Shown piece by piece: positions 1 through 64,000 of a DNA stretch of 64,000 nt. The notes under the pieces were generated by a model. It was not told the DNA's origin. It made no database searches and saw nothing but the letters and a program-made list of their open reading frames with translations. The stretch is taken from contig NZ_CANLZV010000011.1 in assembly GCF_947495665.1 (NCBI RefSeq), positions 1 to 64,000 on the forward strand, given 5' to 3'. The position numbers and the translations under genes are program-made. The stretch comes from an uncultured Sunxiuqinia sp. Lineage in GTDB: Bacteria; Bacteroidota; Bacteroidia; Bacteroidales; Prolixibacteraceae. The stretch's first letter is position 1. Every line of letters starts with the position of its first letter.

Positions 1-302
1 TTATTCCGGCAGTCGTCAATCCGATCCTGGAAAACATCACCCAAAGCATGAATCACCAGGTTAGGACCGGCATTTAAGAAGTCGAGTGCAGCACCCGAGC
101 CACGGCCACCACAGCCAATCACACCAGCTTTAAGGGGTTTGCCATCCGGCGCCTGATCAAGCAAAGGAGGTAAGTTCAGTTCTACCGTTTTCTTCTTTTC
201 GGAACACGATACCAGTGCATTCGCTCCTATCACACCTACAGCGCCTAGCGCGGCGGCATTGGTTAAAAATTTACGTCTTGAGAAATTCGATTTTTCTGTC
301 AT
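1..302 (-). CDS. Gfo/Idh/MocA family oxidoreductase, N-terminal part (cut by window edge)
   Basis: An ATG at 302 opens a frame that runs off the left edge, leaving about 100 residues. The N-terminus carries a twin-arginine motif (SRRKFL) followed by a hydrophobic stretch ending LVSC, so it is probably a Tat-exported lipoprotein. A linker leads to AGVIGCGGRGSGAA, the glycine-rich NAD(P)-binding loop of the Rossmann fold, then an acidic turn ending LGDVF. This layout is usual for the exported Gfo/Idh/MocA dehydrogenases of Bacteroidota, which act on sugars or sugar-like substrates; the substrate cannot be inferred because the C-terminal domain is missing. It lies 59 bp downstream of the permease gene and is probably co-transcribed with it. 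Confidence 0.85.
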   Translation of the reverse strand, partial: MTEKSNFSRRKFLTNAAALGAVGVIGANALVSCSEKKKTVELNLPPLLDQAPDGKPLKAGVIGCGGRGSGAALDFLNAGPNLVIHALGDVFQDRIDDCRN

Positions 303-361
303 TATATGGTTTTTAAAATTTAGGTTTCATTGTTAAAAATTCAGACAAGTCTGCTTTCCGG

Positions 362-1552
362 TTAATCTGTCTGCACCGACCGATCTTTGAAAAACAGGGT
401 AAAAAGAAACAGTACTCCCAGTGACATTAGGGTTGTTATTCCCCATATCGCCTCCCAATTATAGCCACTGGTATGCTGATGATAGCTTATGATCCAGGCA
501 CAGATTAAATTGCCCAGTAACAGACCAAGCCCATAGGTCATCAAAAAGATAAACCCCTGAGCCTGAGCCCTCAATTCTTTGGGCGCTTTTTTATCGATAT
601 AGATTTGTCCTCCAACATGAAAAAAGCCGAATATCAGTCCATGAATCAAGATCCCGATGTAATACATCCAGGTTTGACTAATCAGGCCGCCCGCATAAAA
701 CGAGAGGTAACGAATGACTAAAGCTACCAACCCAAAAATCATCACTTTTCGAAGTCCTGACTTTTTGATGGCCAAAGGCACCAGCAATAAAAAGCCCATT
801 TCAGCAAGCACTCCCCAGTTCATGGTTACCGAAATATAACGGGTATTCATATTCAGCAGAAACTCTGAAAAAAAGGAATAGTACATGGCAAACGGAATCA
901 TGGAAAGAAACGAAAACAGGATGAAAACAGCGAAATTAGGGTCTTTCAGCAGCTGTAAAGTTCCCAGTCCAAAAGCATCGGCAATCGTACTCTTACTGCC
1001 TTTGCCCAAAGGAGGAGTATCGGGTAAAGCCAGGTTAAAGATTGCAGCAATCAAGCTGACCCCTGCTCCACAAAAGAAAGGAATATTGGTTCCATCAAAA
1101 TCCAGATGCATGAAATGGACAAAGAACAAACTGAACAGCCCGGAAGCAACCCAGCCAATTGAACCAAAAACCCGAACTTTCGGAAACTGTTCGGAGGAGA
1201 GATGAACCATTGAAATGGTACTAGTCAGACTCCAGGAAGGCATATACCCCAACATGGCAACCAAGAGGCAAAGGAATAAGATATCCGGATTTTGGGTTAA
1301 GCCTGCGCCTAACAACATTACAGCATTAATCATATTGAGTACCGAAAGTACGCGCTGGCTGGAAAAATATCGATCGGCAACCATCCCAATCAATGGAGAA
1401 GCAATACATCCTATCGCCATAGAACTTAAGATGAAGGCTTTCTGTGTGCTGCTTACTTCAAGGTTAGTTAAATAAGCTGCCAGTGGAACCCACCAAACAG
1501 CATACATCATGTATTGAAGGAGCATCATTAATGAAAGCTTGAATCTAATCAT
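362..1552 (-). CDS. MFS transporter, nucleoside:H+ symporter-like
   Basis: A 396-residue protein with about twelve hydrophobic segments. It lacks a cleavable signal, opening with a short MIRFKLSLMMLLQY leader into the first helix. The N-terminal pattern, with LQYMMYAVWWVPLAAYL, a loop with GMVADRYFSSQR and GSIGWVASG, resembles the nucleoside:H+ symporter (NupG/XapB) branch of the major facilitator superfamily. In Bacteroidota such permeases often sit beside Gfo/Idh/MocA oxidoreductases, as here, where they may import sugars or nucleoside-like compounds. The family call is firm, the substrate is not. Confidence 0.8.
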   Translation of the reverse strand: MIRFKLSLMMLLQYMMYAVWWVPLAAYLTNLEVSSTQKAFILSSMAIGCIASPLIGMVADRYFSSQRVLSVLNMINAVMLLGAGLTQNPDILFLCLLVAMLGYMPSWSLTSTISMVHLSSEQFPKVRVFGSIGWVASGLFSLFFVHFMHLDFDGTNIPFFCGAGVSLIAAIFNLALPDTPPLGKGSKSTIADAFGLGTLQLLKDPNFAVFILFSFLSMIPFAMYYSFFSEFLLNMNTRYISVTMNWGVLAEMGFLLLVPLAIKKSGLRKVMIFGLVALVIRYLSFYAGGLISQTWMYYIGILIHGLIFGFFHVGGQIYIDKKAPKELRAQAQGFIFLMTYGLGLLLGNLICAWIISYHQHTSGYNWEAIWGITTLMSLGVLFLFTLFFKDRSVQTD

Positions 1553-1654
1553 AGCATTTATTTACAAATAGTTATACAATTGAATAGTGTAGATTTTTCA
1601 AGAAATAAAAACTGCAAAATGATTGGCTGGGATTAGCCTAAAACCAACCATTTT

Positions 1655-1688
1655 ACACAAGGCAAGCCAATCACGGTCTGCCTTGTGT
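1655..1688. terminator. Hairpin downstream of the SusD gene
   Basis: A perfect 10-bp inverted repeat, ACACAAGGCA (1655-1664) and TGCCTTGTGT (1679-1688), lies just past the susD-like stop. A T-run follows it only on the plus strand, where no gene ends, so on the minus strand it is a stem without a U tract. It may protect the 3' end or terminate inefficiently. Confidence 0.4.
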
Positions 1689-1708
1689 TTTTAACTTGCT
1701 TCTATCGA

Positions 1709-3580
1709 TTAGTTATATCCTGGATTTTGCTGAAGCTGAGGCGCTTTATTAATTTCCGTCCGTGAGATCGGCAACCAATAGTTTGAATCATCCCACGCGC
1801 GGTCATCAACGCTTTTAGCCGTATCATAAAACCAACGCTTACTGCCGTCAGCATAGTGATAAATTTTCATCAGGTAAACATCCTCGATTACCTCATCAGC
1901 AATCATCCATTTACGCATCATGTACCAACGGTCTCCTTCACCAAAGAACTCCAACTGTCGCTCTTTACGATACCACTCCCGGGCCTGATCCTGATCAGTT
2001 GTCACTCGATCGGGCACACCAGCGCGGTTACGAACCATATTCAAAGCATCCAATCCAGTCTGCAGATCACTTCCGCCCAACTCAATGCATGCTTCGGCAT
2101 AATCCATTACCACCTCGGCATACCTGAGTTCAATCCAGGCATTCTGGTTATTAAAGTGCTGACCAACGGTTGCCGGGTCCTGGTATTTTTTAAGATAGTA
2201 CCCATTTTTTGTTCCGTTCCAGCTTTCAATAAAACTCTGACGGGTGTCGAGTCCTGCAGTAGTATCACCAGCAGCAATATAATACCCGGTCTGAACACGG
2301 CCTTCCGGATCAATTCCGGCGCCATCACTGGGACGATCCATCCACTTGGCACCATCAAATAAAACGGTAGCATAAAAACGGGGCTCGCGACCGACATAAG
2401 GATTAATTTCCGGATCGGCTTCCAACTCAGCAGCAGTGGCTTCGCGAATAAAGTCATCTCCCGGATTATATTTATCCCAAACAAATGGAGTTCCGTCAGC
2501 CATTTCAAACTTTCTGACAACAGGCTCATTCGGACCGTTATTTCCCCAGTTATGGTAGCCGTTGGGGCCCCACCACCGATTTTGGGTTGTGGTATTTCCC
2601 TGTGATTGCAAATGCTGAACTCCCCATATTGCTTCATTGTCCCACTCTCCTTTTTGAGTGAAAATGCTAAAGAAATTCTCCGCATAGGCCATAACCTCTT
2701 CTTCGCTCATGTTAGCCGGAGGATCATCGGTTGTTCCGGTCAGAGCATAATCTCCATAGGTTCCATCCATAACAGCTTTGGCTGCAGCCTTTGCAGCTTC
2801 TAACCTTTCAGTTCGCGATCCTGTTTGAAAAGATACCAGTCCATTGGAAGCTTCATAGCCACCATTCATCAATTCACCAGTGCTCCAGCTTAATATTCTG
2901 GATTTCAAAGCAGCTGCTGCACCTTTGGTTGCACGTCCTTGCTCAATACCATCTTTTTCTGGCAGCAAAGCAATTGCATCATCACAATCGGACAAGATGA
3001 AATCCAGGGTCTCATCAATGGAAGCACGTTGAGCCGTTGAGAAATCTTCACCCAGTTCATAGGGGGTCTCAATCAACACCACGCCGCCATAAGAGCGCAT
3101 TAAGTTGGCATAGTTAAAAGCCCGAATAAAATAAGCTTCTCCCTTCATACGACTAATCAGCTCTTCATCGTTACTCGTTTCAACGGGTACATTGTCAACA
3201 TTGGCCAAAAACACGTTCACATTTTTCACACTGCCATACAAGGCCCAGGTAGTCCAGTTGAAGCGCCAGCTTCCAAAGTGACCCAAATGATCCGGCGTCA
3301 TAATACCCTTTACCGAAGGATAGCTTCCCGGACGGTGAATACATAATACTTCATCAGTAGCTCCGGCAAGCAAGTCTTCGCGTAATCCTAATACCTGATT
3401 ATTATCGGCTCCAATAAAATCATAGCACCTTCCCAAATAAGCCTTAGCCAGGTTGATATCTTCAAAAACAGACTCTTCATTAAATGCATCAACAGCTTTT
3501 TGGTCGAGAACATCATCGCATGATGTTGTCGCAAGAAGGAGCGCCAGCATCATCATTGAATATCCTAATATCTTTTTCAT
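1709..3580 (-). CDS. SusD/RagB family outer-membrane lipoprotein
   Basis: A 623-residue surface glycan- or nutrient-binding lipoprotein that partners a SusC-type TonB-dependent transporter. The signal peptide ends in TTSC with lipid-acceptor Cys21, followed by acidic residues (DD) of the kind seen in Bacteroidota surface lipoproteins. The region around EAYFIRAFNYANLMRSYGG is the typical SusD TPR-type segment, and the C-terminal ELRYAEVVMDYAEACIELGG with VRNRAG and ERQLEFFGEGDRWYMMRKW is highly characteristic of RagB/SusD. It is 30 bp downstream of the SusC gene, in one operon. No glycoside hydrolase or peptidase lies next to it, so the ligand is unknown. Confidence 0.95.
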   Translation of the reverse strand: MKKILGYSMMMLALLLATTSCDDVLDQKAVDAFNEESVFEDINLAKAYLGRCYDFIGADNNQVLGLREDLLAGATDEVLCIHRPGSYPSVKGIMTPDHLGHFGSWRFNWTTWALYGSVKNVNVFLANVDNVPVETSNDEELISRMKGEAYFIRAFNYANLMRSYGGVVLIETPYELGEDFSTAQRASIDETLDFILSDCDDAIALLPEKDGIEQGRATKGAAAALKSRILSWSTGELMNGGYEASNGLVSFQTGSRTERLEAAKAAAKAVMDGTYGDYALTGTTDDPPANMSEEEVMAYAENFFSIFTQKGEWDNEAIWGVQHLQSQGNTTTQNRWWGPNGYHNWGNNGPNEPVVRKFEMADGTPFVWDKYNPGDDFIREATAAELEADPEINPYVGREPRFYATVLFDGAKWMDRPSDGAGIDPEGRVQTGYYIAAGDTTAGLDTRQSFIESWNGTKNGYYLKKYQDPATVGQHFNNQNAWIELRYAEVVMDYAEACIELGGSDLQTGLDALNMVRNRAGVPDRVTTDQDQAREWYRKERQLEFFGEGDRWYMMRKWMIADEVIEDVYLMKIYHYADGSKRWFYDTAKSVDDRAWDDSNYWLPISRTEINKAPQLQQNPGYN

Positions 3581-3610
3581 ATTCTTCTTTTTTCAAAATT
3601 CATAAAATGA

Positions 3611-6600
3611 TTAAAATGTAACTCTTGCTCCAATTGCAAAGGTCTTCACTGCTGGATAGGTCATAGGAGCTCCAATTTCAGGATCGAAATTCTTCTGTGC
3701 TGCATAAATCAGGAATAAGTTGTTTCCTGCAAAATAGACGCTTGCCCGTGAAATACCGCTGTTGCCAAACAACCGATTCGGAATATGATAGGTGAGTATC
3801 GCATTCTTCAAACGGCAATACGCCATATTGTTGTAATGATAAGTACTGTTATTGACATCAAATGCCCAATACAAGTCATCGCGGTTATAGGCTCTTGCCA
3901 CATCGGTGTGAATATTTTCTGTGGTCCAACGGTTATCAAAACTCCACTGGAAATAATTTCCGGCTTCCCCACGACGACCATCAGCAATATTCATCCGGTA
4001 ATAAGTTCCCTGCCCTTGAGCCAACATCGAAAGAGACCAGTTCTTATAATTCACATCCAAGGATATTCCATAGAACAGTTCAGGTGCATCTGTTTTGTCC
4101 AACAAAATACGATCATCACCGGTAATTTTTCCATCCCCACTAACATCTTCAAAGATGACATCACCCGGCTTAGCCCCCGGCCAGCTCGGATAAGAATCAA
4201 CAGCAGCCTGGTCGGCAAAAATACCAATAGCATTGTAAAGTAAAGTCGCTCCAAAAGGATGTCCCGTGCGTTGTTGCCAAGGCTGAGCTCTTTCAGGCTC
4301 ATCCATAAACACCACTTCGTTATGGTTATAAGCAATATTACCTCCAAGGTCAAACCTTAAATCGCGATTAATCGTTTTATGGTAGCCTGCTTCAATTTCG
4401 AATCCCCGGTTATCCACCTCTGCAATGTTTTCGTCGGGTAATGCTAAACCGGTAAAATCCGGAACCGACGCATCACGCGATGCCAAAATATCCGAACGTT
4501 TACTGTAGAAAAAATCAGCATTTAACGAGAACATATTCTCCAGCAATTGAGATTCAAACCCAAGGTTGTATGTTGTTTGCTTTTCCCAGGTAATAAAGGG
4601 GTTCGCCACACCTTCCTGGCGAACAACCGTTTCAACAACCTTATCTGTTCCCAGCGTTAAACCACTGGCTAATATGTATTTATTCATAAACTGGAACGGA
4701 TCTCCGGGGTCCATCCCCATTTTTCCATACGAACCTCTTAACTTAAAGTAGTTGATAAAGCCTAAACTGGACTTCCAGAAATCTTCTTCAGAAGCTCTCC
4801 AACCCAACAGCAAACCAGGGAAATTACCCCATCGACTGTCCGGTGGAAACTTCAAGGAACCGTCGCGACGAATAATCGCTTCCAGCAAGTACTTCCCTTT
4901 GTAATTATAATTCAAACGTCCAATCAAGGATTTACGGGCATAAATATCCATGCTTCCCCAGTTATCCTGGTCGGCATCAGCACCTGCATCCAGCGTTTTT
5001 ACAACTTCAGAAATATAATACTTACGAAATGCACCAAAGTAGTTTGAATTTTGATCAACTTCTTCATAAGCACCAAAAAGGTTGAAAGAGTGATCGCCAA
5101 AATCGCGTGCATAATTAAAGTTTATATTGGTCAATTTGCGAATACTCCGATCATAATCCTCCACCAATTCTGGAGCAGAATACCCGCGAAGTGTTGGTGT
5201 TAGTTCCATGCTGGTTATAAATCCTTCGGAGTCACGAACAGCGGTATCCCATTTAGGGAAATAAAGTGTCCACGGTTTGCGGAATCGTTTCCGGTATAAG
5301 TTGGTAACGTCATAGGTATACATTCCACTCAAGGTTAATCCCTTAATAAATGGTGGAGTAACAGTTACACCGAACGTTGTTTGATTGATGTATGATTTCT
5401 GATCGTCAGATCCACCTTCCAGGGTAGAAGTTACTACCGGGTTATCCCCATATTCAATATCGGGTCCGGGTTCGCCAGTTGGCCAGAATGACCACTGGGT
5501 GGGAACCAAACGGGTAGACTGCCCATAAATGGCACCGGCTCCTTTTGTTGGATATAGTTTATTATTCAAAAATCCGGCGTAATCAACTGATGTTTTCAGC
5601 CAGTCGGTAATTGGTATTTCTAACTTGGCACGCAGATTATACTGTTTATAGTTTGTTGATTCCTGCTCATAAATTGCTTCTTCATTCTTGTAGCCAAAGG
5701 AAACATAGTAGTACATTCCATTGCTTCCTCCGTCTAAACTAATATTATGCTTGCTTGTTGTTGTCCAATCAGCAATCAAATCACCCACCCAATCACTATT
5801 GGGGTGCTCCCACGGATCTCGGCCGCTATAAAACAGATCAATATCCTCATCAGTAAAGGTTCTTGGCTTTCCTTCGTAGTCCTGATACTCGCTCAGCATC
5901 GTGGCATAATCACCAGCATTGGTTACTTCTGGCAATATGGTAGGAGTCATAAACCCTTGATAAAACTGGTAACTAAGTGTTGGTTTTCCAGACTTTCCTT
6001 TTTTGGTGGTTACCAGAATAACGCCGTTGGCAGCTGTTGCTCCATAGATCGCAGCCGAAGCATCTTTCAATACCGAAATACTTTCAATATCAACCGGATC
6101 AATGTCGCCCAGCGAACGTCCGGGAATTCCGTCAACAACCACCAAAGGAGCTGTGATTGAAGGATCGTCATTGTCGTCACCTAAGGTCGTACGACCACGA
6201 ACCAATATTTTGGCACTATTCTGTCCGGGCTCACCACTTTGCTGAATAACAACAGACCCGGGCATCCGACCAGAAATGGCGTTACTAATATCAGGAGCTG
6301 GAATAGAAGCAATTTTTTCCCCACTTATTGAGGTTACCGAACCAACAATGTTCGCTTTCTTCTGTGAAGCATACCCCACGGCAATTACTTCCTCCAAGCC
6401 AACAACATCGGGCTCCATAGCCACATCAATTGTCATCCGGTTATTAATGGTTTCTTCTACGGTTCGCATTCCAATGAAGGTGAACAGTAAGACTTCAGCT
6501 CCCTCAGGAACATCCAGCTGGTAATTTCCATTGTCATCCGTAATGGTTCCGGTAGTTGAGTTTTTCACCACAACGGTCACCCCGGGTAAAGGCTGTCCAT

Positions 6601-7024
6601 TATTTTCGGTGACCTGACCGCTCACTTTCCGGAGCTGACTGGCTCCCATAAAATCAGGTTTATCATCAACATTTAAAATGATTTGCCGGTCACTAATCAC
6701 ATACTTCACATCGGTTTTGGCAAACACCGCATCAAGCACTTCAGTAATGCTTTTGTTTTTCAACGCGAGGCTTACTGTCCGATCCATATCAATCAAGCTT
6801 TGATTGAATAGAAAATAGAATTCAGACTGATTTTCAATCTCGTCAAGCACGTTTCCTACTCGCGTGTCTGACATTAATAAGTTGAGTTTGGTTTGTTGAG
6901 AATAGAGGTCTGTAGCAAAAACTTGCGAAACAAAGACCAAGAGAACAAATAAGGTCAGGCGCATAATTCGTAACATTTTTTTAAGACTACAAGGCGTAGT
7001 CTTGCCGGTTGAGATTTTTTTCAT
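3611..7024 (-). CDS. SusC/RagA family TonB-dependent transporter with STN domain
   Basis: A 1137-residue outer-membrane transporter. After a signal peptide (hydrophobic LTLFVLLVFVSQVFA) come an STN (secretin/TonB short N-terminal) domain at about residues 45-115, a carboxypeptidase-regulatory-like beta-sandwich at about 133-215 (VSGQVTENNGQPLPGVTV), a plug domain with the SusC signature (VIQQSGEPGQNSAKILVRG, then SISVLKDASAAIYG), and a beta-barrel ending in aromatic F. The STN domain shows that this is a signalling transporter that would contact the FecR protein encoded just upstream, so substrate arrival may feed back through the ECF sigma factor. It pairs with the SusD lipoprotein. Confidence 0.96.
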   Translation of the reverse strand: MKKISTGKTTPCSLKKMLRIMRLTLFVLLVFVSQVFATDLYSQQTKLNLLMSDTRVGNVLDEIENQSEFYFLFNQSLIDMDRTVSLALKNKSITEVLDAVFAKTDVKYVISDRQIILNVDDKPDFMGASQLRKVSGQVTENNGQPLPGVTVVVKNSTTGTITDDNGNYQLDVPEGAEVLLFTFIGMRTVEETINNRMTIDVAMEPDVVGLEEVIAVGYASQKKANIVGSVTSISGEKIASIPAPDISNAISGRMPGSVVIQQSGEPGQNSAKILVRGRTTLGDDNDDPSITAPLVVVDGIPGRSLGDIDPVDIESISVLKDASAAIYGATAANGVILVTTKKGKSGKPTLSYQFYQGFMTPTILPEVTNAGDYATMLSEYQDYEGKPRTFTDEDIDLFYSGRDPWEHPNSDWVGDLIADWTTTSKHNISLDGGSNGMYYYVSFGYKNEEAIYEQESTNYKQYNLRAKLEIPITDWLKTSVDYAGFLNNKLYPTKGAGAIYGQSTRLVPTQWSFWPTGEPGPDIEYGDNPVVTSTLEGGSDDQKSYINQTTFGVTVTPPFIKGLTLSGMYTYDVTNLYRKRFRKPWTLYFPKWDTAVRDSEGFITSMELTPTLRGYSAPELVEDYDRSIRKLTNINFNYARDFGDHSFNLFGAYEEVDQNSNYFGAFRKYYISEVVKTLDAGADADQDNWGSMDIYARKSLIGRLNYNYKGKYLLEAIIRRDGSLKFPPDSRWGNFPGLLLGWRASEEDFWKSSLGFINYFKLRGSYGKMGMDPGDPFQFMNKYILASGLTLGTDKVVETVVRQEGVANPFITWEKQTTYNLGFESQLLENMFSLNADFFYSKRSDILASRDASVPDFTGLALPDENIAEVDNRGFEIEAGYHKTINRDLRFDLGGNIAYNHNEVVFMDEPERAQPWQQRTGHPFGATLLYNAIGIFADQAAVDSYPSWPGAKPGDVIFEDVSGDGKITGDDRILLDKTDAPELFYGISLDVNYKNWSLSMLAQGQGTYYRMNIADGRRGEAGNYFQWSFDNRWTTENIHTDVARAYNRDDLYWAFDVNNSTYHYNNMAYCRLKNAILTYHIPNRLFGNSGISRASVYFAGNNLFLIYAAQKNFDPEIGAPMTYPAVKTFAIGARVTF

Positions 7025-7071
7025 AAATTCAAAATGTTTACTGGTTAGACATCAGTATTAATAGTAATTGC

Positions 7072-7102
7072 AGAGGGATTGTGCTGGAACCACGATCCCT
7101 CT
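7072..7102 (-). promoter_or_regulatory. Hairpin between the FecR gene and the SusC gene
   Basis: AGAGGGAT (7072-7079) and ATCCCTCT (7095-7102) form an 8-bp stem, extended by a short GTG/CAC inner stem. It occupies most of the gap between the anti-sigma stop and the SusC start. The coding strand has no U tract after it, so it may act as a processing site or partial attenuator between regulator and transporter transcription rather than a full terminator. Confidence 0.4.
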
Positions 7103-7107
7103 TTCTT

Positions 7108-8142
7108 TTAATTTTTATAGCTCAGGATTACCTTTCTTTTTTCATAGATTTCATCTGTATTTTTCTTGGGTTCAATAATTTCGTAATTAATCGGAGCCGA
7201 AAGCGCCAAAAGTGCCAATACCCGCTCCAACGATTCGTCTTTAAATGTTGCCCGGTAGGGAATCTGTTTTAAAGCTTCATCCTGAATAATAATGTCGGTG
7301 TTGTACCAACGCCCCAACCTCGCGGCAACTTCATGCAAGGGCACATTCCGAAACTCCAGGAAACCATCCTTCCAACTCGTAAAATAGTGGGTCTGAACCG
7401 TCTTTACGGACACCTGATTTTCACGGGTATCCATCACCAAATGCTCCTTCGGTACCAACACTTCGTTCAAACTGGTCCCCTCTTTGCGCACCTGCACCGC
7501 TCCTTCATCCAAGGTAACCTCAACCCGATGAAAATCGTCATATGCCATCACATTGAACTGCGTGCCCAGCACCTCTACGTCTAAACCTCCGGCATTAACC
7601 AGAAAAGGAGAACGTTTATCTTCCCGGACATCAAAATAAGCCTCACCCTTCAGCTCAACCGACCTGTTCTGAAGAAAGTGAACCGGGTAAGTCAGGTAAG
7701 AATCCCCATTCAACCAGCCTGTTGTCCCATCCGGCAAAAGAAAGCGGGAACGCACTCCCGGAGGACAATAGATTTCGGCATACGCCGTCTCACTACCTGA
7801 CAACTCCCACCACGCTCCAAAAAAATAGAGCGAACTAAGCAACAGTGGCAGAACCAATATTGCTGCAATACGATAAAAGGTATTCGTTAACCGATCGACC
7901 CGGCTTTTTTCAGCCTTCACCTCTGCTAGCTCAATTTGCGGCTTTATCCGTCCCCATAACTTCTTATACATTTCATCCGACACCTGGCTTCCATCAGCCA
8001 AATTCCAGTACTTGGCAAGATTTGTTTGAAGCTTTTCAAGCTGGTGGTCATCCTTAAATTGATCCACCAGAGCCTCATATTCGGCTTTCGAATAGCGGTC
8101 TCCCCAAAAATTTTCCAATAAGCGATCTCCCTTTTCAACCAT
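7108..8142 (-). CDS. FecR family anti-sigma factor
   Basis: A 344-residue inner-membrane protein. A cytoplasmic N-terminal region of about 85 residues would bind the sigma factor; one transmembrane helix lies at about residues 91-112. The periplasmic part contains the FecR domain (roughly 125-235, including VRSRFLLPDGTTGWLNGDS and VEVLGTQFNVMAY) and a C-terminal STN-like DUF4974 domain (SWKDGFLEFRNVPLHEVAARLGRWYN). It would relay the state of the SusC STN domain to the ECF sigma factor encoded 76 bp upstream. All parts of the usual Bacteroidota trans-envelope switch are present in order. Confidence 0.93.
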   Translation of the reverse strand: MVEKGDRLLENFWGDRYSKAEYEALVDQFKDDHQLEKLQTNLAKYWNLADGSQVSDEMYKKLWGRIKPQIELAEVKAEKSRVDRLTNTFYRIAAILVLPLLLSSLYFFGAWWELSGSETAYAEIYCPPGVRSRFLLPDGTTGWLNGDSYLTYPVHFLQNRSVELKGEAYFDVREDKRSPFLVNAGGLDVEVLGTQFNVMAYDDFHRVEVTLDEGAVQVRKEGTSLNEVLVPKEHLVMDTRENQVSVKTVQTHYFTSWKDGFLEFRNVPLHEVAARLGRWYNTDIIIQDEALKQIPYRATFKDESLERVLALLALSAPINYEIIEPKKNTDEIYEKRKVILSYKN

Positions 8143-8218
8143 TTTTAATCAATCTATCTCTACCTAGAGTATCCAAAAACGATGGCACCCCCCTATTGGA
8201 AATCCTTCTTTTTTCGAT

Positions 8219-8827
8219 TTATTTTTTGCGGGCTATAAACAGCGGCTGGCTGGTCTTCAAGAGGTGTAAAGAAAAAAGGTACAGGTTGAAAACCTTTTTC
8301 TCGTGAAAGGCATTGCGAATCGACTTGATCGCCTGGGTTAACTGATTTTCCACAGTTTTCGGAGAAATGCCTAAAAAATCAGCCGTTTCGGCAACAGTCA
8401 ATCCTTCTTTTTTGAGCAAGAGAAAAACTTCTTTTCGCTTTTCCGGAAGACGATGAATCTCCTCGTCCAGCAGTTTTAGGTAGCGCGAAAAATTATAGTT
8501 TTCACCCTCCTCTCCTGCTTGCTCCACCAGAAACTCATACAACTCTAATTTAAACTGATTTTGCCGGGCTTTTTCAAGGAAGGATTTTCGGATATCATTC
8601 AGGGCAATGGTGAATAAATAGGGACGAAAAGGTTGATGCGGGTCTAGTTGAGATCTTCGCTCCCAAACTTTCAAAAATACATTTTGAACCACCTCTTCAG
8701 CTTCCGACGATGATTTAAGCAAGTTATGAGCAAAGTGAAAAAGTACCTTTGAATATCTCCAAAAGAAATACTCAAATCCATGCAATTCTCCATTTTTCAG
8801 GGATTGAGCAAATAGCTGTTCCTGCAT
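8219..8827 (-). CDS. ECF-type RNA polymerase sigma-70 factor
   Basis: A sigma factor of about 202 residues with region 2 (HFAHNLLKSSSEAEEVVQNVFLKVWE) and region 4 (RLPEKRKEVFLLLKKEGLTVAETADFLGI, then SPKTVENQLTQAI). The frame can be extended to a TTG at 8869, but the ATG at 8827 (MQEQLF) is preferred because a perfect -7 box, TAAGTTTG, lies at 8867-8874 on this strand and would start transcription downstream of the TTG. Only ECF regions 2 and 4 are present. It is divergent from the AraC gene and upstream of FecR and SusC, as in classic FecI/FecR/transporter loci. Confidence 0.92.
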   Translation of the reverse strand: MQEQLFAQSLKNGELHGFEYFFWRYSKVLFHFAHNLLKSSSEAEEVVQNVFLKVWERRSQLDPHQPFRPYLFTIALNDIRKSFLEKARQNQFKLELYEFLVEQAGEEGENYNFSRYLKLLDEEIHRLPEKRKEVFLLLKKEGLTVAETADFLGISPKTVENQLTQAIKSIRNAFHEKKVFNLYLFSLHLLKTSQPLFIARKK

Positions 8828-8866
8828 GTCAAATTTCTTTTCCACACGAATAGGCTTTAGGTCTAC

Positions 8867-8874
8867 CAAACTTA
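8867..8874 (-). promoter_or_regulatory. Putative -7 box of the ECF sigma gene
   Basis: TAAGTTTG on the minus strand fits the Bacteroidota -7 consensus TAnnTTTG exactly. No good -33 TTTG is found at 19-21 bp, so this rests on one element. It would place the transcript start near 8860. Confidence 0.35.
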
Positions 8875-8910
8875 ATGAAAAACTTATACATTTAATATTC
8901 TTAGTTCAAA

Positions 8911-8943
8911 TTTGTATTAAATTAGCACCAACCAATACAATTT
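8911..8943 (+). promoter_or_regulatory. Putative promoter of the AraC-type regulator
   Basis: TTTG at 8911-8914 is followed after 21 bp by TACAATTT at 8936-8943, close to the Bacteroidota -33/-7 pattern. The start codon at 8962 lies about 18 bp downstream. Confidence 0.4.
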
Positions 8944-8961
8944 TATTAAAAATAAGCAGCT

Positions 8962-9864
8962 ATGAAAATCATGCATGAACAGGTAAGTTTCAGAGGAACA
9001 AACTCTTTCAACATCAAGTGGGATGATTTTCCGCACTTTACCTTTCCATGGCATTTTCATACCGAGTACGAGTTGGTTTATGTTATAAAAAGCTTTGGCA
9101 AACGTTTCGTTGCCGACCATGTTGAAGATTTTCACGATGGTGATTTAGTCTTACTGGGCCCCAACCTACCCCACTTCTGGAAAAACGATGAGGTATTTTT
9201 TCAAAACGATCCCCACTATCATGTCAATGCCATTGTCATCCATTTTCCGGCCACCTTTTTCAAAGACCAGCTGGAAAACTACCCGGAATTTCTGCCCATA
9301 CGCGATCTTCTTTCCCGGGCTTCCCGTGGCGTAAGCTTTCAGAAACAGCTAGCCAATCGCTTAGGCCCCAAGCTCAAAAAACTGCTAAGCACCAAAGGGC
9401 TCAAACGTACCCTGCTCCTTTTGGAAATTCTTGGAAAAATGGCCAAAACCAGGCAATATAAATTACTTGCCAGCGAAAGCTACCGTCTCAACCTGGACAA
9501 CTGGTCAACCAGCCGGCTCGACAAAATCATGCACATTATCAATGCCAACTACCGACAGGCAATTAAACTGGAACAAATAGCCAGTCATATCGGCATGAAC
9601 ACAACGGCCTTCTGCCGCTATTTTAAAGAGAAAACGGGGAAATCATTCATTGAGTTTGTCAATGAAATGCGGATTGGCTATGCCTGTAAACTCTTACTCG
9701 AAGGCACGCAAAGCGTTTCCCAGATTTGCTTCGAAAGTGGTTTTAACAACCTATCCAACTTCAACCGGTGTTTTAAAAAAATCACCTCGCTTTCACCGGT
9801 TCAGTATCGCAACCAGTTTCACCAGGCACACAATCACATTCAAAGCAACAGCCCAATCCAGTGA
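8962..9864 (+). CDS. AraC family transcriptional regulator
   Basis: A 300-residue regulator. The N-terminal half is a cupin-like effector domain (FPWHFHTEYELVYVIKSFG, then DGDLVLLGPNLPHFW), and the C-terminal third is a double helix-turn-helix AraC domain (about residues 185-285) with IKLEQIASHIGMNTTAFCRYFKEKTG and the classic closing segment containing ICFESGFNNLSNFNRCFKK. Cupin-type AraC proteins usually sense small sugars or metabolites. It diverges from the ECF sigma gene and could control the SusC/SusD locus, but no target site was identified. Confidence 0.93.
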   Translation: MKIMHEQVSFRGTNSFNIKWDDFPHFTFPWHFHTEYELVYVIKSFGKRFVADHVEDFHDGDLVLLGPNLPHFWKNDEVFFQNDPHYHVNAIVIHFPATFFKDQLENYPEFLPIRDLLSRASRGVSFQKQLANRLGPKLKKLLSTKGLKRTLLLLEILGKMAKTRQYKLLASESYRLNLDNWSTSRLDKIMHIINANYRQAIKLEQIASHIGMNTTAFCRYFKEKTGKSFIEFVNEMRIGYACKLLLEGTQSVSQICFESGFNNLSNFNRCFKKITSLSPVQYRNQFHQAHNHIQSNSPIQ

Positions 9865-10032
9865 TTCCTGTTTATCTTCGACCATTTCCTGCGCATCAAT
9901 CAGGCCGTCCTTAAACTCCTGGAAAACATAATAAGTGTCTTTCTAAATACCACATCCAAAGAACAATCTCGAATACGAAGTGTTTTTTGCTTTTACGGGG
10001 GATCAATTGCCCTGTTTTTAAAAGAACACAGA

Positions 10033-11577
10033 ATGAATGAGTTAATCGAGAAAGAAGAAATCTCTCAGGAGAATAAACCAACACCCCAGGAATCTATCCA
10101 ACAATTTTTAGGGAAACTTAAAACAAAAATGAAGCAAGTATATCACCAACGAGGTGATATCTCAAAATACAGTCAGCAACGTGGACTTCCGCCTTTTGTG
10201 CTGCGCGAAATTATGGAATGCAACCCGCTTTCCATCGGAATACCGAAAGCCTACGGAGGCCGTGGTGCATTGATGCACGAAAATCTGGCCTTATTAGAAG
10301 CCGCCTCTTACGAGTCGTTGGCACTTTCGCTGACCTTTGGAATTAACTCGGCGCTGTTCCTGCAACCTGTCGGGAAGTACGCCCTTGAAGAAGCCAAAGG
10401 TCCGGTTTTCAAACGATTCCTGGAAAAGCAAAACATGGGAGGGCTCATGATTACAGAGCCCGATTTCGGGAGTGATGCGCTAAGCATGCAGACTCATTTT
10501 CAAGAAGCAGACGGTCAATTTCACCTCAAAGGGAAAAAGCACTGGGCCGGCCTGACGGGCTGGGCCGATTTTTGGTTGTTAACCGCCCGCCGAAAAAACA
10601 GCGATGGTGACTTACAACGCGACATTGACTTTTTCATTTGCGATGTCACTCAACCCAACCAAGGCATAAAAGTCGAAGAATTTTACGATAACCTGGGGCT
10701 TTACCAAATTCCCTACGGACGAAATCACATTGATGTGAAAATTCCGAAAACACACCAGCTGAAGCCGCACTCAACCGGAGTTAAGATGATGCTTGACCTG
10801 TTGCACCGGTCGCGCATGCAGTTTCCGGGCATGGCCATGGGCTTTATTCACCGCATTATGGACGAGGCCATCAGCCATTGCAAACAACGTTTTGTTGGCG
10901 GCAAAAGCCTGCTCAGCTATGATCAGGTTCAGGAGCGCCTTTCCAAATTGCAAGCCTCCTTTACCATTTGCTCAGCCATGTGTTCCAACAGTGCCAAAAG
11001 AGCCGGGGTGGAAAACGACCTGACCGGAATGGGAATTGAAGCCAATGCCGTGAAATCGGTTGTGACGGATTTGATGCAGCAGGCAGCACAGTCGCTTACG
11101 CAGCTGGTTGGTGCGCAAGCCTATAAACTCAGTCATTTGGGTGGTCGTGGCATTGTTGACAGCCGCCCGTTCCAGATTTTTGAAGGCTCAAACGATATTT
11201 TGTACGCGCAAATTTCCGAAGGCATTGTAAAACAAATGCGCCGCCTGAAAGAGAAAAACCTGTTTAATTTTCTGAAAGGATTTGAACTGACCAGCCGCTC
11301 GGCCGACCAGCTAAAAGACCTGTTCAATTTTGATTTAAACCTACAGCTTCCACAGCGAAAAGCAGTGGAACTCGGAGCTGTTATTGGCCGGGTCATTTCC
11401 ATGGACATGGTGCACAAACTAGCCGATGAAGGATTCCGGAGCGACCTGATTGAAGGTGGCATAAACATGCTGCAACAGGAAATTCAACAGGCCATGAGTA
11501 CATTCAGCCTGCAAACCAGCGATCTGGTTGTGGTCCACTATCAGGAAAACAGCTCCTGGCTTAAGCCTTCGGTATAA
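10033..11577 (+). CDS. Acyl-CoA dehydrogenase family protein
   Basis: A 514-residue flavoenzyme of the acyl-CoA dehydrogenase superfamily. Visible are the FAD/substrate-contacting ITEPDFGSDALSM stretch, GKKHWAGLTGWADFWLL, and RPFQIFEGSNDILYAQI near the C-terminus. The Glu of IFEG is in the position of the catalytic base of the short/medium-chain enzymes. It is longer than the usual 380-400 residues, with an extra lysine-rich N-terminus and a C-terminal helical extension. No electron-transfer or hydratase partner is adjacent. A hairpin terminator follows, so it appears to be a single-gene transcript. The acyl substrate is unknown. Confidence 0.85.
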   Translation: MNELIEKEEISQENKPTPQESIQQFLGKLKTKMKQVYHQRGDISKYSQQRGLPPFVLREIMECNPLSIGIPKAYGGRGALMHENLALLEAASYESLALSLTFGINSALFLQPVGKYALEEAKGPVFKRFLEKQNMGGLMITEPDFGSDALSMQTHFQEADGQFHLKGKKHWAGLTGWADFWLLTARRKNSDGDLQRDIDFFICDVTQPNQGIKVEEFYDNLGLYQIPYGRNHIDVKIPKTHQLKPHSTGVKMMLDLLHRSRMQFPGMAMGFIHRIMDEAISHCKQRFVGGKSLLSYDQVQERLSKLQASFTICSAMCSNSAKRAGVENDLTGMGIEANAVKSVVTDLMQQAAQSLTQLVGAQAYKLSHLGGRGIVDSRPFQIFEGSNDILYAQISEGIVKQMRRLKEKNLFNFLKGFELTSRSADQLKDLFNFDLNLQLPQRKAVELGAVIGRVISMDMVHKLADEGFRSDLIEGGINMLQQEIQQAMSTFSLQTSDLVVVHYQENSSWLKPSV

Positions 11578-11597
11578 CAAAATACCCCATAAAGATG

Positions 11598-11630
11598 AAA
11601 GACATCAATCCTGCCGATTGGTGTCTTTTT
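11598..11630 (+). terminator. Rho-independent terminator after the acyl-CoA dehydrogenase gene
   Basis: AAAGACATCAATC (11598-11610) and GATTGGTGTCTTT (11616-11628) form a 13-bp stem with one G-U pair and a CTGCC loop, running into TTTTTGTTTT. Confidence 0.85.
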
Positions 11631-11658
11631 GTTTTCCGGGCATGACCAAGTTATTTGT

Positions 11659-11666
11659 TAATTTTG
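11659..11666 (+). promoter_or_regulatory. Putative -7 box of the FUSC-family gene
   Basis: TAATTTTG matches TAnnTTTG exactly and lies 29 bp ahead of the ATG at 11696. It supports that internal start over the longer frame opening at 11528, which overlaps the preceding gene and its terminator. No well-spaced -33 box was seen. Confidence 0.45.
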
Positions 11667-11695
11667 TATGGAAAACAAATCACAAAAAACAGCCA

Positions 11696-13891
11696 ATGAA
11701 CAAATGGGCTAATATGCACCCAAACAATAAGCAAGCAAAGGCATTTCAAACTCCGGCCTGGCTCGAGCCTTTGCGCCAAGCTTTCTGGAGTAACCCCAAC
11801 CTGTTGCTGGCCAGCAAAGCAACCCTGGCCATCGCCTTACTGGCAGTGCCGCTCGTTATTTTGGGTCATTCCTTTATTGCGGTAACCCTGGCACTGGGCG
11901 CACTGGCAGGGGCCCTCTCCGAAACCGATGACCACCCCAAAGGCCGGATCAAATCACTGGTCCTGAAAGTGGTTAGTTTTGGGATATCGAGTCTGGCAGT
12001 GGAGTTGCTCCGTCCCTATCCTATCATACTGGGGCTGGGGCTAGGTGTTTCCACCATCGTCTTTCTGTTGATTGGCGGAATCAGTGAGCGCTACCGTGGA
12101 GTTACCTTTGGAGCTGTGCTTGTGGGAATTTACGCCATGTTGGGAACCGAAATCAGTCCGGCCTGGTATTGGCAACCCTTATTGCTTCCGGCAGGAGCCT
12201 TGTTTTATGGTCTGTTTTCATTGGCCTTGCTTTATTATCATCCCTGGCGATTGCTTGAGGAGCAGCTGGCGCGCGGTTACCTGGCCCTCTCCGAATATCT
12301 AAATGAAAAGGCCGCACTTTTCCCCAGCGATGAAAAACATCAGGAAAAAATACGCAACCAGCTGGCGTTGCAAAATGTACAGGTGGTAGATGCTCTGGAA
12401 CGCTGCAAGGAAGTGCTGAACAGTTATGGCGATGCCTTAACCGATCATGCGCCATTAAGACCTTACCTACATTATTTTATTGTTCTGCAGGGATTGCACG
12501 AACGAGCCGCTTCCAGTCACGAGCGCTACGATGTGCTAAGCCGCGATCCGCACAACCAGGAATTGCTCGAAGGCATTGGCCAAACGCTGATCCAGTTGTC
12601 GCAAGCCACCCGGCAATTTGCCACAAGTTTGCTTACAAACGTTCCCTACCGCCACCCGGTATCGCTGGGCTGGGTGGTTCAGGTTTTAACAGACCAGCTG
12701 GAGAAACACAAACCCAGTGACACCCATCCGCTGGCTTTGCTTATTCGGAATTTAGCGCGTTCGCACCAATCTTTACTTCACCTTAGCGAAAACCAGCCAG
12801 GCACACTAAGCCCGCGCCTGGCCAAAGATCAACGCTCACTCATGCAGCGCTTGAAAGCTCAGCTTAGCTGGGACCATCCCCGCTTGCGCCATGCCATCCG
12901 GCTCAGCTTATGTTTTCTTATCGGCTTTGCCATTTCTGAAGGATTTAATGTTGCCAAAGGCGAATGGATCATTCTAACCTCCTTGTTTGTGTGCCAGCCA
13001 AGTTACAGTGAAACGCGGCGAAAACTTTTCCAGCGCATCCTGGGAACCATCAGCGGGGTTGTTGGCGGGGTGCTGATTGTTCAGTTGCTGCCCACCATGC
13101 CCGGACAGCTGCTGCTGCTTTTGGCTGCTGCCTTTTTGTTTTTCTTTTGGCTGCGAAGACGCTATGCTGTTTCGGTCATTTTCATCACCATTTTTGTGCT
13201 CAGTGTTTTTAACCTGGTTGCCAACAAAGGTGTAGCCCTTATGCTTCCACGCCTAATCGACACCCTTATTGGATCAGCTTTGGCCTACGCCACCGTCCGC
13301 CTGCTTTGGCCCGATTGGCAATCCAAACGGCTCCCCACACTTTTGAATGAAGCCATTCAGAAAAACACGGCTTATTTTCAAGCCATTATTCAGGAATACC
13401 AGCAGCAGGAAGCAGACGACGACCTGCCTTACCGCATTGCGCGCCGCGAAGCCCACCGGGCTGATAATGCCCTGGTGCTGGCCTGGCAAAACATGCAAGT
13501 AGAACCCCGGAAGCAGCAGCGCTTTCGTGAGCAGGCATTTTCACTCACGTACCTCAACCACGCACTGTTGTCCTACCTTTCGGCCTTTGGAGCCCACCGC
13601 GAACAACGGCAGCCCGCCAACAGCGAACAGCTCATTTTGGCCAACGAAATTTTGAAAGTTCTCCAGGAAGCCCATGTTTCAGCGCAAAAGGACAAAGAAC
13701 TGATCCATTTGCAAAGCATTCAGAAACAAATTCGCCTGCGGATAAAATCATCGCAACAAGATGCCGTTCAAATGCAATTCACCTTGCTTTACAACATTGC
13801 TGATGTCACCATCCAGCTTTTACAGCAAGCTGACTTTATTCAACAGGCACAGCCACAGGCAACCATCAAGACTGAAATTTCAAATGCATGA
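11696..13891 (+). CDS. FUSC family (YccS/YhfK-like) inner-membrane protein
   Basis: About 731 residues from the ATG at 11696. The architecture is two membrane blocks, each with several helices: the first around LLASKATLAIALLAVPLVILG through to LLPAGALFYGLFSLALLYY, the second around LRHAIRLSLCFLIGFAISEG through to MLPRLIDTLIGSALAYATVRL. Each is followed by a long soluble helical segment. The second block holds the conserved YSETRRKLFQRILGTISGVVGG region of the FUSC (fusaric-acid-resistance-like) family. Members are proposed exporters of aromatic acids or other small molecules, mostly uncharacterised. The next gene starts 72 bp downstream on the same strand. Confidence 0.88.
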   Translation: MNKWANMHPNNKQAKAFQTPAWLEPLRQAFWSNPNLLLASKATLAIALLAVPLVILGHSFIAVTLALGALAGALSETDDHPKGRIKSLVLKVVSFGISSLAVELLRPYPIILGLGLGVSTIVFLLIGGISERYRGVTFGAVLVGIYAMLGTEISPAWYWQPLLLPAGALFYGLFSLALLYYHPWRLLEEQLARGYLALSEYLNEKAALFPSDEKHQEKIRNQLALQNVQVVDALERCKEVLNSYGDALTDHAPLRPYLHYFIVLQGLHERAASSHERYDVLSRDPHNQELLEGIGQTLIQLSQATRQFATSLLTNVPYRHPVSLGWVVQVLTDQLEKHKPSDTHPLALLIRNLARSHQSLLHLSENQPGTLSPRLAKDQRSLMQRLKAQLSWDHPRLRHAIRLSLCFLIGFAISEGFNVAKGEWIILTSLFVCQPSYSETRRKLFQRILGTISGVVGGVLIVQLLPTMPGQLLLLLAAAFLFFFWLRRRYAVSVIFITIFVLSVFNLVANKGVALMLPRLIDTLIGSALAYATVRLLWPDWQSKRLPTLLNEAIQKNTAYFQAIIQEYQQQEADDDLPYRIARREAHRADNALVLAWQNMQVEPRKQQRFREQAFSLTYLNHALLSYLSAFGAHREQRQPANSEQLILANEILKVLQEAHVSAQKDKELIHLQSIQKQIRLRIKSSQQDAVQMQFTLLYNIADVTIQLLQQADFIQQAQPQATIKTEISNA

Positions 13892-13963
13892 GTTTTCTCT
13901 TATTCAGTCTCACGATAAAGCCCTATTTTTATAAACTTCAGAAATTACAAAAACAACAAACGC

Positions 13964-15331
13964 ATGAATCAGATTGAAAAATACATCGAAGAACATAAAG
14001 ATCGATTTATCCAGGAATTGTTTGGCCTGATCCGCATTCCCTCCATCAGCTCGCAGTCGGAACACAAAGCCGACATGTACAAAGCCGCCGAATACTGGAA
14101 AGAATTGTTGCTCAGCAGTGGTGCCGACAAAGCCGAGGTATTCGAAACCGAAGGAAACCCGGTAACTTATGCCGAAAAAATAATCGATCCGTCCAAACCA
14201 ACCGTTTTGGTGTACAGCCACATGGATGTAATGCCTGTTGAGCCCTTGGAATTATGGAAATCACCTCCGTTTGAGCCGGAAATTCGCGATGGCAAAATCT
14301 GGGCTCGTGGCGCCGACGATGACAAAGGACAAGCCATGATGCAAGCCAAAGCATTTGAGCTGATGGTAAAAACCGATACGCTGCCCTGCAACGTCAAATT
14401 TATGATTGAAGGAGAAGAAGAAATCGGTTCGCCCAACCTGGGGAAATGGTGTGAAGAACACAAGGAAATGCTAAAAGCCGATGTTATTTTGGTATCGGAT
14501 ACGACCATGATTAACCCGGAAACACCAACGATTACAACCGGTTTACGCGGACTGGCCTATTGGCAGGTTGAAGTTACCGGCCCCAACCGCGATCTGCACT
14601 CGGGAATGTTTGGCGGTGCTGTGGCCAATCCCATTAACGTATTGTCAAAACTGATTGCTCAAATGACCGACGAAAACGGGCACATAACCATTCCCGGATT
14701 CTACGACGATGTTTTGGAAGTATCGGCTGAAGAGCGGGCCTTGATGGCTGAAATCCCGTTCAAGCTGGAAGACTATAAAAAAGCACTGGACATTGATGAA
14801 ATTGCCGGTGAGAGTGGCTTCACTACCACCGAACGTACCGGTATCCGTCCATCGTTTGATGTATGTGGCATTTGGGGTGGTTATACGGGCGAAGGAGCCA
14901 AAACGGTACTTCCGTCGAAAGCCTTTGCGAAAATCAGCAGCCGTCTGGTTCCCAACCAAAACCATGAAAAAATTGCCGAGCTGTTCAAAGCACATTTCGA
15001 AAGCATTGCCCCTAAAACCGTGAAGGTGGAGGTAACACCCTTGCATGGCGGACAAGCCTACGTTTGCCCCATTGACCTGCCGGCCTACCGCGCTGCCGAA
15101 CAAGCCTGCCTTGATGTATTTGGCCGTCGTCCGGTGCCTAATCGAAGTGGTGGTTCCATCCCCATCATCTCAACTTTCGAACAGATTTTGGGAATCAAAT
15201 CCATTCTGATGGGATTCGGGCTGGAGTCAGATGCCATTCACTCGCCCAATGAAAACTTTCCTTTGGACCAGTTTTTTAAAGGCATTCAAACCATTCCACT
15301 GTTCTACAAGTATTACGCAGAAATGGCCTAA
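13964..15331 (+). CDS. M20 family dipeptidase
   Basis: A 455-residue zinc metallopeptidase of the M20/CPG2 family. Active-site features are in order: metal ligand His86 and catalytic Asp88 in YSHMD, bridging Asp119 in ARGADDDKG, and the EGEEEIGSPN segment with the general-base Glu151 and metal ligand Glu152. A dimerisation insert occupies about 200-330 with the conserved DLHSGMFGG near its start. The C-terminal lobe contains RSGGSIPII and the ligand His in DAIHSPNENF. There is no signal peptide, so it should hydrolyse dipeptides in the cytoplasm. It ends in a strong terminator. Confidence 0.94.
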   Translation: MNQIEKYIEEHKDRFIQELFGLIRIPSISSQSEHKADMYKAAEYWKELLLSSGADKAEVFETEGNPVTYAEKIIDPSKPTVLVYSHMDVMPVEPLELWKSPPFEPEIRDGKIWARGADDDKGQAMMQAKAFELMVKTDTLPCNVKFMIEGEEEIGSPNLGKWCEEHKEMLKADVILVSDTTMINPETPTITTGLRGLAYWQVEVTGPNRDLHSGMFGGAVANPINVLSKLIAQMTDENGHITIPGFYDDVLEVSAEERALMAEIPFKLEDYKKALDIDEIAGESGFTTTERTGIRPSFDVCGIWGGYTGEGAKTVLPSKAFAKISSRLVPNQNHEKIAELFKAHFESIAPKTVKVEVTPLHGGQAYVCPIDLPAYRAAEQACLDVFGRRPVPNRSGGSIPIISTFEQILGIKSILMGFGLESDAIHSPNENFPLDQFFKGIQTIPLFYKYYAEMA

Positions 15332-15381
15332 AACAGTCCTCTTAATCGACTCTCCGGCTGAGGCTCGGTCAAGAGAAATGC

Positions 15382-15426
15382 AAAAGGGATGTCATCTTAT
15401 TTGAAAGATGATATCCCTTTTTTTTG
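15382..15426 (+). terminator. Rho-independent terminator after the M20 dipeptidase gene
   Basis: A 16-bp stem (AAAGGGATGTCATCTT with AAGATGATATCCCTTT, one G-U pair) encloses a short ATTTGA-type loop and is followed by a run of about ten T. Confidence 0.92.
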
Positions 15427-15498
15427 GGGGCCTATCTCCCATCAAGTTAACGGTGGCTTCTAGGCTTTCATATTTTTAGCCAAATACCATTCAGTTTG

Positions 15499-15873
15499 TC
15501 AAACATGCTGGCCAATAAGAATCGGATTTCCATCGGGGTCAATCAGAACAATGCTTGCCGGGCCGGTTGTATTGGCCGTCTGAATTTACTGGATCAAAGC
15601 CAGACCGCTGTCCTTTAGGTGCTTCTGAATGCTTCGCACATCGTCAAACGATGCAAGCTTGTTGGCTTCTTCATCCCAGCCCGGATTAAAGGTGAGTATA
15701 TTTTGTTCAAACATCCCGTGGAACAGGCCAATGAGCGCATTCCCGTTTTTGAGAATAAGCTAGTTTTGCTCAATATCGCCGGCAAAAACATCAAACCCCA
15801 GCTTTTGATAAAACGTTTTGGACACTTCCAGATCCTTCACATTTAAACTGATTGAAAAAGCGCCTAATTTCAT
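15499..15873 (-). pseudogene. VOC/glyoxalase-family gene with two in-frame stops
   Basis: From an ATG at 15873 ([19 protein letters not shown]) a 124-codon glyoxalase-like frame can be read to the stop at 15499-15501, in a single frame throughout. Two internal stops break it: TAG at 15760-15762 after GDIEQN, where relatives commonly carry Trp (TGG to TAG is one change), and TAA at 15586-15588. Everything else still reads as VOC protein: NGNALIGLFHGMFEQN, FNPGWDEEANKL, TTGPASIVLIDPDGNPILI. No indel is seen, so decay looks recent, or one or both stops could be sequencing errors. Confidence 0.85.
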
Positions 15874-15970
15874 AAGTCTTTCATTTATTGATTCAAAAGT
15901 TGGAACGTAGCAAATACAGAAATGATTCGTCCCAAAGTGAAGACTACCCAAAGACTCATTGGTCAGAAGC

Positions 15971-16012
15971 AAAAAAAAACAGGCTACTCCCCCGAGGGCA
16001 ATAGCCTGTTTT
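15971..16012 (-). terminator. Rho-independent terminator of the OmpA-family gene
   Basis: On the minus strand ACAGGCTA and TAGCCTGT form the stem around a GC-rich loop, and a run of nine T follows (the A run at 15971-15979). It lies 18 bp past the stop codon. Confidence 0.9.
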
Positions 16013-16029
16013 GCAGTACAAAAATATTT

Positions 16030-16737
16030 TTAGTTTAAAGTACCTTCTTCGGCTTGCTGAATCATTGTAGAGTTAGCGGTGATGTAAATCTCCACCCGAC
16101 GGTTTTTAGCACGTCCTTCAGCTGTTGTGTTATCAGCTACCGGCTCGTCGTAAGCTTTTCCTTCCGTGGTTAAGCGCTCTCCGCCAATGCCATTCTCAAT
16201 CAAAAATTTGGCAACTGACTCAGCCCGTTCATTGGATACTTTGTCATTAATGGCCCGTGATCCGGTATTATCAGTATGTCCATAAATGGTCACATCGGTT
16301 TCAGGTGTTTGCTTCAGTGAATTGGCAAAATCAGCCAACGACTTTTTTGAAGTCATGCTCAGGTTACTTTTTCCGGTAGCAAAAAGGATTCCACTATCGA
16401 ACGTTACTTTAATTGCCTGCAGGTTGTTGGCATCTGTTACTGCTTCCACCTGTGCGCCTTCAATCTGCTCCAGCTCAGCCTGCTGCTTATCCATTTTTTT
16501 ACCAATCAGGATGCCGGCACCCGTACCTACGGCGCCCCCCACGGCAGCACCAATTGCAGCTCCCTTACCTTTTCCGGCAAGTGCTCCAATTCCGGCTCCA
16601 ATTAATGCGCCACCGGCTCCCCCCAGAACGCCACCTTTGGTTTTGTTATTCTGAGCTGCCCACTGGCTGCTTGAACAGCCGCTTACTAACATAGCCCCGC
16701 TAAGCAGCAAGGCCACAAATACATTTCTTGTTTTCAT
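16030..16737 (-). CDS. OmpA family lipoprotein with glycine-zipper segment
   Basis: About 235 residues from the ATG at 16737, chosen because it gives a clean lipoprotein signal (MKTRNVFVALLLSGAMLVSGC) and is preceded by AAGGA seven bases upstream; the frame itself extends further. The mature part has a glycine zipper (GGAGGALIGAGIGALAG, then GAAIGAAVGGAVGTGAGILIG), a short charged coil (KKMDKQQAELEQIEGAQ) and a C-terminal OmpA peptidoglycan-binding domain with YGHTDNTGSRAIND and GRAKNRRVEIYI. It probably anchors the outer membrane to peptidoglycan. It stands as a single-gene transcript. Confidence 0.93.
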   Translation of the reverse strand: MKTRNVFVALLLSGAMLVSGCSSSQWAAQNNKTKGGVLGGAGGALIGAGIGALAGKGKGAAIGAAVGGAVGTGAGILIGKKMDKQQAELEQIEGAQVEAVTDANNLQAIKVTFDSGILFATGKSNLSMTSKKSLADFANSLKQTPETDVTIYGHTDNTGSRAINDKVSNERAESVAKFLIENGIGGERLTTEGKAYDEPVADNTTAEGRAKNRRVEIYITANSTMIQQAEEGTLN

Positions 16738-16788
16738 GTTAATCCTTCTTTTTTCTATTTGAAATTGGTTTTTATTTTTTTGGCTCTT

Positions 16789-16796
16789 CAAAATTA
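16789..16796 (-). promoter_or_regulatory. Putative -7 box of the OmpA-family gene
   Basis: TAATTTTG on the minus strand matches TAnnTTTG and lies about 52 bp before the ATG. A GTTC at 16814-16817 is a weak -33 candidate at 17 bp. Confidence 0.4.
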
Positions 16797-16941
16797 CAAT
16801 AAGTATTTTTGTTGAACTATAAATAAACGTTAAATAGAATAAATGGTTGACCAATTTTAATCTTTTATTTTTGGGATAGCGACAAATTAAAAATCATACA
16901 GAAATTTTGTGGTTCCCCCAGGCCACCTTTACGCTTTTCTA

Positions 16942-16987
16942 TAAAAACGAAAACCCACCCTGAATCGTACATTCAAAGTGAGTTTTC
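16942..16987 (-). terminator. Rho-independent terminator of the spondin-domain gene
   Basis: A 17-bp stem with three G-U pairs (arms 16949-16965 and 16971-16987) and a five-base loop is followed on the minus strand by GTTTTTATAG. It ends the transcript of the lipoprotein gene that stops at 17021. Confidence 0.85.
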
Positions 16988-17020
16988 AGGCTTTCGCCCT
17001 TTGCTGTTGTCTATCAATTC

Positions 17021-18298
17021 TCATTCATTTTTCTGAATCGTTACCCGAATAAGCTGATCGACATCCGGATAGCTAAATCCATCATCCAGAAGCATCACCT
17101 TTCCATCTTCTACAACATCGGCCGAAGTTTGGGTTCCGGGATATTCATTCACCTCCGTCCCGGCATCGTACAACTTCACATAATGGGTCAGGTCTTTTGC
17201 GGCCACCCCATTATCAAGTTTCAGGCCTTCATCCCCTGTTGAGAAAAAGATATCGTTGGATGCCCCAAGCATGCTTGCCAGGCTCAACGACTGCCCAACA
17301 TGTCCTTCTATGCTGAACATGTATTTCTGCCCCGGGAAAAGCGGCCCGCTTGAACCATCGGTTCGCATAGCCTGAAATCCGGCAGCATACCCGCCAGCCG
17401 TCAACGAATTGAACAAAGGCTCCGGATTTCCGGTTTCAGCAAGGGTTTCCAATCCATCACCATAGTCAGGGGTGTTTTCGGTGAAAATGGGTTTGTCCTT
17501 TTTTTCATGCAACACCCAAAGCACCGGGGCAACGGGCGACACATAACCGCTGTTCCACGCCAGGTAATGTCCCAACGGATCAGCATTCCCCATTTCAGCC
17601 AAAGGCTCCAGGCCTTTTCCTTCGTCAGCCACTCCTTCTTTAAAAATTGGAGTTTTCCCATCCGTATGAACCACCCACGCAATGGGCGAAATAGCCGTTG
17701 TGCTTCCTTCCAGCACTTGAATGGTCAAACGAAACATGCTGTTCCCCTCATAGCTCAAGCTCGCCATCAGGTTGGTTGCCACCGAACCATAGTCATAGCC
17801 ATCGCCCACATCGCTCATTTTCCTGACCACACCATTTTCATCGGCTCCACTGTGCGGATTATCCGGGCCAGGCATTTGATTCACCTGGGTTCCGGCATCC
17901 CACAGGTGCAATTCCGAAGTGATATCTCCGGTTACCGGAGCGCCTGAATCGTACAAGCTGATTCCGCCTTCGACAGGAGCATAAAAACCATCATTCGATA
18001 AGCCATACATGCTTGCAAAGGAGAGCTTGTGGTTGGGACCGGCATGAAAAGAGAAGCTAAAAGCGTGTCCTGGAAATGCCGGCCCTGCCGAACTTTCTCC
18101 GTCGGGAATACGCACAACTCCGGCTTCAAAAAAAGGATAGTCCACCGCAACATTTTCAACGGTGACGGTGTAAGTACCGCTTAGCCAGGAGGCCTTTTTC
18201 AGATCGCCATCCGGCAGGTCATCTTCCATTTCTTTCTGGCACTGAACAAACAAGCCTGTCAACAGTGCCGCAATCATCATCATTCGTAATACTTTCAT
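17021..18298 (-). CDS. Lipoprotein with two spondin-type domains
   Basis: About 425 residues from the ATG at 18298, which gives a signal peptide ending LFVQC. The frame extends upstream without a credible start. The mature protein holds two related halves. Each contains a segment of the form PG-(H/Q)-x-(F/Y)-x-F-S, an SLASMxGxSND or SFASMYGLSNDGFYAP segment, a GxxLxDxGxxVxxDxT run and a (W/Y)DAGTxVNxxPG segment, as in bacterial spondin_N domains. Between them lies a duplicated motif, SPIAWVVHTDGKTPIFKEG and APVLWVLHEKKDKPIF, each followed by GLExLAExGNxxPL. Spondin-type domains are beta-rich adhesion or matrix modules, so surface or periplasmic placement is likely. The exact role is unknown. 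Confidence 0.8.
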   Translation of the reverse strand: MKVLRMMMIAALLTGLFVQCQKEMEDDLPDGDLKKASWLSGTYTVTVENVAVDYPFFEAGVVRIPDGESSAGPAFPGHAFSFSFHAGPNHKLSFASMYGLSNDGFYAPVEGGISLYDSGAPVTGDITSELHLWDAGTQVNQMPGPDNPHSGADENGVVRKMSDVGDGYDYGSVATNLMASLSYEGNSMFRLTIQVLEGSTTAISPIAWVVHTDGKTPIFKEGVADEGKGLEPLAEMGNADPLGHYLAWNSGYVSPVAPVLWVLHEKKDKPIFTENTPDYGDGLETLAETGNPEPLFNSLTAGGYAAGFQAMRTDGSSGPLFPGQKYMFSIEGHVGQSLSLASMLGASNDIFFSTGDEGLKLDNGVAAKDLTHYVKLYDAGTEVNEYPGTQTSADVVEDGKVMLLDDGFSYPDVDQLIRVTIQKNE

Positions 18299-18526
18299 AG
18301 CCAAAAACTTTAAAATTAACAGATTACTAAGTTCCTGCTTAAGTATCACAAGGTGGTCACGAGAGTATAAAACTTCAGTAACGATTTCATGCCCAAAGCA
18401 TGCATTAAGGTGTTGGTTCAATGCATGCCCTGGGCATTCAGAAAGCTGAACGATTCATTTTGGAGAACCAAACAGCGATGGTGGGTTTAAAAATCCTGGA
18501 AAGAAGAGCTTGGGATCAGTAGAACT

Positions 18527-19468
18527 CTAAAATCGTTGGACCCGCTTATGGCAATAGGGCGTTCCCCCTTTGTTGACGTAGTAGTTTTGATGGTAATCCT
18601 CGGCCAGCCAAAAGCTGGCTGCCGGACTTAACCGCGTGGCCACATCGTAGCCTTTCTTTTCCAGAATCCGAATCAACTTCTCTGCAATTTCCTTTTGCTC
18701 CACCGTCCGGTAAAAGATTTCAGACCGGTACTGATCGCCCACATCCGGCCCTTGACGGTTGACCTGTGTTGGATCATGTATTTCGAAAAACAGCCGCGCC
18801 AGGCTTTCATAATCAGTCTCGCTCGGATTGAAAATAACACGCACCACTTCGGCATGCCCGGTTTTGTGGTAACTCACCTCCTGGTAAGAAGGATTCTTTT
18901 TACTGCCGCCCATATACCCCGATTCCACGGATTTTACCCCCGGTGCCTGTTCCAGATAATATTCGACGCCCCAAAAACAACCGCCGGCAAAATAGGCCGT
19001 ATCACTTGCTGTCTTTCGAGGCGTGCCGGCCGGAATAAATTCCAGCGAAATGGAGTTCACACAATGGCGGGTATTTTTGGCCGTGAAACCTTCATTCAGA
19101 AAAACATGCCCCAAGTGAGCATCACAGGAAGCACAGGTAATTTCGGTACGCAAGCCATCCGGCACCCGATTCACAGCTCCTTCAACTTCATCGTCAAAAC
19201 TGGGCCAGCCACAACCCGAATCAAACTTATCGGACGAATGGTACAGCTCGGCCCCACAACGCTTGCAGACATAGGTGCCTGCTTCGTAAAACTTATCGTA
19301 CTTGCCCGTAAAGGCACGTTCCGTTCCTTTGTGCAAAATAACCCGCTTTTCTTCCGAAGTCAGCGGGCGAAAATAGCGGGAGTCTCCTCCTGCTTGCTGG
19401 CTTTGCGTCTGTGCACAGCCAGCAAGTGTCATCCAGCTAAATAGCATGAAATACATCATTCGTTTCAT
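18527..19468 (-). CDS. msrBA: Exported bifunctional methionine sulfoxide reductase (MsrB-MsrA fusion)
   Basis: About 313 residues; ATG at 19468 chosen for the AAGGAG seven bases upstream and because the signal peptide (MYFMLFSWMTLAGC) then starts properly. The mature lipoprotein has an N-terminal MsrB domain with the zinc CxxC pairs (CKRCGAELY, CASCDAHLGH) and the catalytic Cys in NTRHCVNSISLEF, then a C-terminal MsrA domain with the catalytic Cys in GGCFWGVE and GDQYRSEIFY. It would repair both R- and S-methionine sulfoxide in envelope proteins. The domain order is B before A. No quinone-linked MsrQ-type partner is adjacent. Confidence 0.95.
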   Translation of the reverse strand: MKRMMYFMLFSWMTLAGCAQTQSQQAGGDSRYFRPLTSEEKRVILHKGTERAFTGKYDKFYEAGTYVCKRCGAELYHSSDKFDSGCGWPSFDDEVEGAVNRVPDGLRTEITCASCDAHLGHVFLNEGFTAKNTRHCVNSISLEFIPAGTPRKTASDTAYFAGGCFWGVEYYLEQAPGVKSVESGYMGGSKKNPSYQEVSYHKTGHAEVVRVIFNPSETDYESLARLFFEIHDPTQVNRQGPDVGDQYRSEIFYRTVEQKEIAEKLIRILEKKGYDVATRLSPAASFWLAEDYHQNYYVNKGGTPYCHKRVQRF

Positions 19469-19626
19469 CATCCTTCTCCTTTTTAATTGTTCTGCTAATT
19501 TCACTCATTCCAAAGAATGGCTTTACTCCCCAATTCTTTACAATCATCTTTTATCCTGTCGCCTCCACAAAGCTCTTAAGTAATTATCACGGCAAGGTCA
19601 CAAAACGTTCATTTTTTAGAATACAT

Positions 19627-21105
19627 TCAGGCAATTTGAGCTACCGGAAGGTCAAACACAAAAGTGGTTCCCTTGCCAAGCTGGCTATAGGCCCGAATGC
19701 TGGAATGGTGCAGCTCAACCATTTTTTGAACGATGGCCAGTCCCAAACCGGTACTCTGCCCATCTTCTCTGGATTTGTAGTAGCGTTGAAACACATGCTC
19801 CAGTTCCTCTTGTTTAATGCCCTGCCCGGAATCAGCCACCCGAACCTCCACTTTCTCCGGATTTTGGGTGTCAATTTCAATGTTGATGGTATCTCCCTCC
19901 TTACAGAACTTCACCGCATTGTCAATCAGGTTTTGCAGCACCCGGTCAATCATCGAAACGTCAGCCTCCACCAAAGGCAGTTCTTTGGCAATCACCGTAT
20001 TGATGCTGATTCCTTTTTTTTGAGAGATGATCCGGTATTTATTGGCAATGTCGTAAACCAGTTCAGCAATGGAAAAGGGCTCGGTATGTGGTTTTACCTG
20101 GTGCGCCTGCAGCTTCGACAGCTCGAACAAATCTTCCACCAGCTTTTTGAGCCGCCCACAGCTTTTGAAAATTACCTCCAGGTATTTCTCCTGCTCTACG
20201 GGAGCAATCTTATCCTTTTTCAGCAATAAGGTTTCAGCATAGCCCTGAATAGAAGCTACAGGCGTTCGCAAATCATGCGACACGTTGCTGATCAATTCCC
20301 GACGGAGGTTATCCACGCCTTTCAACTCCTGGATATTGCGCTCAATGGTGTCAGCCATCTCATTAAATACCAAGCCAATCCGATCCAGTTCGCCATCACT
20401 TTTCACGGCAATACGCTTTCCCAAATTTCCAACCCGAAACTCATTAATCCCCTCAATTATCGGATTCAGCTTTTTAGTAATCAACCAAATGGCCAGCAAG
20501 CCGACTAAAGCCGAAATAATCAGAATAATGATCACCGAACGAATGGAAAGCCCTAAAATATAGCTTCCCAACACCGCTTCGGAAGCCGAAACATATTCCT
20601 GACTGGCCAGAACAATGTAGATGTAGCCGGTCAGCTCGTTGCCATTCATTACGCGGGTGGCCGAAAAGGTTTTGTACTCTCCCGGATTCCGTGGGTCATC
20701 GCCATAAATAATGCTGTGTTCCGGATCATTCAGAAAGGTTTTGACAGGTTCCAGGTCGACCGACTCAAGTTTAACCACCTTATCCGGAGCCACGTACTGT
20801 AATATTTTACCTTGCGGACTCAGCAGATACACCTCAACAATTGGGTTGATTACCATCATGGAGTGCATGATGTCTTTCACCCCCTCTTCGCTGATAACGC
20901 CATCCTGCAAAAAAGGATCGATCATGGAGCGGGTGTTTTGCGCCAGCTCGCGGTTCAGCCGCTGATTCACTTCAATGGAGTATTTACGGGCCGACTCCAC
21001 GGAGATGTAGAGTACCAATGCGGTAAAGACGAACAACACCAACAGGAAAATGGCGGAAACCTGTAAGTATAAACGATTGACTATTTTGGGTCGAACTAAT
21101 TGCAT
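19627..21105 (-). CDS. Sensor histidine kinase with HAMP domain
   Basis: About 492 residues from the ATG at 21105; the frame extends to a GTG at 21150 that would overlap the response-regulator gene. Features: an N-terminal transmembrane helix (SAIFLLVLFVFTALVLYI), a periplasmic sensor region of about 150 residues, a second helix around IIILIISALVGLLAIWLI, a HAMP linker, the HisKA H-box NVSHDLRTPVASIQGYAE, and a HATPase with N-box NLIDNAVKFC, G1 VADSGQGIK and G2 STGLGLAIVQKM. It is 16 bp downstream of its OmpR-type partner and forms a two-component pair with it. The signal is not evident. Confidence 0.95.
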   Translation of the reverse strand: MQLVRPKIVNRLYLQVSAIFLLVLFVFTALVLYISVESARKYSIEVNQRLNRELAQNTRSMIDPFLQDGVISEEGVKDIMHSMMVINPIVEVYLLSPQGKILQYVAPDKVVKLESVDLEPVKTFLNDPEHSIIYGDDPRNPGEYKTFSATRVMNGNELTGYIYIVLASQEYVSASEAVLGSYILGLSIRSVIIILIISALVGLLAIWLITKKLNPIIEGINEFRVGNLGKRIAVKSDGELDRIGLVFNEMADTIERNIQELKGVDNLRRELISNVSHDLRTPVASIQGYAETLLLKKDKIAPVEQEKYLEVIFKSCGRLKKLVEDLFELSKLQAHQVKPHTEPFSIAELVYDIANKYRIISQKKGISINTVIAKELPLVEADVSMIDRVLQNLIDNAVKFCKEGDTINIEIDTQNPEKVEVRVADSGQGIKQEELEHVFQRYYKSREDGQSTGLGLAIVQKMVELHHSSIRAYSQLGKGTTFVFDLPVAQIA

Positions 21106-21121
21106 AGCATCATTTTTTGGC

Positions 21122-21820
21122 TCAGGACTCCCTGAATTTATAACCAACACCCCAGGTTGTTAAAATGTACTCCGGTTGGCTCATGTCCTTTTCAATTTTG
21201 GAGCGTAAGCGGTTGATGTGTGAATTCACCGTATGCTCAAATCCCTCAAATTCATAGCCCCACACCTTGTCGAGCAACTGCATGCGCGAATAGGTTTTCC
21301 CCGGATTCGAAGCCAGATGAACCAACAGATCAAACTCTTTGGGCGAAAGCTCAACACGCTCTCCGCCGACTTCAACAATGCGCATCCCCACATTAATATA
21401 CAACTGGTCGCAACGCAACTCCAGCTCTTCATCACGACTTTGTGCGGTACGCTCTGCCCTGCGCAATACAGCCTTCACCCGGGCCAGCAGTTCGCGAATA
21501 CCAAATGGTTTCGAGATGTAATCGTCAGCGCCAATCTCCAGCCCCAATACCTTATCAATTTCTTCGGATTTGGAAGTGATCATCAACACCGGTGTATTGT
21601 CTTTTTCCATGCGCAAGCGTTTACAGACTTCAAAGCCATCGAGCAAAGGCAGCCGGATATCCAGCAGAATAAACCGGTAACGGTTATTCAAGGCTTTCAT
21701 CAGGCCCTCCTTCCCATCATAGGCTTTATCCACCTCCATATTCATATCCGAAAGGTGAATGGCAATAAGTTCAGAGATATCCCGATCATCCTCAATGATT
21801 AACGCTTTGTCCATAGGCAT
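21122..21820 (-). CDS. OmpR/PhoB-family response regulator
   Basis: A 232-residue regulator. The receiver domain shows the acidic pair in IIEDDRD, the phospho-acceptor Asp in LLDIRLP, the Thr in MITSKSE and the Lys in YISKPFG, so it is fully canonical. The C-terminal winged helix carries ELSPKEFDLLVHLASNPGK and HTVNSHINRLRSKIE. ATG at 21814 is an alternative start two codons in. It precedes the histidine kinase gene in the same transcript. Targets cannot be read from the window. Confidence 0.95.
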   Translation of the reverse strand: MPMDKALIIEDDRDISELIAIHLSDMNMEVDKAYDGKEGLMKALNNRYRFILLDIRLPLLDGFEVCKRLRMEKDNTPVLMITSKSEEIDKVLGLEIGADDYISKPFGIRELLARVKAVLRRAERTAQSRDEELELRCDQLYINVGMRIVEVGGERVELSPKEFDLLVHLASNPGKTYSRMQLLDKVWGYEFEGFEHTVNSHINRLRSKIEKDMSQPEYILTTWGVGYKFRES

Positions 21821-22027
21821 TTTTTTCTAAGAACAGGTGAAAGGTAGAATGTGTTTATCACAGAAGTATCACAAAGCCATAAAATTACTGCATGGACCGA
21901 AACAAAAGTGAATCGGTTCTTAAGATCCAACAAAATCCGAATAATTTGTATCTTCAGCTACTCAGGGGAATACAATAAAATATCCGGTCAAGGCACCGAT
22001 TGCCAATCGGCGCCAGCGGGGGGGTAT

Positions 22028-22369
22028 GCCCGTGATGCTCGGCATACCTTTGTTTCGGTTCGAAAGGGTGCCAGCGATGGCTGGCAGCAAAATGTTTGGA
22101 AACAAAAGGGTGCCAGCGATGCCCGGCAGCAAAATGTTTGGAAACAAAAGCTTGCCAGCGATGCCTGGCAACAAAATGTTTGGAAGCAAAAGCTTGCCAG
22201 CGATGCCCGGCAACAAAATGTTTGGAAGCAAAAGCTTGCCAGCGATGCCCGGCAACAAAATGTTTGCGAACAAAACCCTCTCGGCGATGGCTGGCAACAA
22301 AATGTTGGCCGTCAAAAGCTTGCCGACGATGGCTGGGAGCACAATGTTGGCGAACAGAAGCTTGCCAGC
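22028..22369. repeat. Tandem array of eight 42-bp units
   Basis: Eight consecutive 42-bp units, with boundaries near 22028, 22070, 22112, 22154, 22196, 22238, 22280 and 22322 and a trailing six bases. The first and the last two are diverged; the central ones differ by only one to four bases. A typical unit begins GCCAGCGATGCCCGGCAACA and ends GGAAGCAAAAGCTT. Because 42 is a multiple of three and the unit holds no stop, three plus-strand frames and one minus-strand frame stay open. None has a convincing start, ribosome site or family resemblance, so I read it as non-coding repeat rather than a gene. It fills most of the 0.7-kb gap between the response-regulator and acyl-CoA ligase genes. Confidence 0.9.
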
Positions 22370-22476
22370 GGCCCGCGGGGAGCCCTCTGGATCAACAAAT
22401 TACCCACCATTACTGACGCGGCTTTGCAAAACATGCCTTGCTGGTAAAAGCAAGACGTCTGCCCTGGCAGGCAAGA

Positions 22477-22508
22477 CAAAAAAATCCCCAGGCGACAGGC
22501 CCGGGGAT
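22477..22508 (-). terminator. Rho-independent terminator of the acyl-CoA ligase gene
   Basis: On the minus strand ATCCCCGGGC and GCCTGGGGAT pair over ten bases (one G-U) around a short loop and run into seven T (22483 down to 22477). Confidence 0.92.
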
Positions 22509-22548
22509 GGTAGTATTGTTCTATTAGAAGTTCTAATTCAACACGAAA

Positions 22549-24198
22549 TTAGTAGTAAAGAAAACGCTTAATTTTTTGGGTGGGTGTTTTCTCAAAGGGC
22601 ACTGGCTGAAGAACCACCATCTGGATGCGCGAAAATTTATTCACCTCATCATTCACCTTTTGCTGAATTTCACCCAAAATCTCATCAACGCGGGCATTAA
22701 TTTTATGCACGGCTTCATCTTTCATGGAGCGCATGGTCTTGACCCGCTGCTCAATTTCCTCCATGTTCAGGTGAACCATAGCCACCAAGCGGCCTTTTTT
22801 CTCCACCACCAGCGATTCAAGTACATATTCCATCCGGTTAATCACCGATTCAATTTCTTCCGGATAAATATTTTCACCACTGGCTCCCACAATCATGTTC
22901 TTAATCCGTCCGCGGATATACAGGAAGCCGGATTTGTCAAAGCGTCCCAAATCGCCGGTTTTAAACCAGCCATCTTCGGTAAATACGTCTTTGGTCAGCT
23001 GCTCTTCCTTGTAGTAACCTTTCATCACATTCTCTCCTTTGGCCTGCACTTCGCCTTCACCGGTTACCGGATCCGCATTTCCAATGCGAAGCTTTACACC
23101 TTCCATTGGAATACCAGTGGATAGATAACGAACATTCTGACCTACCGCACCTGCCAAAAGTGGCGACGTTTCGGTTAGTCCATAGCCAATGGCCAATGGA
23201 AATTTAGCATCCATCAGAAAACGCTCAACCTCATTATTCAGTTTAGCGCCGCCAATACCAAAAAACTTCAATTCACCACCAAAGGTTTCGTAAAGTTTTT
23301 TTCCGGCAATACGACTCAACAAAATCTGGAAAGGGCGAATTTTATATAGAAAGCGGGTTACCGCCTTGCTGTTAATCTGTGGAAGAATTTTTCCCCGGTA
23401 AACTTTCTCAATAATGAGGGGAACCACCAGCATAATGGTTGGCTTCACCTTTTTCAAGGCAGGCAACAATACCGAAGCAACAGGCGGTTTCGAAAGGTAA
23501 TACACCGAAGCTCCATACATAATCGGGAAAATCAGGCCCAAGGTATTTTCAAACGTATGGGATAGCGGCAACACCGACAAGAACCGATCGGTACTATTTA
23601 TGAATTGTAAGGATTTACTTTGCTGTCCGGTCCAGATAATGTTTTTATGCGTCAACATTACCCCTTTCGACTTACCGGTTGTTCCCGAAGTGTAAATGAT
23701 GGACAGTAAATCCTCCTCCTCGACTTCTTCGTACTGAAATTCAGCCGGAGCTTCCACGGCCATGGCCGGATAATCCTCGGCATTCAGCTCTTTCAGTGTT
23801 TCAATCTGAATAATCTTCAGAAGCGGGTATTCTTCCGGCTCCAATTTGGAAAGAAGCTGTTCCGAAACAAAAATAACTTCGGCTTCCGCATGCTGAAGAA
23901 TGTTTCGGATTTCAGAAGGACTGAAGTCCGGCAGAATCGGCACAGCAATGGCACCAATGCTTCCTACCGCAAAAAACGACACGCCCCAGTTGGGCATGTT
24001 CGCACTTAAAATAGCCACCTTAGAGCCTTTTTGCACTCCAAGCCCTCTCAGATAAGTTCCTAAAGCTTCAACATCCGTTTGAAGCTGCTGATATGTTTTA
24101 GCCTCTTCGCCAACAAAACAAAGCGCGTCTTTTTCGGCGAATTTCTCGAAGCTGGCCTGCAACATGGCAGGCATGGTCAATTTTCTAGTCTTATTCAT
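22549..24198 (-). CDS. Long-chain acyl-CoA synthetase (AMP-forming)
   Basis: About 549 residues from the ATG at 24198; an ATG eight codons upstream at 24222 is possible. It is an ANL-superfamily adenylating enzyme: P-loop IIYTSGTTGKSKGVMLTHKN, the GYGLTETSPL motif, and the hinge/A8 region WFKTGDLGRFDKSGFLYIRGR. The C-terminal catalytic Lys is in FEKTPTQKIKRFLYY. It should activate fatty acids with ATP and CoA at the inner membrane. A strong terminator follows, and the gene stands alone. Chain length is not predictable by eye. Confidence 0.93.
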   Translation of the reverse strand: MNKTRKLTMPAMLQASFEKFAEKDALCFVGEEAKTYQQLQTDVEALGTYLRGLGVQKGSKVAILSANMPNWGVSFFAVGSIGAIAVPILPDFSPSEIRNILQHAEAEVIFVSEQLLSKLEPEEYPLLKIIQIETLKELNAEDYPAMAVEAPAEFQYEEVEEEDLLSIIYTSGTTGKSKGVMLTHKNIIWTGQQSKSLQFINSTDRFLSVLPLSHTFENTLGLIFPIMYGASVYYLSKPPVASVLLPALKKVKPTIMLVVPLIIEKVYRGKILPQINSKAVTRFLYKIRPFQILLSRIAGKKLYETFGGELKFFGIGGAKLNNEVERFLMDAKFPLAIGYGLTETSPLLAGAVGQNVRYLSTGIPMEGVKLRIGNADPVTGEGEVQAKGENVMKGYYKEEQLTKDVFTEDGWFKTGDLGRFDKSGFLYIRGRIKNMIVGASGENIYPEEIESVINRMEYVLESLVVEKKGRLVAMVHLNMEEIEQRVKTMRSMKDEAVHKINARVDEILGEIQQKVNDEVNKFSRIQMVVLQPVPFEKTPTQKIKRFLYY

Positions 24199-24255
24199 GA
24201 TATACTCTTTCGCACTTAACATCCTCTATAACAACAGAAAGATCGTTAAGATCAG

Positions 24256-24263
24256 CAAAAATA
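24256..24263 (-). promoter_or_regulatory. Putative -7 box of the acyl-CoA ligase gene
   Basis: TATTTTTG on the minus strand matches TAnnTTTG exactly, about 58 bp before the preferred ATG. No spaced -33 TTTG was found. Confidence 0.35.
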
Positions 24264-24464
24264 AACAAATCTATGAGATGTTATCTCTTTTTAACATGTT
24301 TTAGCAGCTTCGAAGCCTCAGGAAATATATGTTGTAGAAATGAAAAAATAAGCCGATGCTTTGCATCACTTTCTCATAACTGCCTTAAACCAGTGCATTA
24401 CACGCAGAATTCAAGCGCTTCAACCAACAACTTCTCCAAAGAAATACGTAGCTTTGATCGAGCT

Positions 24465-25121
24465 ATGAAAAAAGAACACCTGATAGAAAAAACAGCCCGC
24501 TACATTCAGCAAGAATTTAGCCACGAAGGTTCGGGGCATGACTGGTGGCACATTCACCGGGTATGGCAGTTGGCCCAATGGATTGCCCGCCGGGAAGGGG
24601 CCAGTGTGTTTATTGTTGAAATGGCCGCTCTGCTGCATGACCTGGACGACTGGAAATTAAGCCAACCCAACGAGGCAAAAGCCCGGAAATGGATGGAGCA
24701 GCTGGGCATTCCACCCAACGATCAGCAAACCATTCAGCAGGTAATCGATCAAGTGTCGTTTAAAGGAGCTGGCGTAGACACCACCCCCGATTCACTGGAA
24801 GCCCGGGTGGTTCAGGATGCTGACCGGCTGGATGCCATGGGAGCCATCGGTATTGCACGCACCTTTGCTTACGGCGGCCATAAAAACCGTTTGATTTACG
24901 ATCCGGAGGAACAACCGGTGCTCCACGATTCGTTTGACGCCTATCAACAATCCACAGGCCCCACCATCAATCATTTTTACGAAAAGCTGCTGTTGCTGAA
25001 AGATCGAATCAATACCGCCACCGGCCAAAAGCTGGCCCGGCAGCGGCATCAGTTTATGGAACATTACCTGGAACAGTTTTTCCGGGAGTGGAACAACCAC
25101 GAACAACCATTAACCCTCTAA
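24465..25121 (+). CDS. HD domain phosphohydrolase
   Basis: 218 residues from the ATG at 24465, chosen because family similarity begins at KKEHLIEKTARYIQQEF. The metal-binding HD residues are visible: His in GHDWWHIHRV, the HD pair in ALLHDLDDW, and the distal Asp in VVQDADRLDAMGAIGIARTFAYGG. This is the YedJ/YpgQ-type uncharacterised HD hydrolase family, whose characterised members hydrolyse nucleotides. It is followed at 8 bp by a VOC gene and then by the sulfatase gene, probably as one operon. Confidence 0.9.
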   Translation: MKKEHLIEKTARYIQQEFSHEGSGHDWWHIHRVWQLAQWIARREGASVFIVEMAALLHDLDDWKLSQPNEAKARKWMEQLGIPPNDQQTIQQVIDQVSFKGAGVDTTPDSLEARVVQDADRLDAMGAIGIARTFAYGGHKNRLIYDPEEQPVLHDSFDAYQQSTGPTINHFYEKLLLLKDRINTATGQKLARQRHQFMEHYLEQFFREWNNHEQPLTL

Positions 25122-25128
25122 ATATTGT

Positions 25129-25521
25129 ATGATGAAAATTTCACACATTGCTATCTGGACAATGAATTTGGAAGGAATGCGGAATTTTTATATCCACTAC
25201 TTTGATGCCAGTTCAAACGACGCCTACTTTAATCACTCGCGCGATTTCCAGTCCTATTTCATCACCTTCGGAGGTGATTGCTCCATGGAGTTGATGCAAA
25301 TGCCGGGGATTCCAAAATCTAAAAATGATCCCCGAAAGCAATTCTGCGGACTGACCCATTTTGCCATTGAGCTTGGCTCCAAACAAAAAGTAGACGAACT
25401 CACCGAGCAGCTCCGGCAAGATGGCTTCCCAATACTCGGCGAGCCCCGCACCACAGGCGATGGCTTTTACGAATCGGTTGTTCTTGATCCGGAAGGCAAC
25501 CGAATAGAGCTGATAGCCTGA
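25129..25521 (+). CDS. VOC family protein (glyoxalase/dioxygenase-like)
   Basis: A 130-residue protein with two beta-alpha-beta-beta-beta modules: the first opens ISHIAIWTMNLEGMRNFYIHYF, the second has GLTHFAIELGSKQKVDEL and ends in VVLDPEGNRIELIA. Candidate metal ligands are His in SHIAIW, Glu in SMELMQ, His in THFAIE and the terminal Glu in RIELIA. The substrate is unknown. The start could be at either of the two adjacent Met codons (25129 or 25132). It is intact, unlike the other VOC gene at 15.5-15.9 kb. Confidence 0.88.
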   Translation: MMKISHIAIWTMNLEGMRNFYIHYFDASSNDAYFNHSRDFQSYFITFGGDCSMELMQMPGIPKSKNDPRKQFCGLTHFAIELGSKQKVDELTEQLRQDGFPILGEPRTTGDGFYESVVLDPEGNRIELIA

Positions 25522-25553
25522 ACCAACACCAACCTTAAACCAACAAACCAACC

Positions 25554-27443
25554 ATGAAAACCACACCATTATTCCTTGGATTCACCATGCTTACAGGCCT
25601 GGCAGCAACGTCCTGTGCCGATCAACAACCCGACGAGCTTCCCAATATACTCTGGCTGACCAGTGAGGACAACAGCCCCTTTGCCGGCTGCTATGGCGAT
25701 GAATTTGCCACCACGCCTAATTTGGATCAACTGGCATCGGAAGGCTTTCTCTACACCCATGCCTATGCCAACGCGCCCGTATGTGCCCCGGCACGCAACA
25801 CAATCATCACGGGAGTTTACGCCAACTCGGGAGGGCACCAGCACATGCGCAGCTACTACCCAAAGTCTGAGCTCATTCATTTCCTTCCGCAATTTCTCCG
25901 CGAAAAAGGGTATTACTGCACCAACAACCACAAGGAAGATTACAACATGGCTGCCGGCCAGCTCCACGACATATGGGATGAAAGCAGCCGCGAGGCGCAC
26001 TACAAGAACCGCGAAAATGGTCAGCCGTTTTTTGCCGTTTTCAACACCAACATCAGCCACGAGAGCAGCATCCATAAAACCATTCCTACGGAGCAACTGA
26101 GGCACCAGCCCGATGAAGTGAAGCTGCCGTCCTACCATCCGGACACCCCGGAAATGCGTCATGACTGGGCCCAGTATTACGACAAAGTTGAAGACATGGA
26201 TGCCTGGGTGGGAAAACAACTTCAGGCATTGGATGAAGCCGGGCTGGCTGAAAACACCATCGTTTTTTACTTTGGCGACCACGGTGGAGTTTTGGGCCGA
26301 AGCAAGCGTTTTGTCTACGAATCGGGCACGCACGTCCCCTTTATCATTCGAATTCCGGAGCGGTACAAACACTTATTTCCGGCTAAAAAGCCCGGAGCAA
26401 AGATCGACCGGCTCATCAGTTTTGTGGATTTGGCTCCAACGCTGCTAAGCATTGCCGGCATTCCAATTCCGGAGTACATGCAGGGAAAAGCTTTTCTGGG
26501 AAAACAAAAAACAGCCGATCCGGAGTATGCCTATATGTTTCGGGGGCGCATGGACGAGCGCTACGACATGAGTCGTGCCGTGCGCGATCAGCAGTTTCGC
26601 TACATCCGCAACTACATGCCCTACCGCATTTATGGGCAACACATCAATTATCTTTGGAAAGCGCCTTCGATGCCCTCCTGGGAACAAGCTTATTTAAAGG
26701 GCCAATGCAATCCGGCACAATCCGCTTTTTGGGAACCCAAGCCGGTTGAAGAGTTGTACGACACCGAAAAAGACCCTTGGGAAGTGCACAACCTGGCCAA
26801 TGATCCGAACTACTCAGAAACACTGGAACGCCTGCGAAAAGCTAATAAGGACTGGGTAAGCCAGATTTACGACAGTGGCTTTATCCCGGAAGCCGAGCGC
26901 CAACTACTTGCCGACGGGCAATCCGTTTACGATCTTCTCCGGACCAATCAGATTCCCTTAAAGGCAATCATCGATGCCGCAGAACTGGCCACCTTAGGCC
27001 GAAAAGACAAGCTGCCGCAACTGGTTCAGCTGCTCGATCATGAAAATGAAAGCGTCCGGTACTGGGCAGCTACCGGGCTGTTAATTCTGAGGGCAGATGC
27101 CCGGGAAGCCCAACCCAAGCTGGAACAGGTGTTGGATGACTCATCAGTAAGTGTTTCCATTATTGCCGCTGAAGCCCTTTACTACTTGGGTGAAAAAGAA
27201 AAAGCCCTGACAACACTGCTGGCTGCACTAAAGCATCCCAGCCCGTTTGCCCGAACCCATGCCCTCAACGTCATTGACTACACCCATGAATTCACGTCAA
27301 CCATTCAGGAAGCCCTCTTTCAAATGGTTCGGAAATTTGAAGACGATAAAAGCCCTGACCGGTACGATTTGCGCGTGGTGGAATGGCTGCTTGATAAAAA
27401 CCAGGTGGACCGAAGCAATTTGACCTTGAATAGCGCCAAATAA
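25554..27443 (+). CDS. Sulfatase (formylglycine type, Cys form) with C-terminal HEAT-like repeats
   Basis: 629 residues. A lipoprotein signal ends in LAATSC (Cys21). The sulfatase core starts at PNILWLTSEDNSPFAGC with metal-binding acidic residues Glu38/Asp39. The maturation motif CAPAR places the formylglycine precursor at Cys77 with Arg81, so it is a Cys-type S1 sulfatase needing FGE or an anaerobic radical maturase, neither of which is in the window. The metal site is completed by FYFGDHGG. After residue about 470, helical repeats such as LPQLVQLLDHENESVRYWAATGL and a related following unit look like HEAT repeats. It probably removes sulfate from marine or host glycans. It is 32 bp after the VOC gene. 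Confidence 0.93.
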   Translation: MKTTPLFLGFTMLTGLAATSCADQQPDELPNILWLTSEDNSPFAGCYGDEFATTPNLDQLASEGFLYTHAYANAPVCAPARNTIITGVYANSGGHQHMRSYYPKSELIHFLPQFLREKGYYCTNNHKEDYNMAAGQLHDIWDESSREAHYKNRENGQPFFAVFNTNISHESSIHKTIPTEQLRHQPDEVKLPSYHPDTPEMRHDWAQYYDKVEDMDAWVGKQLQALDEAGLAENTIVFYFGDHGGVLGRSKRFVYESGTHVPFIIRIPERYKHLFPAKKPGAKIDRLISFVDLAPTLLSIAGIPIPEYMQGKAFLGKQKTADPEYAYMFRGRMDERYDMSRAVRDQQFRYIRNYMPYRIYGQHINYLWKAPSMPSWEQAYLKGQCNPAQSAFWEPKPVEELYDTEKDPWEVHNLANDPNYSETLERLRKANKDWVSQIYDSGFIPEAERQLLADGQSVYDLLRTNQIPLKAIIDAAELATLGRKDKLPQLVQLLDHENESVRYWAATGLLILRADAREAQPKLEQVLDDSSVSVSIIAAEALYYLGEKEKALTTLLAALKHPSPFARTHALNVIDYTHEFTSTIQEALFQMVRKFEDDKSPDRYDLRVVEWLLDKNQVDRSNLTLNSAK

Positions 27444-27486
27444 ATTGGCATGGCACCGTGCCGAACTCCCAAGACCCCAGCCGGAA

Positions 27487-27696
27487 ATGAGAAAAACCGG
27501 GTTGTGTGCCATTTCCCAATGGTTCGGTCGCTTTTCCATACGGGTTGATTGCATTTCCGGGCGGTACTGTCCCATTTCCAGACGGTACTGTCCCATTTCC
27601 GACTGGTACAGTCACATTTCCAGACGGTACTGTCCCACTTCCGACAGGTCCTGCTCCACTTCCGGGTGGTCTTGGCGCAATCCGGACTGGCACAAG
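27487..27696. repeat. Tandem array of about ten 21-bp units
   Basis: Degenerate head-to-tail repeats with exact 21-bp spacing from 27508 to 27696 (nine units), plus one weaker unit from 27487. The consensus is roughly CCCATTTCCNGACGGTACTG then T. The central units at 27571, 27592 and 27613 differ at only a few bases. As in the 42-bp array, frames remain open on both strands (plus-strand heptad TVPFPDG) without any start signal. It lies immediately after the sulfatase stop, and the rest of the gap to 27937 shows nothing recognisable. Confidence 0.88.
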
Positions 27697-27936
27697 GCGG
27701 AAGTGGTAGTGTTCATTATAAACTGCGTCAACGACCTAATAGGAGTCAGCAATAAACAGGAATCGGTCAGAATAGGAACAAAGGAATGAGCGAATCAACC
27801 AGACATAGTTGGTCGGAATACGCAGTTCAAGAAGACTAGATCAAAATAATCAATTTATTTCCGTTAATATTTTGTCTCATTCCATTTTATATGTGAACTT
27901 AACGCCTCAAATACAAACTCTAACAATCACTAAACA

Positions 27937-29406
27937 ATGAAAAGAATAACCCAACTAACGCTAACAGTGCTGTTCGCTGTGCTGTTTTTTCATGGAGCAA
28001 TGGCCAAGGTAAAACTTCCGGCTATTGTATCGTCGAACATGGTGTTGCAGCGCAATACAACCGTCGTTTTGTGGGGCTGGGCTGATGCCAGCCAACAGCT
28101 AAACATCAATGCAAGCTGGCTAGCTACGCCGCTGCAAGTAACAGCCGATAAGCAAGGCAACTGGCAGGTTGAAGTAAAAACGAACAACTCGACCGAGCCG
28201 CAAGTCATCCGAATAAGTAGTTCCGATACCAACATCACGCTCGACAATGTTGTTTTTGGGGAGGTTTGGCTCTGCTCAGGACAGTCGAACATGCAACAGT
28301 CTCTCAACGGTTATCCCGGTGAACCAACCTTTGAGGCAAACAAGGCCATTGCCCACGCAGCAAATCCCAACTTACGCTTGTTTACAGCCACTCGTAAAGG
28401 CTCAAAAAGTCCTCTCGCTGACCTTGAGGAATACACCGGATGGGAACAAGCCCATGCAGGCAATGTCCGCGACTTCAGCGCCATTGCTTATTTCTTCGGA
28501 CAACAACTTCAGGAAATTTTGAATGTTCCGGTGGGCATGATCCATACCTCATGGGGAGGCAGCTCCGTTCAGGCCTGGATCAGCAAAGAAGCCATGAGCG
28601 ACTACCAGCAAGTTGACTTGGATGAGGTCGATATCAGCAAAACGACCAACCGTATTCCTACAGCTTTGTACAACGCGATGATTCACCCCTTGATTCCTTA
28701 CACCATTAAAGGGGCTTTATGGTACCAAGGCGAATCCAACCGGGATGAACCAGATACTTACACCCAGCTATTCCCGGTTATGGTGAAAGACTGGCGTACC
28801 CGATGGGGAATTAGTGATTTCCCCTTCTACTACGTTCAAATTGCCCCGTATTGGTACAACGATCACGAGGTATTTAACGCCCCTAAAAACACGGCCTTCT
28901 TGCGCGAATCTCAATTAAAATGTGCCGACTTGATTCCCAACTCAGGCATGGCTGTCACCCTCGATATTGGGAAGGAGTACAGCATTCATCCTCCGAAAAA
29001 GAGAGAAGTGGCCGAGCGCTTGCTCTACTTCGCCTTAAACCAAACTTATGGGTTTGAAACGGTCGACTGTAACGGGCCGGTTTTCGACTCAAAGGAAGAA
29101 AAAGATGGTGGCCTGCTGCTTCACTTTAAGCATGCCGAAATGGGGCTGTTTACGCCCAACCACTTGCAGGGCTTTGAAATTGCCGGGCCTGATAAAGTGT
29201 TCTACCCAGCCCAGGCTAAAATTGCAAGCCGAAAAAACGTGCTCGTATCGAGCAACCAGGTTCCGAACCCGGTTGAAGTCCGTTACGGCTGGAGCAACTG
29301 GCTTGTTGGAACCCTGTTCGACACCAATATGCTCCCGGCCTCTTCATTCCGTACCGATAACTGGAACGATGCCACCAGAGCCAAGGTGCAAGAATCATCG
29401 AACTAA
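27937..29406 (+). CDS. Sialate O-acetylesterase (SASA family carbohydrate esterase)
   Basis: 489 residues with a cleavable signal peptide ending near HGAMA. An N-terminal beta-sandwich (VLQRNTTVVLWGWADASQ, then GNWQVEV) precedes the SGNH-like esterase fold. The catalytic Ser is in WLCSGQSNM; HTSWGGSSVQAWIS and ALWYQGESN are conserved blocks, and the late DIGKEYSIHPPKKREVAERL holds the likely catalytic Asp/His pair. The enzyme should act in the periplasm to remove acetyl groups from sialic acid or other acetylated glycans. A hairpin follows the gene. It may act with the sulfatase upstream on decorated glycans, but the 21-bp repeat array separates the two transcripts. Confidence 0.92.
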   Translation: MKRITQLTLTVLFAVLFFHGAMAKVKLPAIVSSNMVLQRNTTVVLWGWADASQQLNINASWLATPLQVTADKQGNWQVEVKTNNSTEPQVIRISSSDTNITLDNVVFGEVWLCSGQSNMQQSLNGYPGEPTFEANKAIAHAANPNLRLFTATRKGSKSPLADLEEYTGWEQAHAGNVRDFSAIAYFFGQQLQEILNVPVGMIHTSWGGSSVQAWISKEAMSDYQQVDLDEVDISKTTNRIPTALYNAMIHPLIPYTIKGALWYQGESNRDEPDTYTQLFPVMVKDWRTRWGISDFPFYYVQIAPYWYNDHEVFNAPKNTAFLRESQLKCADLIPNSGMAVTLDIGKEYSIHPPKKREVAERLLYFALNQTYGFETVDCNGPVFDSKEEKDGGLLLHFKHAEMGLFTPNHLQGFEIAGPDKVFYPAQAKIASRKNVLVSSNQVPNPVEVRYGWSNWLVGTLFDTNMLPASSFRTDNWNDATRAKVQESSN

Positions 29407-29418
29407 TTCGAGCAATTG

Positions 29419-29463
29419 AAGACCATTGGATGCTTTGAAAATAAGCGGCATCCAGTGGTCTTT
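29419..29463 (+). terminator. Hairpin terminator after the esterase gene
   Basis: AAGACCATTGGATGC (from 29419) and GCATCCAGTGGTCTT (to about 29462) make a 15-bp stem with one G-U pair, followed by TTAATCGTT. The T tract is short. Confidence 0.65.
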
Positions 29464-29599
29464 AATCGTTCTCTTCCATTTTTCCTGCAAAGGAAATCGC
29501 TCCGGCTTTCCGGGACTAAAAAAAACTTGTATTTTAATTGCACCTAATCATCTTCACCCCAAACAGGGGGAATTGTGTTACCCGATAACTGAAAGCAAT

Positions 29600-30211
29600 A
29601 TGTTTTGGATCAAGCTGGGAATCTTGCTCATTGGATTTTTATTTGCCGGCATTTTGCCTGGCGCAGTTCGGAAAGCCATTCAACACATCAAAATTGATTT
29701 AAACACGCAAACCCTGAGTTTCCTGAGTAACAAAAGCCTGTACGGCACGCAATATGCGAAAGGCTATAAACGCCTCCTGTTTGCGTCTTCCATTCTTTTG
29801 TACACCTTCTTCTGGCTTCTCTCCGAGTTTTACGACCTTGGAGAGCACGAAAAGCTGATGCAATACATCGATATTTGTGTGGCCTCATTAACCCTGCTGG
29901 CCTTTGTACCGCACAACCTAAAGCCCTACAGCCTCGACAATTTTACGCCGGCTTTGCAACGCTTCTTTCACAACCTGCTCGCCGTTATCGTCTTTTTATC
30001 CATCCCCGCTCTCATTGTCACCTACCAGCTTGCCATTCTCGAATACAAGCAGTTCCTGGGCTTATCGGGCCTGATTGTCATTGGCTTTGTCGTTTTGGCT
30101 ACGGCCCTGTCTTTTCTGAAAAGTGGCATCAACGGAGCAACAGAGCTGCTTTTTATCAATGGCATTAGTATTTGGACCATCTTTGTCACCATTATGACTA
30201 TTTTGAGTTAA
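29600..30211 (+). CDS. Integral membrane protein of unknown function
   Basis: 203 residues from the ATG at 29600; the frame opens earlier, but MFWIKLGILLIGFLFAGILP gives a natural first membrane helix. Further hydrophobic helices lie around LLFASSILLYTFFWLLSEF, ICVASLTLLAFVPH, LLAVIVFLSIPALIVTYQLAI, FLGLSGLIVIGFVVLATALSF and LFINGISIWTIFVTIMTIL, for about six in total. I do not recognise the family. It has its own upstream gap after a terminator and stands alone. Confidence 0.7.
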   Translation: MFWIKLGILLIGFLFAGILPGAVRKAIQHIKIDLNTQTLSFLSNKSLYGTQYAKGYKRLLFASSILLYTFFWLLSEFYDLGEHEKLMQYIDICVASLTLLAFVPHNLKPYSLDNFTPALQRFFHNLLAVIVFLSIPALIVTYQLAILEYKQFLGLSGLIVIGFVVLATALSFLKSGINGATELLFINGISIWTIFVTIMTILS

Positions 30212-30372
30212 TTGTTCTGCAGGCGGAAGTCCCCTGCTCAGCTGATTGACTCCCCTCCCTAAAACCAGTCAAGCCAAATAATTTTATATCTTTAGCTACT
30301 CTTGGAAATCAGCAAGGGCAACTTGCAGGTAACCGTTAACCACATAAATAAACCAACTAAATTGACACCGAT

Positions 30373-30729
30373 ATGATGAAAAGCAGAAACTGGGTAATTG
30401 TAATCTTTGTCATTGCAATCCTTGGATTCGGAACTGGGTATTATTTTAAATACAGCTATAATTATTTAGGCCAGAATGTAGAGGTAGAAACCCCTGACAA
30501 AACAAAAAGTCAAGCGAGCTTATCCGAAGCTATTGCCTTTCTTGAAGAGATGAAAGAGCTTACGGAAAAGCATTCGATCAATGACTCTTCTGTCGTTCAA
30601 AATGAACTTGCATTAAAACGACTTAAGACCATTAACCTTGTTTCGATAACAGGAATGATTTTAACATTGATTTTGGGGATCTGGTCGATTAGACAATTAT
30701 TGAGATTCAAGTCTGCGAATGCCAATTGA
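30373..30729 (+). CDS. Small membrane protein, hypothetical
   Basis: 118 residues with one N-terminal helix (WVIVIFVIAILGFGTGYYF), a charged central stretch of about 55 residues with helical heptad character (SLSEAIAFLEEMKELTEKH), and a C-terminal helix (INLVSITGMILTLILGIWSI). Both ends would be membrane-embedded with the middle in the periplasm or cytoplasm. No family recognised. An ATG one codon downstream is an equal start candidate. Confidence 0.6.
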   Translation: MMKSRNWVIVIFVIAILGFGTGYYFKYSYNYLGQNVEVETPDKTKSQASLSEAIAFLEEMKELTEKHSINDSSVVQNELALKRLKTINLVSITGMILTLILGIWSIRQLLRFKSANAN

Positions 30730-30792
30730 GATTACTAAAACCAGGCTGGATTACAAATCCTATCCAGCTGGGCATTCTTCAGTCACCCAACA

Positions 30793-30829
30793 ATAAAAAA
30801 TGGGTTTTCTGACTAGCAGAAAACCCATG
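30793..30829 (-). terminator. Rho-independent terminator of the DUF3109 gene
   Basis: The minus strand reads ATGGGTTTTCTG, loop CTAGT, CAGAAAACCCAT and then TTTTTTA: a perfect 12-bp stem with a U tract. Confidence 0.9.
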
Positions 30830-30857
30830 AAAGAATATCTTGTAAAAACGTGTAAGT

Positions 30858-31433
30858 TTATTTTTCCCACGGTTTTTGTTCGGCTGCAAAAGCCAATTGT
30901 TCATACCAGTCCTTGCCGTATTTTCGGATTAGTGGCTCTTTCAAAAATTGATAGAGTGGCAGCTTTTGGCCTGCGCCACACTCCCGGGCCGGCTTGCAAA
31001 TACGAAGTTCCTGGTAGTTTACAGCATCAAAGCGCTCGTATTCGGTAATGCGAACAGGAAACAGATGACAGGATACCGGTTTGCGGAAATCAACTTTCCC
31101 CTCCAGGAAGGCTTTTTCAATGGCGCATTTCACAATGCCATGCTCATCTTTAAACGTAAAAGCACATTCGCGGTTATTCACCAAAGGGGTAACCACATCG
31201 TCATCCGAGTCCACCACGCTGGTTCCCTGACTCGCCACCACAGCCTTTCCTTCCTCCGTCATGTAAGGCTCCACAATTGGATAAATTTCGTCCAGCTTAA
31301 CGGCTTCCTCCTGGGTTAAGGGTGCGCCCGAATCGCCTTCGACACAACAAGCCCCTTTACATTTAAACAAATCGCAGAGGAAATGCTCCTCTACAACATC
31401 CAAACTCACAATGGTTTTACCAATTTCCAACAT
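30858..31433 (-). CDS. DUF3109 family cysteine-rich protein
   Basis: 191 residues with a conserved Cys pattern: FLCDLFKCKGACCVEGDSGAPL near residues 18-39, then NRECAFTF, IVKCAIEKAF, PVSCHLFPVRI, ELRICKPARECGAG. The arrangement matches DUF3109, related to YkgJ-type zinc- or iron-binding proteins. It is cytoplasmic, as no signal is present. It lies between two terminators downstream of gpmI, so it is transcribed separately. Metal identity and function are unknown. Confidence 0.9.
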   Translation of the reverse strand: MLEIGKTIVSLDVVEEHFLCDLFKCKGACCVEGDSGAPLTQEEAVKLDEIYPIVEPYMTEEGKAVVASQGTSVVDSDDDVVTPLVNNRECAFTFKDEHGIVKCAIEKAFLEGKVDFRKPVSCHLFPVRITEYERFDAVNYQELRICKPARECGAGQKLPLYQFLKEPLIRKYGKDWYEQLAFAAEQKPWEK

Positions 31434-31444
31434 ACCTAGAATAA

Positions 31445-31479
31445 ATAAAAAGCCCTCCCAACAACAGCTTAGGAGGGCT
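31445..31479 (-). terminator. Rho-independent terminator of gpmI
   Basis: AGCCCTCC (31451-31458) and GGAGGGCT (31472-31479) form the stem; on the minus strand TTTTTATTTA follows. It ends 17 bp past the gpmI stop. Confidence 0.9.
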
Positions 31480-31496
31480 CAAAGATATCTAAAAAA

Positions 31497-33029
31497 CTAT
31501 CGTTTAATCAAAACTTTACCGGTCATTTCCTTTGGAATTTCCAAGCCCATTTCTGAAAGCAAGGTAGGCGCTACGTCGGCCAAAATACCATCGCTGATGG
31601 TCAGGTTTTTGTCATCGCTTACATAAATACAAGGCACTGGATTCAACGAGTGAGCCGTATTGGCTGATCCATCAGCATTCACCGCATTGTCCGCATTTCC
31701 GTGGTCAGCAATAATCAGCACATTGTAACCCTTTGAACGGGCTGCTTCAACCACTTCTTTCGCGCAGGCATCAACGGCAGTTACCGCTTTTGAAATGGCT
31801 TCGTAGTCGCCGGTATGTCCCACCATGTCGCCATTGGCAAAGTTCAAACATACAAAGTCCACTTCACCTTTTAGCAATTCAGGAACAATCGCGTCTTTCA
31901 CTTTAGGTGCCGACATTTCAGGCTGGTGGTCATAAGTAGGAACTTTCGGAGAAGGAATCAGAATCCGGCTTTCGCCTTCAAACTCATCTTCGCGGCCACC
32001 GCTGAAAAAGAACGTTACGTGTGCGTATTTCTCCGTTTCAGCAATACGAATTTGCTTCAGTCCTGCATTCGACACAATCTCTCCCATCGTGTTGGTTGGG
32101 TTTTCCTTTTCGAAGATCACATTGACGTCTTTGAAGTCTGCCTTGTAAGAAGTCATGGTATACCACTCCAAGTTCATGGTGTGCATGCCAAACTCCGGAA
32201 GATCTTCCTGTGTGAAAGCGATGGTTGTTTGACGCAGACGGTCAGTACGGAAGTTGTAGCAGATAACCACATCACCTTCTTCAATCACTCCAACCGGGCT
32301 GCCATCTTCTTTCACCATGCAGATCGGCTTGATGAATTCATCGGTTACTCCGGCATCGTAAGAAGCTTTAATGGAAGCTAAAAGATCGGTTGATTTTTCA
32401 CCTTTACCTTGCGTGTACAGGTCGTATGCCAACTTCAAACGATCGTAGTTTTTATCACGGTCCATTCCGTAGTAACGGCCAATGATAGAAGCAAATTTAC
32501 CGTTTGTTCCTTTCAAGGCTTCCAAATCAGTTTCTAAGAAACCATAGCCAGAACGAGGATCGGTATCACGACCATCAGTCAATCCGTGTACAAATACATC
32601 TTCCAGGCCCATGTCGGTTGCCATTTGGCACAGGGCAACCATGTGTGAACTTAATGCGTGTACACCTCCAGGTCCAACCAAACCAATCAGGTGTACTTTT
32701 TTATTGTTGTCTTTGGCGTAATTATAGGCTTTAACCAGCTGTGGGTTTTCCCACATCGATTTATCTTTAATTGCTTTGGTGATTTTCACCATGTCCTGGT
32801 ACAAGACCCGTCCGGCACCAATATTCAAGTGACCAACTTCAGAGTTTCCCATTTGTCCATCGGGCAATCCTACATTTTCTCCGGAAGTCAGCAATTGCGA
32901 GTTTGGATACTCCTTCAACAAAGAATCCATGAAAGGAGTTGGAGCAGTTGCGATAATATCACTTTTAGAACCATCGCCGATTCCCCAGCCATCCAAAATC
33001 ATTAACAAGGTTTTTTGTACGTCAGCCAT
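31497..33029 (-). CDS. gpmI: 2,3-bisphosphoglycerate-independent phosphoglycerate mutase
   Basis: 510 residues, the usual family length. It interconverts 3- and 2-phosphoglycerate in glycolysis and gluconeogenesis using two Mn ions. Visible motifs: metal ligand Asp13 in LMILDGWGIGD, the phosphorylated Ser63 in GQMGNSEVGHLNIGAGR, HGLTDGRDTDP, ICYNFRTDRLRQ, and the late metal cluster NGDMVGHTGD with IADHGNADNA. It is a single-gene transcript with a promoter box and a strong terminator. Confidence 0.98.
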   Translation of the reverse strand: MADVQKTLLMILDGWGIGDGSKSDIIATAPTPFMDSLLKEYPNSQLLTSGENVGLPDGQMGNSEVGHLNIGAGRVLYQDMVKITKAIKDKSMWENPQLVKAYNYAKDNNKKVHLIGLVGPGGVHALSSHMVALCQMATDMGLEDVFVHGLTDGRDTDPRSGYGFLETDLEALKGTNGKFASIIGRYYGMDRDKNYDRLKLAYDLYTQGKGEKSTDLLASIKASYDAGVTDEFIKPICMVKEDGSPVGVIEEGDVVICYNFRTDRLRQTTIAFTQEDLPEFGMHTMNLEWYTMTSYKADFKDVNVIFEKENPTNTMGEIVSNAGLKQIRIAETEKYAHVTFFFSGGREDEFEGESRILIPSPKVPTYDHQPEMSAPKVKDAIVPELLKGEVDFVCLNFANGDMVGHTGDYEAISKAVTAVDACAKEVVEAARSKGYNVLIIADHGNADNAVNADGSANTAHSLNPVPCIYVSDDKNLTISDGILADVAPTLLSEMGLEIPKEMTGKVLIKR

Positions 33030-33067
33030 AATTTATAATCGTTTTAAATAATTAACTATTTGCGGCA

Positions 33068-33098
33068 CAAAAGTATTCTTTTTTAAGCGGGTTTGAAA
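33068..33098 (-). promoter_or_regulatory. Putative gpmI promoter
   Basis: Minus strand TTTC (33098-33095), 19 bp, then TACTTTTG (33075-33068), a perfect -7 box with a 3-of-4 match at -33. The ATG is 38 bp downstream. Confidence 0.5.
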
Positions 33099-33309
33099 AT
33101 CAGTCAAGCTTCTATAAATCAAATTTAATGATTCCTTGATCTGGCGAATCAATTTACAATCAAGCCTCTAAAGAGCGGCTTGCGTTGCCCCGAATTTTCT
33201 CGATTTATCACCTAAGGCTTATCAAACTGGGAGCAGACTAGGCTTGTGCCCCCGGTAGTCGCTCTTAATCCTTTCTGAAAATAGAGCAACACCATATTCT
33301 CAAAAACAG
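33099..33309. other. Intergenic stretch with no recognised feature
   Basis: Between the gpmI promoter and the S9 peptidase terminator I see no coding frame, repeat or structured RNA. The two flanking genes are on the same strand but separately terminated. Confidence 0.5.
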
Positions 33310-33353
33310 AAGGCGGTGAAAAACAATTGCTTTCAACTGTCTTTCACCGCCTT
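33310..33353 (-). terminator. Hairpin terminator of the S9 peptidase gene
   Basis: AAGGCGGTGAAA (33310-33321) and TTTCACCGCCTT (33342-33353) pair perfectly over 12 bp; the minus strand continues CTGTTTTTGAG. It starts about 24 bp past the stop. Confidence 0.75.
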
Positions 33354-33377
33354 CAACGATTATTTTCAAGTCCTCGC

Positions 33378-35894
33378 TTACAAATTCTTTTCAGGATACA
33401 GGTCGTTCCATTGCTGTGGCTGCTCTTTCAGTTTCATGTCGAACCAGGACATGATGGTCTGGTGCCACTTCAATCGCTTTTGATAATCAATGATCCAGTG
33501 ATCTTCTCCATCAACCAAAACCATTTCCACATCTTTTCCCAGTAATTTAAGGGCCGCATAATACTGCAAGCTCTCGCCCACCGGCACATTGGTGTCGGCC
33601 GTTCCGTGAAGCAACAAAATGGAATTGTTGAACTTGTCGGCGTTGTAAAGCGGGCTGTTTTCCACAAAAATATCCTTCCGACTCCAAGGGTAGCTGTTTT
33701 TGGCAGCTCCGGCATTGTAGGAATAGCCCCAGTAACCTTCGCCCCAGTAGCTGGTGATGGAGCTTATTCCGGCATGCGAAATAGCCGTTTTAAACAACGA
33801 AGTGCGTGTTTGCAGCAACATCGTGGTAAACCCACCATAGGAAGCGCCAATACAGCCCACATTTTCGCTGTCAGCATCCGGGTGATCCGCCAGAAATTTT
33901 TCAGTTCCTTCAATGATGTCATCAATGGCATCGAAGCCCCAGCCATTCACATGCAGGGCTGAAAAGTCCTGCCCAAATCCGGTGGCACCACTAGGCTGCA
34001 TCACATAAACCAGGTAGCCGGCTGCCGCCCAAATATTTTTCGGATAGCGTCCGCCAAAAGTTCGGCTGGTTGGCGATGTGCCTCCGTAGAAGTTAACAAT
34101 AACCGGATACTTTTTCCCCTTCTCGTAGTTGGGCGGATAGTAAACACGTCCGTAAATGGTTGTTCCATTTTGGTTGGTGAAGTTCCAATCGGTTGTTTTT
34201 CCAAACTGAACATTTGCCAACTGCTTTTCTTTAGGAAAATGAAGCAACTCGCTGGATGCCTTTTTCAAATTCAGTGCGTACAGCTGCTCGGGGGTCGTCT
34301 GGCTGCTTCCGGTAAACACCGCCACCGGCTTTTGATGCGCATAATCAATTGTTCCCAGCACATCTACCGGCAAGTCAATCTTCCGATAGGCTTTCTCCGA
34401 CACGTCATAAGCATACAAAAACTTGTAGCTTTTTTCCACGGCCGAGATATAAATCCGATCATTGCCCGCCCAATGGGCTCCGGCAACAGCCGGGTCAAAC
34501 TCCCGGCTAATTGGATCGACCTCGCCGGACTGTAGGTTGTACAAAAACAGCTGCGAATCGTAGCTGTTTGGAATCCGGCCAGCGCTTACATTTACGCCCA
34601 AATCGCCAAAGCATTCCGGTCCCCCCTGCACCAGTAGGTACTTGCCATCAGGCGAATACTGACACGAGCCACCGTACAATTTATCTTTCCAGATGGTATC
34701 CAGGGCCAGGCTTTCCAAATCCATTTCATACAAGTTTTGCTTGGAAAAGGGCACTTCCGAATAATCCATTTTTCGGGTTGAAAACAGGATTTTTGTTCCG
34801 TCCGGGTGAATATCCTGCAAGCTGGAAGTGAGGTTTCCGGCTGTCAGTGGAACGATTATTCCGGTAGCTACATCAATCTTATTCAGGCTTGAACGGGTGC
34901 GAAAATAAGGCAAGCGATCATCGTTTCCAAAAATTCGTTTGAGGTCGCCAGGCTTATCCGCTTTATGCGAGCGGCTAAAAATGACAAGCTCTTCCGTTTT
35001 AGCCCAACTGTACCCGGAAAAGTATTCTATCTCGCGGGCAATAGATTGTTCTGTTCCATCAAGCAAATCGTAAACAAACAGCTCTGTTTTATCATCAAAA
35101 CGAAGAATATAACTGAGTCGATCAGACACGGGCAACCACTTAAGCTGGGAGATGCCAGCGTTGCGCATAACCAACACATTTTTCTGTTGATCCAGGTCGT
35201 ACACCTCACTCCACGATTTCGATTTTCCACTGCCTTTTACCACTTCCGAGAAATTGATTAAAACATATTTTCCAGAGGGAGAAACCGATGCCGATGAAAC
35301 ATCTTTTCCATCCAGCACATCGTGAATCGTCAGAAAGCGGTCAGCGCTTAAACTCCAGTCCGATTGAGCCTCTGCAAATTCCTCATCTGCTGCAAACTCC
35401 GCGTTCAACTTCAGTGATTCTTCCGGAACAATTACTTTCAGCATCACCGGGTGCTTACCTGCTTCAAGCTTGAGGTCCATTTTATTGTCAGACAGTTTGG
35501 CTTCTTGCTGTGTTTTCTGAAGTTCACCATCCACATATATTTCAGCCACCGCATTCAGACTAATCGTTAATGCCCCTTTTGTCCAGCGATCAACCGACAA
35601 ATAGCCCGAAAGCAACAGCAACTCACCAGCTGTAGCCGGCTGAATTAAGCTATCCTCGCTAACGGCAACTGTTTCCCATTGGTAATCGGTATGATCAAAA
35701 GATAGTTGAAGCTGCTTGAGCAAATTACTTTTTTCAAACTTATTGCCATCCACATTGGGGACATCGGCAAAAGCAGGCAAATGCGCTTGTTCAACACGTG
35801 TCAGTTCCCAGCTTTTCAATGCAAGCTTGTTCTGTCCGTACACCGAATGGACAAGCATCATTACAATCACTAAAAATCCAAATTGTTTCATCAT
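33378..35894 (-). CDS. S9 family (prolyl oligopeptidase-like) serine peptidase
   Basis: 838 residues with a signal peptide (FLVIVMMLVHSVYGQ). A galactose-binding-like N-terminal region is followed by a WD40/PD40-type beta-propeller (SPSGKYVLINFS, QDIHPDGTKILFST, YSPDGKYLLVQGG) and a C-terminal alpha/beta-hydrolase. The catalytic triad is visible: Ser near residue 684 in GCIGASYGGFTT, Asp in LLHGTADTNVPVG and His in DGEDHWII. It is a periplasmic exo- or oligopeptidase for proline- or alanine-type peptides, fitting peptide scavenging. It forms a separate transcript next to gdhA. Confidence 0.93.
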   Translation of the reverse strand: MMKQFGFLVIVMMLVHSVYGQNKLALKSWELTRVEQAHLPAFADVPNVDGNKFEKSNLLKQLQLSFDHTDYQWETVAVSEDSLIQPATAGELLLLSGYLSVDRWTKGALTISLNAVAEIYVDGELQKTQQEAKLSDNKMDLKLEAGKHPVMLKVIVPEESLKLNAEFAADEEFAEAQSDWSLSADRFLTIHDVLDGKDVSSASVSPSGKYVLINFSEVVKGSGKSKSWSEVYDLDQQKNVLVMRNAGISQLKWLPVSDRLSYILRFDDKTELFVYDLLDGTEQSIAREIEYFSGYSWAKTEELVIFSRSHKADKPGDLKRIFGNDDRLPYFRTRSSLNKIDVATGIIVPLTAGNLTSSLQDIHPDGTKILFSTRKMDYSEVPFSKQNLYEMDLESLALDTIWKDKLYGGSCQYSPDGKYLLVQGGPECFGDLGVNVSAGRIPNSYDSQLFLYNLQSGEVDPISREFDPAVAGAHWAGNDRIYISAVEKSYKFLYAYDVSEKAYRKIDLPVDVLGTIDYAHQKPVAVFTGSSQTTPEQLYALNLKKASSELLHFPKEKQLANVQFGKTTDWNFTNQNGTTIYGRVYYPPNYEKGKKYPVIVNFYGGTSPTSRTFGGRYPKNIWAAAGYLVYVMQPSGATGFGQDFSALHVNGWGFDAIDDIIEGTEKFLADHPDADSENVGCIGASYGGFTTMLLQTRTSLFKTAISHAGISSITSYWGEGYWGYSYNAGAAKNSYPWSRKDIFVENSPLYNADKFNNSILLLHGTADTNVPVGESLQYYAALKLLGKDVEMVLVDGEDHWIIDYQKRLKWHQTIMSWFDMKLKEQPQQWNDLYPEKNL

Positions 35895-36043
35895 TTGTTG
35901 GTTATTGGTATTGACCGGTTATTCCGGCAGTTGTTAACTCTGCTGCCAAAAATAGCGACTCCCATGCAGAAAAAGGCTGATTTTTATGCAAATTACGTTT
36001 TTCGCCCCGCCAATCCGCCTTTCCTGCTCACTTCCGATTTCTG

Positions 36044-36112
36044 CAAAAAAAGATAACCGCACAATCCAAGCCCCTGATGTTAAACCAGTCAAGCTGAACT
36101 GCACGGTTATCT
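36044..36112 (-). terminator. Long-looped terminator of gdhA
   Basis: Arms AGATAACCGTGCA and TGTGCGGTTATCT on the minus strand pair over 13 bp with two G-U pairs, enclosing about 35 bases, and are followed by TTTTTTT (36051-36044). Confidence 0.6.
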
Positions 36113-36174
36113 GAATTATTTTTCCGGCTCATAAAGCGCTGCTTCAGGCAAAGCTTTCCGGAAAAAGTAAGTTC

Positions 36175-37539
<1,365 letters not shown>

Positions 37540-37621
37540 TTAAGTTTTCTTGCAATATCTCGAAGGCATTGCGCTTAGATTATTTGTAGCAGTTTGACAG
37601 CGTACAGCGAAATGCCTGCTA

Positions 37622-37650
37622 CAAAAGTAACACAGGAAGGATTATTCAAA
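37622..37650 (-). promoter_or_regulatory. Putative gdhA promoter
   Basis: On the minus strand TTTG (37650-37647), 17 bp, TACTTTTG (37629-37622). Both boxes are perfect; the spacer is two short of the usual 19. The leader of about 90 bases shows no riboswitch fold that I recognise. Confidence 0.5.
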
Positions 37651-37722
37651 GAATTTTGAATTCAGATTAGGTATTTTACCTAAAGCCCTGTTCAAGCTCC
37701 TGTTTTTCAGCAAGAGTTTGGC

Positions 37723-38373
37723 TTAAATTTCGATGATGTTGTTCTTGATGGAGAATTTGACCAGCTCAACGGTGCTTTTAAGCTGTAGCTTTTGCATGAT
37801 GTGGTTTTTGTGCGCATCAACCGTCCGCACGCTAATGCATAGTTCATCGGCAATCTCCTGGTTGGAGTAACTTCGCCCCCAAAGTTTCAGGACTTCAATT
37901 TGACGTTCACTCAGGCTGTTTAGGCCTTCGGTCTTCTCCTCGGGTGCCTCCAACTTGTCGATGTACTGATTGAGCACCATTTGATTGATGGAGCGGTTGA
38001 AATAATCAAAGCCATTGCGTAAAGTGCGAATGGCTTCAATAAGTTCCTTTTGCGAAGCATCACGTCCCAAAATGCCTTTGGCTTTCGATTTGACAATTTT
38101 CACAATCATATCCTCACTGTTGTCAAAAGCCAAAATCAGCAGCCTGGCTTTTGGGTTCAACAAGGACAGACGGACAATCAGGTTCATGGTACGAACGCTG
38201 GTATCGTGAATGGTTAACACCAAAATATTCAAACTTTTATTTTGCACCAGGTTCATCAATTGTTCCTTACCGTCGGCACAAAACAAAACATCAAAATCAT
38301 CCACCTGCTCCAATAGCAGCTTCAACCCCTGCCCCATCAGATGATGCTCATCGTAAATTCCTATGTTAATCAT
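37723..38373 (-). CDS. LuxR/NarL-type regulator with degenerate receiver domain
   Basis: 216 residues. The C-terminal LuxR helix-turn-helix is intact (LSERQIEVLKLWGRSYSNQEIADELCISVRTVDAHKNHIMQKL). The receiver fold is recognisable at 1-120, with acidic Asp8/Glu9 (IYDEHH), but the phospho-acceptor position carries Thr54 (LVLTIHD), the conserved Thr/Ser position reads Ala82 and the conserved Lys position is Arg104 (ILGRDAS). It is therefore unlikely to be switched by phosphorylation. Its start codon overlaps the stop of the large sensor protein by four bases (ATGA), so the two are translationally coupled and probably work together. Confidence 0.9.
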   Translation of the reverse strand: MINIGIYDEHHLMGQGLKLLLEQVDDFDVLFCADGKEQLMNLVQNKSLNILVLTIHDTSVRTMNLIVRLSLLNPKARLLILAFDNSEDMIVKIVKSKAKGILGRDASQKELIEAIRTLRNGFDYFNRSINQMVLNQYIDKLEAPEEKTEGLNSLSERQIEVLKLWGRSYSNQEIADELCISVRTVDAHKNHIMQKLQLKSTVELVKFSIKNNIIEI

Positions 38374-41300
38374 GTTTTAATAATCGCTGCTGTTTTTGTT
38401 TTTCCATTCATAATAACCCGCAACGGGCTGCTAAAACGTACATGTTTAAAATAAGTTGATTCTGCAATCAACTGTTGCTTTTGAAGCTCATCCCACCGAA
38501 TAATGTCGGTAGATGAATTGTGAATGACCGAGAAGTACCCGATGTTCATCGAGGTGACATTGTGGAAGAAATGTGAACCCAGCGAAGAGTCAAGCGGGAA
38601 GTTCTCAAGACTGGTTTCCACAATCACTTTGGCATTGGAGATTTGTGCCCAGTTAACCGGAATTCCCAGAAACTGATCGCGCGTGCCCCACCTTCCGGGA
38701 CCAATCAGAATATACTTCCGTTTCTCCTTCACCATTTGGTTATTCAGTGCTTCAATTTCAGCAGCCATTTCCACTGTTTTCAACTTGCTGAACTTTTCAG
38801 GCGACACAAAAATCACATCTGTAATTTTATTGATTTCGCCATTTCCTAAGCTCATGCCCGAACGCAAAAGCATTTTCTCCGGTTCAACAGCGTTGAAATC
38901 GAAGTTATGCGATTCGATACTGGCCAGCAACGGTTTAATTTGCAACAGGTAAAAGGTTGGTCGCCCATGTTTTCCGGGAGTCAGATCAACAGCATATTCA
39001 ATCTCAACCGGCGAACCAAAGGCTTCTTCCACCGCATGCAAAATAGCATCAATTGTTTTGGCCAGCGGAATGTACTCGTACTGCAGAATATTGGCAAAGT
39101 TGACCACACGCGGGCCATAAGTATCCAGCCCCGGCTCAACCGTATCGTTATCCGCATTGTAAACCGACACACAATGTTTCAGGGTGCCGTGTTTTTCAGC
39201 TTCTTCAATGTCAAGCAGGTCCAGCGCAGCCAATTCGCCTCTATTCAGCAAATCAAGATCCAGGTTCGAACAATTCAATGCATAAAACTTCACCTGCGTG
39301 CTATTCAGCAAATCTTTAATGCTGTAGACCGACACCTTGGGGTAAACCGGTGAAAAGCGGTACGATTTCCAGCCATTAACCACGTAAGTTCCCAGACCAA
39401 TAGCCGCTACGGCAAAGCCTTCTTCAGGCTTCATGTCGGCCACCGGGTAATAGTTGAAAGACTGGGCTACACCACTGATATGAGGATAGTAGTGATCACC
39501 ATGGAAATCGCCAACAACTTCCTGCAGCACAATAGCCATCTGCTCGTCTTCCACCCGGTGCTGAATGGCCTCAAAGTAAGTTCGGGCTCCATCCGAATAA
39601 ATCGACGCATAAACCATTTTGATGGCGTTGGCCAAATGCTCGGCCACCTTGCGCTTATTTTGCTTGCTATTCGGAATAATGTAAGTATCAAATACTCCGG
39701 AGAAAGGATGAGTAATCGAATCTTCAGAGGTACTGCTGGAGCGAACAGCTACCGGTTTATCAATTTGGTTGACATAGATTTTCAACTTACGCATCAGCGA
39801 GCTCGACAGGTTTGCCTCATAAAAGTGCTTTCGCAACTCTTCGTAGCTGATGTCAGGGTCTGAAATGACTGACCTCAGGTTGTTCCGACTAATAAAATTC
39901 TGAAACTCGGTCGTTCCGATAATTACGGTAATGGGTGTGGAAATATTGATTTGCGAAGCCAAAGCAGAGAAATCGTAATTGTAAATCAACACATTGATAA
40001 AGGCCAGACCACGTCCTTTCCCTCCAAGCGACCCACTGCAAAACGAAACAATGTTGCGTTCATCAAGCGTGGCCGTCTCATCAAATCCCATGATGCGGCC
40101 TTTCTTTTTCTCTTCCTTGTAGCGGGTAATGGTTTCCAGGAAAAACTTACGCGATTCATCGATGTGTTCCATGGAATTCACCGGAACCGGGTTCAGGGTT
40201 TTCGCCAGCTGAATTTCACCACGAGCCATCAGCCACAGCGAAAAGTTATTCTCCAAGGCATGTAAGTAGAAGGACTCATCCGGGATTTTCTGAAGCATGG
40301 TTTCAAACTCGCGCAGTGAGCGGGCAACAGCAATCTTTTCGTCTTTTGCATTGAGAAAAACAAAATTGCCAAACCCCAGGTAATTTTTCAAAAAGTGCTT
40401 CAAGTCCTGCAATAAGGTTTCGGAGTTTTTATCCAGGAAACTCACATCCAACTTTTTCGCATACCTTCGGTTACTCACTTCCGACGATTGTAAAATAACC
40501 GGAAGCTTGTGAATGTTGGACTTGGCATATTGAATGAAGTCAACTCCGGCTTTTTTATCAATTTTTCCGCCGCGTTCAAACTCCATGTCACTAATCACGC
40601 ACAGAATAAAGTCTTTGTACTTATTGAAAATCGCGGTGGCTTCTTCGTAATTCTTAGCCAACAAGACTTTGGGTCGCGAACGCATACGTCCGATTTTGTC
40701 CAGCTCATTTTTCTCCACTTCAGGCAGAATTTGCTGTACCTGATCAAAAATAATGGAGTATAAAAATTGTAAGTATTTCGAATAGTAAAGTGGTGAGTCT
40801 TCAATGACCAGGATCACGCGAACCAAGCCCACGCGGGTATCATTTTCCACATTCACCCGGTCCTCAATCGATTTAACAATGGCAAACAAGATGAGCGAAT
40901 CGCCATTCCACACAAACAGCTGATCGACCGATCCAATGGTGGGAAGCAGCTTTTCAAAATAATTCAGATCACTTTTTTTATTCACCAACAGGTAAATCGG
41001 TATTGTTTTATGCTGTTCGCGAATCTGTTCGCTCAGTTCAATGGGTGCTTTCCGGTCAAGACCGGCCATCAGAATCACCAAATCAAAATTGGTGGTTTCC
41101 AGTAATTCAAGCGCTTCTTCGGCCGAAGAAACCCCAGTAATGCGGGGAAGCGAAAAAAGGCTGTACTGATAAATTTCGCCCAGGAACTTCTCAAAAAAGG
41201 AGTCCTCACTTTCCAGCATAAAGGCATCATACAAGGTAGACACAAACAGAATGTGCTTCACCTTGTACTTCATCATATCCAGATACACATACTTCTCGAG

Positions 41301-42989
41301 CGACTGTTGGTTGAAGTACAGCTGAAGCGGTTTCTTATTGCGCACCAACGATTTCCGGAATTCCTCGGACCGGTGCGGATTGGTAATCACCACGCCCTTA
41401 CTGCTGATTATCTCAAATCCTTTGTAACTATTCAGGTAGCCATTTACCATCTGGCAAATGTTTCGAATCAGGTTTCGTTCTTCACGTAAAAAAGGGCCTT
41501 CATCAGCCTCAGGAAAGGCTTTCAGATAAAAAATTTCAATACTTCCCTTTTTGTTATCAACGGTTTGCAGTTGATCCATCTGTACCCAAGGAGTTTCTTC
41601 AAAGTTTGGGCTGATGTATTCGTCGCGCTCAAACCGGATCCGGCAAGCCGCGTATTTGGGATACTGCCACGACTGGGGTAAAATATTGCAAATGCGCTGC
41701 AGCGTTTCATAAACACTGTTGCTTTCTTCAAAAATCTTCGAGGTCTGGTTAATGGCATGAAGCTCTTTTAACCGTTCGGTATTTGTTTGCTGTAACCGGT
41801 TGAGCATATTTTTCACGGCTCTTCCCGCAATCAATTCTGCCAGGTTGTTCAGTAATTCGCGTTCTTCCTTTAAAAACGGGCCTTCATCCAAATCCGGAAA
41901 CTTTTGGGTGTAAAAAACCTCAATGCTTCCCTTTTTACTCGTGTCGGTCTGAAAAAACTGCTTGATTTTCCAGGGAGTTTCCTTGAACCCCAGACTTTCA
42001 TAGCTTTTCCCTCTGTATTCAATTCGAACTACAGTCGATTCAGGATACTGAAACGAAGCCGGTAACAAGGCACAAATTTCAGACAAACTATCCTCCAACT
42101 TACGGTTTCGTTTCAAAATTTCAGCCGTTTTGTTGATGCCCTTCAATTCCTTCAACCGTTCCCGGTTTTCAACCAGCAGCGCAGCTAAGGCATATTTGCT
42201 AATCGCCCCCGAAACCAAGGAACTTAAGCTTTTCAAGAAGCGTTCTTCTTCGGGAAGAAAAGGATTCCCTTCGGTCCTCGCCAATTTCCGAACATAGAAC
42301 AACTCAATCGTGCCTTGTTTGTTGTTCGGTGTTTCAAACGCCTGACTGATGCTCCACTGGCTATCTTTAAACCGGGGGCTCGTATACACCTGATCCGCAT
42401 AAATAATTCGGGCCCGCGCATATTGGGGGTGCTGACACGCGCTGGGGAGATATTCGCAAAGCGCCAACAGCGCGGTGCCCAGCGAATTGCTATTGGCTAA
42501 AATCTCCGTAGCCTTATCAATCCCGCTCAGTTCCTTTTGTCGTTCGTTGTGAAGGCGATTCAGCTCCTCAAGCCGAATATTGGCAATGGCCCCTCCAATG
42601 ATTGTGCGCCAGTAGGGCAATTGTTCCTTTACAGCCAGGTACGCATCAAAATTCTCCGATTGAATTAAGTCCGTATTGAAAAAAATCTCAATGATCCCCT
42701 CCGGCAATTCCGAGGTTTCAATCAAACTGCGCAGCACCATGGTGGAATGCTTAAACCCCCGACTAAGGTATTCCTGATTGTCATAGGTGATGGAAACCGA
42801 AATTACCTCCGGCGACGCTCCTTTGACAATCTCATTGGCCATGCTTTTCAATAAGGAAGACAGCTTTGACTTTTGCTCAATCTGCTTCACAATAGCCTGA
42901 CCAATTGCACTCAAACGCAACTTCTGTTCAAGACTTAATCGGGCATGCTGCTCATTCGTTTGCTTCTCGCCTTTGGATTCTCTATTCAT
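38370..42989 (-). CDS. Multidomain sensor with receiver and PEP/pyruvate-binding domains
   Basis: 1539 residues, no signal or membrane helix. Four tandem sensor-type modules come first: a diverged one at about 20-145 and three clear ones at about 151-270, 277-398 and 404-520, each with a pattern ERxKEL-x-IN-K/QT, LP-x-x-x-QYP, a Trp or aromatic strand, KKGSIE-x-FY and GPFLxEER. Next a receiver-like domain without acceptor Asp (about 577-710), then a receiver with all key residues (Glu730/Asp731, Asp801, Ser835/836, Lys854; about 721-870). From about 985 to 1390 is a PEP/pyruvate-dikinase N-terminal (ATP-grasp) domain with SLGGKGRGLAFIN and AVRSSSTSEDS. The phosphohistidine swivel domain of true PEP synthases is absent. 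It overlaps the regulator gene downstream. The function is not known. Confidence 0.88.
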   Translation of the reverse strand: MNRESKGEKQTNEQHARLSLEQKLRLSAIGQAIVKQIEQKSKLSSLLKSMANEIVKGASPEVISVSITYDNQEYLSRGFKHSTMVLRSLIETSELPEGIIEIFFNTDLIQSENFDAYLAVKEQLPYWRTIIGGAIANIRLEELNRLHNERQKELSGIDKATEILANSNSLGTALLALCEYLPSACQHPQYARARIIYADQVYTSPRFKDSQWSISQAFETPNNKQGTIELFYVRKLARTEGNPFLPEEERFLKSLSSLVSGAISKYALAALLVENRERLKELKGINKTAEILKRNRKLEDSLSEICALLPASFQYPESTVVRIEYRGKSYESLGFKETPWKIKQFFQTDTSKKGSIEVFYTQKFPDLDEGPFLKEERELLNNLAELIAGRAVKNMLNRLQQTNTERLKELHAINQTSKIFEESNSVYETLQRICNILPQSWQYPKYAACRIRFERDEYISPNFEETPWVQMDQLQTVDNKKGSIEIFYLKAFPEADEGPFLREERNLIRNICQMVNGYLNSYKGFEIISSKGVVITNPHRSEEFRKSLVRNKKPLQLYFNQQSLEKYVYLDMMKYKVKHILFVSTLYDAFMLESEDSFFEKFLGEIYQYSLFSLPRITGVSSAEEALELLETTNFDLVILMAGLDRKAPIELSEQIREQHKTIPIYLLVNKKSDLNYFEKLLPTIGSVDQLFVWNGDSLILFAIVKSIEDRVNVENDTRVGLVRVILVIEDSPLYYSKYLQFLYSIIFDQVQQILPEVEKNELDKIGRMRSRPKVLLAKNYEEATAIFNKYKDFILCVISDMEFERGGKIDKKAGVDFIQYAKSNIHKLPVILQSSEVSNRRYAKKLDVSFLDKNSETLLQDLKHFLKNYLGFGNFVFLNAKDEKIAVARSLREFETMLQKIPDESFYLHALENNFSLWLMARGEIQLAKTLNPVPVNSMEHIDESRKFFLETITRYKEEKKKGRIMGFDETATLDERNIVSFCSGSLGGKGRGLAFINVLIYNYDFSALASQINISTPITVIIGTTEFQNFISRNNLRSVISDPDISYEELRKHFYEANLSSSLMRKLKIYVNQIDKPVAVRSSSTSEDSITHPFSGVFDTYIIPNSKQNKRKVAEHLANAIKMVYASIYSDGARTYFEAIQHRVEDEQMAIVLQEVVGDFHGDHYYPHISGVAQSFNYYPVADMKPEEGFAVAAIGLGTYVVNGWKSYRFSPVYPKVSVYSIKDLLNSTQVKFYALNCSNLDLDLLNRGELAALDLLDIEEAEKHGTLKHCVSVYNADNDTVEPGLDTYGPRVVNFANILQYEYIPLAKTIDAILHAVEEAFGSPVEIEYAVDLTPGKHGRPTFYLLQIKPLLASIESHNFDFNAVEPEKMLLRSGMSLGNGEINKITDVIFVSPEKFSKLKTVEMAAEIEALNNQMVKEKRKYILIGPGRWGTRDQFLGIPVNWAQISNAKVIVETSLENFPLDSSLGSHFFHNVTSMNIGYFSVIHNSSTDIIRWDELQKQQLIAESTYFKHVRFSSPLRVIMNGKTKTAAIIKT

Positions 42990-43067
42990 AACTGGCCGGT
43001 ATCTGGGTCAACTTTAAAGTTAAAATTAAACGCTTGACAATCGCTTTTTAATGCTTTTGCAAGAATA

Positions 43068-43075
43068 CAAATATA
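43068..43075 (-). promoter_or_regulatory. Putative -7 box of the PEP/pyruvate-binding sensor gene
   Basis: TATATTTG on the minus strand, a perfect TAnnTTTG, about 79 bp before the ATG at 42989. No TTTG lies at the right distance; TTTC at 43104-43101 is too far (25 bp). Confidence 0.4.
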
Positions 43076-43351
43076 AGTAACCATCGGCGATTGTCTACCC
43101 GAAACCGATTCTGTTTATGTTTTCTTGCCCGGTTTGAGCATAAAAAAAGAAGCTGTAGAAGCGTCGGGGCTTTCCAGCTTACCTATTCTTAAAAACGCCA
43201 GCAAGTACAAGCGTCTAAAATTCTCAGGCAAACTCAGGGTCAAAACCTAGCCGTGACAAACCAAAATCAAGCACTATATTGACACTGTGTTAATTTCGTT
43301 TTAAATGAGGATATATAATTGCTTTTCATGTTATTCAGCATAAAAAATACG
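43076..43351. other. Divergent intergenic region between sensor and hydrogenase genes
   Basis: The whole gap is 42990-43383. Apart from the two -7 boxes I see no convincing operator. It is AT-rich near the hydrogenase end, and no Rex- or Fnr-type palindrome stood out by eye. Confidence 0.4.
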
Positions 43352-43359
43352 TACATTTG
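43352..43359 (+). promoter_or_regulatory. Putative -7 box of the [FeFe] hydrogenase gene
   Basis: TACATTTG matches the consensus and would start transcription near 43366, so translation should begin at the ATG at 43384 and not at the upstream TTG at 43357. Confidence 0.45.
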
Positions 43360-43383
43360 CCGCCAGAAAAAACAAGGCAACAA

Positions 43384-44814
43384 ATGGCATATCTAAACAA
43401 TGTGATGATCATTCGGCACGAGCTGATAGCCAGACTGGTCAGACTATTTCAGGAAGGTAACCTAAGCACCCAAATTGACAGCTTGCCCGTTGAGCTGTAT
43501 CCCAAAAACCGAGAAGCCCGTGGCCGTTGCTGCATTTACAAGGAACGAGCCATTACCCGTTACAAAATGCTTCCGCTACTGGGGTTTGAAGTTCCTGAGG
43601 CCGATATCGAACTGGTGCCCTTGCACAGCTATGCGGAAAAGGCCCTTCAACGCGACAGTTTATCCAACGCTATTTTAACCGTTGTTGACGAAGCCTGTAC
43701 CTCTTGCGTGCAAGCCAACTATGTGGTGACCAACCTGTGTCGCGGCTGTGTTGCCAGTCCGTGCGTGATGAACTGCCCGAAAAATGCCATCCGCTTTACC
43801 CCTTCAGGGCAAACTGAGATTAAGGCGGAAGACTGCATTAACTGTGGATTATGCCAAAAGGCCTGTCCCTACCACGCCATTGTTTACATTCCCATTCCAT
43901 GCGAGGAAGCCTGCCCCGTGGGCGCCATCAGCAAGAACGAGCAAGGAATTGAAAAGATCGATGAAAATAAATGCATCTACTGTGGGAAATGCATCACGGC
44001 CTGTCCTTTTGGAGCCATTTTCGAATTGTCGGCCATGGTAGATGTTCTCAAAAATATTGAACAAAAAAAGCAAGTCATTGCCATGATTGCCCCGGCCATT
44101 TTAGCCCAATACCAGGAAGCTCCCGGGAAAGTGCTGGCCGCGATCAAGGAAATTGGTTTTGCCGAAGTGGTTGAAGTAGCTCGTGGAGCTGAAAAAACAG
44201 CCCGCCACGAAGCCGAAGAACTGAAGGAAAAACTGGAGCAGAATGCGCCGTTTATGACCACTTCCTGCTGCCCTTCGTATGTTGAAGCCGTACGCAAGCA
44301 TGCCCCCGGATTACAGCCCAATGTGTCGCACACCCCATCGCCAATGGCCTACACCGCCGAAGAACTGCGCGAACAATATCCCGATGCACAACTCGTCTTT
44401 GTTGGCCCCTGTGTGGCAAAACGAAAAGAGGCGCGTGATTTGGGCTCAGTGGATTTTGTTTTGAGCTTTGAAGAACTGGATGCCATCATGGAAGGAATGG
44501 GCATTGAGCCTGAAAAAATGGAGGCTGTCCCTCTGGAGAAATACACCGTTGAGTCGCGCGGGTTTGCCCGAAGTGGAGGTGTGCTGAATGCTGTATTGGC
44601 GGAGAAAAAAGCAGAAAAATTCTCATTTGAGCAAATTGATGGCATTGACAAGGCTGCTATGCGTCAAATCAAAATGCTGGAAAAAGGAAAAAACTCGGCC
44701 CAGTTTTACGAAGTGATGGCTTGCGAAGGAGGCTGTATCAGCGGGCCCGGAGCCAATGTTAAATCGGCCAAAGCCAAAAAGAATTTCATTCAGGGAATCC
44801 GGGCCTTATCATAG
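43384..44814 (+). CDS. Group B-type monomeric [FeFe] hydrogenase
   Basis: 476 residues from the ATG at 43384. The N-terminal region has conserved cysteines (RCCIYKERAITRYKM, DEACTSC, LCRGCVASPCVMNCP) and two ferredoxin clusters, CINCGLCQKAC at 151-161 and CIYCGKCITAC at 197-207. The H-cluster domain has all canonical residues: proton-relay Cys295 and ligand Cys296 (TTSCCPSYV), Cys343 (VGPCVAKRKEA), Cys447 and Cys451 (MACEGGCISG). This length and the MAYLNNVMIIRHELI start match group B enzymes, whose physiological role is unsettled. No maturases (HydE, HydF, HydG) or electron-bifurcating subunits are in the window. Confidence 0.92.
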   Translation: MAYLNNVMIIRHELIARLVRLFQEGNLSTQIDSLPVELYPKNREARGRCCIYKERAITRYKMLPLLGFEVPEADIELVPLHSYAEKALQRDSLSNAILTVVDEACTSCVQANYVVTNLCRGCVASPCVMNCPKNAIRFTPSGQTEIKAEDCINCGLCQKACPYHAIVYIPIPCEEACPVGAISKNEQGIEKIDENKCIYCGKCITACPFGAIFELSAMVDVLKNIEQKKQVIAMIAPAILAQYQEAPGKVLAAIKEIGFAEVVEVARGAEKTARHEAEELKEKLEQNAPFMTTSCCPSYVEAVRKHAPGLQPNVSHTPSPMAYTAEELREQYPDAQLVFVGPCVAKRKEARDLGSVDFVLSFEELDAIMEGMGIEPEKMEAVPLEKYTVESRGFARSGGVLNAVLAEKKAEKFSFEQIDGIDKAAMRQIKMLEKGKNSAQFYEVMACEGGCISGPGANVKSAKAKKNFIQGIRALS

Positions 44815-44849
44815 GCTCGGAGCCTCTTCTGATAAAAAAACCCACAAAA

Positions 44850-44888
44850 AATAGAGCAAGGAGCTAACAGTCCGCTTGCTCTATTTTT
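44850..44888. terminator. Bidirectional terminator between hydrogenase and O-methyltransferase genes
   Basis: AATAGAGCAAG (44850-44860) and CTTGCTCTATT (44874-44884) pair perfectly over 11 bp, with T-runs on both strands. The stop codon of the minus-strand methyltransferase (44881-44883) is inside the stem. Confidence 0.9.
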
Positions 44889-45519
44889 TGCGAATCAGCA
44901 TCAGCCCATCGCGAAAAGGCAGGATGGTTTGACTTACCCGAGGATCATCTTTAATTTTTTGGTTGAAGGCTAAAATTCCCAGCGTTTGCTCATCCTTTTC
45001 ATCTACCGCTTCAACCACTTTGCCGCTCCACAAAATATTATCAGCAATCAAAATTCCGCCTGAGGGCACCCGGTCAATCACCAGGTCAAAATAACTGCCA
45101 TATTCCCGCTTGTCACCATCAATAAAGACCAGCTCAAACTGCTCGTCCAGCTGTGGAATTATTGCACAGGCATCGCCAATATGCTGACAAACCTGATCCT
45201 GAATACCCGCTTTTTCAAAATAGGTCCGAGCCATTGTTTCAAGCTCATCATTTATCTCAATGGTGTGCAACAGGCCACCTTCGGCCAAGCCCTTTGCCAG
45301 GCAAATAGCCGAATACCCGGTATACGTGCCAATTTCAAGAATCCGATTGGGCCGAACCATCTGACTGATCATCGTTAAAATGGTTCCCTGGGCATGCCCC
45401 GAAAGCATACGCGGGCGAAGCACCTTCAAAAAAGTTTCGCGTTCCAACTCCTGTAGTACCACATCTTCCTCATCAATATGCTCCAGGATATATTTCTCCA
45501 GTTCGTTTGTTTGTTCCAT
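44881..45519 (-). CDS. O-methyltransferase (SAM-dependent, class I)
   Basis: 212 residues of the caffeoyl-CoA/catechol O-methyltransferase-like family. The SAM site is ILEIGTYTGYSAICLAKGL; metal and SAM contacts follow in HTIEIND and ELVFIDGDKREYGSYFDLV, then GGILIADNILWSG. The start overlaps the stop of the M16 peptidase by one base (TAATG), so the two are co-translated. The methyl acceptor is unknown. Confidence 0.93.
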   Translation of the reverse strand: MEQTNELEKYILEHIDEEDVVLQELERETFLKVLRPRMLSGHAQGTILTMISQMVRPNRILEIGTYTGYSAICLAKGLAEGGLLHTIEINDELETMARTYFEKAGIQDQVCQHIGDACAIIPQLDEQFELVFIDGDKREYGSYFDLVIDRVPSGGILIADNILWSGKVVEAVDEKDEQTLGILAFNQKIKDDPRVSQTILPFRDGLMLIRKK

Positions 45520-46739
45520 TATTCGTACGTTAAAATGCTCAATTGCCGCTCATCAAAAATCTCATTGGCAATCTCCATCAGCTGACTGCTGGTAATTGCT
45601 TCAATTTTTTGGTAAGTCCGGGGCAAACTATCGACCTTATTGTAAAGCAAAAAACTTTTGCCCAACGTAAGCATCAGGTCGTCACGATTTTCACTCGACA
45701 AAGCAATCTGACCAATCAACTGTTTTTTGGCCTTGCTTAGTTGCAAAATGCCCAGCGGCTTGTTTTTAAGCAGACGAAACTCTTTATTCACCAAGTTCAG
45801 GGCCCGATCCAGGTTGTCGTGTTCGGTTCCGAAATAAACATTAAACTGACCGGTGTCGGAATAAGCAGTATAGCCCGACTCCACATTATAAGCCATCCCG
45901 TTGCGTTCGCGCAAAGCCAGGTTCAAGCGGGAATTCATGGACTGTCCTCCCAAAATATTGTTGAGCAGCACCATGCCCATGCGCTTTTTGTCCTGCGCAC
46001 TGTAAGCAAGATTTCCAATTACACAGTGTGTTTGAAAAGTATCGCGCTTAACATGTCGTGTACCTGGCGTATAATGCTTAAAAGGCAGGCGATTGGTTGT
46101 TCGAAGCCGCGTTGGAATTGGGGCAAAATACTTTTCGGCCAGGCTTAATATTTTGGCAAACGAGATGTTTCCCACGGAGCTAAGCACCATCTGGTCGGTA
46201 TGGTAGTTATTCTGCAAGAACCGAAAAATATCATCCCGTGTAAAGGATCGAACATGTTCCGGAGTACCCAGAATGTTGCGTGCGATGGGATGCCCATCAA
46301 ACATCAGCTCATCAAAATCATCAAAGATCAATTCCGAAGGGCTGTCTTTATACGAATTAATCTCCTCCAGAACCACTTCCTTTTCCCGCTCCAACTCTTT
46401 TGCCGGGAAAGTGCTGTTAATCAATATATCACTGATCAACTCCATGTTCCGGTCATAATAGGCATTCAGAAAAGAGGCATAAACAGCCGTTTCTTCTTTG
46501 GAAGTGTAAGCATTAATCTCGCCACCTACATCTTCAATTCGGCTGATAATATGATAGGCCTTGCGTTTTTTGGTTCCTTTGAAGATAACATGCTCAATAA
46601 AGTGAGCAATTCCTTGTTCTTCCGGAGATTCATCTCTTGATCCGGTGTTTATAATAATTCCGAAATGGGCTGCCGGCGACTCCACTTGCTGGTGAATTAA
46701 CCGGATACCATTGCTTAATATATGTGTATTGATTTTCAC
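45519..46739 (-). CDS. M16 family zinc peptidase
   Basis: 406 residues, a single-subunit processing-peptidase-type protein. The inverted zinc motif HxxEH is present as His46, Glu49 and His50 in GIAHFIEHVIFKGT, with the distal acidic ligand in the region ELEREKEVVLEEINSYKD. It has no signal peptide. The C-terminal half has the usual non-catalytic repeat (GGQSMNSRLNLALRERNGMAYNV). It is the first gene of a two-gene operon with the O-methyltransferase. Confidence 0.94.
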   Translation of the reverse strand: MKINTHILSNGIRLIHQQVESPAAHFGIIINTGSRDESPEEQGIAHFIEHVIFKGTKKRKAYHIISRIEDVGGEINAYTSKEETAVYASFLNAYYDRNMELISDILINSTFPAKELEREKEVVLEEINSYKDSPSELIFDDFDELMFDGHPIARNILGTPEHVRSFTRDDIFRFLQNNYHTDQMVLSSVGNISFAKILSLAEKYFAPIPTRLRTTNRLPFKHYTPGTRHVKRDTFQTHCVIGNLAYSAQDKKRMGMVLLNNILGGQSMNSRLNLALRERNGMAYNVESGYTAYSDTGQFNVYFGTEHDNLDRALNLVNKEFRLLKNKPLGILQLSKAKKQLIGQIALSSENRDDLMLTLGKSFLLYNKVDSLPRTYQKIEAITSSQLMEIANEIFDERQLSILTYE

Positions 46740-46758
46740 GTTCTCTTAAATTGGACTG

Positions 46759-46788
46759 CAAAAGTAGAAAACGTTAATGATATTTCAA
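46759..46788 (-). promoter_or_regulatory. Putative promoter of the M16 peptidase operon
   Basis: Minus strand TTG (46788-46786) 19 bp before TACTTTTG (46766-46759). The -7 box is perfect, the -33 box lacks one T. The ATG lies 20 bp downstream. Confidence 0.5.
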
Positions 46789-46861
46789 CTTATAAATCCA
46801 TGGAAAAGAAAAGGTTCTGCAAAAAGCCGGAATTTTTTATTCACAGACCCCTAAAAAATGT

Positions 46862-46891
46862 TTTGAAGTTAAATATTTCGGCGTATATTTG
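46862..46891 (+). promoter_or_regulatory. Promoter of the first tRNA-Phe
   Basis: TTTG at 46862-46865, 18 bp, TATATTTG at 46884-46891: both boxes perfect. The tRNA starts 18 bp downstream. The arrangement is repeated identically at the second copy. Confidence 0.75.
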
Positions 46892-46908
46892 CCATCGCTA
46901 AAGACAAC

Positions 46909-46984
<76 letters not shown>

Positions 46985-46994
46985 AAATAGCAAC

Positions 46995-47030
46995 AAAAAC
47001 CTTTGAGTTCCGACTCGAAGGTTTTTTGTT
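46995..47030 (+). terminator. Terminator of tRNA-Phe copy 1
   Basis: AAAACCTTTGAGT and ACTCGAAGGTTTT form a stem with a single mispair around TCCG and are followed by TTGTTTTT. Confidence 0.85.
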
Positions 47031-47200
47031 TTTAAGCCCACTGCCAAGATCGCCTGAAAAGCGGAGCTCCAAATAAGAAATCTCCATTTTAAAATTGATC
47101 CGGAAAAAGCTGTCAAGCAGTAACCATCAGGGCTGCCGGCAATTAACCATTGCCTCCAACTAATCTTCTCAGACTATTTACAGGAAGTCTGAAAAAATGT

Positions 47201-47230
47201 TTTGTAGTTAAATATTTTGCACTATATTTG
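47201..47230 (+). promoter_or_regulatory. Promoter of the second tRNA-Phe
   Basis: TTTG at 47201-47204, 18 bp, TATATTTG at 47223-47230; the same boxes and spacing as copy 1, with a diverged spacer. Confidence 0.75.
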
Positions 47231-47246
47231 CCACCGCAAAATCAAC

Positions 47247-47322
<76 letters not shown>

Positions 47323-47332
47323 AGATTGCAGC

Positions 47333-47370
47333 AAAGCCTTTGAGTCGGAACTCAAAGGCTTTTTGTTTTT
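47333..47370 (+). terminator. Terminator of tRNA-Phe copy 2
   Basis: AAAGCCTTTGAGT and ACTCAAAGGCTTT pair perfectly over 13 bp with a short CGGA-type loop, followed by TTGTTTTT. Confidence 0.88.
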
Positions 47371-47742
47371 AAGCCCACCGCTTCTTAAAATTCAGAATAT
47401 TTCCTGAAGATTTTGGATTTTACCAACAACTCCTTCATCCCAACCAACACCTTTGCATTTCAATTCCGCGAAAAAGACAACGGCTTGTCGTCGACAAACA
47501 GCCCAATGCTTAAACAAAGGATTTGCAAGCCTTTTCCAGGCCTTCAGCAGTCAATCCGACACCCATGTCCTGATTTCAAATCAAAGCCCGAGGAGTTGCC
47601 CTTTTGCTCCAGCAAGACATCGCCAATGCCTCAGCAGGGAAACAACAAACAGAAGTCATCCACGCCAAATTGAATTCAGCGCAAAAGACCATACATTAAG
47701 AAAAGCAGGATTGAATTTTTACTGATCTGAACGAATCATTCT
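47371..47742. other. Intergenic stretch between tRNA groups
   Basis: No gene, repeat or structured RNA that I can support. Two short open frames here have no start signal and biased, low-complexity content. Confidence 0.5.
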
Positions 47743-47780
47743 GAAAATAAAAAAGCACCTCATTTTCATGAAGTGCTTTT
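47743..47780 (-). terminator. Terminator of the Gly-Leu-Gly tRNA transcript
   Basis: On the minus strand AAAAGCACTTCAT, GAAA, ATGAGGTGCTTTT (one G-U pair) then TTTATTTTC. It lies just past the last tRNA. Confidence 0.88.
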
Positions 47781-47786
47781 CTGATG

Positions 47787-47859
<73 letters not shown>

Positions 47860-47884
47860 AACAATACTTACAAAGTACTAAGTG

Positions 47885-47969
47885 TACCCGAAGCGGGACT
47901 TGAACCCGCACGACCGCAATGGTCATTGGATTTTAAGTCCAACGTGTCTACCAATTCCACCATCCGGGC
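47885..47969 (-). tRNA. tRNA-Leu(UAA)
   Basis: 85 bases with a long variable arm (TGACCATTGCGGTCG). The D arm has GTGGAATTGGTAGACAC, the anticodon loop CTTAAAA gives TAA, and the T arm has GGGTTCAAGTCCC. Acceptor GCCCGGA pairs with TTCGGGT with two G-U pairs. No CCA encoded. Confidence 0.96.
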
Positions 47970-48019
47970 ATCCTTTAAAAGTCAATTTAAGATTTCTCCA
48001 AACTTACTTTTAAGAATGG

Positions 48020-48092
<73 letters not shown>

Positions 48093-48140
48093 ATCTATTT
48101 TTAAAGAACGTCTGCTCTCGTGCTCTTGAAAACAGCGATG

Positions 48141-48171
48141 CAAATATATTGCTAATTTTTCTTTCTCCAAA
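48141..48171 (-). promoter_or_regulatory. Promoter of the Gly-Leu-Gly tRNA transcript
   Basis: Minus strand TTTG (48171-48168), 19 bp, TATATTTG (48148-48141). Both boxes and the spacing match the Bacteroidota consensus. The first tRNA begins 48 bp downstream. Confidence 0.75.
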
Positions 48172-48180
48172 AATAATATT

Positions 48181-48207
48181 TAAAAAATCAGAGAAATTCT
48201 AAATCTC
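48181..48207 (-). terminator. Weak terminator candidate after mutS
   Basis: On the minus strand AGAGA and TCTCT form a short stem around an AT-rich loop, then GATTTTTTAAA. The U tract is good but the stem is weak. Confidence 0.35.
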
Positions 48208-48217
48208 TTGCACGCTC

Positions 48218-50836
48218 CTACTTCAATCCGGAGATCTTTTTAATCCCATTCAATTTATTAAGTGCCTCAATAGGAGTAAGATTGTTAATATCCAGATTTT
48301 TTATCTCATCCCGAATTTGTTTTAACACCGGATCATCAAGCTGAAAAAAGCTCATTTGGAAGCCTTCGCGGTGTTCTGCCATGCCATTCAGCGGTTTAGC
48401 CAATCCATCCTTACGATTGGCCGCTTCCAGCTGCCCCAGGATCTCATTGGCCCGATTGACAACTGAAGGTGGCATACCAGCCATTTTGGCCACATGAATA
48501 CCAAAACTGTGGTTACTTCCACCGCGCACCAGCTTCCGCAAAAAGATCACTTTATTGCCTACTTCCTTTATGGTGACATTGTAGTTTTTCACCCGACCAA
48601 ACGACTTTTCCATCTCATTCAATTCATGGTAGTGCGTCGCAAAAAGGGTTTTTGCCTTGGTTTTCGGATGCTCATGAATGTATTCAACAATCGACCAGGC
48701 GATCGATATTCCATCATAAGTCGATGTTCCCCGTCCCAGTTCATCCAGCAAAATCAGGCTTCGATCAGACAAGTTATTCAAGATGCTGGCGGCTTCATTC
48801 ATCTCAACCATAAAAGTGGATTCGCCTAAGGAAATATTATCCGAAGCACCTACGCGGGTAAATATTTTATCCACATAGCCAATTTTAGCTTCTCTGGCAG
48901 GCACAAACGAACCAATCTGAGCCATCAGCACAATTAGTGCGGTTTGGCGCAACAAAGCCGATTTACCGGCCATATTGGGTCCGGTAATGATAATGACCTG
49001 CTGGTCTTCCTGATCCAGCATCACATCGTTGCTAATGTAGGATTCACCAATTGGAAGTTGTTGTTCGATGACCGGATGCCGCCCCTCCTTAATCTCAATT
49101 TTTACCGAGTCATTCACTTCCGGCCGATTGTAGTCCGACTCCTTCGCCGAACTTGCAAAAGACAACAGGCAATCCAGACGAGCGATTACCCCGGCATTCA
49201 GCTGAATCGCCTGAATGTATTCGGCCAGAGCCACAACCAACTCATTGTACAAGCGGGCTTCAAGTGCCAGTATTTTTTCTTCGGCTCCCAGAATTTTGCT
49301 TTCGTATTCCTTCAGCTCCTCAGTAATGTAACGCTCGGCACTCACCAGAGTTTGCTTGCGAATCCACTCTTCCGGTACTTTATCTTTATGCGTATTGCGT
49401 ACTTCAATGTAATAGCCAAACACATTGTTGAACGCTATCTTAAGTGAAGGGATGCCCGTGCGTTTCGACTCACGTTCCTGCATTTGAGCCAGGTAATCTT
49501 TCCCCGAAAAGGCCAGCTTACGCAATTCATCCAATTCTTCCGAAACCCCTTCCTGAATCACGCTTCCACGATGCAGCTGCACCGGCGGATCAGCGGTTAT
49601 TTCTCGTTCCATCCGCTCCCGAATGGTTTGACACGGATTCAACTGCTCTGCCATTCGTTTCAACACATTCTGATCGGCTTGTCCCAACATGTCCTTGATT
49701 GGCTCAATGGCGCGCAAGGCAGCTCGCAACTGCACCACTTCTCGCGGATTGATGCGTCCGACAGCTACCTTGGAAATGATCCGTTCCAAGTCACCAATCT
49801 GACGAATTTGCTCGGAAATCGCTTCCTGCTGTGGTTCATGCTTTAGGAAGTATTCCACCACCGACAACCGGTCATTGATGGCGGAAATCTCTTTCAATGG
49901 CAAGGCGATCCATCGCTTCAGCATGCGCGACCCCATGGGCGAAATTGTTTTATCAAGCACCTGGGCCAGGGTTTTGGCTCCTTCATTAATCACCCCAAAA
50001 AGTTCCAGGTTACGAATGGTAAAGCGATCCAGCCAAACATATTTATCTTCCTCAATACGCGAAAGCGAACTGATATGCTGCAACTGGGTGTGTTGTGTTA
50101 AATCCAGGTAGTGTAAAATGGCCCCGGAAGCCATCACCCCATAATGCAGGTCCTGCACTCCAAAGCCTTTCAATGATTTGGTTTCGAAATGTCTTAACAG
50201 TCGATCGGTGGCAGCATCTTCCGTGTACACCCAATCATCCAAGGTGTAGGTGTAGAATTTTCCACCAAACAAAGCAATGAAATCATTGCCTTTCCCCCGC
50301 TGAAACAACACTTCTTTGGGTTTGAATGAATTCAGCAACTTATCGATGTATTCAAAGCTTCCTTCAGCCGTCAGGAATTCTCCGGTTGAAATATCCAGGA
50401 AAGCCACTCCTGCCATCTTCTTATCAAAATGAACCGAAGCCAGAAAGTTATTCTCCCGATGTTCCAGAATGTTATCATTGATAGAAACTCCGGGCGTTAC
50501 CAGCTCGGTAATTCCGCGTTTCACAATTTTCTTGGTCATCTTCGGATCTTCCAACTGCTCGCAAATTGCCACGCGCTGTCCGGCACGCACCAGTTTGGGC
50601 AGGTAAGTATCCAAGGCATGATGCGGGAACCCGGCCAGCTCAACAAAATTGGCAGCACCGTTGGCTCGTTTGGTCAGGGTAATCCCTAAAATTTCAGCAG
50701 CCTTAATGGCATCCTCTCCAAAGGTTTCATAAAAATCCCCCACACGGAACAACAAAATGGCATCCGGGTGTTTGTCTTTGATGCTGTAATACTGCTTCAT
50801 CAAAGGGGTCTCAACGTATCTTTTTGATTTTGTCAA
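48218..50836 (-). CDS. mutS: DNA mismatch repair protein MutS
   Basis: About 872 residues from a TTG at 50836, which gives the family-like start [19 protein letters not shown]. Longer frames reach 50908 but begin upstream of the promoter box at 50869-50876. ATG at 50800 is the alternative. The N-terminal mismatch-reading motif is [14 protein letters not shown] with the Phe-X-Glu pair. The ATPase has [13 protein letters not shown] (Walker A), [14 protein letters not shown] (Walker B/signature) and [10 protein letters not shown]. It recognises base mismatches in DNA and recruits MutL, which is not in the window. Confidence 0.97.
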
Positions 50837-50868
50837 AGCGAATTCAGGTTTTAAAATTGAATGAATAG

Positions 50869-50876
50869 CAAAGATA
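50869..50876 (-). promoter_or_regulatory. Putative -7 box of mutS
   Basis: TATCTTTG on the minus strand matches TAnnTTTG exactly and predicts a transcript start near 50862, downstream of the longest possible mutS start. The -33 candidate (CTTG near 50896) has a short 16-bp spacer. Confidence 0.45.
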
Positions 50877-50961
50877 AAAGATGCATGTACAACAAGGAAG
50901 GTCTGCACTGATTTGTTCAGCGAAACTTTTCAACAACCATCAACAGTCCTCTCAAAGTTGA

Positions 50962-52155
50962 TCAGCAAACCTCCCGGCTGGCTTTCAGAGCCAGAAAACT
51001 GTGCAACAAAGCCCGGCAAAGCATCATTGCCGTTAGCAGATAAAAGCTGAACGGGAAAGCCTGGGGGATCAAAAGGTTAAACAGAAAAAACACCAACAAC
51101 CAAACTGATAAGGCTTTCCAGTACCAGGCTAAAGCCGGACGCCACTTACGCACCATCCACAGAAAAGGAAAAACCAGGTTGGTTGGAACTGCCCACCACA
51201 AATTGTAGTTGGGGTGCATTGCCGGATGCTCCGAGTAAGTCACAAACCAAAGCAAGACCAGCCCAATCAATCCGGTCAGAAACAACAAAACATAGTCAAT
51301 CCAAAGGCTGGCCTTTCGCTGCTTATACTGCTTATAACTAACCAGCACCAGCACAACCAACAAAATGCCCAACACCAGCGAAGGATCCAACAATTGAAAC
51401 CCGGATTTTTGCGTTTTCTCCGGCTCATAGATCATTCGGGTTTCTTTCACCAAGGAACGACTCTCCCCTTCTGCCTGAATTTGAGCTTCTGCAAAATGGC
51501 TCATCAAAAAATCAGGCAAAAACATTTCCTGATAGGCTGTTGCGATCTCGTCCGATGGACTCCCCAAGGTCAGGTGAATGCCAAAATTTATCCATGGCAA
51601 AACACGCTGATAAGCATCAACATGCTCTCTAAAAGTCATGCCCAAACCTGTTTCTTCCGAAAAAGTCAATTTCCCGTCAACATGTTTCTCAACCACATCA
51701 CGCACGCGCGTAGCACAGTTGTCCATGAAAAAATTGTATCGGTATTCCCGGTTTTCGGGTTTGGCGTTCCAAATTAAATAGTCGAGCAGCTCTTGTTTCT
51801 CCGATTGAGTCAGGTTCAATACCTGTTCGTCAATCCGGCGCTGGCTGCGTCGGTAGCTCTCCAAAAAATTCTCATACTTTTCAGCCGCCAGTAAATAATC
51901 CGTCTGCCCCTTGGCAAAACGGTAAACAAAATTTGGCTCACTAAAACTAAATACCCCGTAGTTAAACACAACATCCACCCTACGTGCCGGATCGCACACC
52001 CGGATAGCGCTGTGTCCGTAAAGGGCATGAACCTGCTTGCTGGGGCCACAGGTAAGCAGGCTCACTTCTGCTTTATCACTTAAATTAAAAGCCTGGCTGG
52101 CCCAGGAAAAGCAAAGCAAAAAGCTAACGGTAAAAGCAAGAAATATCTTATTCAC
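50962..52155 (-). CDS. Lnb-like lipoprotein N-acyltransferase candidate (DUF4105)
   Basis: 397 residues. A signal peptide or first helix (FLAFTVSFLLCFSWASQAF) is followed by a periplasmic domain of the DUF4105/Lnb_N type with candidate catalytic His48 (HALYGHSAIRV) and Cys147 (FFMDNCATRVRDVVE), and then several helices from about 257 on (LVLGILLVVLVLVSYKQY, DYVLLFLTGLIGLVLLWFV and more). The related Bacteroides protein Lnb was reported to N-acylate lipoproteins. Assignment here rests on the family pattern and the His/Cys pair. Many lipoproteins are encoded in this window, which fits. Confidence 0.72.
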   Translation of the reverse strand: MNKIFLAFTVSFLLCFSWASQAFNLSDKAEVSLLTCGPSKQVHALYGHSAIRVCDPARRVDVVFNYGVFSFSEPNFVYRFAKGQTDYLLAAEKYENFLESYRRSQRRIDEQVLNLTQSEKQELLDYLIWNAKPENREYRYNFFMDNCATRVRDVVEKHVDGKLTFSEETGLGMTFREHVDAYQRVLPWINFGIHLTLGSPSDEIATAYQEMFLPDFLMSHFAEAQIQAEGESRSLVKETRMIYEPEKTQKSGFQLLDPSLVLGILLVVLVLVSYKQYKQRKASLWIDYVLLFLTGLIGLVLLWFVTYSEHPAMHPNYNLWWAVPTNLVFPFLWMVRKWRPALAWYWKALSVWLLVFFLFNLLIPQAFPFSFYLLTAMMLCRALLHSFLALKASREVC

Positions 52156-52170
52156 AACTTTTTTTATTCA

Positions 52171-52202
52171 AAAAAAACAAAAAAGCAGGTCTAAACCTGC
52201 TT
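52171..52202 (-). terminator. Rho-independent terminator of the DUF1761 gene
   Basis: Minus strand AAGCAGGT, TTAG, ACCTGCTT, then TTTTGTTTTTTT. Perfect 8-bp stem. Located between the DUF1761 stop and the Lnb-like start, so the two genes are separate transcripts. Confidence 0.9.
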
Positions 52203-52269
52203 AATCCTGAAAATCTTTTCCAAAAGTTATTGCTGCCCTCTTTAACTGCACTTATCCGATGCGCCGAAA

Positions 52270-52689
52270 TCAATGCCACCCACCAATAATTGCTCCCATA
52301 ATCAGATAAGAAACAAGGTCATATCCGGCATGAATCAAAAACAAACCCGGCTTTCCCTGCTCAAAAAGGATGTTGTTCAGCCGCGACGTGCTGATCCAAA
52401 AAACAGCAATGACAAAACCGGCAAAAAGCCCCATTCCCAGATCAGCCGACGATCCTAAAAACAAAGCCAGGGCAAATGCCGCCAGCAAGGAAGCAATAAA
52501 TGAACTCCCAAATATAACCGGCATAGGGAGTCCTTCCTTGAGTTTTTCTTCAGTAAAGCCATTAAGTTCCATCCACTTGTTGCCGAACAAAACAGGCGAA
52601 TACCATAAACTTCCAACCACAAAGGTGCTTAGCGAAGCCACTAAAACAGCCCAATAATTCAAATTTGAAATCACATGTGCCAAGTCCAT
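52270..52689 (-). CDS. DUF1761 family membrane protein
   Basis: 139 residues with about four membrane helices: WAVLVASLSTFVVGSLWYSP, FGSSFIASLLAAFALALFLG, MGLFAGFVIAVFWIS and GYDLVSYLIMGAIIGGW. The WYSPVLFGNKWMELNG segment after helix 1 is diagnostic of DUF1761. Function unknown. It diverges from the RicT gene. Confidence 0.9.
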   Translation of the reverse strand: MDLAHVISNLNYWAVLVASLSTFVVGSLWYSPVLFGNKWMELNGFTEEKLKEGLPMPVIFGSSFIASLLAAFALALFLGSSADLGMGLFAGFVIAVFWISTSRLNNILFEQGKPGLFLIHAGYDLVSYLIMGAIIGGWH

Positions 52690-52797
52690 AATTTTCAGTT
52701 TAGTTTCACAATTTGTAAGCTTAATACAAATTACAAAATCAGTAGGACAAGTCCTTATTTAGATTGAATTAAAATAGTATTTGCGCATAATTTTAGA

Positions 52798-52805
52798 TAT
52801 TTTTG
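52798..52805 (+). promoter_or_regulatory. Putative -7 box of the RicT gene
   Basis: TATTTTTG matches the consensus, 25 bp ahead of the ATG at 52831. The nearest TTTG upstream (52780) is only 14 bp away. Confidence 0.4.
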
Positions 52806-52830
52806 TCTGAAATTATTAAATACGAAGCAT

Positions 52831-53949
52831 ATGGGATGTAGTGGATGTAGTATGAATACTCAAGGTGAGCGCCCCGAAATGCTAGGCACCTACAATTGGC
52901 TGAACGATTTACCAGATACAACACATTTATCAAATATTGTTGAAGTGCGCTTCAAAGGAACCCGCAAAGAGTTCTTTAAAAACGAAGATGCGCTTTCATT
53001 AAAAGTAGGTGACTTAGTAGTCGTAGCCACCAATCCGGGACACGATGTCGGAACCGTTTCGCTGACAGGAACTCTTGCCGACAAACAGTTTAAACGAAAA
53101 ATAAGAAAACCGGAACGTTACCAGTGGAATAAAATTTACCGCAAAGCCACCACCACTGATAAGGAAAAGGCTGAAGCGGCCCGTAACCGTGAATATGCCG
53201 TTATGGTGCGTTCGCGCCAGCTAGCTAATGAGTTGGAGCTGGACATGAAAATCGGAGATGTTGAATTCCGTGGAGACAATGCCAAGGCGATTTTTTATTA
53301 CATTGCTGAAGGTCGAGTCGATTTTCGGGAACTCATTCGCCGTTATGCGCGCGAATTTCGGGTCAAGGTTGAAATGAAGCAAATAGGTGCACGGCAGGAA
53401 GCCGGACGTATAGGCGGCATTGGCTCTTGCGGTCGCGAGCTTTGTTGCTCAACCTGGCGAACCGATTTTGACAGCGTTACCTCCGATGCAGCCCATCAGC
53501 AAGGCTTGTCGCCCAACGCTGAGAAAATGGCCGGCAAATGTGGGAAGCTGAAGTGCTGCCTGATGTACGAGCTGGATACCTACCTGGAAGCGCAGGATGA
53601 TTTCCCCAATGAACTGCTGGCATTGGAAACATCAAAAGGATTGGCCCGTCATTTTAAAACAGAGATTCTGAATAAGAAAATCTGGTATACGCTGGAAGAA
53701 GCCTACGGCAACAAACCCTTGGTTTTGGACTTGGATGATGTCAAGAAAATCATTCAGCTTAACAAACGTGGCCGAAAACCACCCATTGAGCAATACCTTA
53801 GCCCGGAAACCAAGTTAGAAAATGAAATGAGTGTAGGCTCTGTGAATACCGATTTACTGGAGAAACCCAAAAAGAAGAAAAATCGCAAGCGAAAGTTTTC
53901 AAAACGGCCCAACACAAACCGACAGAAAAAAGTAGATACCAATTCATAA
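52831..53949 (+). CDS. ricT: RicT-like PSP1 domain protein
   Basis: 372 residues. The N-terminus MGCSGCSMNTQG and the later Cys sets (IGSCGRELCCSTWRTDF, then GKCGKLKCCLMYELD) are those of the PSP1-domain RicT/YaaT family, whose Bacillus member forms an iron-sulfur-containing complex with RicA and RicF that affects RNA processing. The PSP1 core spans about 100-250. The lysine-rich tail after 340 (KPKKKKNRKRKFSKRPN) could bind RNA. RicA and RicF are not nearby; in Bacteroidota the protein usually stands without them. Confidence 0.9.
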   Translation: MGCSGCSMNTQGERPEMLGTYNWLNDLPDTTHLSNIVEVRFKGTRKEFFKNEDALSLKVGDLVVVATNPGHDVGTVSLTGTLADKQFKRKIRKPERYQWNKIYRKATTTDKEKAEAARNREYAVMVRSRQLANELELDMKIGDVEFRGDNAKAIFYYIAEGRVDFRELIRRYAREFRVKVEMKQIGARQEAGRIGGIGSCGRELCCSTWRTDFDSVTSDAAHQQGLSPNAEKMAGKCGKLKCCLMYELDTYLEAQDDFPNELLALETSKGLARHFKTEILNKKIWYTLEEAYGNKPLVLDLDDVKKIIQLNKRGRKPPIEQYLSPETKLENEMSVGSVNTDLLEKPKKKKNRKRKFSKRPNTNRQKKVDTNS

Positions 53950-53953
53950 ACAC

Positions 53954-53990
53954 AAAGCCTTGAGGTTAAAACACCTTGAGGCTTTTTAGT
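53954..53990 (+). terminator. Terminator of the RicT gene, overlapping the end of the mevalonate operon
   Basis: AAAGCCT-tg-AGG and CCT-tg-AGGCTTT form a stem with a symmetrical internal loop, followed by TTAGTTTT. The stop codon of the minus-strand mevalonate kinase gene (53966-53968) is in the loop, so transcripts from both strands converge here. Confidence 0.75.
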
Positions 53991-54877
53991 TTTGCAGGTA
54001 AAGTCACGCCATCGGGAACAAAAGCAAGCAGGTAGCCACCGCCTCCCGAGCCCAATAATTTCAAGGGGATATCCCGGCTTGTCAATTCCTGAAAAACCGA
54101 CTTAAACGCTTCCGGAATCATTGGCTGAAGATTCTCACGTTGAAAAGCCGAAATTGATTTCAACGCTTGAAAAAGCCTGGTAGTATCGCCATTCAAAAAA
54201 GCATGAATAGCCTGCGAATTCGACGGTAGAAAAAGCTCATCAAACTTGGCCTTGAACTCCTGTGCTTCCATTTTTTTCACAAACCAGTTTACCAGAGGTG
54301 CAGTTGGGCTTTTCACCTGGGTGTCCAGCAGCACCACCGAGTACCCCGGCGTTTGAATTTCAGGTGAAGGCAGGCGAATCTCGTCACCCACCAATAAAAC
54401 CGGCCGGTTAACATACGATACCAAGGGATCAAAACCCGAACTTTTACCATGAAAAAAAGACTCCATCACTGAAAAATCGTGCTTTAGGCTGCTCAACAAC
54501 CAGGGCTTTTCTTTGAGCTCTTTCAAATCCAACTGATTACTTCCATAGTGTTGATAGAGTGCCGCACACAGTGCTCCGGAGCTGCCTACGCCGTACTGCA
54601 AAGGAATGTCAGAATCAAAGTGAAGCCCTCGCTTTAAATCCCGGCGAATTTGATCGAGTCCGATGGGAAAGTTCATTTGTTCGTTTAATCCTTCTTGCTC
54701 AAAGAACGTGACAAAATGCTCCAAATCCCGCTGACTCTGCTTTACCTCGGCCACTTTCTTTTGACTCGCAAAGGCAAGCTCTCCGGTAAAATGGGGAAAC
54801 GAAACAGCCAGCGCTTCAGCTCCAAACATCAACCCATATTCCCCAAACAACAATAATTTGGCATTAAACTTCTTCAT
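53966..54877 (-). CDS. Mevalonate kinase-like GHMP kinase
   Basis: 303 residues, last gene of the nine-gene operon. Motifs: FNAKLLLFGEYGLMFG at the N-terminus, the ATP-binding PLQYGVGSSGALCAALY, and a C-terminal LKLLGSGGGGYLLAFV. These are the three GHMP motifs with mevalonate-kinase character. It should phosphorylate mevalonate at the 5 position with ATP. It overlaps the decarboxylase gene by 14 bp. Of the two GHMP kinases here, this one best resembles mevalonate kinase, but the assignments of the two could be exchanged. Confidence 0.82.
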   Translation of the reverse strand: MKKFNAKLLLFGEYGLMFGAEALAVSFPHFTGELAFASQKKVAEVKQSQRDLEHFVTFFEQEGLNEQMNFPIGLDQIRRDLKRGLHFDSDIPLQYGVGSSGALCAALYQHYGSNQLDLKELKEKPWLLSSLKHDFSVMESFFHGKSSGFDPLVSYVNRPVLLVGDEIRLPSPEIQTPGYSVVLLDTQVKSPTAPLVNWFVKKMEAQEFKAKFDELFLPSNSQAIHAFLNGDTTRLFQALKSISAFQRENLQPMIPEAFKSVFQELTSRDIPLKLLGSGGGGYLLAFVPDGVTLPAKLKSLKVF

Positions 54878-55916
54878 CTGCTAATTTCATAGGGCCGCCG
54901 CCGATATTATCATCCAGCCATTGACCATTCTCTATTAAAGCCAACAACTCTGACTTGATAAACGCATGCACCTGCTGCTTGTCTTTTTCAAAATAAATCA
55001 AATGAATATTTGGCCCCGCATCAATTGTAAAACCAAGAGCCAAACCGCTTTTTTGGCGGTATTCCCGTATTTTATGAATGAGCAACAGGCTGTTGGGCTG
55101 CAATAGAATAAAAGAAGGGTCGGAAGTCATCATCATAGCGTGCAGACTCAGTGCTTCCTTTTCAACCAACTCAAAAAAACGCTCATGGTTGCCCACTTTC
55201 ATCACCTGCACCAACTCGGCTAAGTGACTATTGGCCTGTGCAATGCGCACGTCCTTAAACTCATGCTGATTCATCAACTGATGTCCAGCCGAACTTGAAA
55301 CTTTCTTCTGCGCAGAATCAACCAGCAAAACCGCATCCCGCAAGGACTGATAGTCCGGGTGAAATTTCTCGGTCACCGGAATGGCATTGCAGTCGGTTGA
55401 ATTCAGAAAGCCGTTCATCCGTCCCCACAAGGCAAAAGAGGGAAACACGGATCGGCAGGCACTGCCACTTCCCAAGCGTGCCCAGCGTGATGCCTTTTGA
55501 AAAAATTGCTGTTCGGTAAACTGCTTGTTTGTCACCTGTTCTTTCAAATCGACCAAACAAAGCGCCAGCGCTCCAAAAGCCGATGCCGAAGAGGCAATTC
55601 CGGCAGAATGCGGAAACGTATTACTGCTTTCTATGTAGAAGGAGTAGTCGTTCAGCCAATCATGCTCCAGCGACATGCTGGCCAGGTATTTTTCAATGCG
55701 GTCAGCAAAAACCGATCGTTGGCCTTCAAACAAAAACTCAACCTTTCGCCGCGAAGAAGGCTCGATGCGCACCCATGTTTGGGTCCGGGCTTTCTTCAGG
55801 CTGAAACTCAAGGACGGATTCATCGGTAACTGTCCCTCTTTTTTGCCCCAGTACTTTACCAATGCTATATTTGACGGACATTCCCATGCTGCCCGGTAAA
55901 TTTCTTTTTTCACCAT
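54864..55916 (-). CDS. mvaD: Diphosphomevalonate decarboxylase
   Basis: 350 residues. The N-terminal block AWECPSNIALVKYWGKKEGQ and the NPSLSFSLKKARTQTWVRIE strand are diagnostic. The ATP motif is FPHSAGIASSASAFGALA, and GSGSACRSVFPSFALWG follows. The catalytic Asp is expected in GFTIDAGPNIHL. It converts diphosphomevalonate to isopentenyl diphosphate with loss of carbon dioxide. It is 6 bp after the GYDIA kinase gene and overlaps the mevalonate kinase gene. Confidence 0.95.
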   Translation of the reverse strand: MVKKEIYRAAWECPSNIALVKYWGKKEGQLPMNPSLSFSLKKARTQTWVRIEPSSRRKVEFLFEGQRSVFADRIEKYLASMSLEHDWLNDYSFYIESSNTFPHSAGIASSASAFGALALCLVDLKEQVTNKQFTEQQFFQKASRWARLGSGSACRSVFPSFALWGRMNGFLNSTDCNAIPVTEKFHPDYQSLRDAVLLVDSAQKKVSSSAGHQLMNQHEFKDVRIAQANSHLAELVQVMKVGNHERFFELVEKEALSLHAMMMTSDPSFILLQPNSLLLIHKIREYRQKSGLALGFTIDAGPNIHLIYFEKDKQQVHAFIKSELLALIENGQWLDDNIGGGPMKLADEEV

Positions 55917-55922
55917 AATAAA

Positions 55923-56846
55923 TCAACGATTATTCAAAACCAATTCATTCCAAGGGAAGACCACACTTAGGCCTTTTTCTTTGAAGTATTGCAACACACA
56001 ACGGTCGTCCATTGGGGTAGCCACCAGGTAAAAATCACCACCCCATGCTCCCAGCGATTTTATATCACCCTGAAAATCGCTAAAATAACTTGACTTAACC
56101 GTTGGAATCTTCAGCACACCGGAAACCAACTGTTCATGAAGTCGGATCAATTCCTGAAACTCCTTCAGGCTTTGTACACTGGCAATTTGTTCTGAAAGGA
56201 GATTAACTTCTTCAAGTTGTTTTTGAGAAATACTCCCCTCACTCAGAAACCGCCACACCTCATTTCGTGTACTTTTCTTCGATCCGGAATAAACAAAATA
56301 GAGCTTATCTAAAAACGGATAATCCAAAGTAACCGGCTCAGGCTTTTCATTCTTCACATAAAAGATCGGGCCTGCAGCCGAAGCACAAGCAATATCAAAA
56401 CCCGAACCGTTAAATATCTTTTCGTTGAGCTGGTAAGGATCAACACCGGCCCAGGAAGCCAGGTTGGCAATCAAGGTGCTGCTGCTGCCCAAGCCCCATT
56501 GGTCGTGAAAATCAATTTTAGTCTGAATATCCAATCCACCATTCAGCTGAAACCGGGGATTCATTTCCAAAATCGCTTTTAACGCATCCTTTAAAATTAC
56601 CGCTTTCCCCGCATCCGAACTATGAATGATTTTCAGGTCGGGCAAGCTAAAATCGCAGGAAAACCACAAGCCCTCCTGCATAAAGGCTTTCCAGCTTACC
56701 ACTCCTTGCTTTTTGCCCTCGGTTACCTCCATGTGCTGCCCGTACTTTAAAGGCAAGGCAATGGCTTTTGCTCCCTGCAACACAAAGTATTCGGCCGTTA
56801 GCAGCAGTTTCCCGTGAGCATGATATGTTTTTTGACTATTTGGCAT
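55923..56846 (-). CDS. GYDIA-type GHMP kinase, candidate phosphomevalonate kinase
   Basis: 307 residues. It opens AHGKLLLTAEYFVLQGAKAIALPLK, has the ATP-binding DQWGLGSSSTLIANLASWAG, and the segment GSGFDIACASAAGPIFYVKN corresponds to the GYDIA motif after which this Bacteroidota family is named. A phosphomevalonate kinase is the only step otherwise missing between mevalonate and IPP in this operon, so it is the natural candidate. It overlaps the HMG-CoA reductase gene by 11 bp. Biochemical proof for this family is not known to me. Confidence 0.82.
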   Translation of the reverse strand: MPNSQKTYHAHGKLLLTAEYFVLQGAKAIALPLKYGQHMEVTEGKKQGVVSWKAFMQEGLWFSCDFSLPDLKIIHSSDAGKAVILKDALKAILEMNPRFQLNGGLDIQTKIDFHDQWGLGSSSTLIANLASWAGVDPYQLNEKIFNGSGFDIACASAAGPIFYVKNEKPEPVTLDYPFLDKLYFVYSGSKKSTRNEVWRFLSEGSISQKQLEEVNLLSEQIASVQSLKEFQELIRLHEQLVSGVLKIPTVKSSYFSDFQGDIKSLGAWGGDFYLVATPMDDRCVLQYFKEKGLSVVFPWNELVLNNR

Positions 56847-58152
56847 GTTCTTTTAAATAATTCTGCACTTCGGAAAATGAAACTTCCCGGTGTTGAAAGT
56901 AAAGCATCGCAGCCTGCTTTTGTTCATCCGAAACCTGCAAACTATTCAAAATATTACTCAAGTGCATTTTCATATGCCCTTTCTGAATGCCGGTAGTTAC
57001 CAAGGCACGCACGGCCGACCAGTTGGACGCCAGCCCGGCAACAGCCAGATAGCCCATCAATTGACGCGCAGAGGGCTGCCCAATAATTTGCATGGCCAGC
57101 TTTGCCAAAGGATGCAAGCTGGTTACACCACCTACGACGCCAACAGCAAGCGGCATCTCCAGGCTAAACCAAAAATTCCCATTGGTTATTCCGGCATTGC
57201 TCAGCCCCCGGTATTGTCCGGAACTGGCGGCAAAAGCATGACCTCCAGCCTCAATGGCACGAAAATCATTCCCGGTTGCGATGGCTAAGGCATCAATCCC
57301 GTTAAATATTCCTTTGTTGTGAGTTACGGCACGCGAAACATCATGCCGCGAAATGTGAACGGCCTGCACAAATTTCATCGCCAAAGCGTGCGCCTGATCG
57401 GCATCGCTGTCCAAGTCCTCAACCGGACATTCAACCCAAACTTTAACCCGGTTGTTGGGCACATAGTTTGACAAAATGGCCATGATCACCTCCACTTCCT
57501 TTTCGTCATCCCGGAAATCACCATTGGCCTTGGCCCAGTTTTTCAGTGTTTTGCCCATTTGCTCCAAACACGAATTGATGAAATTGGCTCCCATGGCATT
57601 ACAGGTTTCAAAAGCAACATCCAGCTGGTAGTAATTGGGCCTAACTTCAGGCAAGTGCTTCAACCGGATGTTTGTTATTCCGCCACCCCGCTTTTCCATG
57701 TTTTGCGTCAGTGGAGCCACATCCCGTTCCAGCTCCTCTTTCAATTCCGAAAAGGATTCGCTTAGCTTTTCAGGCTTCCCGTTCCAACTAAAATGCACCT
57801 GCCCCTTTTTTTCCGTTCCAATAATTTCGGTATGGAAACCATCCCGCTTGGCCCAGTAGCCGGCCGCTTTTGCCAAGGCAGCCACAACCGAGCTTTCCTC
57901 GGTAACCAACGGAAAAGTCAATACCTTGCCGTCAACCCTGAAATTGGGAGCTACTGAAAAAGGCAAATGAAAGTTGGATAACTGATTTTCACTCAAATCG
58001 GCAATCAGCTGTTGAATGGCTTGCTCAGAAAGCTGGAAACGATTAAGCTGCTCAAGCGTTTCCTTGTCCAGTTTCAATTGTTCAATCAGCCATTCAATTT
58101 TCTGTAAACGATCCAGTTTCGAAAATCCACTTATGATTTTAGGTTCCGTCAT
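56836..58152 (-). CDS. mvaA: Hydroxymethylglutaryl-CoA reductase, class II type
   Basis: 438 residues, soluble, no membrane anchor. It shows the class II arrangement: LPFSVAPNFRVDGKVLTFPLVTEESSVVAAL, then MGANFINSCLEQMGK, AHISRHDVSRAVTHNKGIFNGIDALAIATGNDFRAIEAGGHA (read in two pieces) and the catalytic His/Asp/Lys region. It reduces HMG-CoA to mevalonate with two equivalents of NAD(P)H. It sits exactly where the catabolic genes hand over to the isoprenoid genes and overlaps the IPP isomerase gene by 14 bp. Confidence 0.95.
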   Translation of the reverse strand: MTEPKIISGFSKLDRLQKIEWLIEQLKLDKETLEQLNRFQLSEQAIQQLIADLSENQLSNFHLPFSVAPNFRVDGKVLTFPLVTEESSVVAALAKAAGYWAKRDGFHTEIIGTEKKGQVHFSWNGKPEKLSESFSELKEELERDVAPLTQNMEKRGGGITNIRLKHLPEVRPNYYQLDVAFETCNAMGANFINSCLEQMGKTLKNWAKANGDFRDDEKEVEVIMAILSNYVPNNRVKVWVECPVEDLDSDADQAHALAMKFVQAVHISRHDVSRAVTHNKGIFNGIDALAIATGNDFRAIEAGGHAFAASSGQYRGLSNAGITNGNFWFSLEMPLAVGVVGGVTSLHPLAKLAMQIIGQPSARQLMGYLAVAGLASNWSAVRALVTTGIQKGHMKMHLSNILNSLQVSDEQKQAAMLYFQHREVSFSEVQNYLKEHAK

Positions 58153-59152
58153 ATTCCGGATTTAACTTCAAGTATTGCTGAGCCAAACGAAAGGCCTTGA
58201 GCTGGTTTTTCAGGTACGTTTGAAGCTCCCTATAATCACCGGTAGCATGTTTCAGCACAGCAGAAGCCATCCCGTATACGGCAGGCAACTGACTCAATGA
58301 AGTCAGATGATAGCCATCCAGGTAGCTCTTCACCCCACCCGAAATGATTAGCTGCCGGCAACGGGGCTCACCCATTTGCTGCAACAAACGATTAACCGTT
58401 TTCACCATCTGATAAGCAGTTTGCCCCACAAAGGCAAAAGGCTGGTACATTTCCTGAGTCGCAGGATCTTCCCGCATCAACTCGAGGTTCGAAAAATTAG
58501 TACCGCCATAGGCTGCAAACTCAATGGCCGCCAAGGGCAGTTCCAACAAACGCTTCAAACTATCTTCGCCCATCCCCTGCCCCACTTCTTTCACAATTAA
58601 GGGGATATGAATCCGCTCCATCAAATGGGTAATGGTTTCCAATGGCGGACGCTCAATATGGTCACCTTCAGGCTGAAACCATTCCTGCAACGGATTGACA
58701 TGAACAATCAATCCATCGGCACGAAGCCCGCCAACCAAGTCAATAATGGCTTTTTCGTTTTTCTCTTGTAGTAATTTTTCAATTTGAGCAATTCCCAAGT
58801 TAGCCCACAAAGGCTGATCCGGGCCAATGGTATCACGCATGTCAAAATCGGCCCAATGGGTTTTGTCAAACAATATTTTCCGACACGATCCCAACCCCAT
58901 TCCAAATCCAAACTCACGGCAAGCCTGCGCAATATTTTTATTGATTTTTTCAGCCACACCGGTCCCTCCGGTCATGCTTGAAACCCAGAATGGCGCCCGA
59001 ATCATTTTCCCCAGAAACAGGAACGAGTTCTCCTCATCGTTAGGATGAGCAGCCAGCATGGGTTCATAAATAAAGCGTTGATCCTGCTCGGCAAAACCGG
59101 TTTGCGAATCAAACGCGAGTTGAATGTGGTCTAGTTTACGATCTTTAGTCAT
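58139..59152 (-). CDS. fni: Type 2 isopentenyl-diphosphate delta-isomerase
   Basis: 337 residues of the FMN-dependent isomerase. Visible are APFWVSSMTGGTGVAEKINKNIAQ, FGFGMGLGSCRKIL, the loop with NPLQEWFQPEGD, VKEVGQGMGEDSLKRL, AAYGGTNFSNLE and the phosphate-binding ISGGVKSYLDGYHL. It converts IPP to DMAPP. Placed 1 bp after the acyl-CoA dehydrogenase stop, at the junction between catabolic and anabolic genes. Confidence 0.94.
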   Translation of the reverse strand: MTKDRKLDHIQLAFDSQTGFAEQDQRFIYEPMLAAHPNDEENSFLFLGKMIRAPFWVSSMTGGTGVAEKINKNIAQACREFGFGMGLGSCRKILFDKTHWADFDMRDTIGPDQPLWANLGIAQIEKLLQEKNEKAIIDLVGGLRADGLIVHVNPLQEWFQPEGDHIERPPLETITHLMERIHIPLIVKEVGQGMGEDSLKRLLELPLAAIEFAAYGGTNFSNLELMREDPATQEMYQPFAFVGQTAYQMVKTVNRLLQQMGEPRCRQLIISGGVKSYLDGYHLTSLSQLPAVYGMASAVLKHATGDYRELQTYLKNQLKAFRLAQQYLKLNPEYDGT

Positions 59153-59153
59153 G

Positions 59154-60311
59154 TTATTCCTTTAAAACCGAACGCGAGATAACCATCCGTAAAACTTCAG
59201 ATGTACCTTCTCCAATGGAAAGCAATCGCTGATCGCGGAAAAAACGCTCGATTGGGTATTCATCATTTCGAAACAAGCCGGCACCTCCAAAAATTTGCAA
59301 GGCATCACTGGCGACATCGCTGGCAACCTCTGAACAGTACAATTTAGCCATGGCCGCCTGCGTACCAAAAGGCTGTCCATTATCTTTTAACCAGCAGGCA
59401 TTGTATAAAGTGTTCCGGGCATTTTCAATTTTCATGGCCATGTCGGCCAATTTAAAAGAAATTACCTGAAAATTTGCCAAGGCCTGACCAAATTGTTTCC
59501 GTTTTTTTGCAAAACTCACCGCCATTTCAAAAGCTCCCTGGGCCAGTCCAAGTCCCATCGCCGCTATCGAAAGCCGGCCCGAGTCAATTGTTTTCAGCAT
59601 AATTTTAATCCCCTCTCCGCGCTCACCCAACTGATCTTCAGCAGGGATAAAACAATCCTTCAGGTAAACCATGCCATTATCTGCAGCGCGCCACAATAGC
59701 TTATTTTTCATGAATTCGCGGGTATAGCCGGCCGTTCCTTGCGAGACCATAAAAGCTGTAAATTCTTTCCGCCCATCGGGGCGCAAGCCGGTTTGGGCCA
59801 CAAAGCTGATCCCTGCCGACATGTCGGAAGCACCATTGGTAATGTACTTTTTGTGTCCGTTTACCAACCATCCGCCATCTTGTTTTTCGGCAATGGTTTC
59901 AACCCCTTGGGCATCTGATCCAGCATTTTCTTCGGTCAACCCAAAGGCCCACAGATTTTCAGCCGTACACAAAGCAGGCAGGTATTTGGCTTTCTGTTCT
60001 TCGGTACCAAATTCCATAATCGGCCCCACGCCTAATGAATTGTGTGCAGCTAAAGTAGCTGCCACCGAACTATCCACGCGGGCTAATTCCTCAACAGCAA
60101 TTATGTAAGACAAATAATCACTGTTTTGTCCCCCATATTCTTTCGGGGCATGCATTCCAAAAATCTTCAGACTCTTCAGAGAACGAATCAGCTCCATTGG
60201 AAACTGTTCGTTGGCTTCAAACTCACCAATCACAGGCTTCACGTATTTTTCTGCAAAGTCTCTGACTTTGGCCCTGATTGCATGATGAGTTTCATTTAAA
60301 AATGCGCTCAT
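59154..60311 (-). CDS. Acyl-CoA dehydrogenase (isovaleryl-CoA dehydrogenase candidate by context)
   Basis: 385 residues, standard family length. FAD/substrate motifs are WAFGLTEENAGSDAQGVET, VNGHKKYITNGA, RKQFGQALANFQ and LQIFGGAGLFRNDEYPIERFFRD. Near the C-terminus SIGEGTSEVLRMV has Glu at the catalytic-base position of short-chain acyl-CoA dehydrogenases; true isovaleryl-CoA dehydrogenases have Ala there and use a Glu in an inner helix, where this protein reads IDSGRLSI. So the substrate call rests on operon context. It lies between the carboxylase genes and the IPP isomerase. Confidence 0.85.
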   Translation of the reverse strand: MSAFLNETHHAIRAKVRDFAEKYVKPVIGEFEANEQFPMELIRSLKSLKIFGMHAPKEYGGQNSDYLSYIIAVEELARVDSSVAATLAAHNSLGVGPIMEFGTEEQKAKYLPALCTAENLWAFGLTEENAGSDAQGVETIAEKQDGGWLVNGHKKYITNGASDMSAGISFVAQTGLRPDGRKEFTAFMVSQGTAGYTREFMKNKLLWRAADNGMVYLKDCFIPAEDQLGERGEGIKIMLKTIDSGRLSIAAMGLGLAQGAFEMAVSFAKKRKQFGQALANFQVISFKLADMAMKIENARNTLYNACWLKDNGQPFGTQAAMAKLYCSEVASDVASDALQIFGGAGLFRNDEYPIERFFRDQRLLSIGEGTSEVLRMVISRSVLKE

Positions 60312-60329
60312 ATCTATGTTTTAATTTCT

Positions 60330-62303
60330 TTACGACTCCAGATCTACCAATAATTCTTTGTCCTGAACCAAATGTCCCTTGGTTACATGGATATGTTTCA
60401 CCACGGCATCGGCCGGGCTTTGTATTGTAAATTCCGACTTCATGGATTCGATGATCAACAAATTCTGTCCTTTCCGAAGCACATCTCCCGGCTTCACCAA
60501 AACATCGATCACCTTTCCAAATAAACCAGCTACGACTTGATTTGTCTTTACCTGTGTGGTTTTTCCAGCATCCTTATTTAAGCGAACGTGGTTCAAAACC
60601 TGATTACTCCACAATCTAAGCTGTCTGCCCTCCCACTGAAGGCAAGTTTGCTCTTTTTCTTCGGAAATAAAGATAACAATATCTTTTTCATTTAACTGAA
60701 ATTCAAGCTTTGCTCCGGTAAATTGGCCAATTTTTAATGCATAGCTTGCCCCTTTCCAGTCCACCAAAATCATATCACCCTTTGGGTGAACCTGAACTTC
60801 ATGCCACTCTCCTTCCAATGCGATGTTAAAAACAGAATGCATTCGCCAGTATCCCTGCGCATTCCAAGGATTGGATGCATGCGATGAGCGATAAAAGTGA
60901 TGCAACAGGTAGCCTGCCAATACCTCAAGAGCCGATTCTCCCAACTGCTTGTTCTGAATGCGCTGAATGCTTTCCGGCAAGCGCTCCTCAGCCCAGCGGG
61001 TACAAATTTTATTCTGCCTGAAGTCATCCTGACTCAAGAGCTCCAACAAAAATTCCTGGTTGGTTTTTATCCGTTCGATGAATAGATTCTTCACAGCTTG
61101 CTGCATATCCGATAAGGCCTGCTCACGCGTTTCGGCTCCTACGATCAATTTGCCAATAAGGGAGTCGTAGCTGGACGACAAAGGCATTCCGGAATGAAGA
61201 AAACTATCCCAACGGCATAACTCAGGCACAACCAGTTCACCAACAGTCCCGGAAGCAGGCCTGAAGTCACAAAGCGGATCTTCCGCACAAATTCGTAACT
61301 CAATCGCATGCCCTTGGGCTGTCAGGCTTTGCTGAGATAAGCTGAGCTCTTGCCCTGAAGCAATTTTTAATTGCCAATCCACCAGGTCAACTCCAGTGAT
61401 GTACTCGGTTACCGGATGCTCCACTTGCAGGCGGGTATTCATTTCCAGAAAATAAAAATTCTCCTGCTCATCCACCAAAAACTCAATGGTTCCCGCTCCT
61501 CTGTATTTTGTAGCCCGCGCAATACGAAGCGCCGACTGGTACAATTTCTCTTTGGTTGTTTGCGAAAGTGCTTGTGCTGGTGCCTCTTCGATCAGTTTTT
61601 GATACCGACGCTGAACGCTGCATTCACGTTCAAAAAGATGCACGGCATGTCCCTGACCGTCGCCAAGGATCTGCACTTCAATATGACGGGCCTTGGGAAG
61701 AAACTTCTCCACAAACAATTCATCATTCCCAAAATACTGCAAGGCCTGGCGTTGAGCTTGCTCTAATGCCAAAGGCAACTGCTCCGGCTGGTAAACAATC
61801 TCCATGCCTTTTCCGCCGCCGCCACCCGAGGCTTTTACCAGCAACGGAAATTCCAACTCCTTGCTGTGAGTTAGAATATCGTCTACAGCACCAGCCATTC
61901 CCGGAATAACCGGAATCTCCAGTTCTTTCACAAAAGCAATGGCCTGCGTTTTCTCGCCCATCAATCCAATTTGCTCAGCCGTGGCTCCAATAAAAACCAG
62001 CCCTGCCTGCTCAACCTTCGCTGCAAATTCAGCGTTTTCTGACAGGAAACCATAGCCCGGATGGATGGCCTGAGCTCCGGCATTTTGGGCCGCTTCAATT
62101 ATTTTTTCCTGATTCAGGTAAGTCTCCCCCAGCTGCACTCCTTCCAGCAAAACAGCTTCGTCTGCCAAACTAACATGTAATGAAGCCGCATCATCCGCGG
62201 CATAAACTGCAACAGTCCGGATTCCCAAGTTCTTTGCCGTTTGAATAATCCGCACAGCTATTTCGCCTCGGTTCGCAACTAATATTTTTTGAAAGAGCTT
62301 CAT
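60330..62303 (-). CDS. liuD: Methylcrotonyl-CoA carboxylase alpha subunit (biotin carboxylase plus biotin carrier)
   Basis: 657 residues. The biotin carboxylase part spans about 1-445: VANRGEIAVRI, HPGYGFLSENAEFA, the ATP-grasp loop KASGGGGGKGM, MNTRLQVEHPVTE. A middle adaptor is followed by a biotin carrier domain (about 580-657) with the biotinyl Lys in IIESMKSEFTIQ; Ser replaces the usual Met after Lys and Ser replaces Ala before Met. It carboxylates 3-methylcrotonyl-CoA with the beta subunit encoded upstream. It shares one base with the hydratase stop. Confidence 0.9.
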   Translation of the reverse strand: MKLFQKILVANRGEIAVRIIQTAKNLGIRTVAVYAADDAASLHVSLADEAVLLEGVQLGETYLNQEKIIEAAQNAGAQAIHPGYGFLSENAEFAAKVEQAGLVFIGATAEQIGLMGEKTQAIAFVKELEIPVIPGMAGAVDDILTHSKELEFPLLVKASGGGGGKGMEIVYQPEQLPLALEQAQRQALQYFGNDELFVEKFLPKARHIEVQILGDGQGHAVHLFERECSVQRRYQKLIEEAPAQALSQTTKEKLYQSALRIARATKYRGAGTIEFLVDEQENFYFLEMNTRLQVEHPVTEYITGVDLVDWQLKIASGQELSLSQQSLTAQGHAIELRICAEDPLCDFRPASGTVGELVVPELCRWDSFLHSGMPLSSSYDSLIGKLIVGAETREQALSDMQQAVKNLFIERIKTNQEFLLELLSQDDFRQNKICTRWAEERLPESIQRIQNKQLGESALEVLAGYLLHHFYRSSHASNPWNAQGYWRMHSVFNIALEGEWHEVQVHPKGDMILVDWKGASYALKIGQFTGAKLEFQLNEKDIVIFISEEKEQTCLQWEGRQLRLWSNQVLNHVRLNKDAGKTTQVKTNQVVAGLFGKVIDVLVKPGDVLRKGQNLLIIESMKSEFTIQSPADAVVKHIHVTKGHLVQDKELLVDLES

Positions 62304-63109
62304 TAATTTTCAACCACGTTTAGTTTCTTCCAGTCCGGTTTTCGTTTCTCCAGAAAAGCCCTTAGTCCTTCCTGCCCCTCGTCCGAGTGAATCAGCTCTG
62401 CGAGTACCGCCGCTGTATATTCACTGTTTTCAATAGTTAACTCGCCAGAACCTTCTTTCAGCAACAACTGCTTGCAGGCGCGCAAAGCATTTGGCGATGA
62501 AGTCTTCAATCCGTCAATCAATTCTCTCACAACCTGCTCCAGCTGACCATCTTCGGCCAGGAAGTCAACCAGTCCAACCCCATGCGCATGAGGTGCTCCA
62601 AACCGATCGCCGGAATACATGAGCTTTTTCAAATTCTGGGTTGACATCCGCTTCGATAAGAACGGTGTAATGATAGCCGGAACAATCCCCAGTTTAATCT
62701 CTCCAAAGGCAAAAGCTGTAGAATGCTCAGCCACTGCAAAGTCGCAGGCAGCAACAATACCATTGGCACCGCCCAGCACATGCCGGTGAACTGCCGTAAT
62801 GGTAATCTTCGGGAACTGATAAATCACCTTCATCAGTTCAGCCATCCGCAGGTACTCCTGCCAGTTGTCGGACTTGGCCTTGTTGACCGCCTCGGCAAAC
62901 CAATTGATATCAGCTCCGGCGCAAAAAGATTTTCCGGCTCCGGAAATCACCAAAAATTGCACCTTGTCATCTGCAGCTACTTTGGCCAGCGCTTCATGCA
63001 TTTCCTCAATCATTCTCGGATTCAATGCATTGTGAACCTTCTTCCTGTTTAATAGCAAGTTTGCGCGGCGGCCTGTTATTTCTAGTTGTATATTTTTCCA
63101 ATTCTTCAT
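62303..63109 (-). CDS. liuC: Methylglutaconyl-CoA hydratase candidate (enoyl-CoA hydratase family)
   Basis: 268 residues of the crotonase fold. The oxyanion-hole segments are SGAGKSFCAGADINWFAEA and VHRHVLGGANGIVAACDFAVAEHSTAFAFGEIKLGIVP (read in pieces). The SGAGKSFCAGADINW pattern fits LiuC/AUH-type hydratases. It would hydrate 3-methylglutaconyl-CoA to HMG-CoA. Located between the beta and alpha carboxylase genes, 12 bp after beta, as in known leucine/isovalerate clusters. Function inferred from neighbours. Confidence 0.88.
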   Translation of the reverse strand: MKNWKNIQLEITGRRANLLLNRKKVHNALNPRMIEEMHEALAKVAADDKVQFLVISGAGKSFCAGADINWFAEAVNKAKSDNWQEYLRMAELMKVIYQFPKITITAVHRHVLGGANGIVAACDFAVAEHSTAFAFGEIKLGIVPAIITPFLSKRMSTQNLKKLMYSGDRFGAPHAHGVGLVDFLAEDGQLEQVVRELIDGLKTSSPNALRACKQLLLKEGSGELTIENSEYTAAVLAELIHSDEGQEGLRAFLEKRKPDWKKLNVVEN

Positions 63110-63121
63110 AACCTTCTCTTT

Positions 63122-64000
63122 TTACATTCTGAAAACACCATAACGGGCTTCCTGAACTGGTTGATTAAGCGTTACCGTAAAAGCCAAAGCCAAAATATCT
63201 CGGGTTTCCACCGGATCAATAATGCCATCATCCCACAAACGGGAAGAACTATAATAAGCTGTACTTTCTTCTTCAAACTGAGTAACCAAATTCGCATTGC
63301 GTCCATTCTGTCCAATGGTTTGCAAAACCCCAGAAGCCTGCTCCCCGCCCATCACGGCAATACGTGCATGAGGCCACATAAACAAAAAGTCAGGTTCGTA
63401 AGCCCGACCGGCCATCGCATAATTCCCCGCCCCAAAGGATCCGCCAATTACCAGGGTAATTTTCGGTACAACCGAATTGGCCACGGCATGGATCAACTTG
63501 GCGCCATCACGCGCAATTCCCTCATGCTCGTACTTTTTACCAACCACAAAACCGGTGATATTTTGCAGAAACAACATGGGAATCTGACGTTGATTGCATA
63601 ACTGGATGAAGTGAGCTCCTTTTCGGGCACTCTCTGCCGTCAGAAAACTCCGATTTCCGATAATTCCAATCGGAATTCCCTTCAACCGGGCAAAACCGGT
63701 AACCAAAGTCTTTCCGTAATTCTCCTTAAACTCCTGAAAATCGCTGGAATCAACCAAACGGTCAATAATTGCCCGCACATCGATGGGCTTTTTCAAGTCG
63801 GTTGAGAGGTATGAATAAAGCTCTTCAGCTTCGTGATTGGGCTTTTCAGCCGGACAAAGCTGAACTGCGCGTTTCTGAACGTTTGGAAAAGTCTCCACAA
63901 TTTTTCGGCAAATTTCAATGGCTTCCACATCATCTTTAGCCAAGTGGTCGGCCACTCCGGATACTGACGTATGCACTTCGCCACCTCCCAATTCTTCGGC
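63122..64000 (-). CDS. liuB: Methylcrotonyl-CoA carboxylase beta subunit, C-terminal part (cut by window edge)
   Basis: About 293 codons are present and the frame is open to the right edge (AEELGGGEVHTS at the last bases). It is a carboxyltransferase with the pattern typical of the methylcrotonyl type: GGEVHTSVSGVADHLA, FFLQNITGFVVGKKYE-like LFLQNITGFVVG, GSFGAGNYAMAGRAYEPDFLFMWP then ARIAVMGGEQASGVL, and LWDDGIIDPVETR, ending ARYGVFRM. It transfers carboxyl from biotin to 3-methylcrotonyl-CoA. First visible gene of the operon; the promoter must be outside. Confidence 0.93.
   Translation of the reverse strand, partial: AEELGGGEVHTSVSGVADHLAKDDVEAIEICRKIVETFPNVQKRAVQLCPAEKPNHEAEELYSYLSTDLKKPIDVRAIIDRLVDSSDFQEFKENYGKTLVTGFARLKGIPIGIIGNRSFLTAESARKGAHFIQLCNQRQIPMLFLQNITGFVVGKKYEHEGIARDGAKLIHAVANSVVPKITLVIGGSFGAGNYAMAGRAYEPDFLFMWPHARIAVMGGEQASGVLQTIGQNGRNANLVTQFEEESTAYYSSSRLWDDGIIDPVETRDILALAFTVTLNQPVQEARYGVFRM

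Follow-up and report, generated by a model that had tools for sequence, protein, structure and literature searches.

In Leishmania, Trypanosoma and Halobacterium salinarum, HMG-CoA made from leucine enters the mevalonate pathway uncleaved (as described in the available text of PMC8791446 and PMC5993337). The locus analysed here would share this chemistry, but its genes lie in one operon, DXR is present in the same genome and the route is predicted from genes. Trypanosoma brucei also has an HMG-CoA synthase (HMGS) and a putative HMG-CoA lyase gene (available text of PMC5993337), whereas neither was detected in this genome. In myxobacteria, deuterated dimethylacrylate, and not 13C-acetate, labels sesquiterpene nucleosides, and leucine and mevalonate pathways meet there as we propose for this locus; however, the alternative route of myxobacteria heads toward isovaleryl-CoA, and the accessible portion of the paper does not describe such an operon (PMC7321100).

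Mycobacterium marinum resembles this genome in carrying both isoprenoid pathways, the MEP pathway being essential and the mevalonate pathway, with its genes in an operon, dispensable. Leucine is not mentioned in the available part of that paper (PMC12632256), and what is available of a related text points to an hmgS gene (PMC13001223). Most Legionella species have mevalonate genes without HmgS, which the accessible text of a 2026 survey leaves unexplained (PMC13001223). They resemble this genome, in which no HMGS was detected, but they also lack PmvK, and that text does not propose a link to leucine. A leucine-to-isoprenoid operon of the present kind was not found in the literature searched. 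The chemistry itself is already known.

Results

The window, meaning the whole stretch of 64,000 nt that was analysed, ends within an operon of nine minus-strand ORFs (53966-64702), the last of which extends 702 bp beyond it. Starting at methylcrotonyl-CoA carboxylase (MCC) beta and proceeding downstream, the gaps are 12, -1, 18, 1, -14, -11, 6 and -14 bp; the sequence-only reading had described nine genes with gaps or overlaps of at most 18 bp, and the measured range of -14 to +18 bp agrees. The catabolic and anabolic halves join where the dehydrogenase and isomerase genes lie 1 bp apart, and the next gene upstream of MCC beta, on the same strand, is 227 bp away. Judged from this spacing, the nine genes probably form one transcript. 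ORFs together with NCBIfam and Pfam confirmed the gene content of that reading, with the dehydrogenase substrate, the hydratase and the kinase roles as candidates. The features, in operon order from MCC beta, are as follows.

63122..64000, minus strand: MCC beta (MCCB), clipped where the window stops; the complete gene reaches contig position 64702
62303..63109, minus strand: crotonase-fold hydratase, candidate 3-methylglutaconyl-CoA hydratase (Pfam; position within MCC clusters)
60330..62303, minus strand: MCC alpha, with biotin carboxylase and biotinyl domain (Pfam) and biotin-site motif ESMKS
59154..60311, minus strand: acyl-CoA dehydrogenase, putative isovaleryl-CoA dehydrogenase by context; the family recurs in MCC clusters
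58139..59152, minus strand: type 2 IPP isomerase (IDI2); NCBIfam 192.9 bits, under the cut-off of 281.3; no Pfam match
56836..58152, minus strand: class II HMG-CoA reductase (HMGR); NCBIfam 255.6, under 259.95; Pfam above cut-off
55923..56846, minus strand: GYDIA-family GHMP kinase; NCBIfam 318.9, above the cut-off of 225; no Pfam match
54864..55916, minus strand: diphosphomevalonate decarboxylase (MVD); NCBIfam 178.9, above 171.35; Pfam above cut-off
53966..54877, minus strand: mevalonate-kinase-like GHMP kinase; NCBIfam MVK 62.6 against 163 and Pfam 21.1 against 22.3, both under
53954..53985, no strand assigned: hairpin, possible terminator, with 13 pairs and a T-rich tail, between the operon end and the convergent neighbour

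Terminator-like matches overall numbered 19 against a shuffled mean of 14.8 (sd 4.5), which is near chance level.

Full-length MCC beta has 526 aa (contig 63122-64702) with a TTG start, and an ATG five codons inside is equally likely. Its top PDB chains were human MCC (652.5 bits) and the Pseudomonas-type MCC 3u9r (630.5 bits). Three more chains scored in the MCC range, labelled carboxyl transferase domain protein, AccD1 and, in one case, propionyl-CoA carboxylase (9tps, 639), and other propionyl-CoA carboxylase chains reached at most 281. The operon holds both MCC alpha and MCC beta, as Liu-type leucine degradation requires. The dehydrogenase suits the isovaleryl-CoA step by family and position, but its sequence speaks against that assignment: it scored up to 318 bits with short-chain enzymes versus up to 246 bits with isovaleryl-CoA dehydrogenases, and its catalytic Glu is of the short-chain type by a residue rule that we take to apply here.

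The carboxylase could instead act on a longer prenyl-type acyl-CoA, in which case the operon would join the breakdown of terpenoids, not of leucine, to isoprenoid synthesis. Consistent with this, the best NCBIfam model for the hydratase was PRK05674, a gamma-carboxygeranoyl-CoA hydratase (209.9 bits, below the cut-off of 426), and AtuA-family genes were found within the MCC clusters of three relatives. However, MCC beta scored 630-652 bits with MCC chains and only 427 bits with geranyl-CoA carboxylase, and a geranyl-type product would yield no HMG-CoA for HMGR. We consider a prenyl-type substrate highly improbable.

Of the classical mevalonate set, the downstream half holds HMGR, MVD, IDI2 and two GHMP kinases that are candidates for the two kinase steps. 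The predicted structure of the GYDIA-family kinase (pLDDT 93.7) matched mevalonate kinases first and phosphomevalonate kinases lower, and the protein is a candidate for either activity. A gene set leading from isovaleryl-CoA through HMG-CoA to IPP is therefore present in one organism, with putative roles for the dehydrogenase and the kinases.

The sequence-only reading had noted that HMGS and lyase genes were absent from the cluster, and searches of the whole genome extended both observations. Neither profile nor protein queries detected HMGS in this 99.95% complete genome, although a very divergent enzyme would escape them, and PF01154 detected none in the 36 genomes with HMGR in an order sample of 119. 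The possibility that Pfam had overlooked an HMGS was retested with a flavobacterial HMGS protein (run on a 148-genome phylum sample) and with TIGR01835 (run on 72 genomes), and still none was found here. TIGR01835 gave at least 105.9 bits for known-type HMGS, bacterial or archaeal, in 13 of the 72 genomes and at most 53.5 bits for all other matches; each of the 36 HMGR-bearing genomes stayed at or below 52.2 bits. The best match in this genome (41.5 bits) proved to be FabH (411 bits), and so did an ORF in genome G182 with 22% identity to archaeal-type HMGS.

No lyase-like gene was detected in this genome, where the best of three matches was partial (5e-13, in a 523-aa frame). None of the 119 genomes reached the curated cut-off of the lyase model. 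With lyase-like defined as E < 1e-40, 0 of 8 linked genomes had such a gene, versus 34 of the 46 remaining genomes with MCC (Fisher 1.2e-4, a test that ignores kinship). Nine unlinked genomes with HMGR and MCC also had no lyase-like gene, an absence for which linkage cannot account. Nine MCC loci with a lyase-like gene were fetched, and each carried it on one stretch together with MCC; several of these loci also held 3-oxoacid CoA-transferase or acetoacetate-CoA ligase. The Liu-type cluster of relatives shares the MCCB-hydratase-MCCA-dehydrogenase block with the operon. In contrast, where that cluster carries lyase and acetoacetate-handling genes, the operon carries IDI2, HMGR, kinase, decarboxylase and kinase.

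Other genomes carry the arrangement too. Among 30 HMGR loci fetched from other families, six had the same nine-gene order (L039, L041, L047, L050, L055 and L062), and one further case was split across two contigs (G014, L061 with L100). An uncultured Prolixibacteraceae MAG had eight of the nine genes on a contig that ends near the hydratase (L192). The recurrence of the order in other family-level lineages rules out chance adjacency. Against the proposed coupling, most HMGR loci fetched from the order had no MCC beside them; across genomes, MCC was present in 35 of 36 with HMGR versus 19 of 83 without (Fisher 3e-15, again ignoring kinship). Once the tree is taken into account, only two independent pairs are left. 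A single clade of linked HMGRs was rejected by the AU test (p 0.004 with 10 rows, 0.012 with L034 added), which points to repeated loss or gain of the linkage. In the MCCB tree, which took in 39 of the 54 MCC-bearing genomes, the linked sequences clustered weakly, seven of eight together with G043, and the row of the window was long-branched and fell outside.

DXR, the MEP gene that was searched, is present in this genome and argues against the mevalonate pathway as its sole route to IPP. Elsewhere in the phylum, 11 of 18 flavobacteria-like genomes with HMGR and no DXR had no recognisable HMGS, and those 11 were rated 100% complete. An unrecognised HMG-CoA source in the phylum is thus possible, and in such genomes HMG-CoA would come from leucine or from something unrecognised. 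None of the 14 flavobacteria-like MCCB loci that were fetched had the gene in a leucine cluster, so these genes add no evidence for linkage; one that was compared with the PDB was MCC-like. In the order sample, three HMGS-less genomes also lacked DXR, all with MCC (G046, G084 and G101).

These genomes bear on an explanation in which an unrecognisably divergent HMGS feeds the mevalonate half from acetyl-CoA and the leucine genes adjoin for regulatory or historical reasons. The 11 flavobacteria-like genomes speak for it, as do one of them in which MCCB was also undetected at 1e-100 (G206) and an HMGR-bearing genome in which neither MCC nor HMGS was detected (G040). Feeding from acetyl-CoA, however, leaves the missing lyase of the eight linked genomes unexplained, and the clear separation by TIGR01835 of 13 HMGS genomes from the remainder also argues against it. 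We regard this explanation as unlikely. Since a recognisable HMGS is often missing in the phylum, its absence is weaker as proof of feeding from leucine.

Discussion

In the mechanism that we propose, isovaleryl-CoA derived from leucine or isovalerate would be turned into HMG-CoA by the dehydrogenase, both MCC subunits and the hydratase of the upstream half, and the downstream half would take HMG-CoA through mevalonate to IPP and DMAPP, replacing cleavage by lyase. As no synthase was detected, the cell would have no recognisable source of HMG-CoA other than the leucine half.

The module could also run in reverse, from mevalonate or HMG-CoA to isovaleryl-CoA for branched fatty acids, like the alternative route of myxobacteria. 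The shared intermediates make this possible on paper, and in Ancylomarina strain M2P the most prominent fatty acid is iso-C15:0 (available text of PMC11129491). However, no HMGS was detected, and kinases and a decarboxylase in the same operon would draw mevalonate toward IPP. The myxobacterial alternative route, moreover, uses a decarboxylase where the operon has a carboxylase. A reversed module has, in our judgement, almost no likelihood.

The missing HMGS, the missing lyase and the conserved order make it most likely that leucine-derived HMG-CoA feeds mevalonate, in support of the sequence-only reading that leucine or isovalerate carbon is routed there. We put the probability that the operon routes leucine-derived HMG-CoA into mevalonate and isoprenoids at roughly 70%; enzyme substrates, co-transcription and the direction and amount of flux are what we infer within this. 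It is doubtful that HMGS-less Bacteroidota as a whole normally or exclusively make their mevalonate from leucine and not from acetyl-CoA, with the route as an accessory beside MEP in most Bacteroidales and as the only supply of essential isoprenoids in HMGS-less genomes without DXR (the 11 flavobacteria-like genomes and the three of the order sample).

If the preferred reading is true, the operon would offer a compact set of genes for producing terpenoids with leucine or isovalerate as starting material; to the knowledge of the authors of PMC8791446 (available text), no leucine shunt of this kind had been engineered into E. coli. It could also explain mevalonate genes without a synthase, the puzzle left for Legionella in the available text of PMC13001223. 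The presence of DXR means that the operon is probably an accessory route, not required for IPP; beside MEP, it would provide a second, substrate-dependent supply of IPP and an outlet for leucine carbon. It would represent a bacterial route that builds the intact branched skeleton of an amino acid into isoprenoids from one operon, dispensing with both HMG-CoA synthase and lyase.

Operon layout and enzyme assignments

The sequence-only reading had described nine minus-strand genes joining leucine breakdown to isoprenoid synthesis, and all nine open reading frames were found on that strand. The intergenic gaps, starting at the beta subunit of methylcrotonyl-CoA carboxylase (MCC), are 12, -1, 18, 1, -14, -11, 6 and -14 bp. 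MCC beta (526 aa) extends beyond the window to contig position 64702, and 227 bp separate it from an upstream neighbour on the same strand, which presumably resembles an MtaB/MiaB-type radical SAM gene. The gene downstream is convergent and ends at 53949; between it and the operon lies a 13-pair hairpin.

53966-64702, minus strand: nine-gene operon, in the order MCC beta, hydratase, MCC alpha, acyl-CoA dehydrogenase, type 2 IPP isomerase (IDI2), HMG-CoA reductase (HMGR), GYDIA kinase, diphosphomevalonate decarboxylase (MVD), MVK
52831-53949, convergent: gene that we take to resemble PSP1

Relatives of the PSP1-like gene with 51% identity occur in two Ancylomarina loci (L195, L196), at a distance of 4-5 kb from the dehydrogenase-mevalonate block.

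Compared with PDB chains, MCC beta scored highest against human MCC (652.5 bits), with similar scores for a carboxyl transferase domain protein (642), the propionyl-CoA carboxylase 9tps (639), AccD1 (633) and the MCC 3u9r (630.5), and lower ones for geranyl-CoA carboxylase (427 bits) and the remaining propionyl-CoA carboxylase chains (at most 281). MCC alpha carries a biotin carboxylase domain together with a biotinyl domain. The hydratase belongs to the crotonases, and its top NCBIfam model, gamma-carboxygeranoyl-CoA hydratase, scored under cut-off. The acyl-CoA dehydrogenase is nearest in similarity to short-chain enzymes and bears the Glu of the short-chain type, by a residue rule that we assume to hold, and both features count against a textbook isovaleryl-CoA dehydrogenase. 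In favour of that assignment, 13 of the 20 MCC loci that were fetched contain relatives of this dehydrogenase.

On the mevalonate side, HMGR is of class II by similarity, and its Glu, Lys, Asp and His, to which we ascribe active-site roles, were invariant in 10 aligned sequences. MVD and the GYDIA kinase scored above their NCBIfam cut-offs, and HMGR, IDI2 and MVK below. The predicted structure of the GYDIA kinase showed a GHMP kinase fold (mean pLDDT 93.7), with mevalonate kinases as the top matches.

Gene order in other Bacteroidota

Conservation of the gene order was examined in a sample of 119 Bacteroidales genomes, one per family and two for the window's family, which was searched for HMG-CoA synthase (HMGS), HMGR, HMG-CoA lyase, the MEP-pathway enzyme DXR and MCC beta. 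HMGR was present in 36 genomes, and loci were fetched from 30 others than the window's; in the 5 further genomes the HMGR was either unmatched by that of the window (G010, G016, G035) or merely a fragment (G075, G117). The complete nine-gene order was found again in 6 of the 30 fetched loci, counting L055, where the GYDIA frame is open though missed by ORF calling. One further genome, G014, has the order divided between two contigs (L061, L100), and G043 may be another split case. Contig ends make the upstream linkage unreadable in L034, L035, L036, L048 and L063. In the remaining loci HMGR had no adjoining MCC, and the HMGR-GYDIA-MVD-MVK block was present, truncated where the contig stops, or incomplete (L051, L052).

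Six unlinked loci (L044, L046, L049, L052, L054, L056) share a GroEL-family gene, identified as such in L049 and by clustering in the other five, and a recurrent neighbour set upstream of HMGR. Seven loci, L004-L010 (G016, G084, G035, G056, G032, G038, G010), hold an HMGR unmatched by the window's in tblastn at 1e-6, and 4 of these 7 genomes carry it alongside a window-type HMGR.

Among the 80 loci listed in a scan of named genomes, L192, from an uncultured Prolixibacteraceae MAG, keeps the order for eight of the nine genes on a contig that stops near the hydratase, and L212, from an uncultured Bacteroidia MAG, is alike and cut within MCC alpha. Ancylomarina euxinus and an Ancylomarina sp. retain dehydrogenase-IDI2-HMGR-GYDIA-MVD-MVK without adjoining MCC. 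At the cut-off used, none of the other 76 showed MCC close to HMGR, and several of them are cut by contig ends; among the loci listed, the HMGR most similar to the window's (63%) lies in one of these cut loci, L194.

A single clade of HMGRs from linked loci, with both halves adjoining, was rejected (AU p 0.004). One supported HMGR clade of five joins two linked genomes without lyase and three unlinked genomes with lyase. The linked MCC beta sequences cluster weakly, 7 of 8 with G043; the window's sequence falls outside on a long branch.

Lyase and mevalonate genes in MCC loci

Genomes were scored as MCC-bearing at a match E of 1e-113 or better (54 genomes, including four at 45-47% identity and two fragments) and as lyase-bearing at E < 1e-40 to NF004283; we call these genes lyase-like because none of the 119 genomes reached the curated cut-off. 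In tests that treat families as independent, lyase-like genes occurred in 0 of 8 linked genomes vs 34 of the 46 remaining ones with MCC (Fisher 1.2e-4), HMGR in 17 of 20 lyase-negative vs 18 of 34 lyase-positive MCC-bearing genomes (p 0.02), and MCC in 35 of 36 genomes with HMGR vs 19 of 83 without (p 3e-15). Part of this co-occurrence could reflect a shared lifestyle as amino-acid-using aerobes. On the HMGR tree, omitting L034, L036, L048 and L049 (unclear linkage or no MCC), 2 independent pairs were left; in these the lyase either followed the expectation or showed no difference, and with two pairs significance is unreachable. One genome, G017 (70% complete), had a lyase-like gene without MCC at the 1e-113 level.

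The lyase shares one stretch with MCC beta in all nine fetched lyase-bearing MCC loci, several of which add acetoacetate-CoA ligase or 3-oxoacid CoA-transferase (each enzyme name was checked on a single example). In window-type loci, IDI2, HMGR and the rest directly follow the dehydrogenase.

Several lyase-bearing genomes have paired lyase-like paralogues of ~336 and ~286 aa near each other (G103:C44, G110:C10, G100:C62). Three lyase-less genomes have AtuA-family genes between MCC alpha and the dehydrogenase (L151:13877-15679, L152, L158:6870-8687; Pfam on L151 and L158), possibly a substitute step in such clusters.

The source of HMG-CoA

The window's genome (4.73 Mb, 70 contigs, 99.95% complete) was searched for two of the enzymes whose absence from the cluster had been pointed out. 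HMGS was undetected by two profiles (PF01154, TIGR01835) and one flavobacterial HMGS protein query; PF01154 was positive in 7 of 14 named control genomes, and the top TIGR01835 match (41.5 bits) was FabH (411 bits). The lyase search gave three matches, the strongest (5e-13) being partial and within a 523-aa frame. DXR was found. The sole other sampled genome of the family, G072, has DXR and is without HMGR, MCC beta at 1e-113 or a strong lyase match.

Across the Bacteroidales sample, PF01154 found HMGS in 2 of 119 genomes (G012, G047), both without HMGR. These two HMGS are archaeal-type (G012, L002, by 525.7 bits to PRK04262; G047, L284, by TIGR01835), in genomes without PF00368 HMGR or a strong lyase-like match. 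DXR was present in 112 of the 119 genomes, and each of the 8 linked ones has it. Three of the seven DXR-less genomes have HMGR and MCC (G046, G084, G101); the other four (G070, G095, G104, G111) lack HMGR as well, so gaps in the assemblies may account for some of the missing DXR genes.

Of 148 genomes sampled across the phylum, 18 lacked DXR, all in families f121-f123, and all 18 had HMGR. We label this set flavobacteria-like: two f122 loci are 86-87% identical to a Flavobacterium record, and for f121 and f123 the name is inferred. HMGS was recognisable in 7 and unrecognised by the two profiles and one protein query in 11, all rated 100% complete:

G147, G155, G171, G175, G182, G206, G221, G225, G236, G248, G252: HMGR present, DXR and recognisable HMGS missing

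In ten of these, blastp showed an MCC-beta-like gene at 41-43% identity, located outside leucine clusters; G206 had none at 1e-100. Either leucine feeds the mevalonate pathway in these genomes too, or Bacteroidota own an unrecognised HMG-CoA source, possibly present in the window's genome as well. These 11 genomes are the main caveat to leucine feeding.

Discussion

Leucine shunts are known in Halobacterium and Leishmania (PMC8791446) and T. brucei (PMC5993337), and one was invoked for labelling in a myxobacterium (PMC7321100). Bacteria with both MEP and mevalonate pathways (PMC12632256, PMC13001223) and HMGS-less Legionella (PMC13001223) are described, and the word leucine is absent from the available portions of both papers and of an HMGR cofactor study (PMC13370337). 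The nine-gene operon was unreported in the open-access literature searched, which is weak evidence of novelty since most subscription papers lie outside its scope.

From comparison of gene content and order, we infer what the operon would do. The mevalonate genes would stand in place of HMG-CoA lyase, with HMGS absent or unrecognisable in this genome. The best explanation is that the organism carries an accessory operon, predicted to lead from leucine to isoprenoids, beside DXR.
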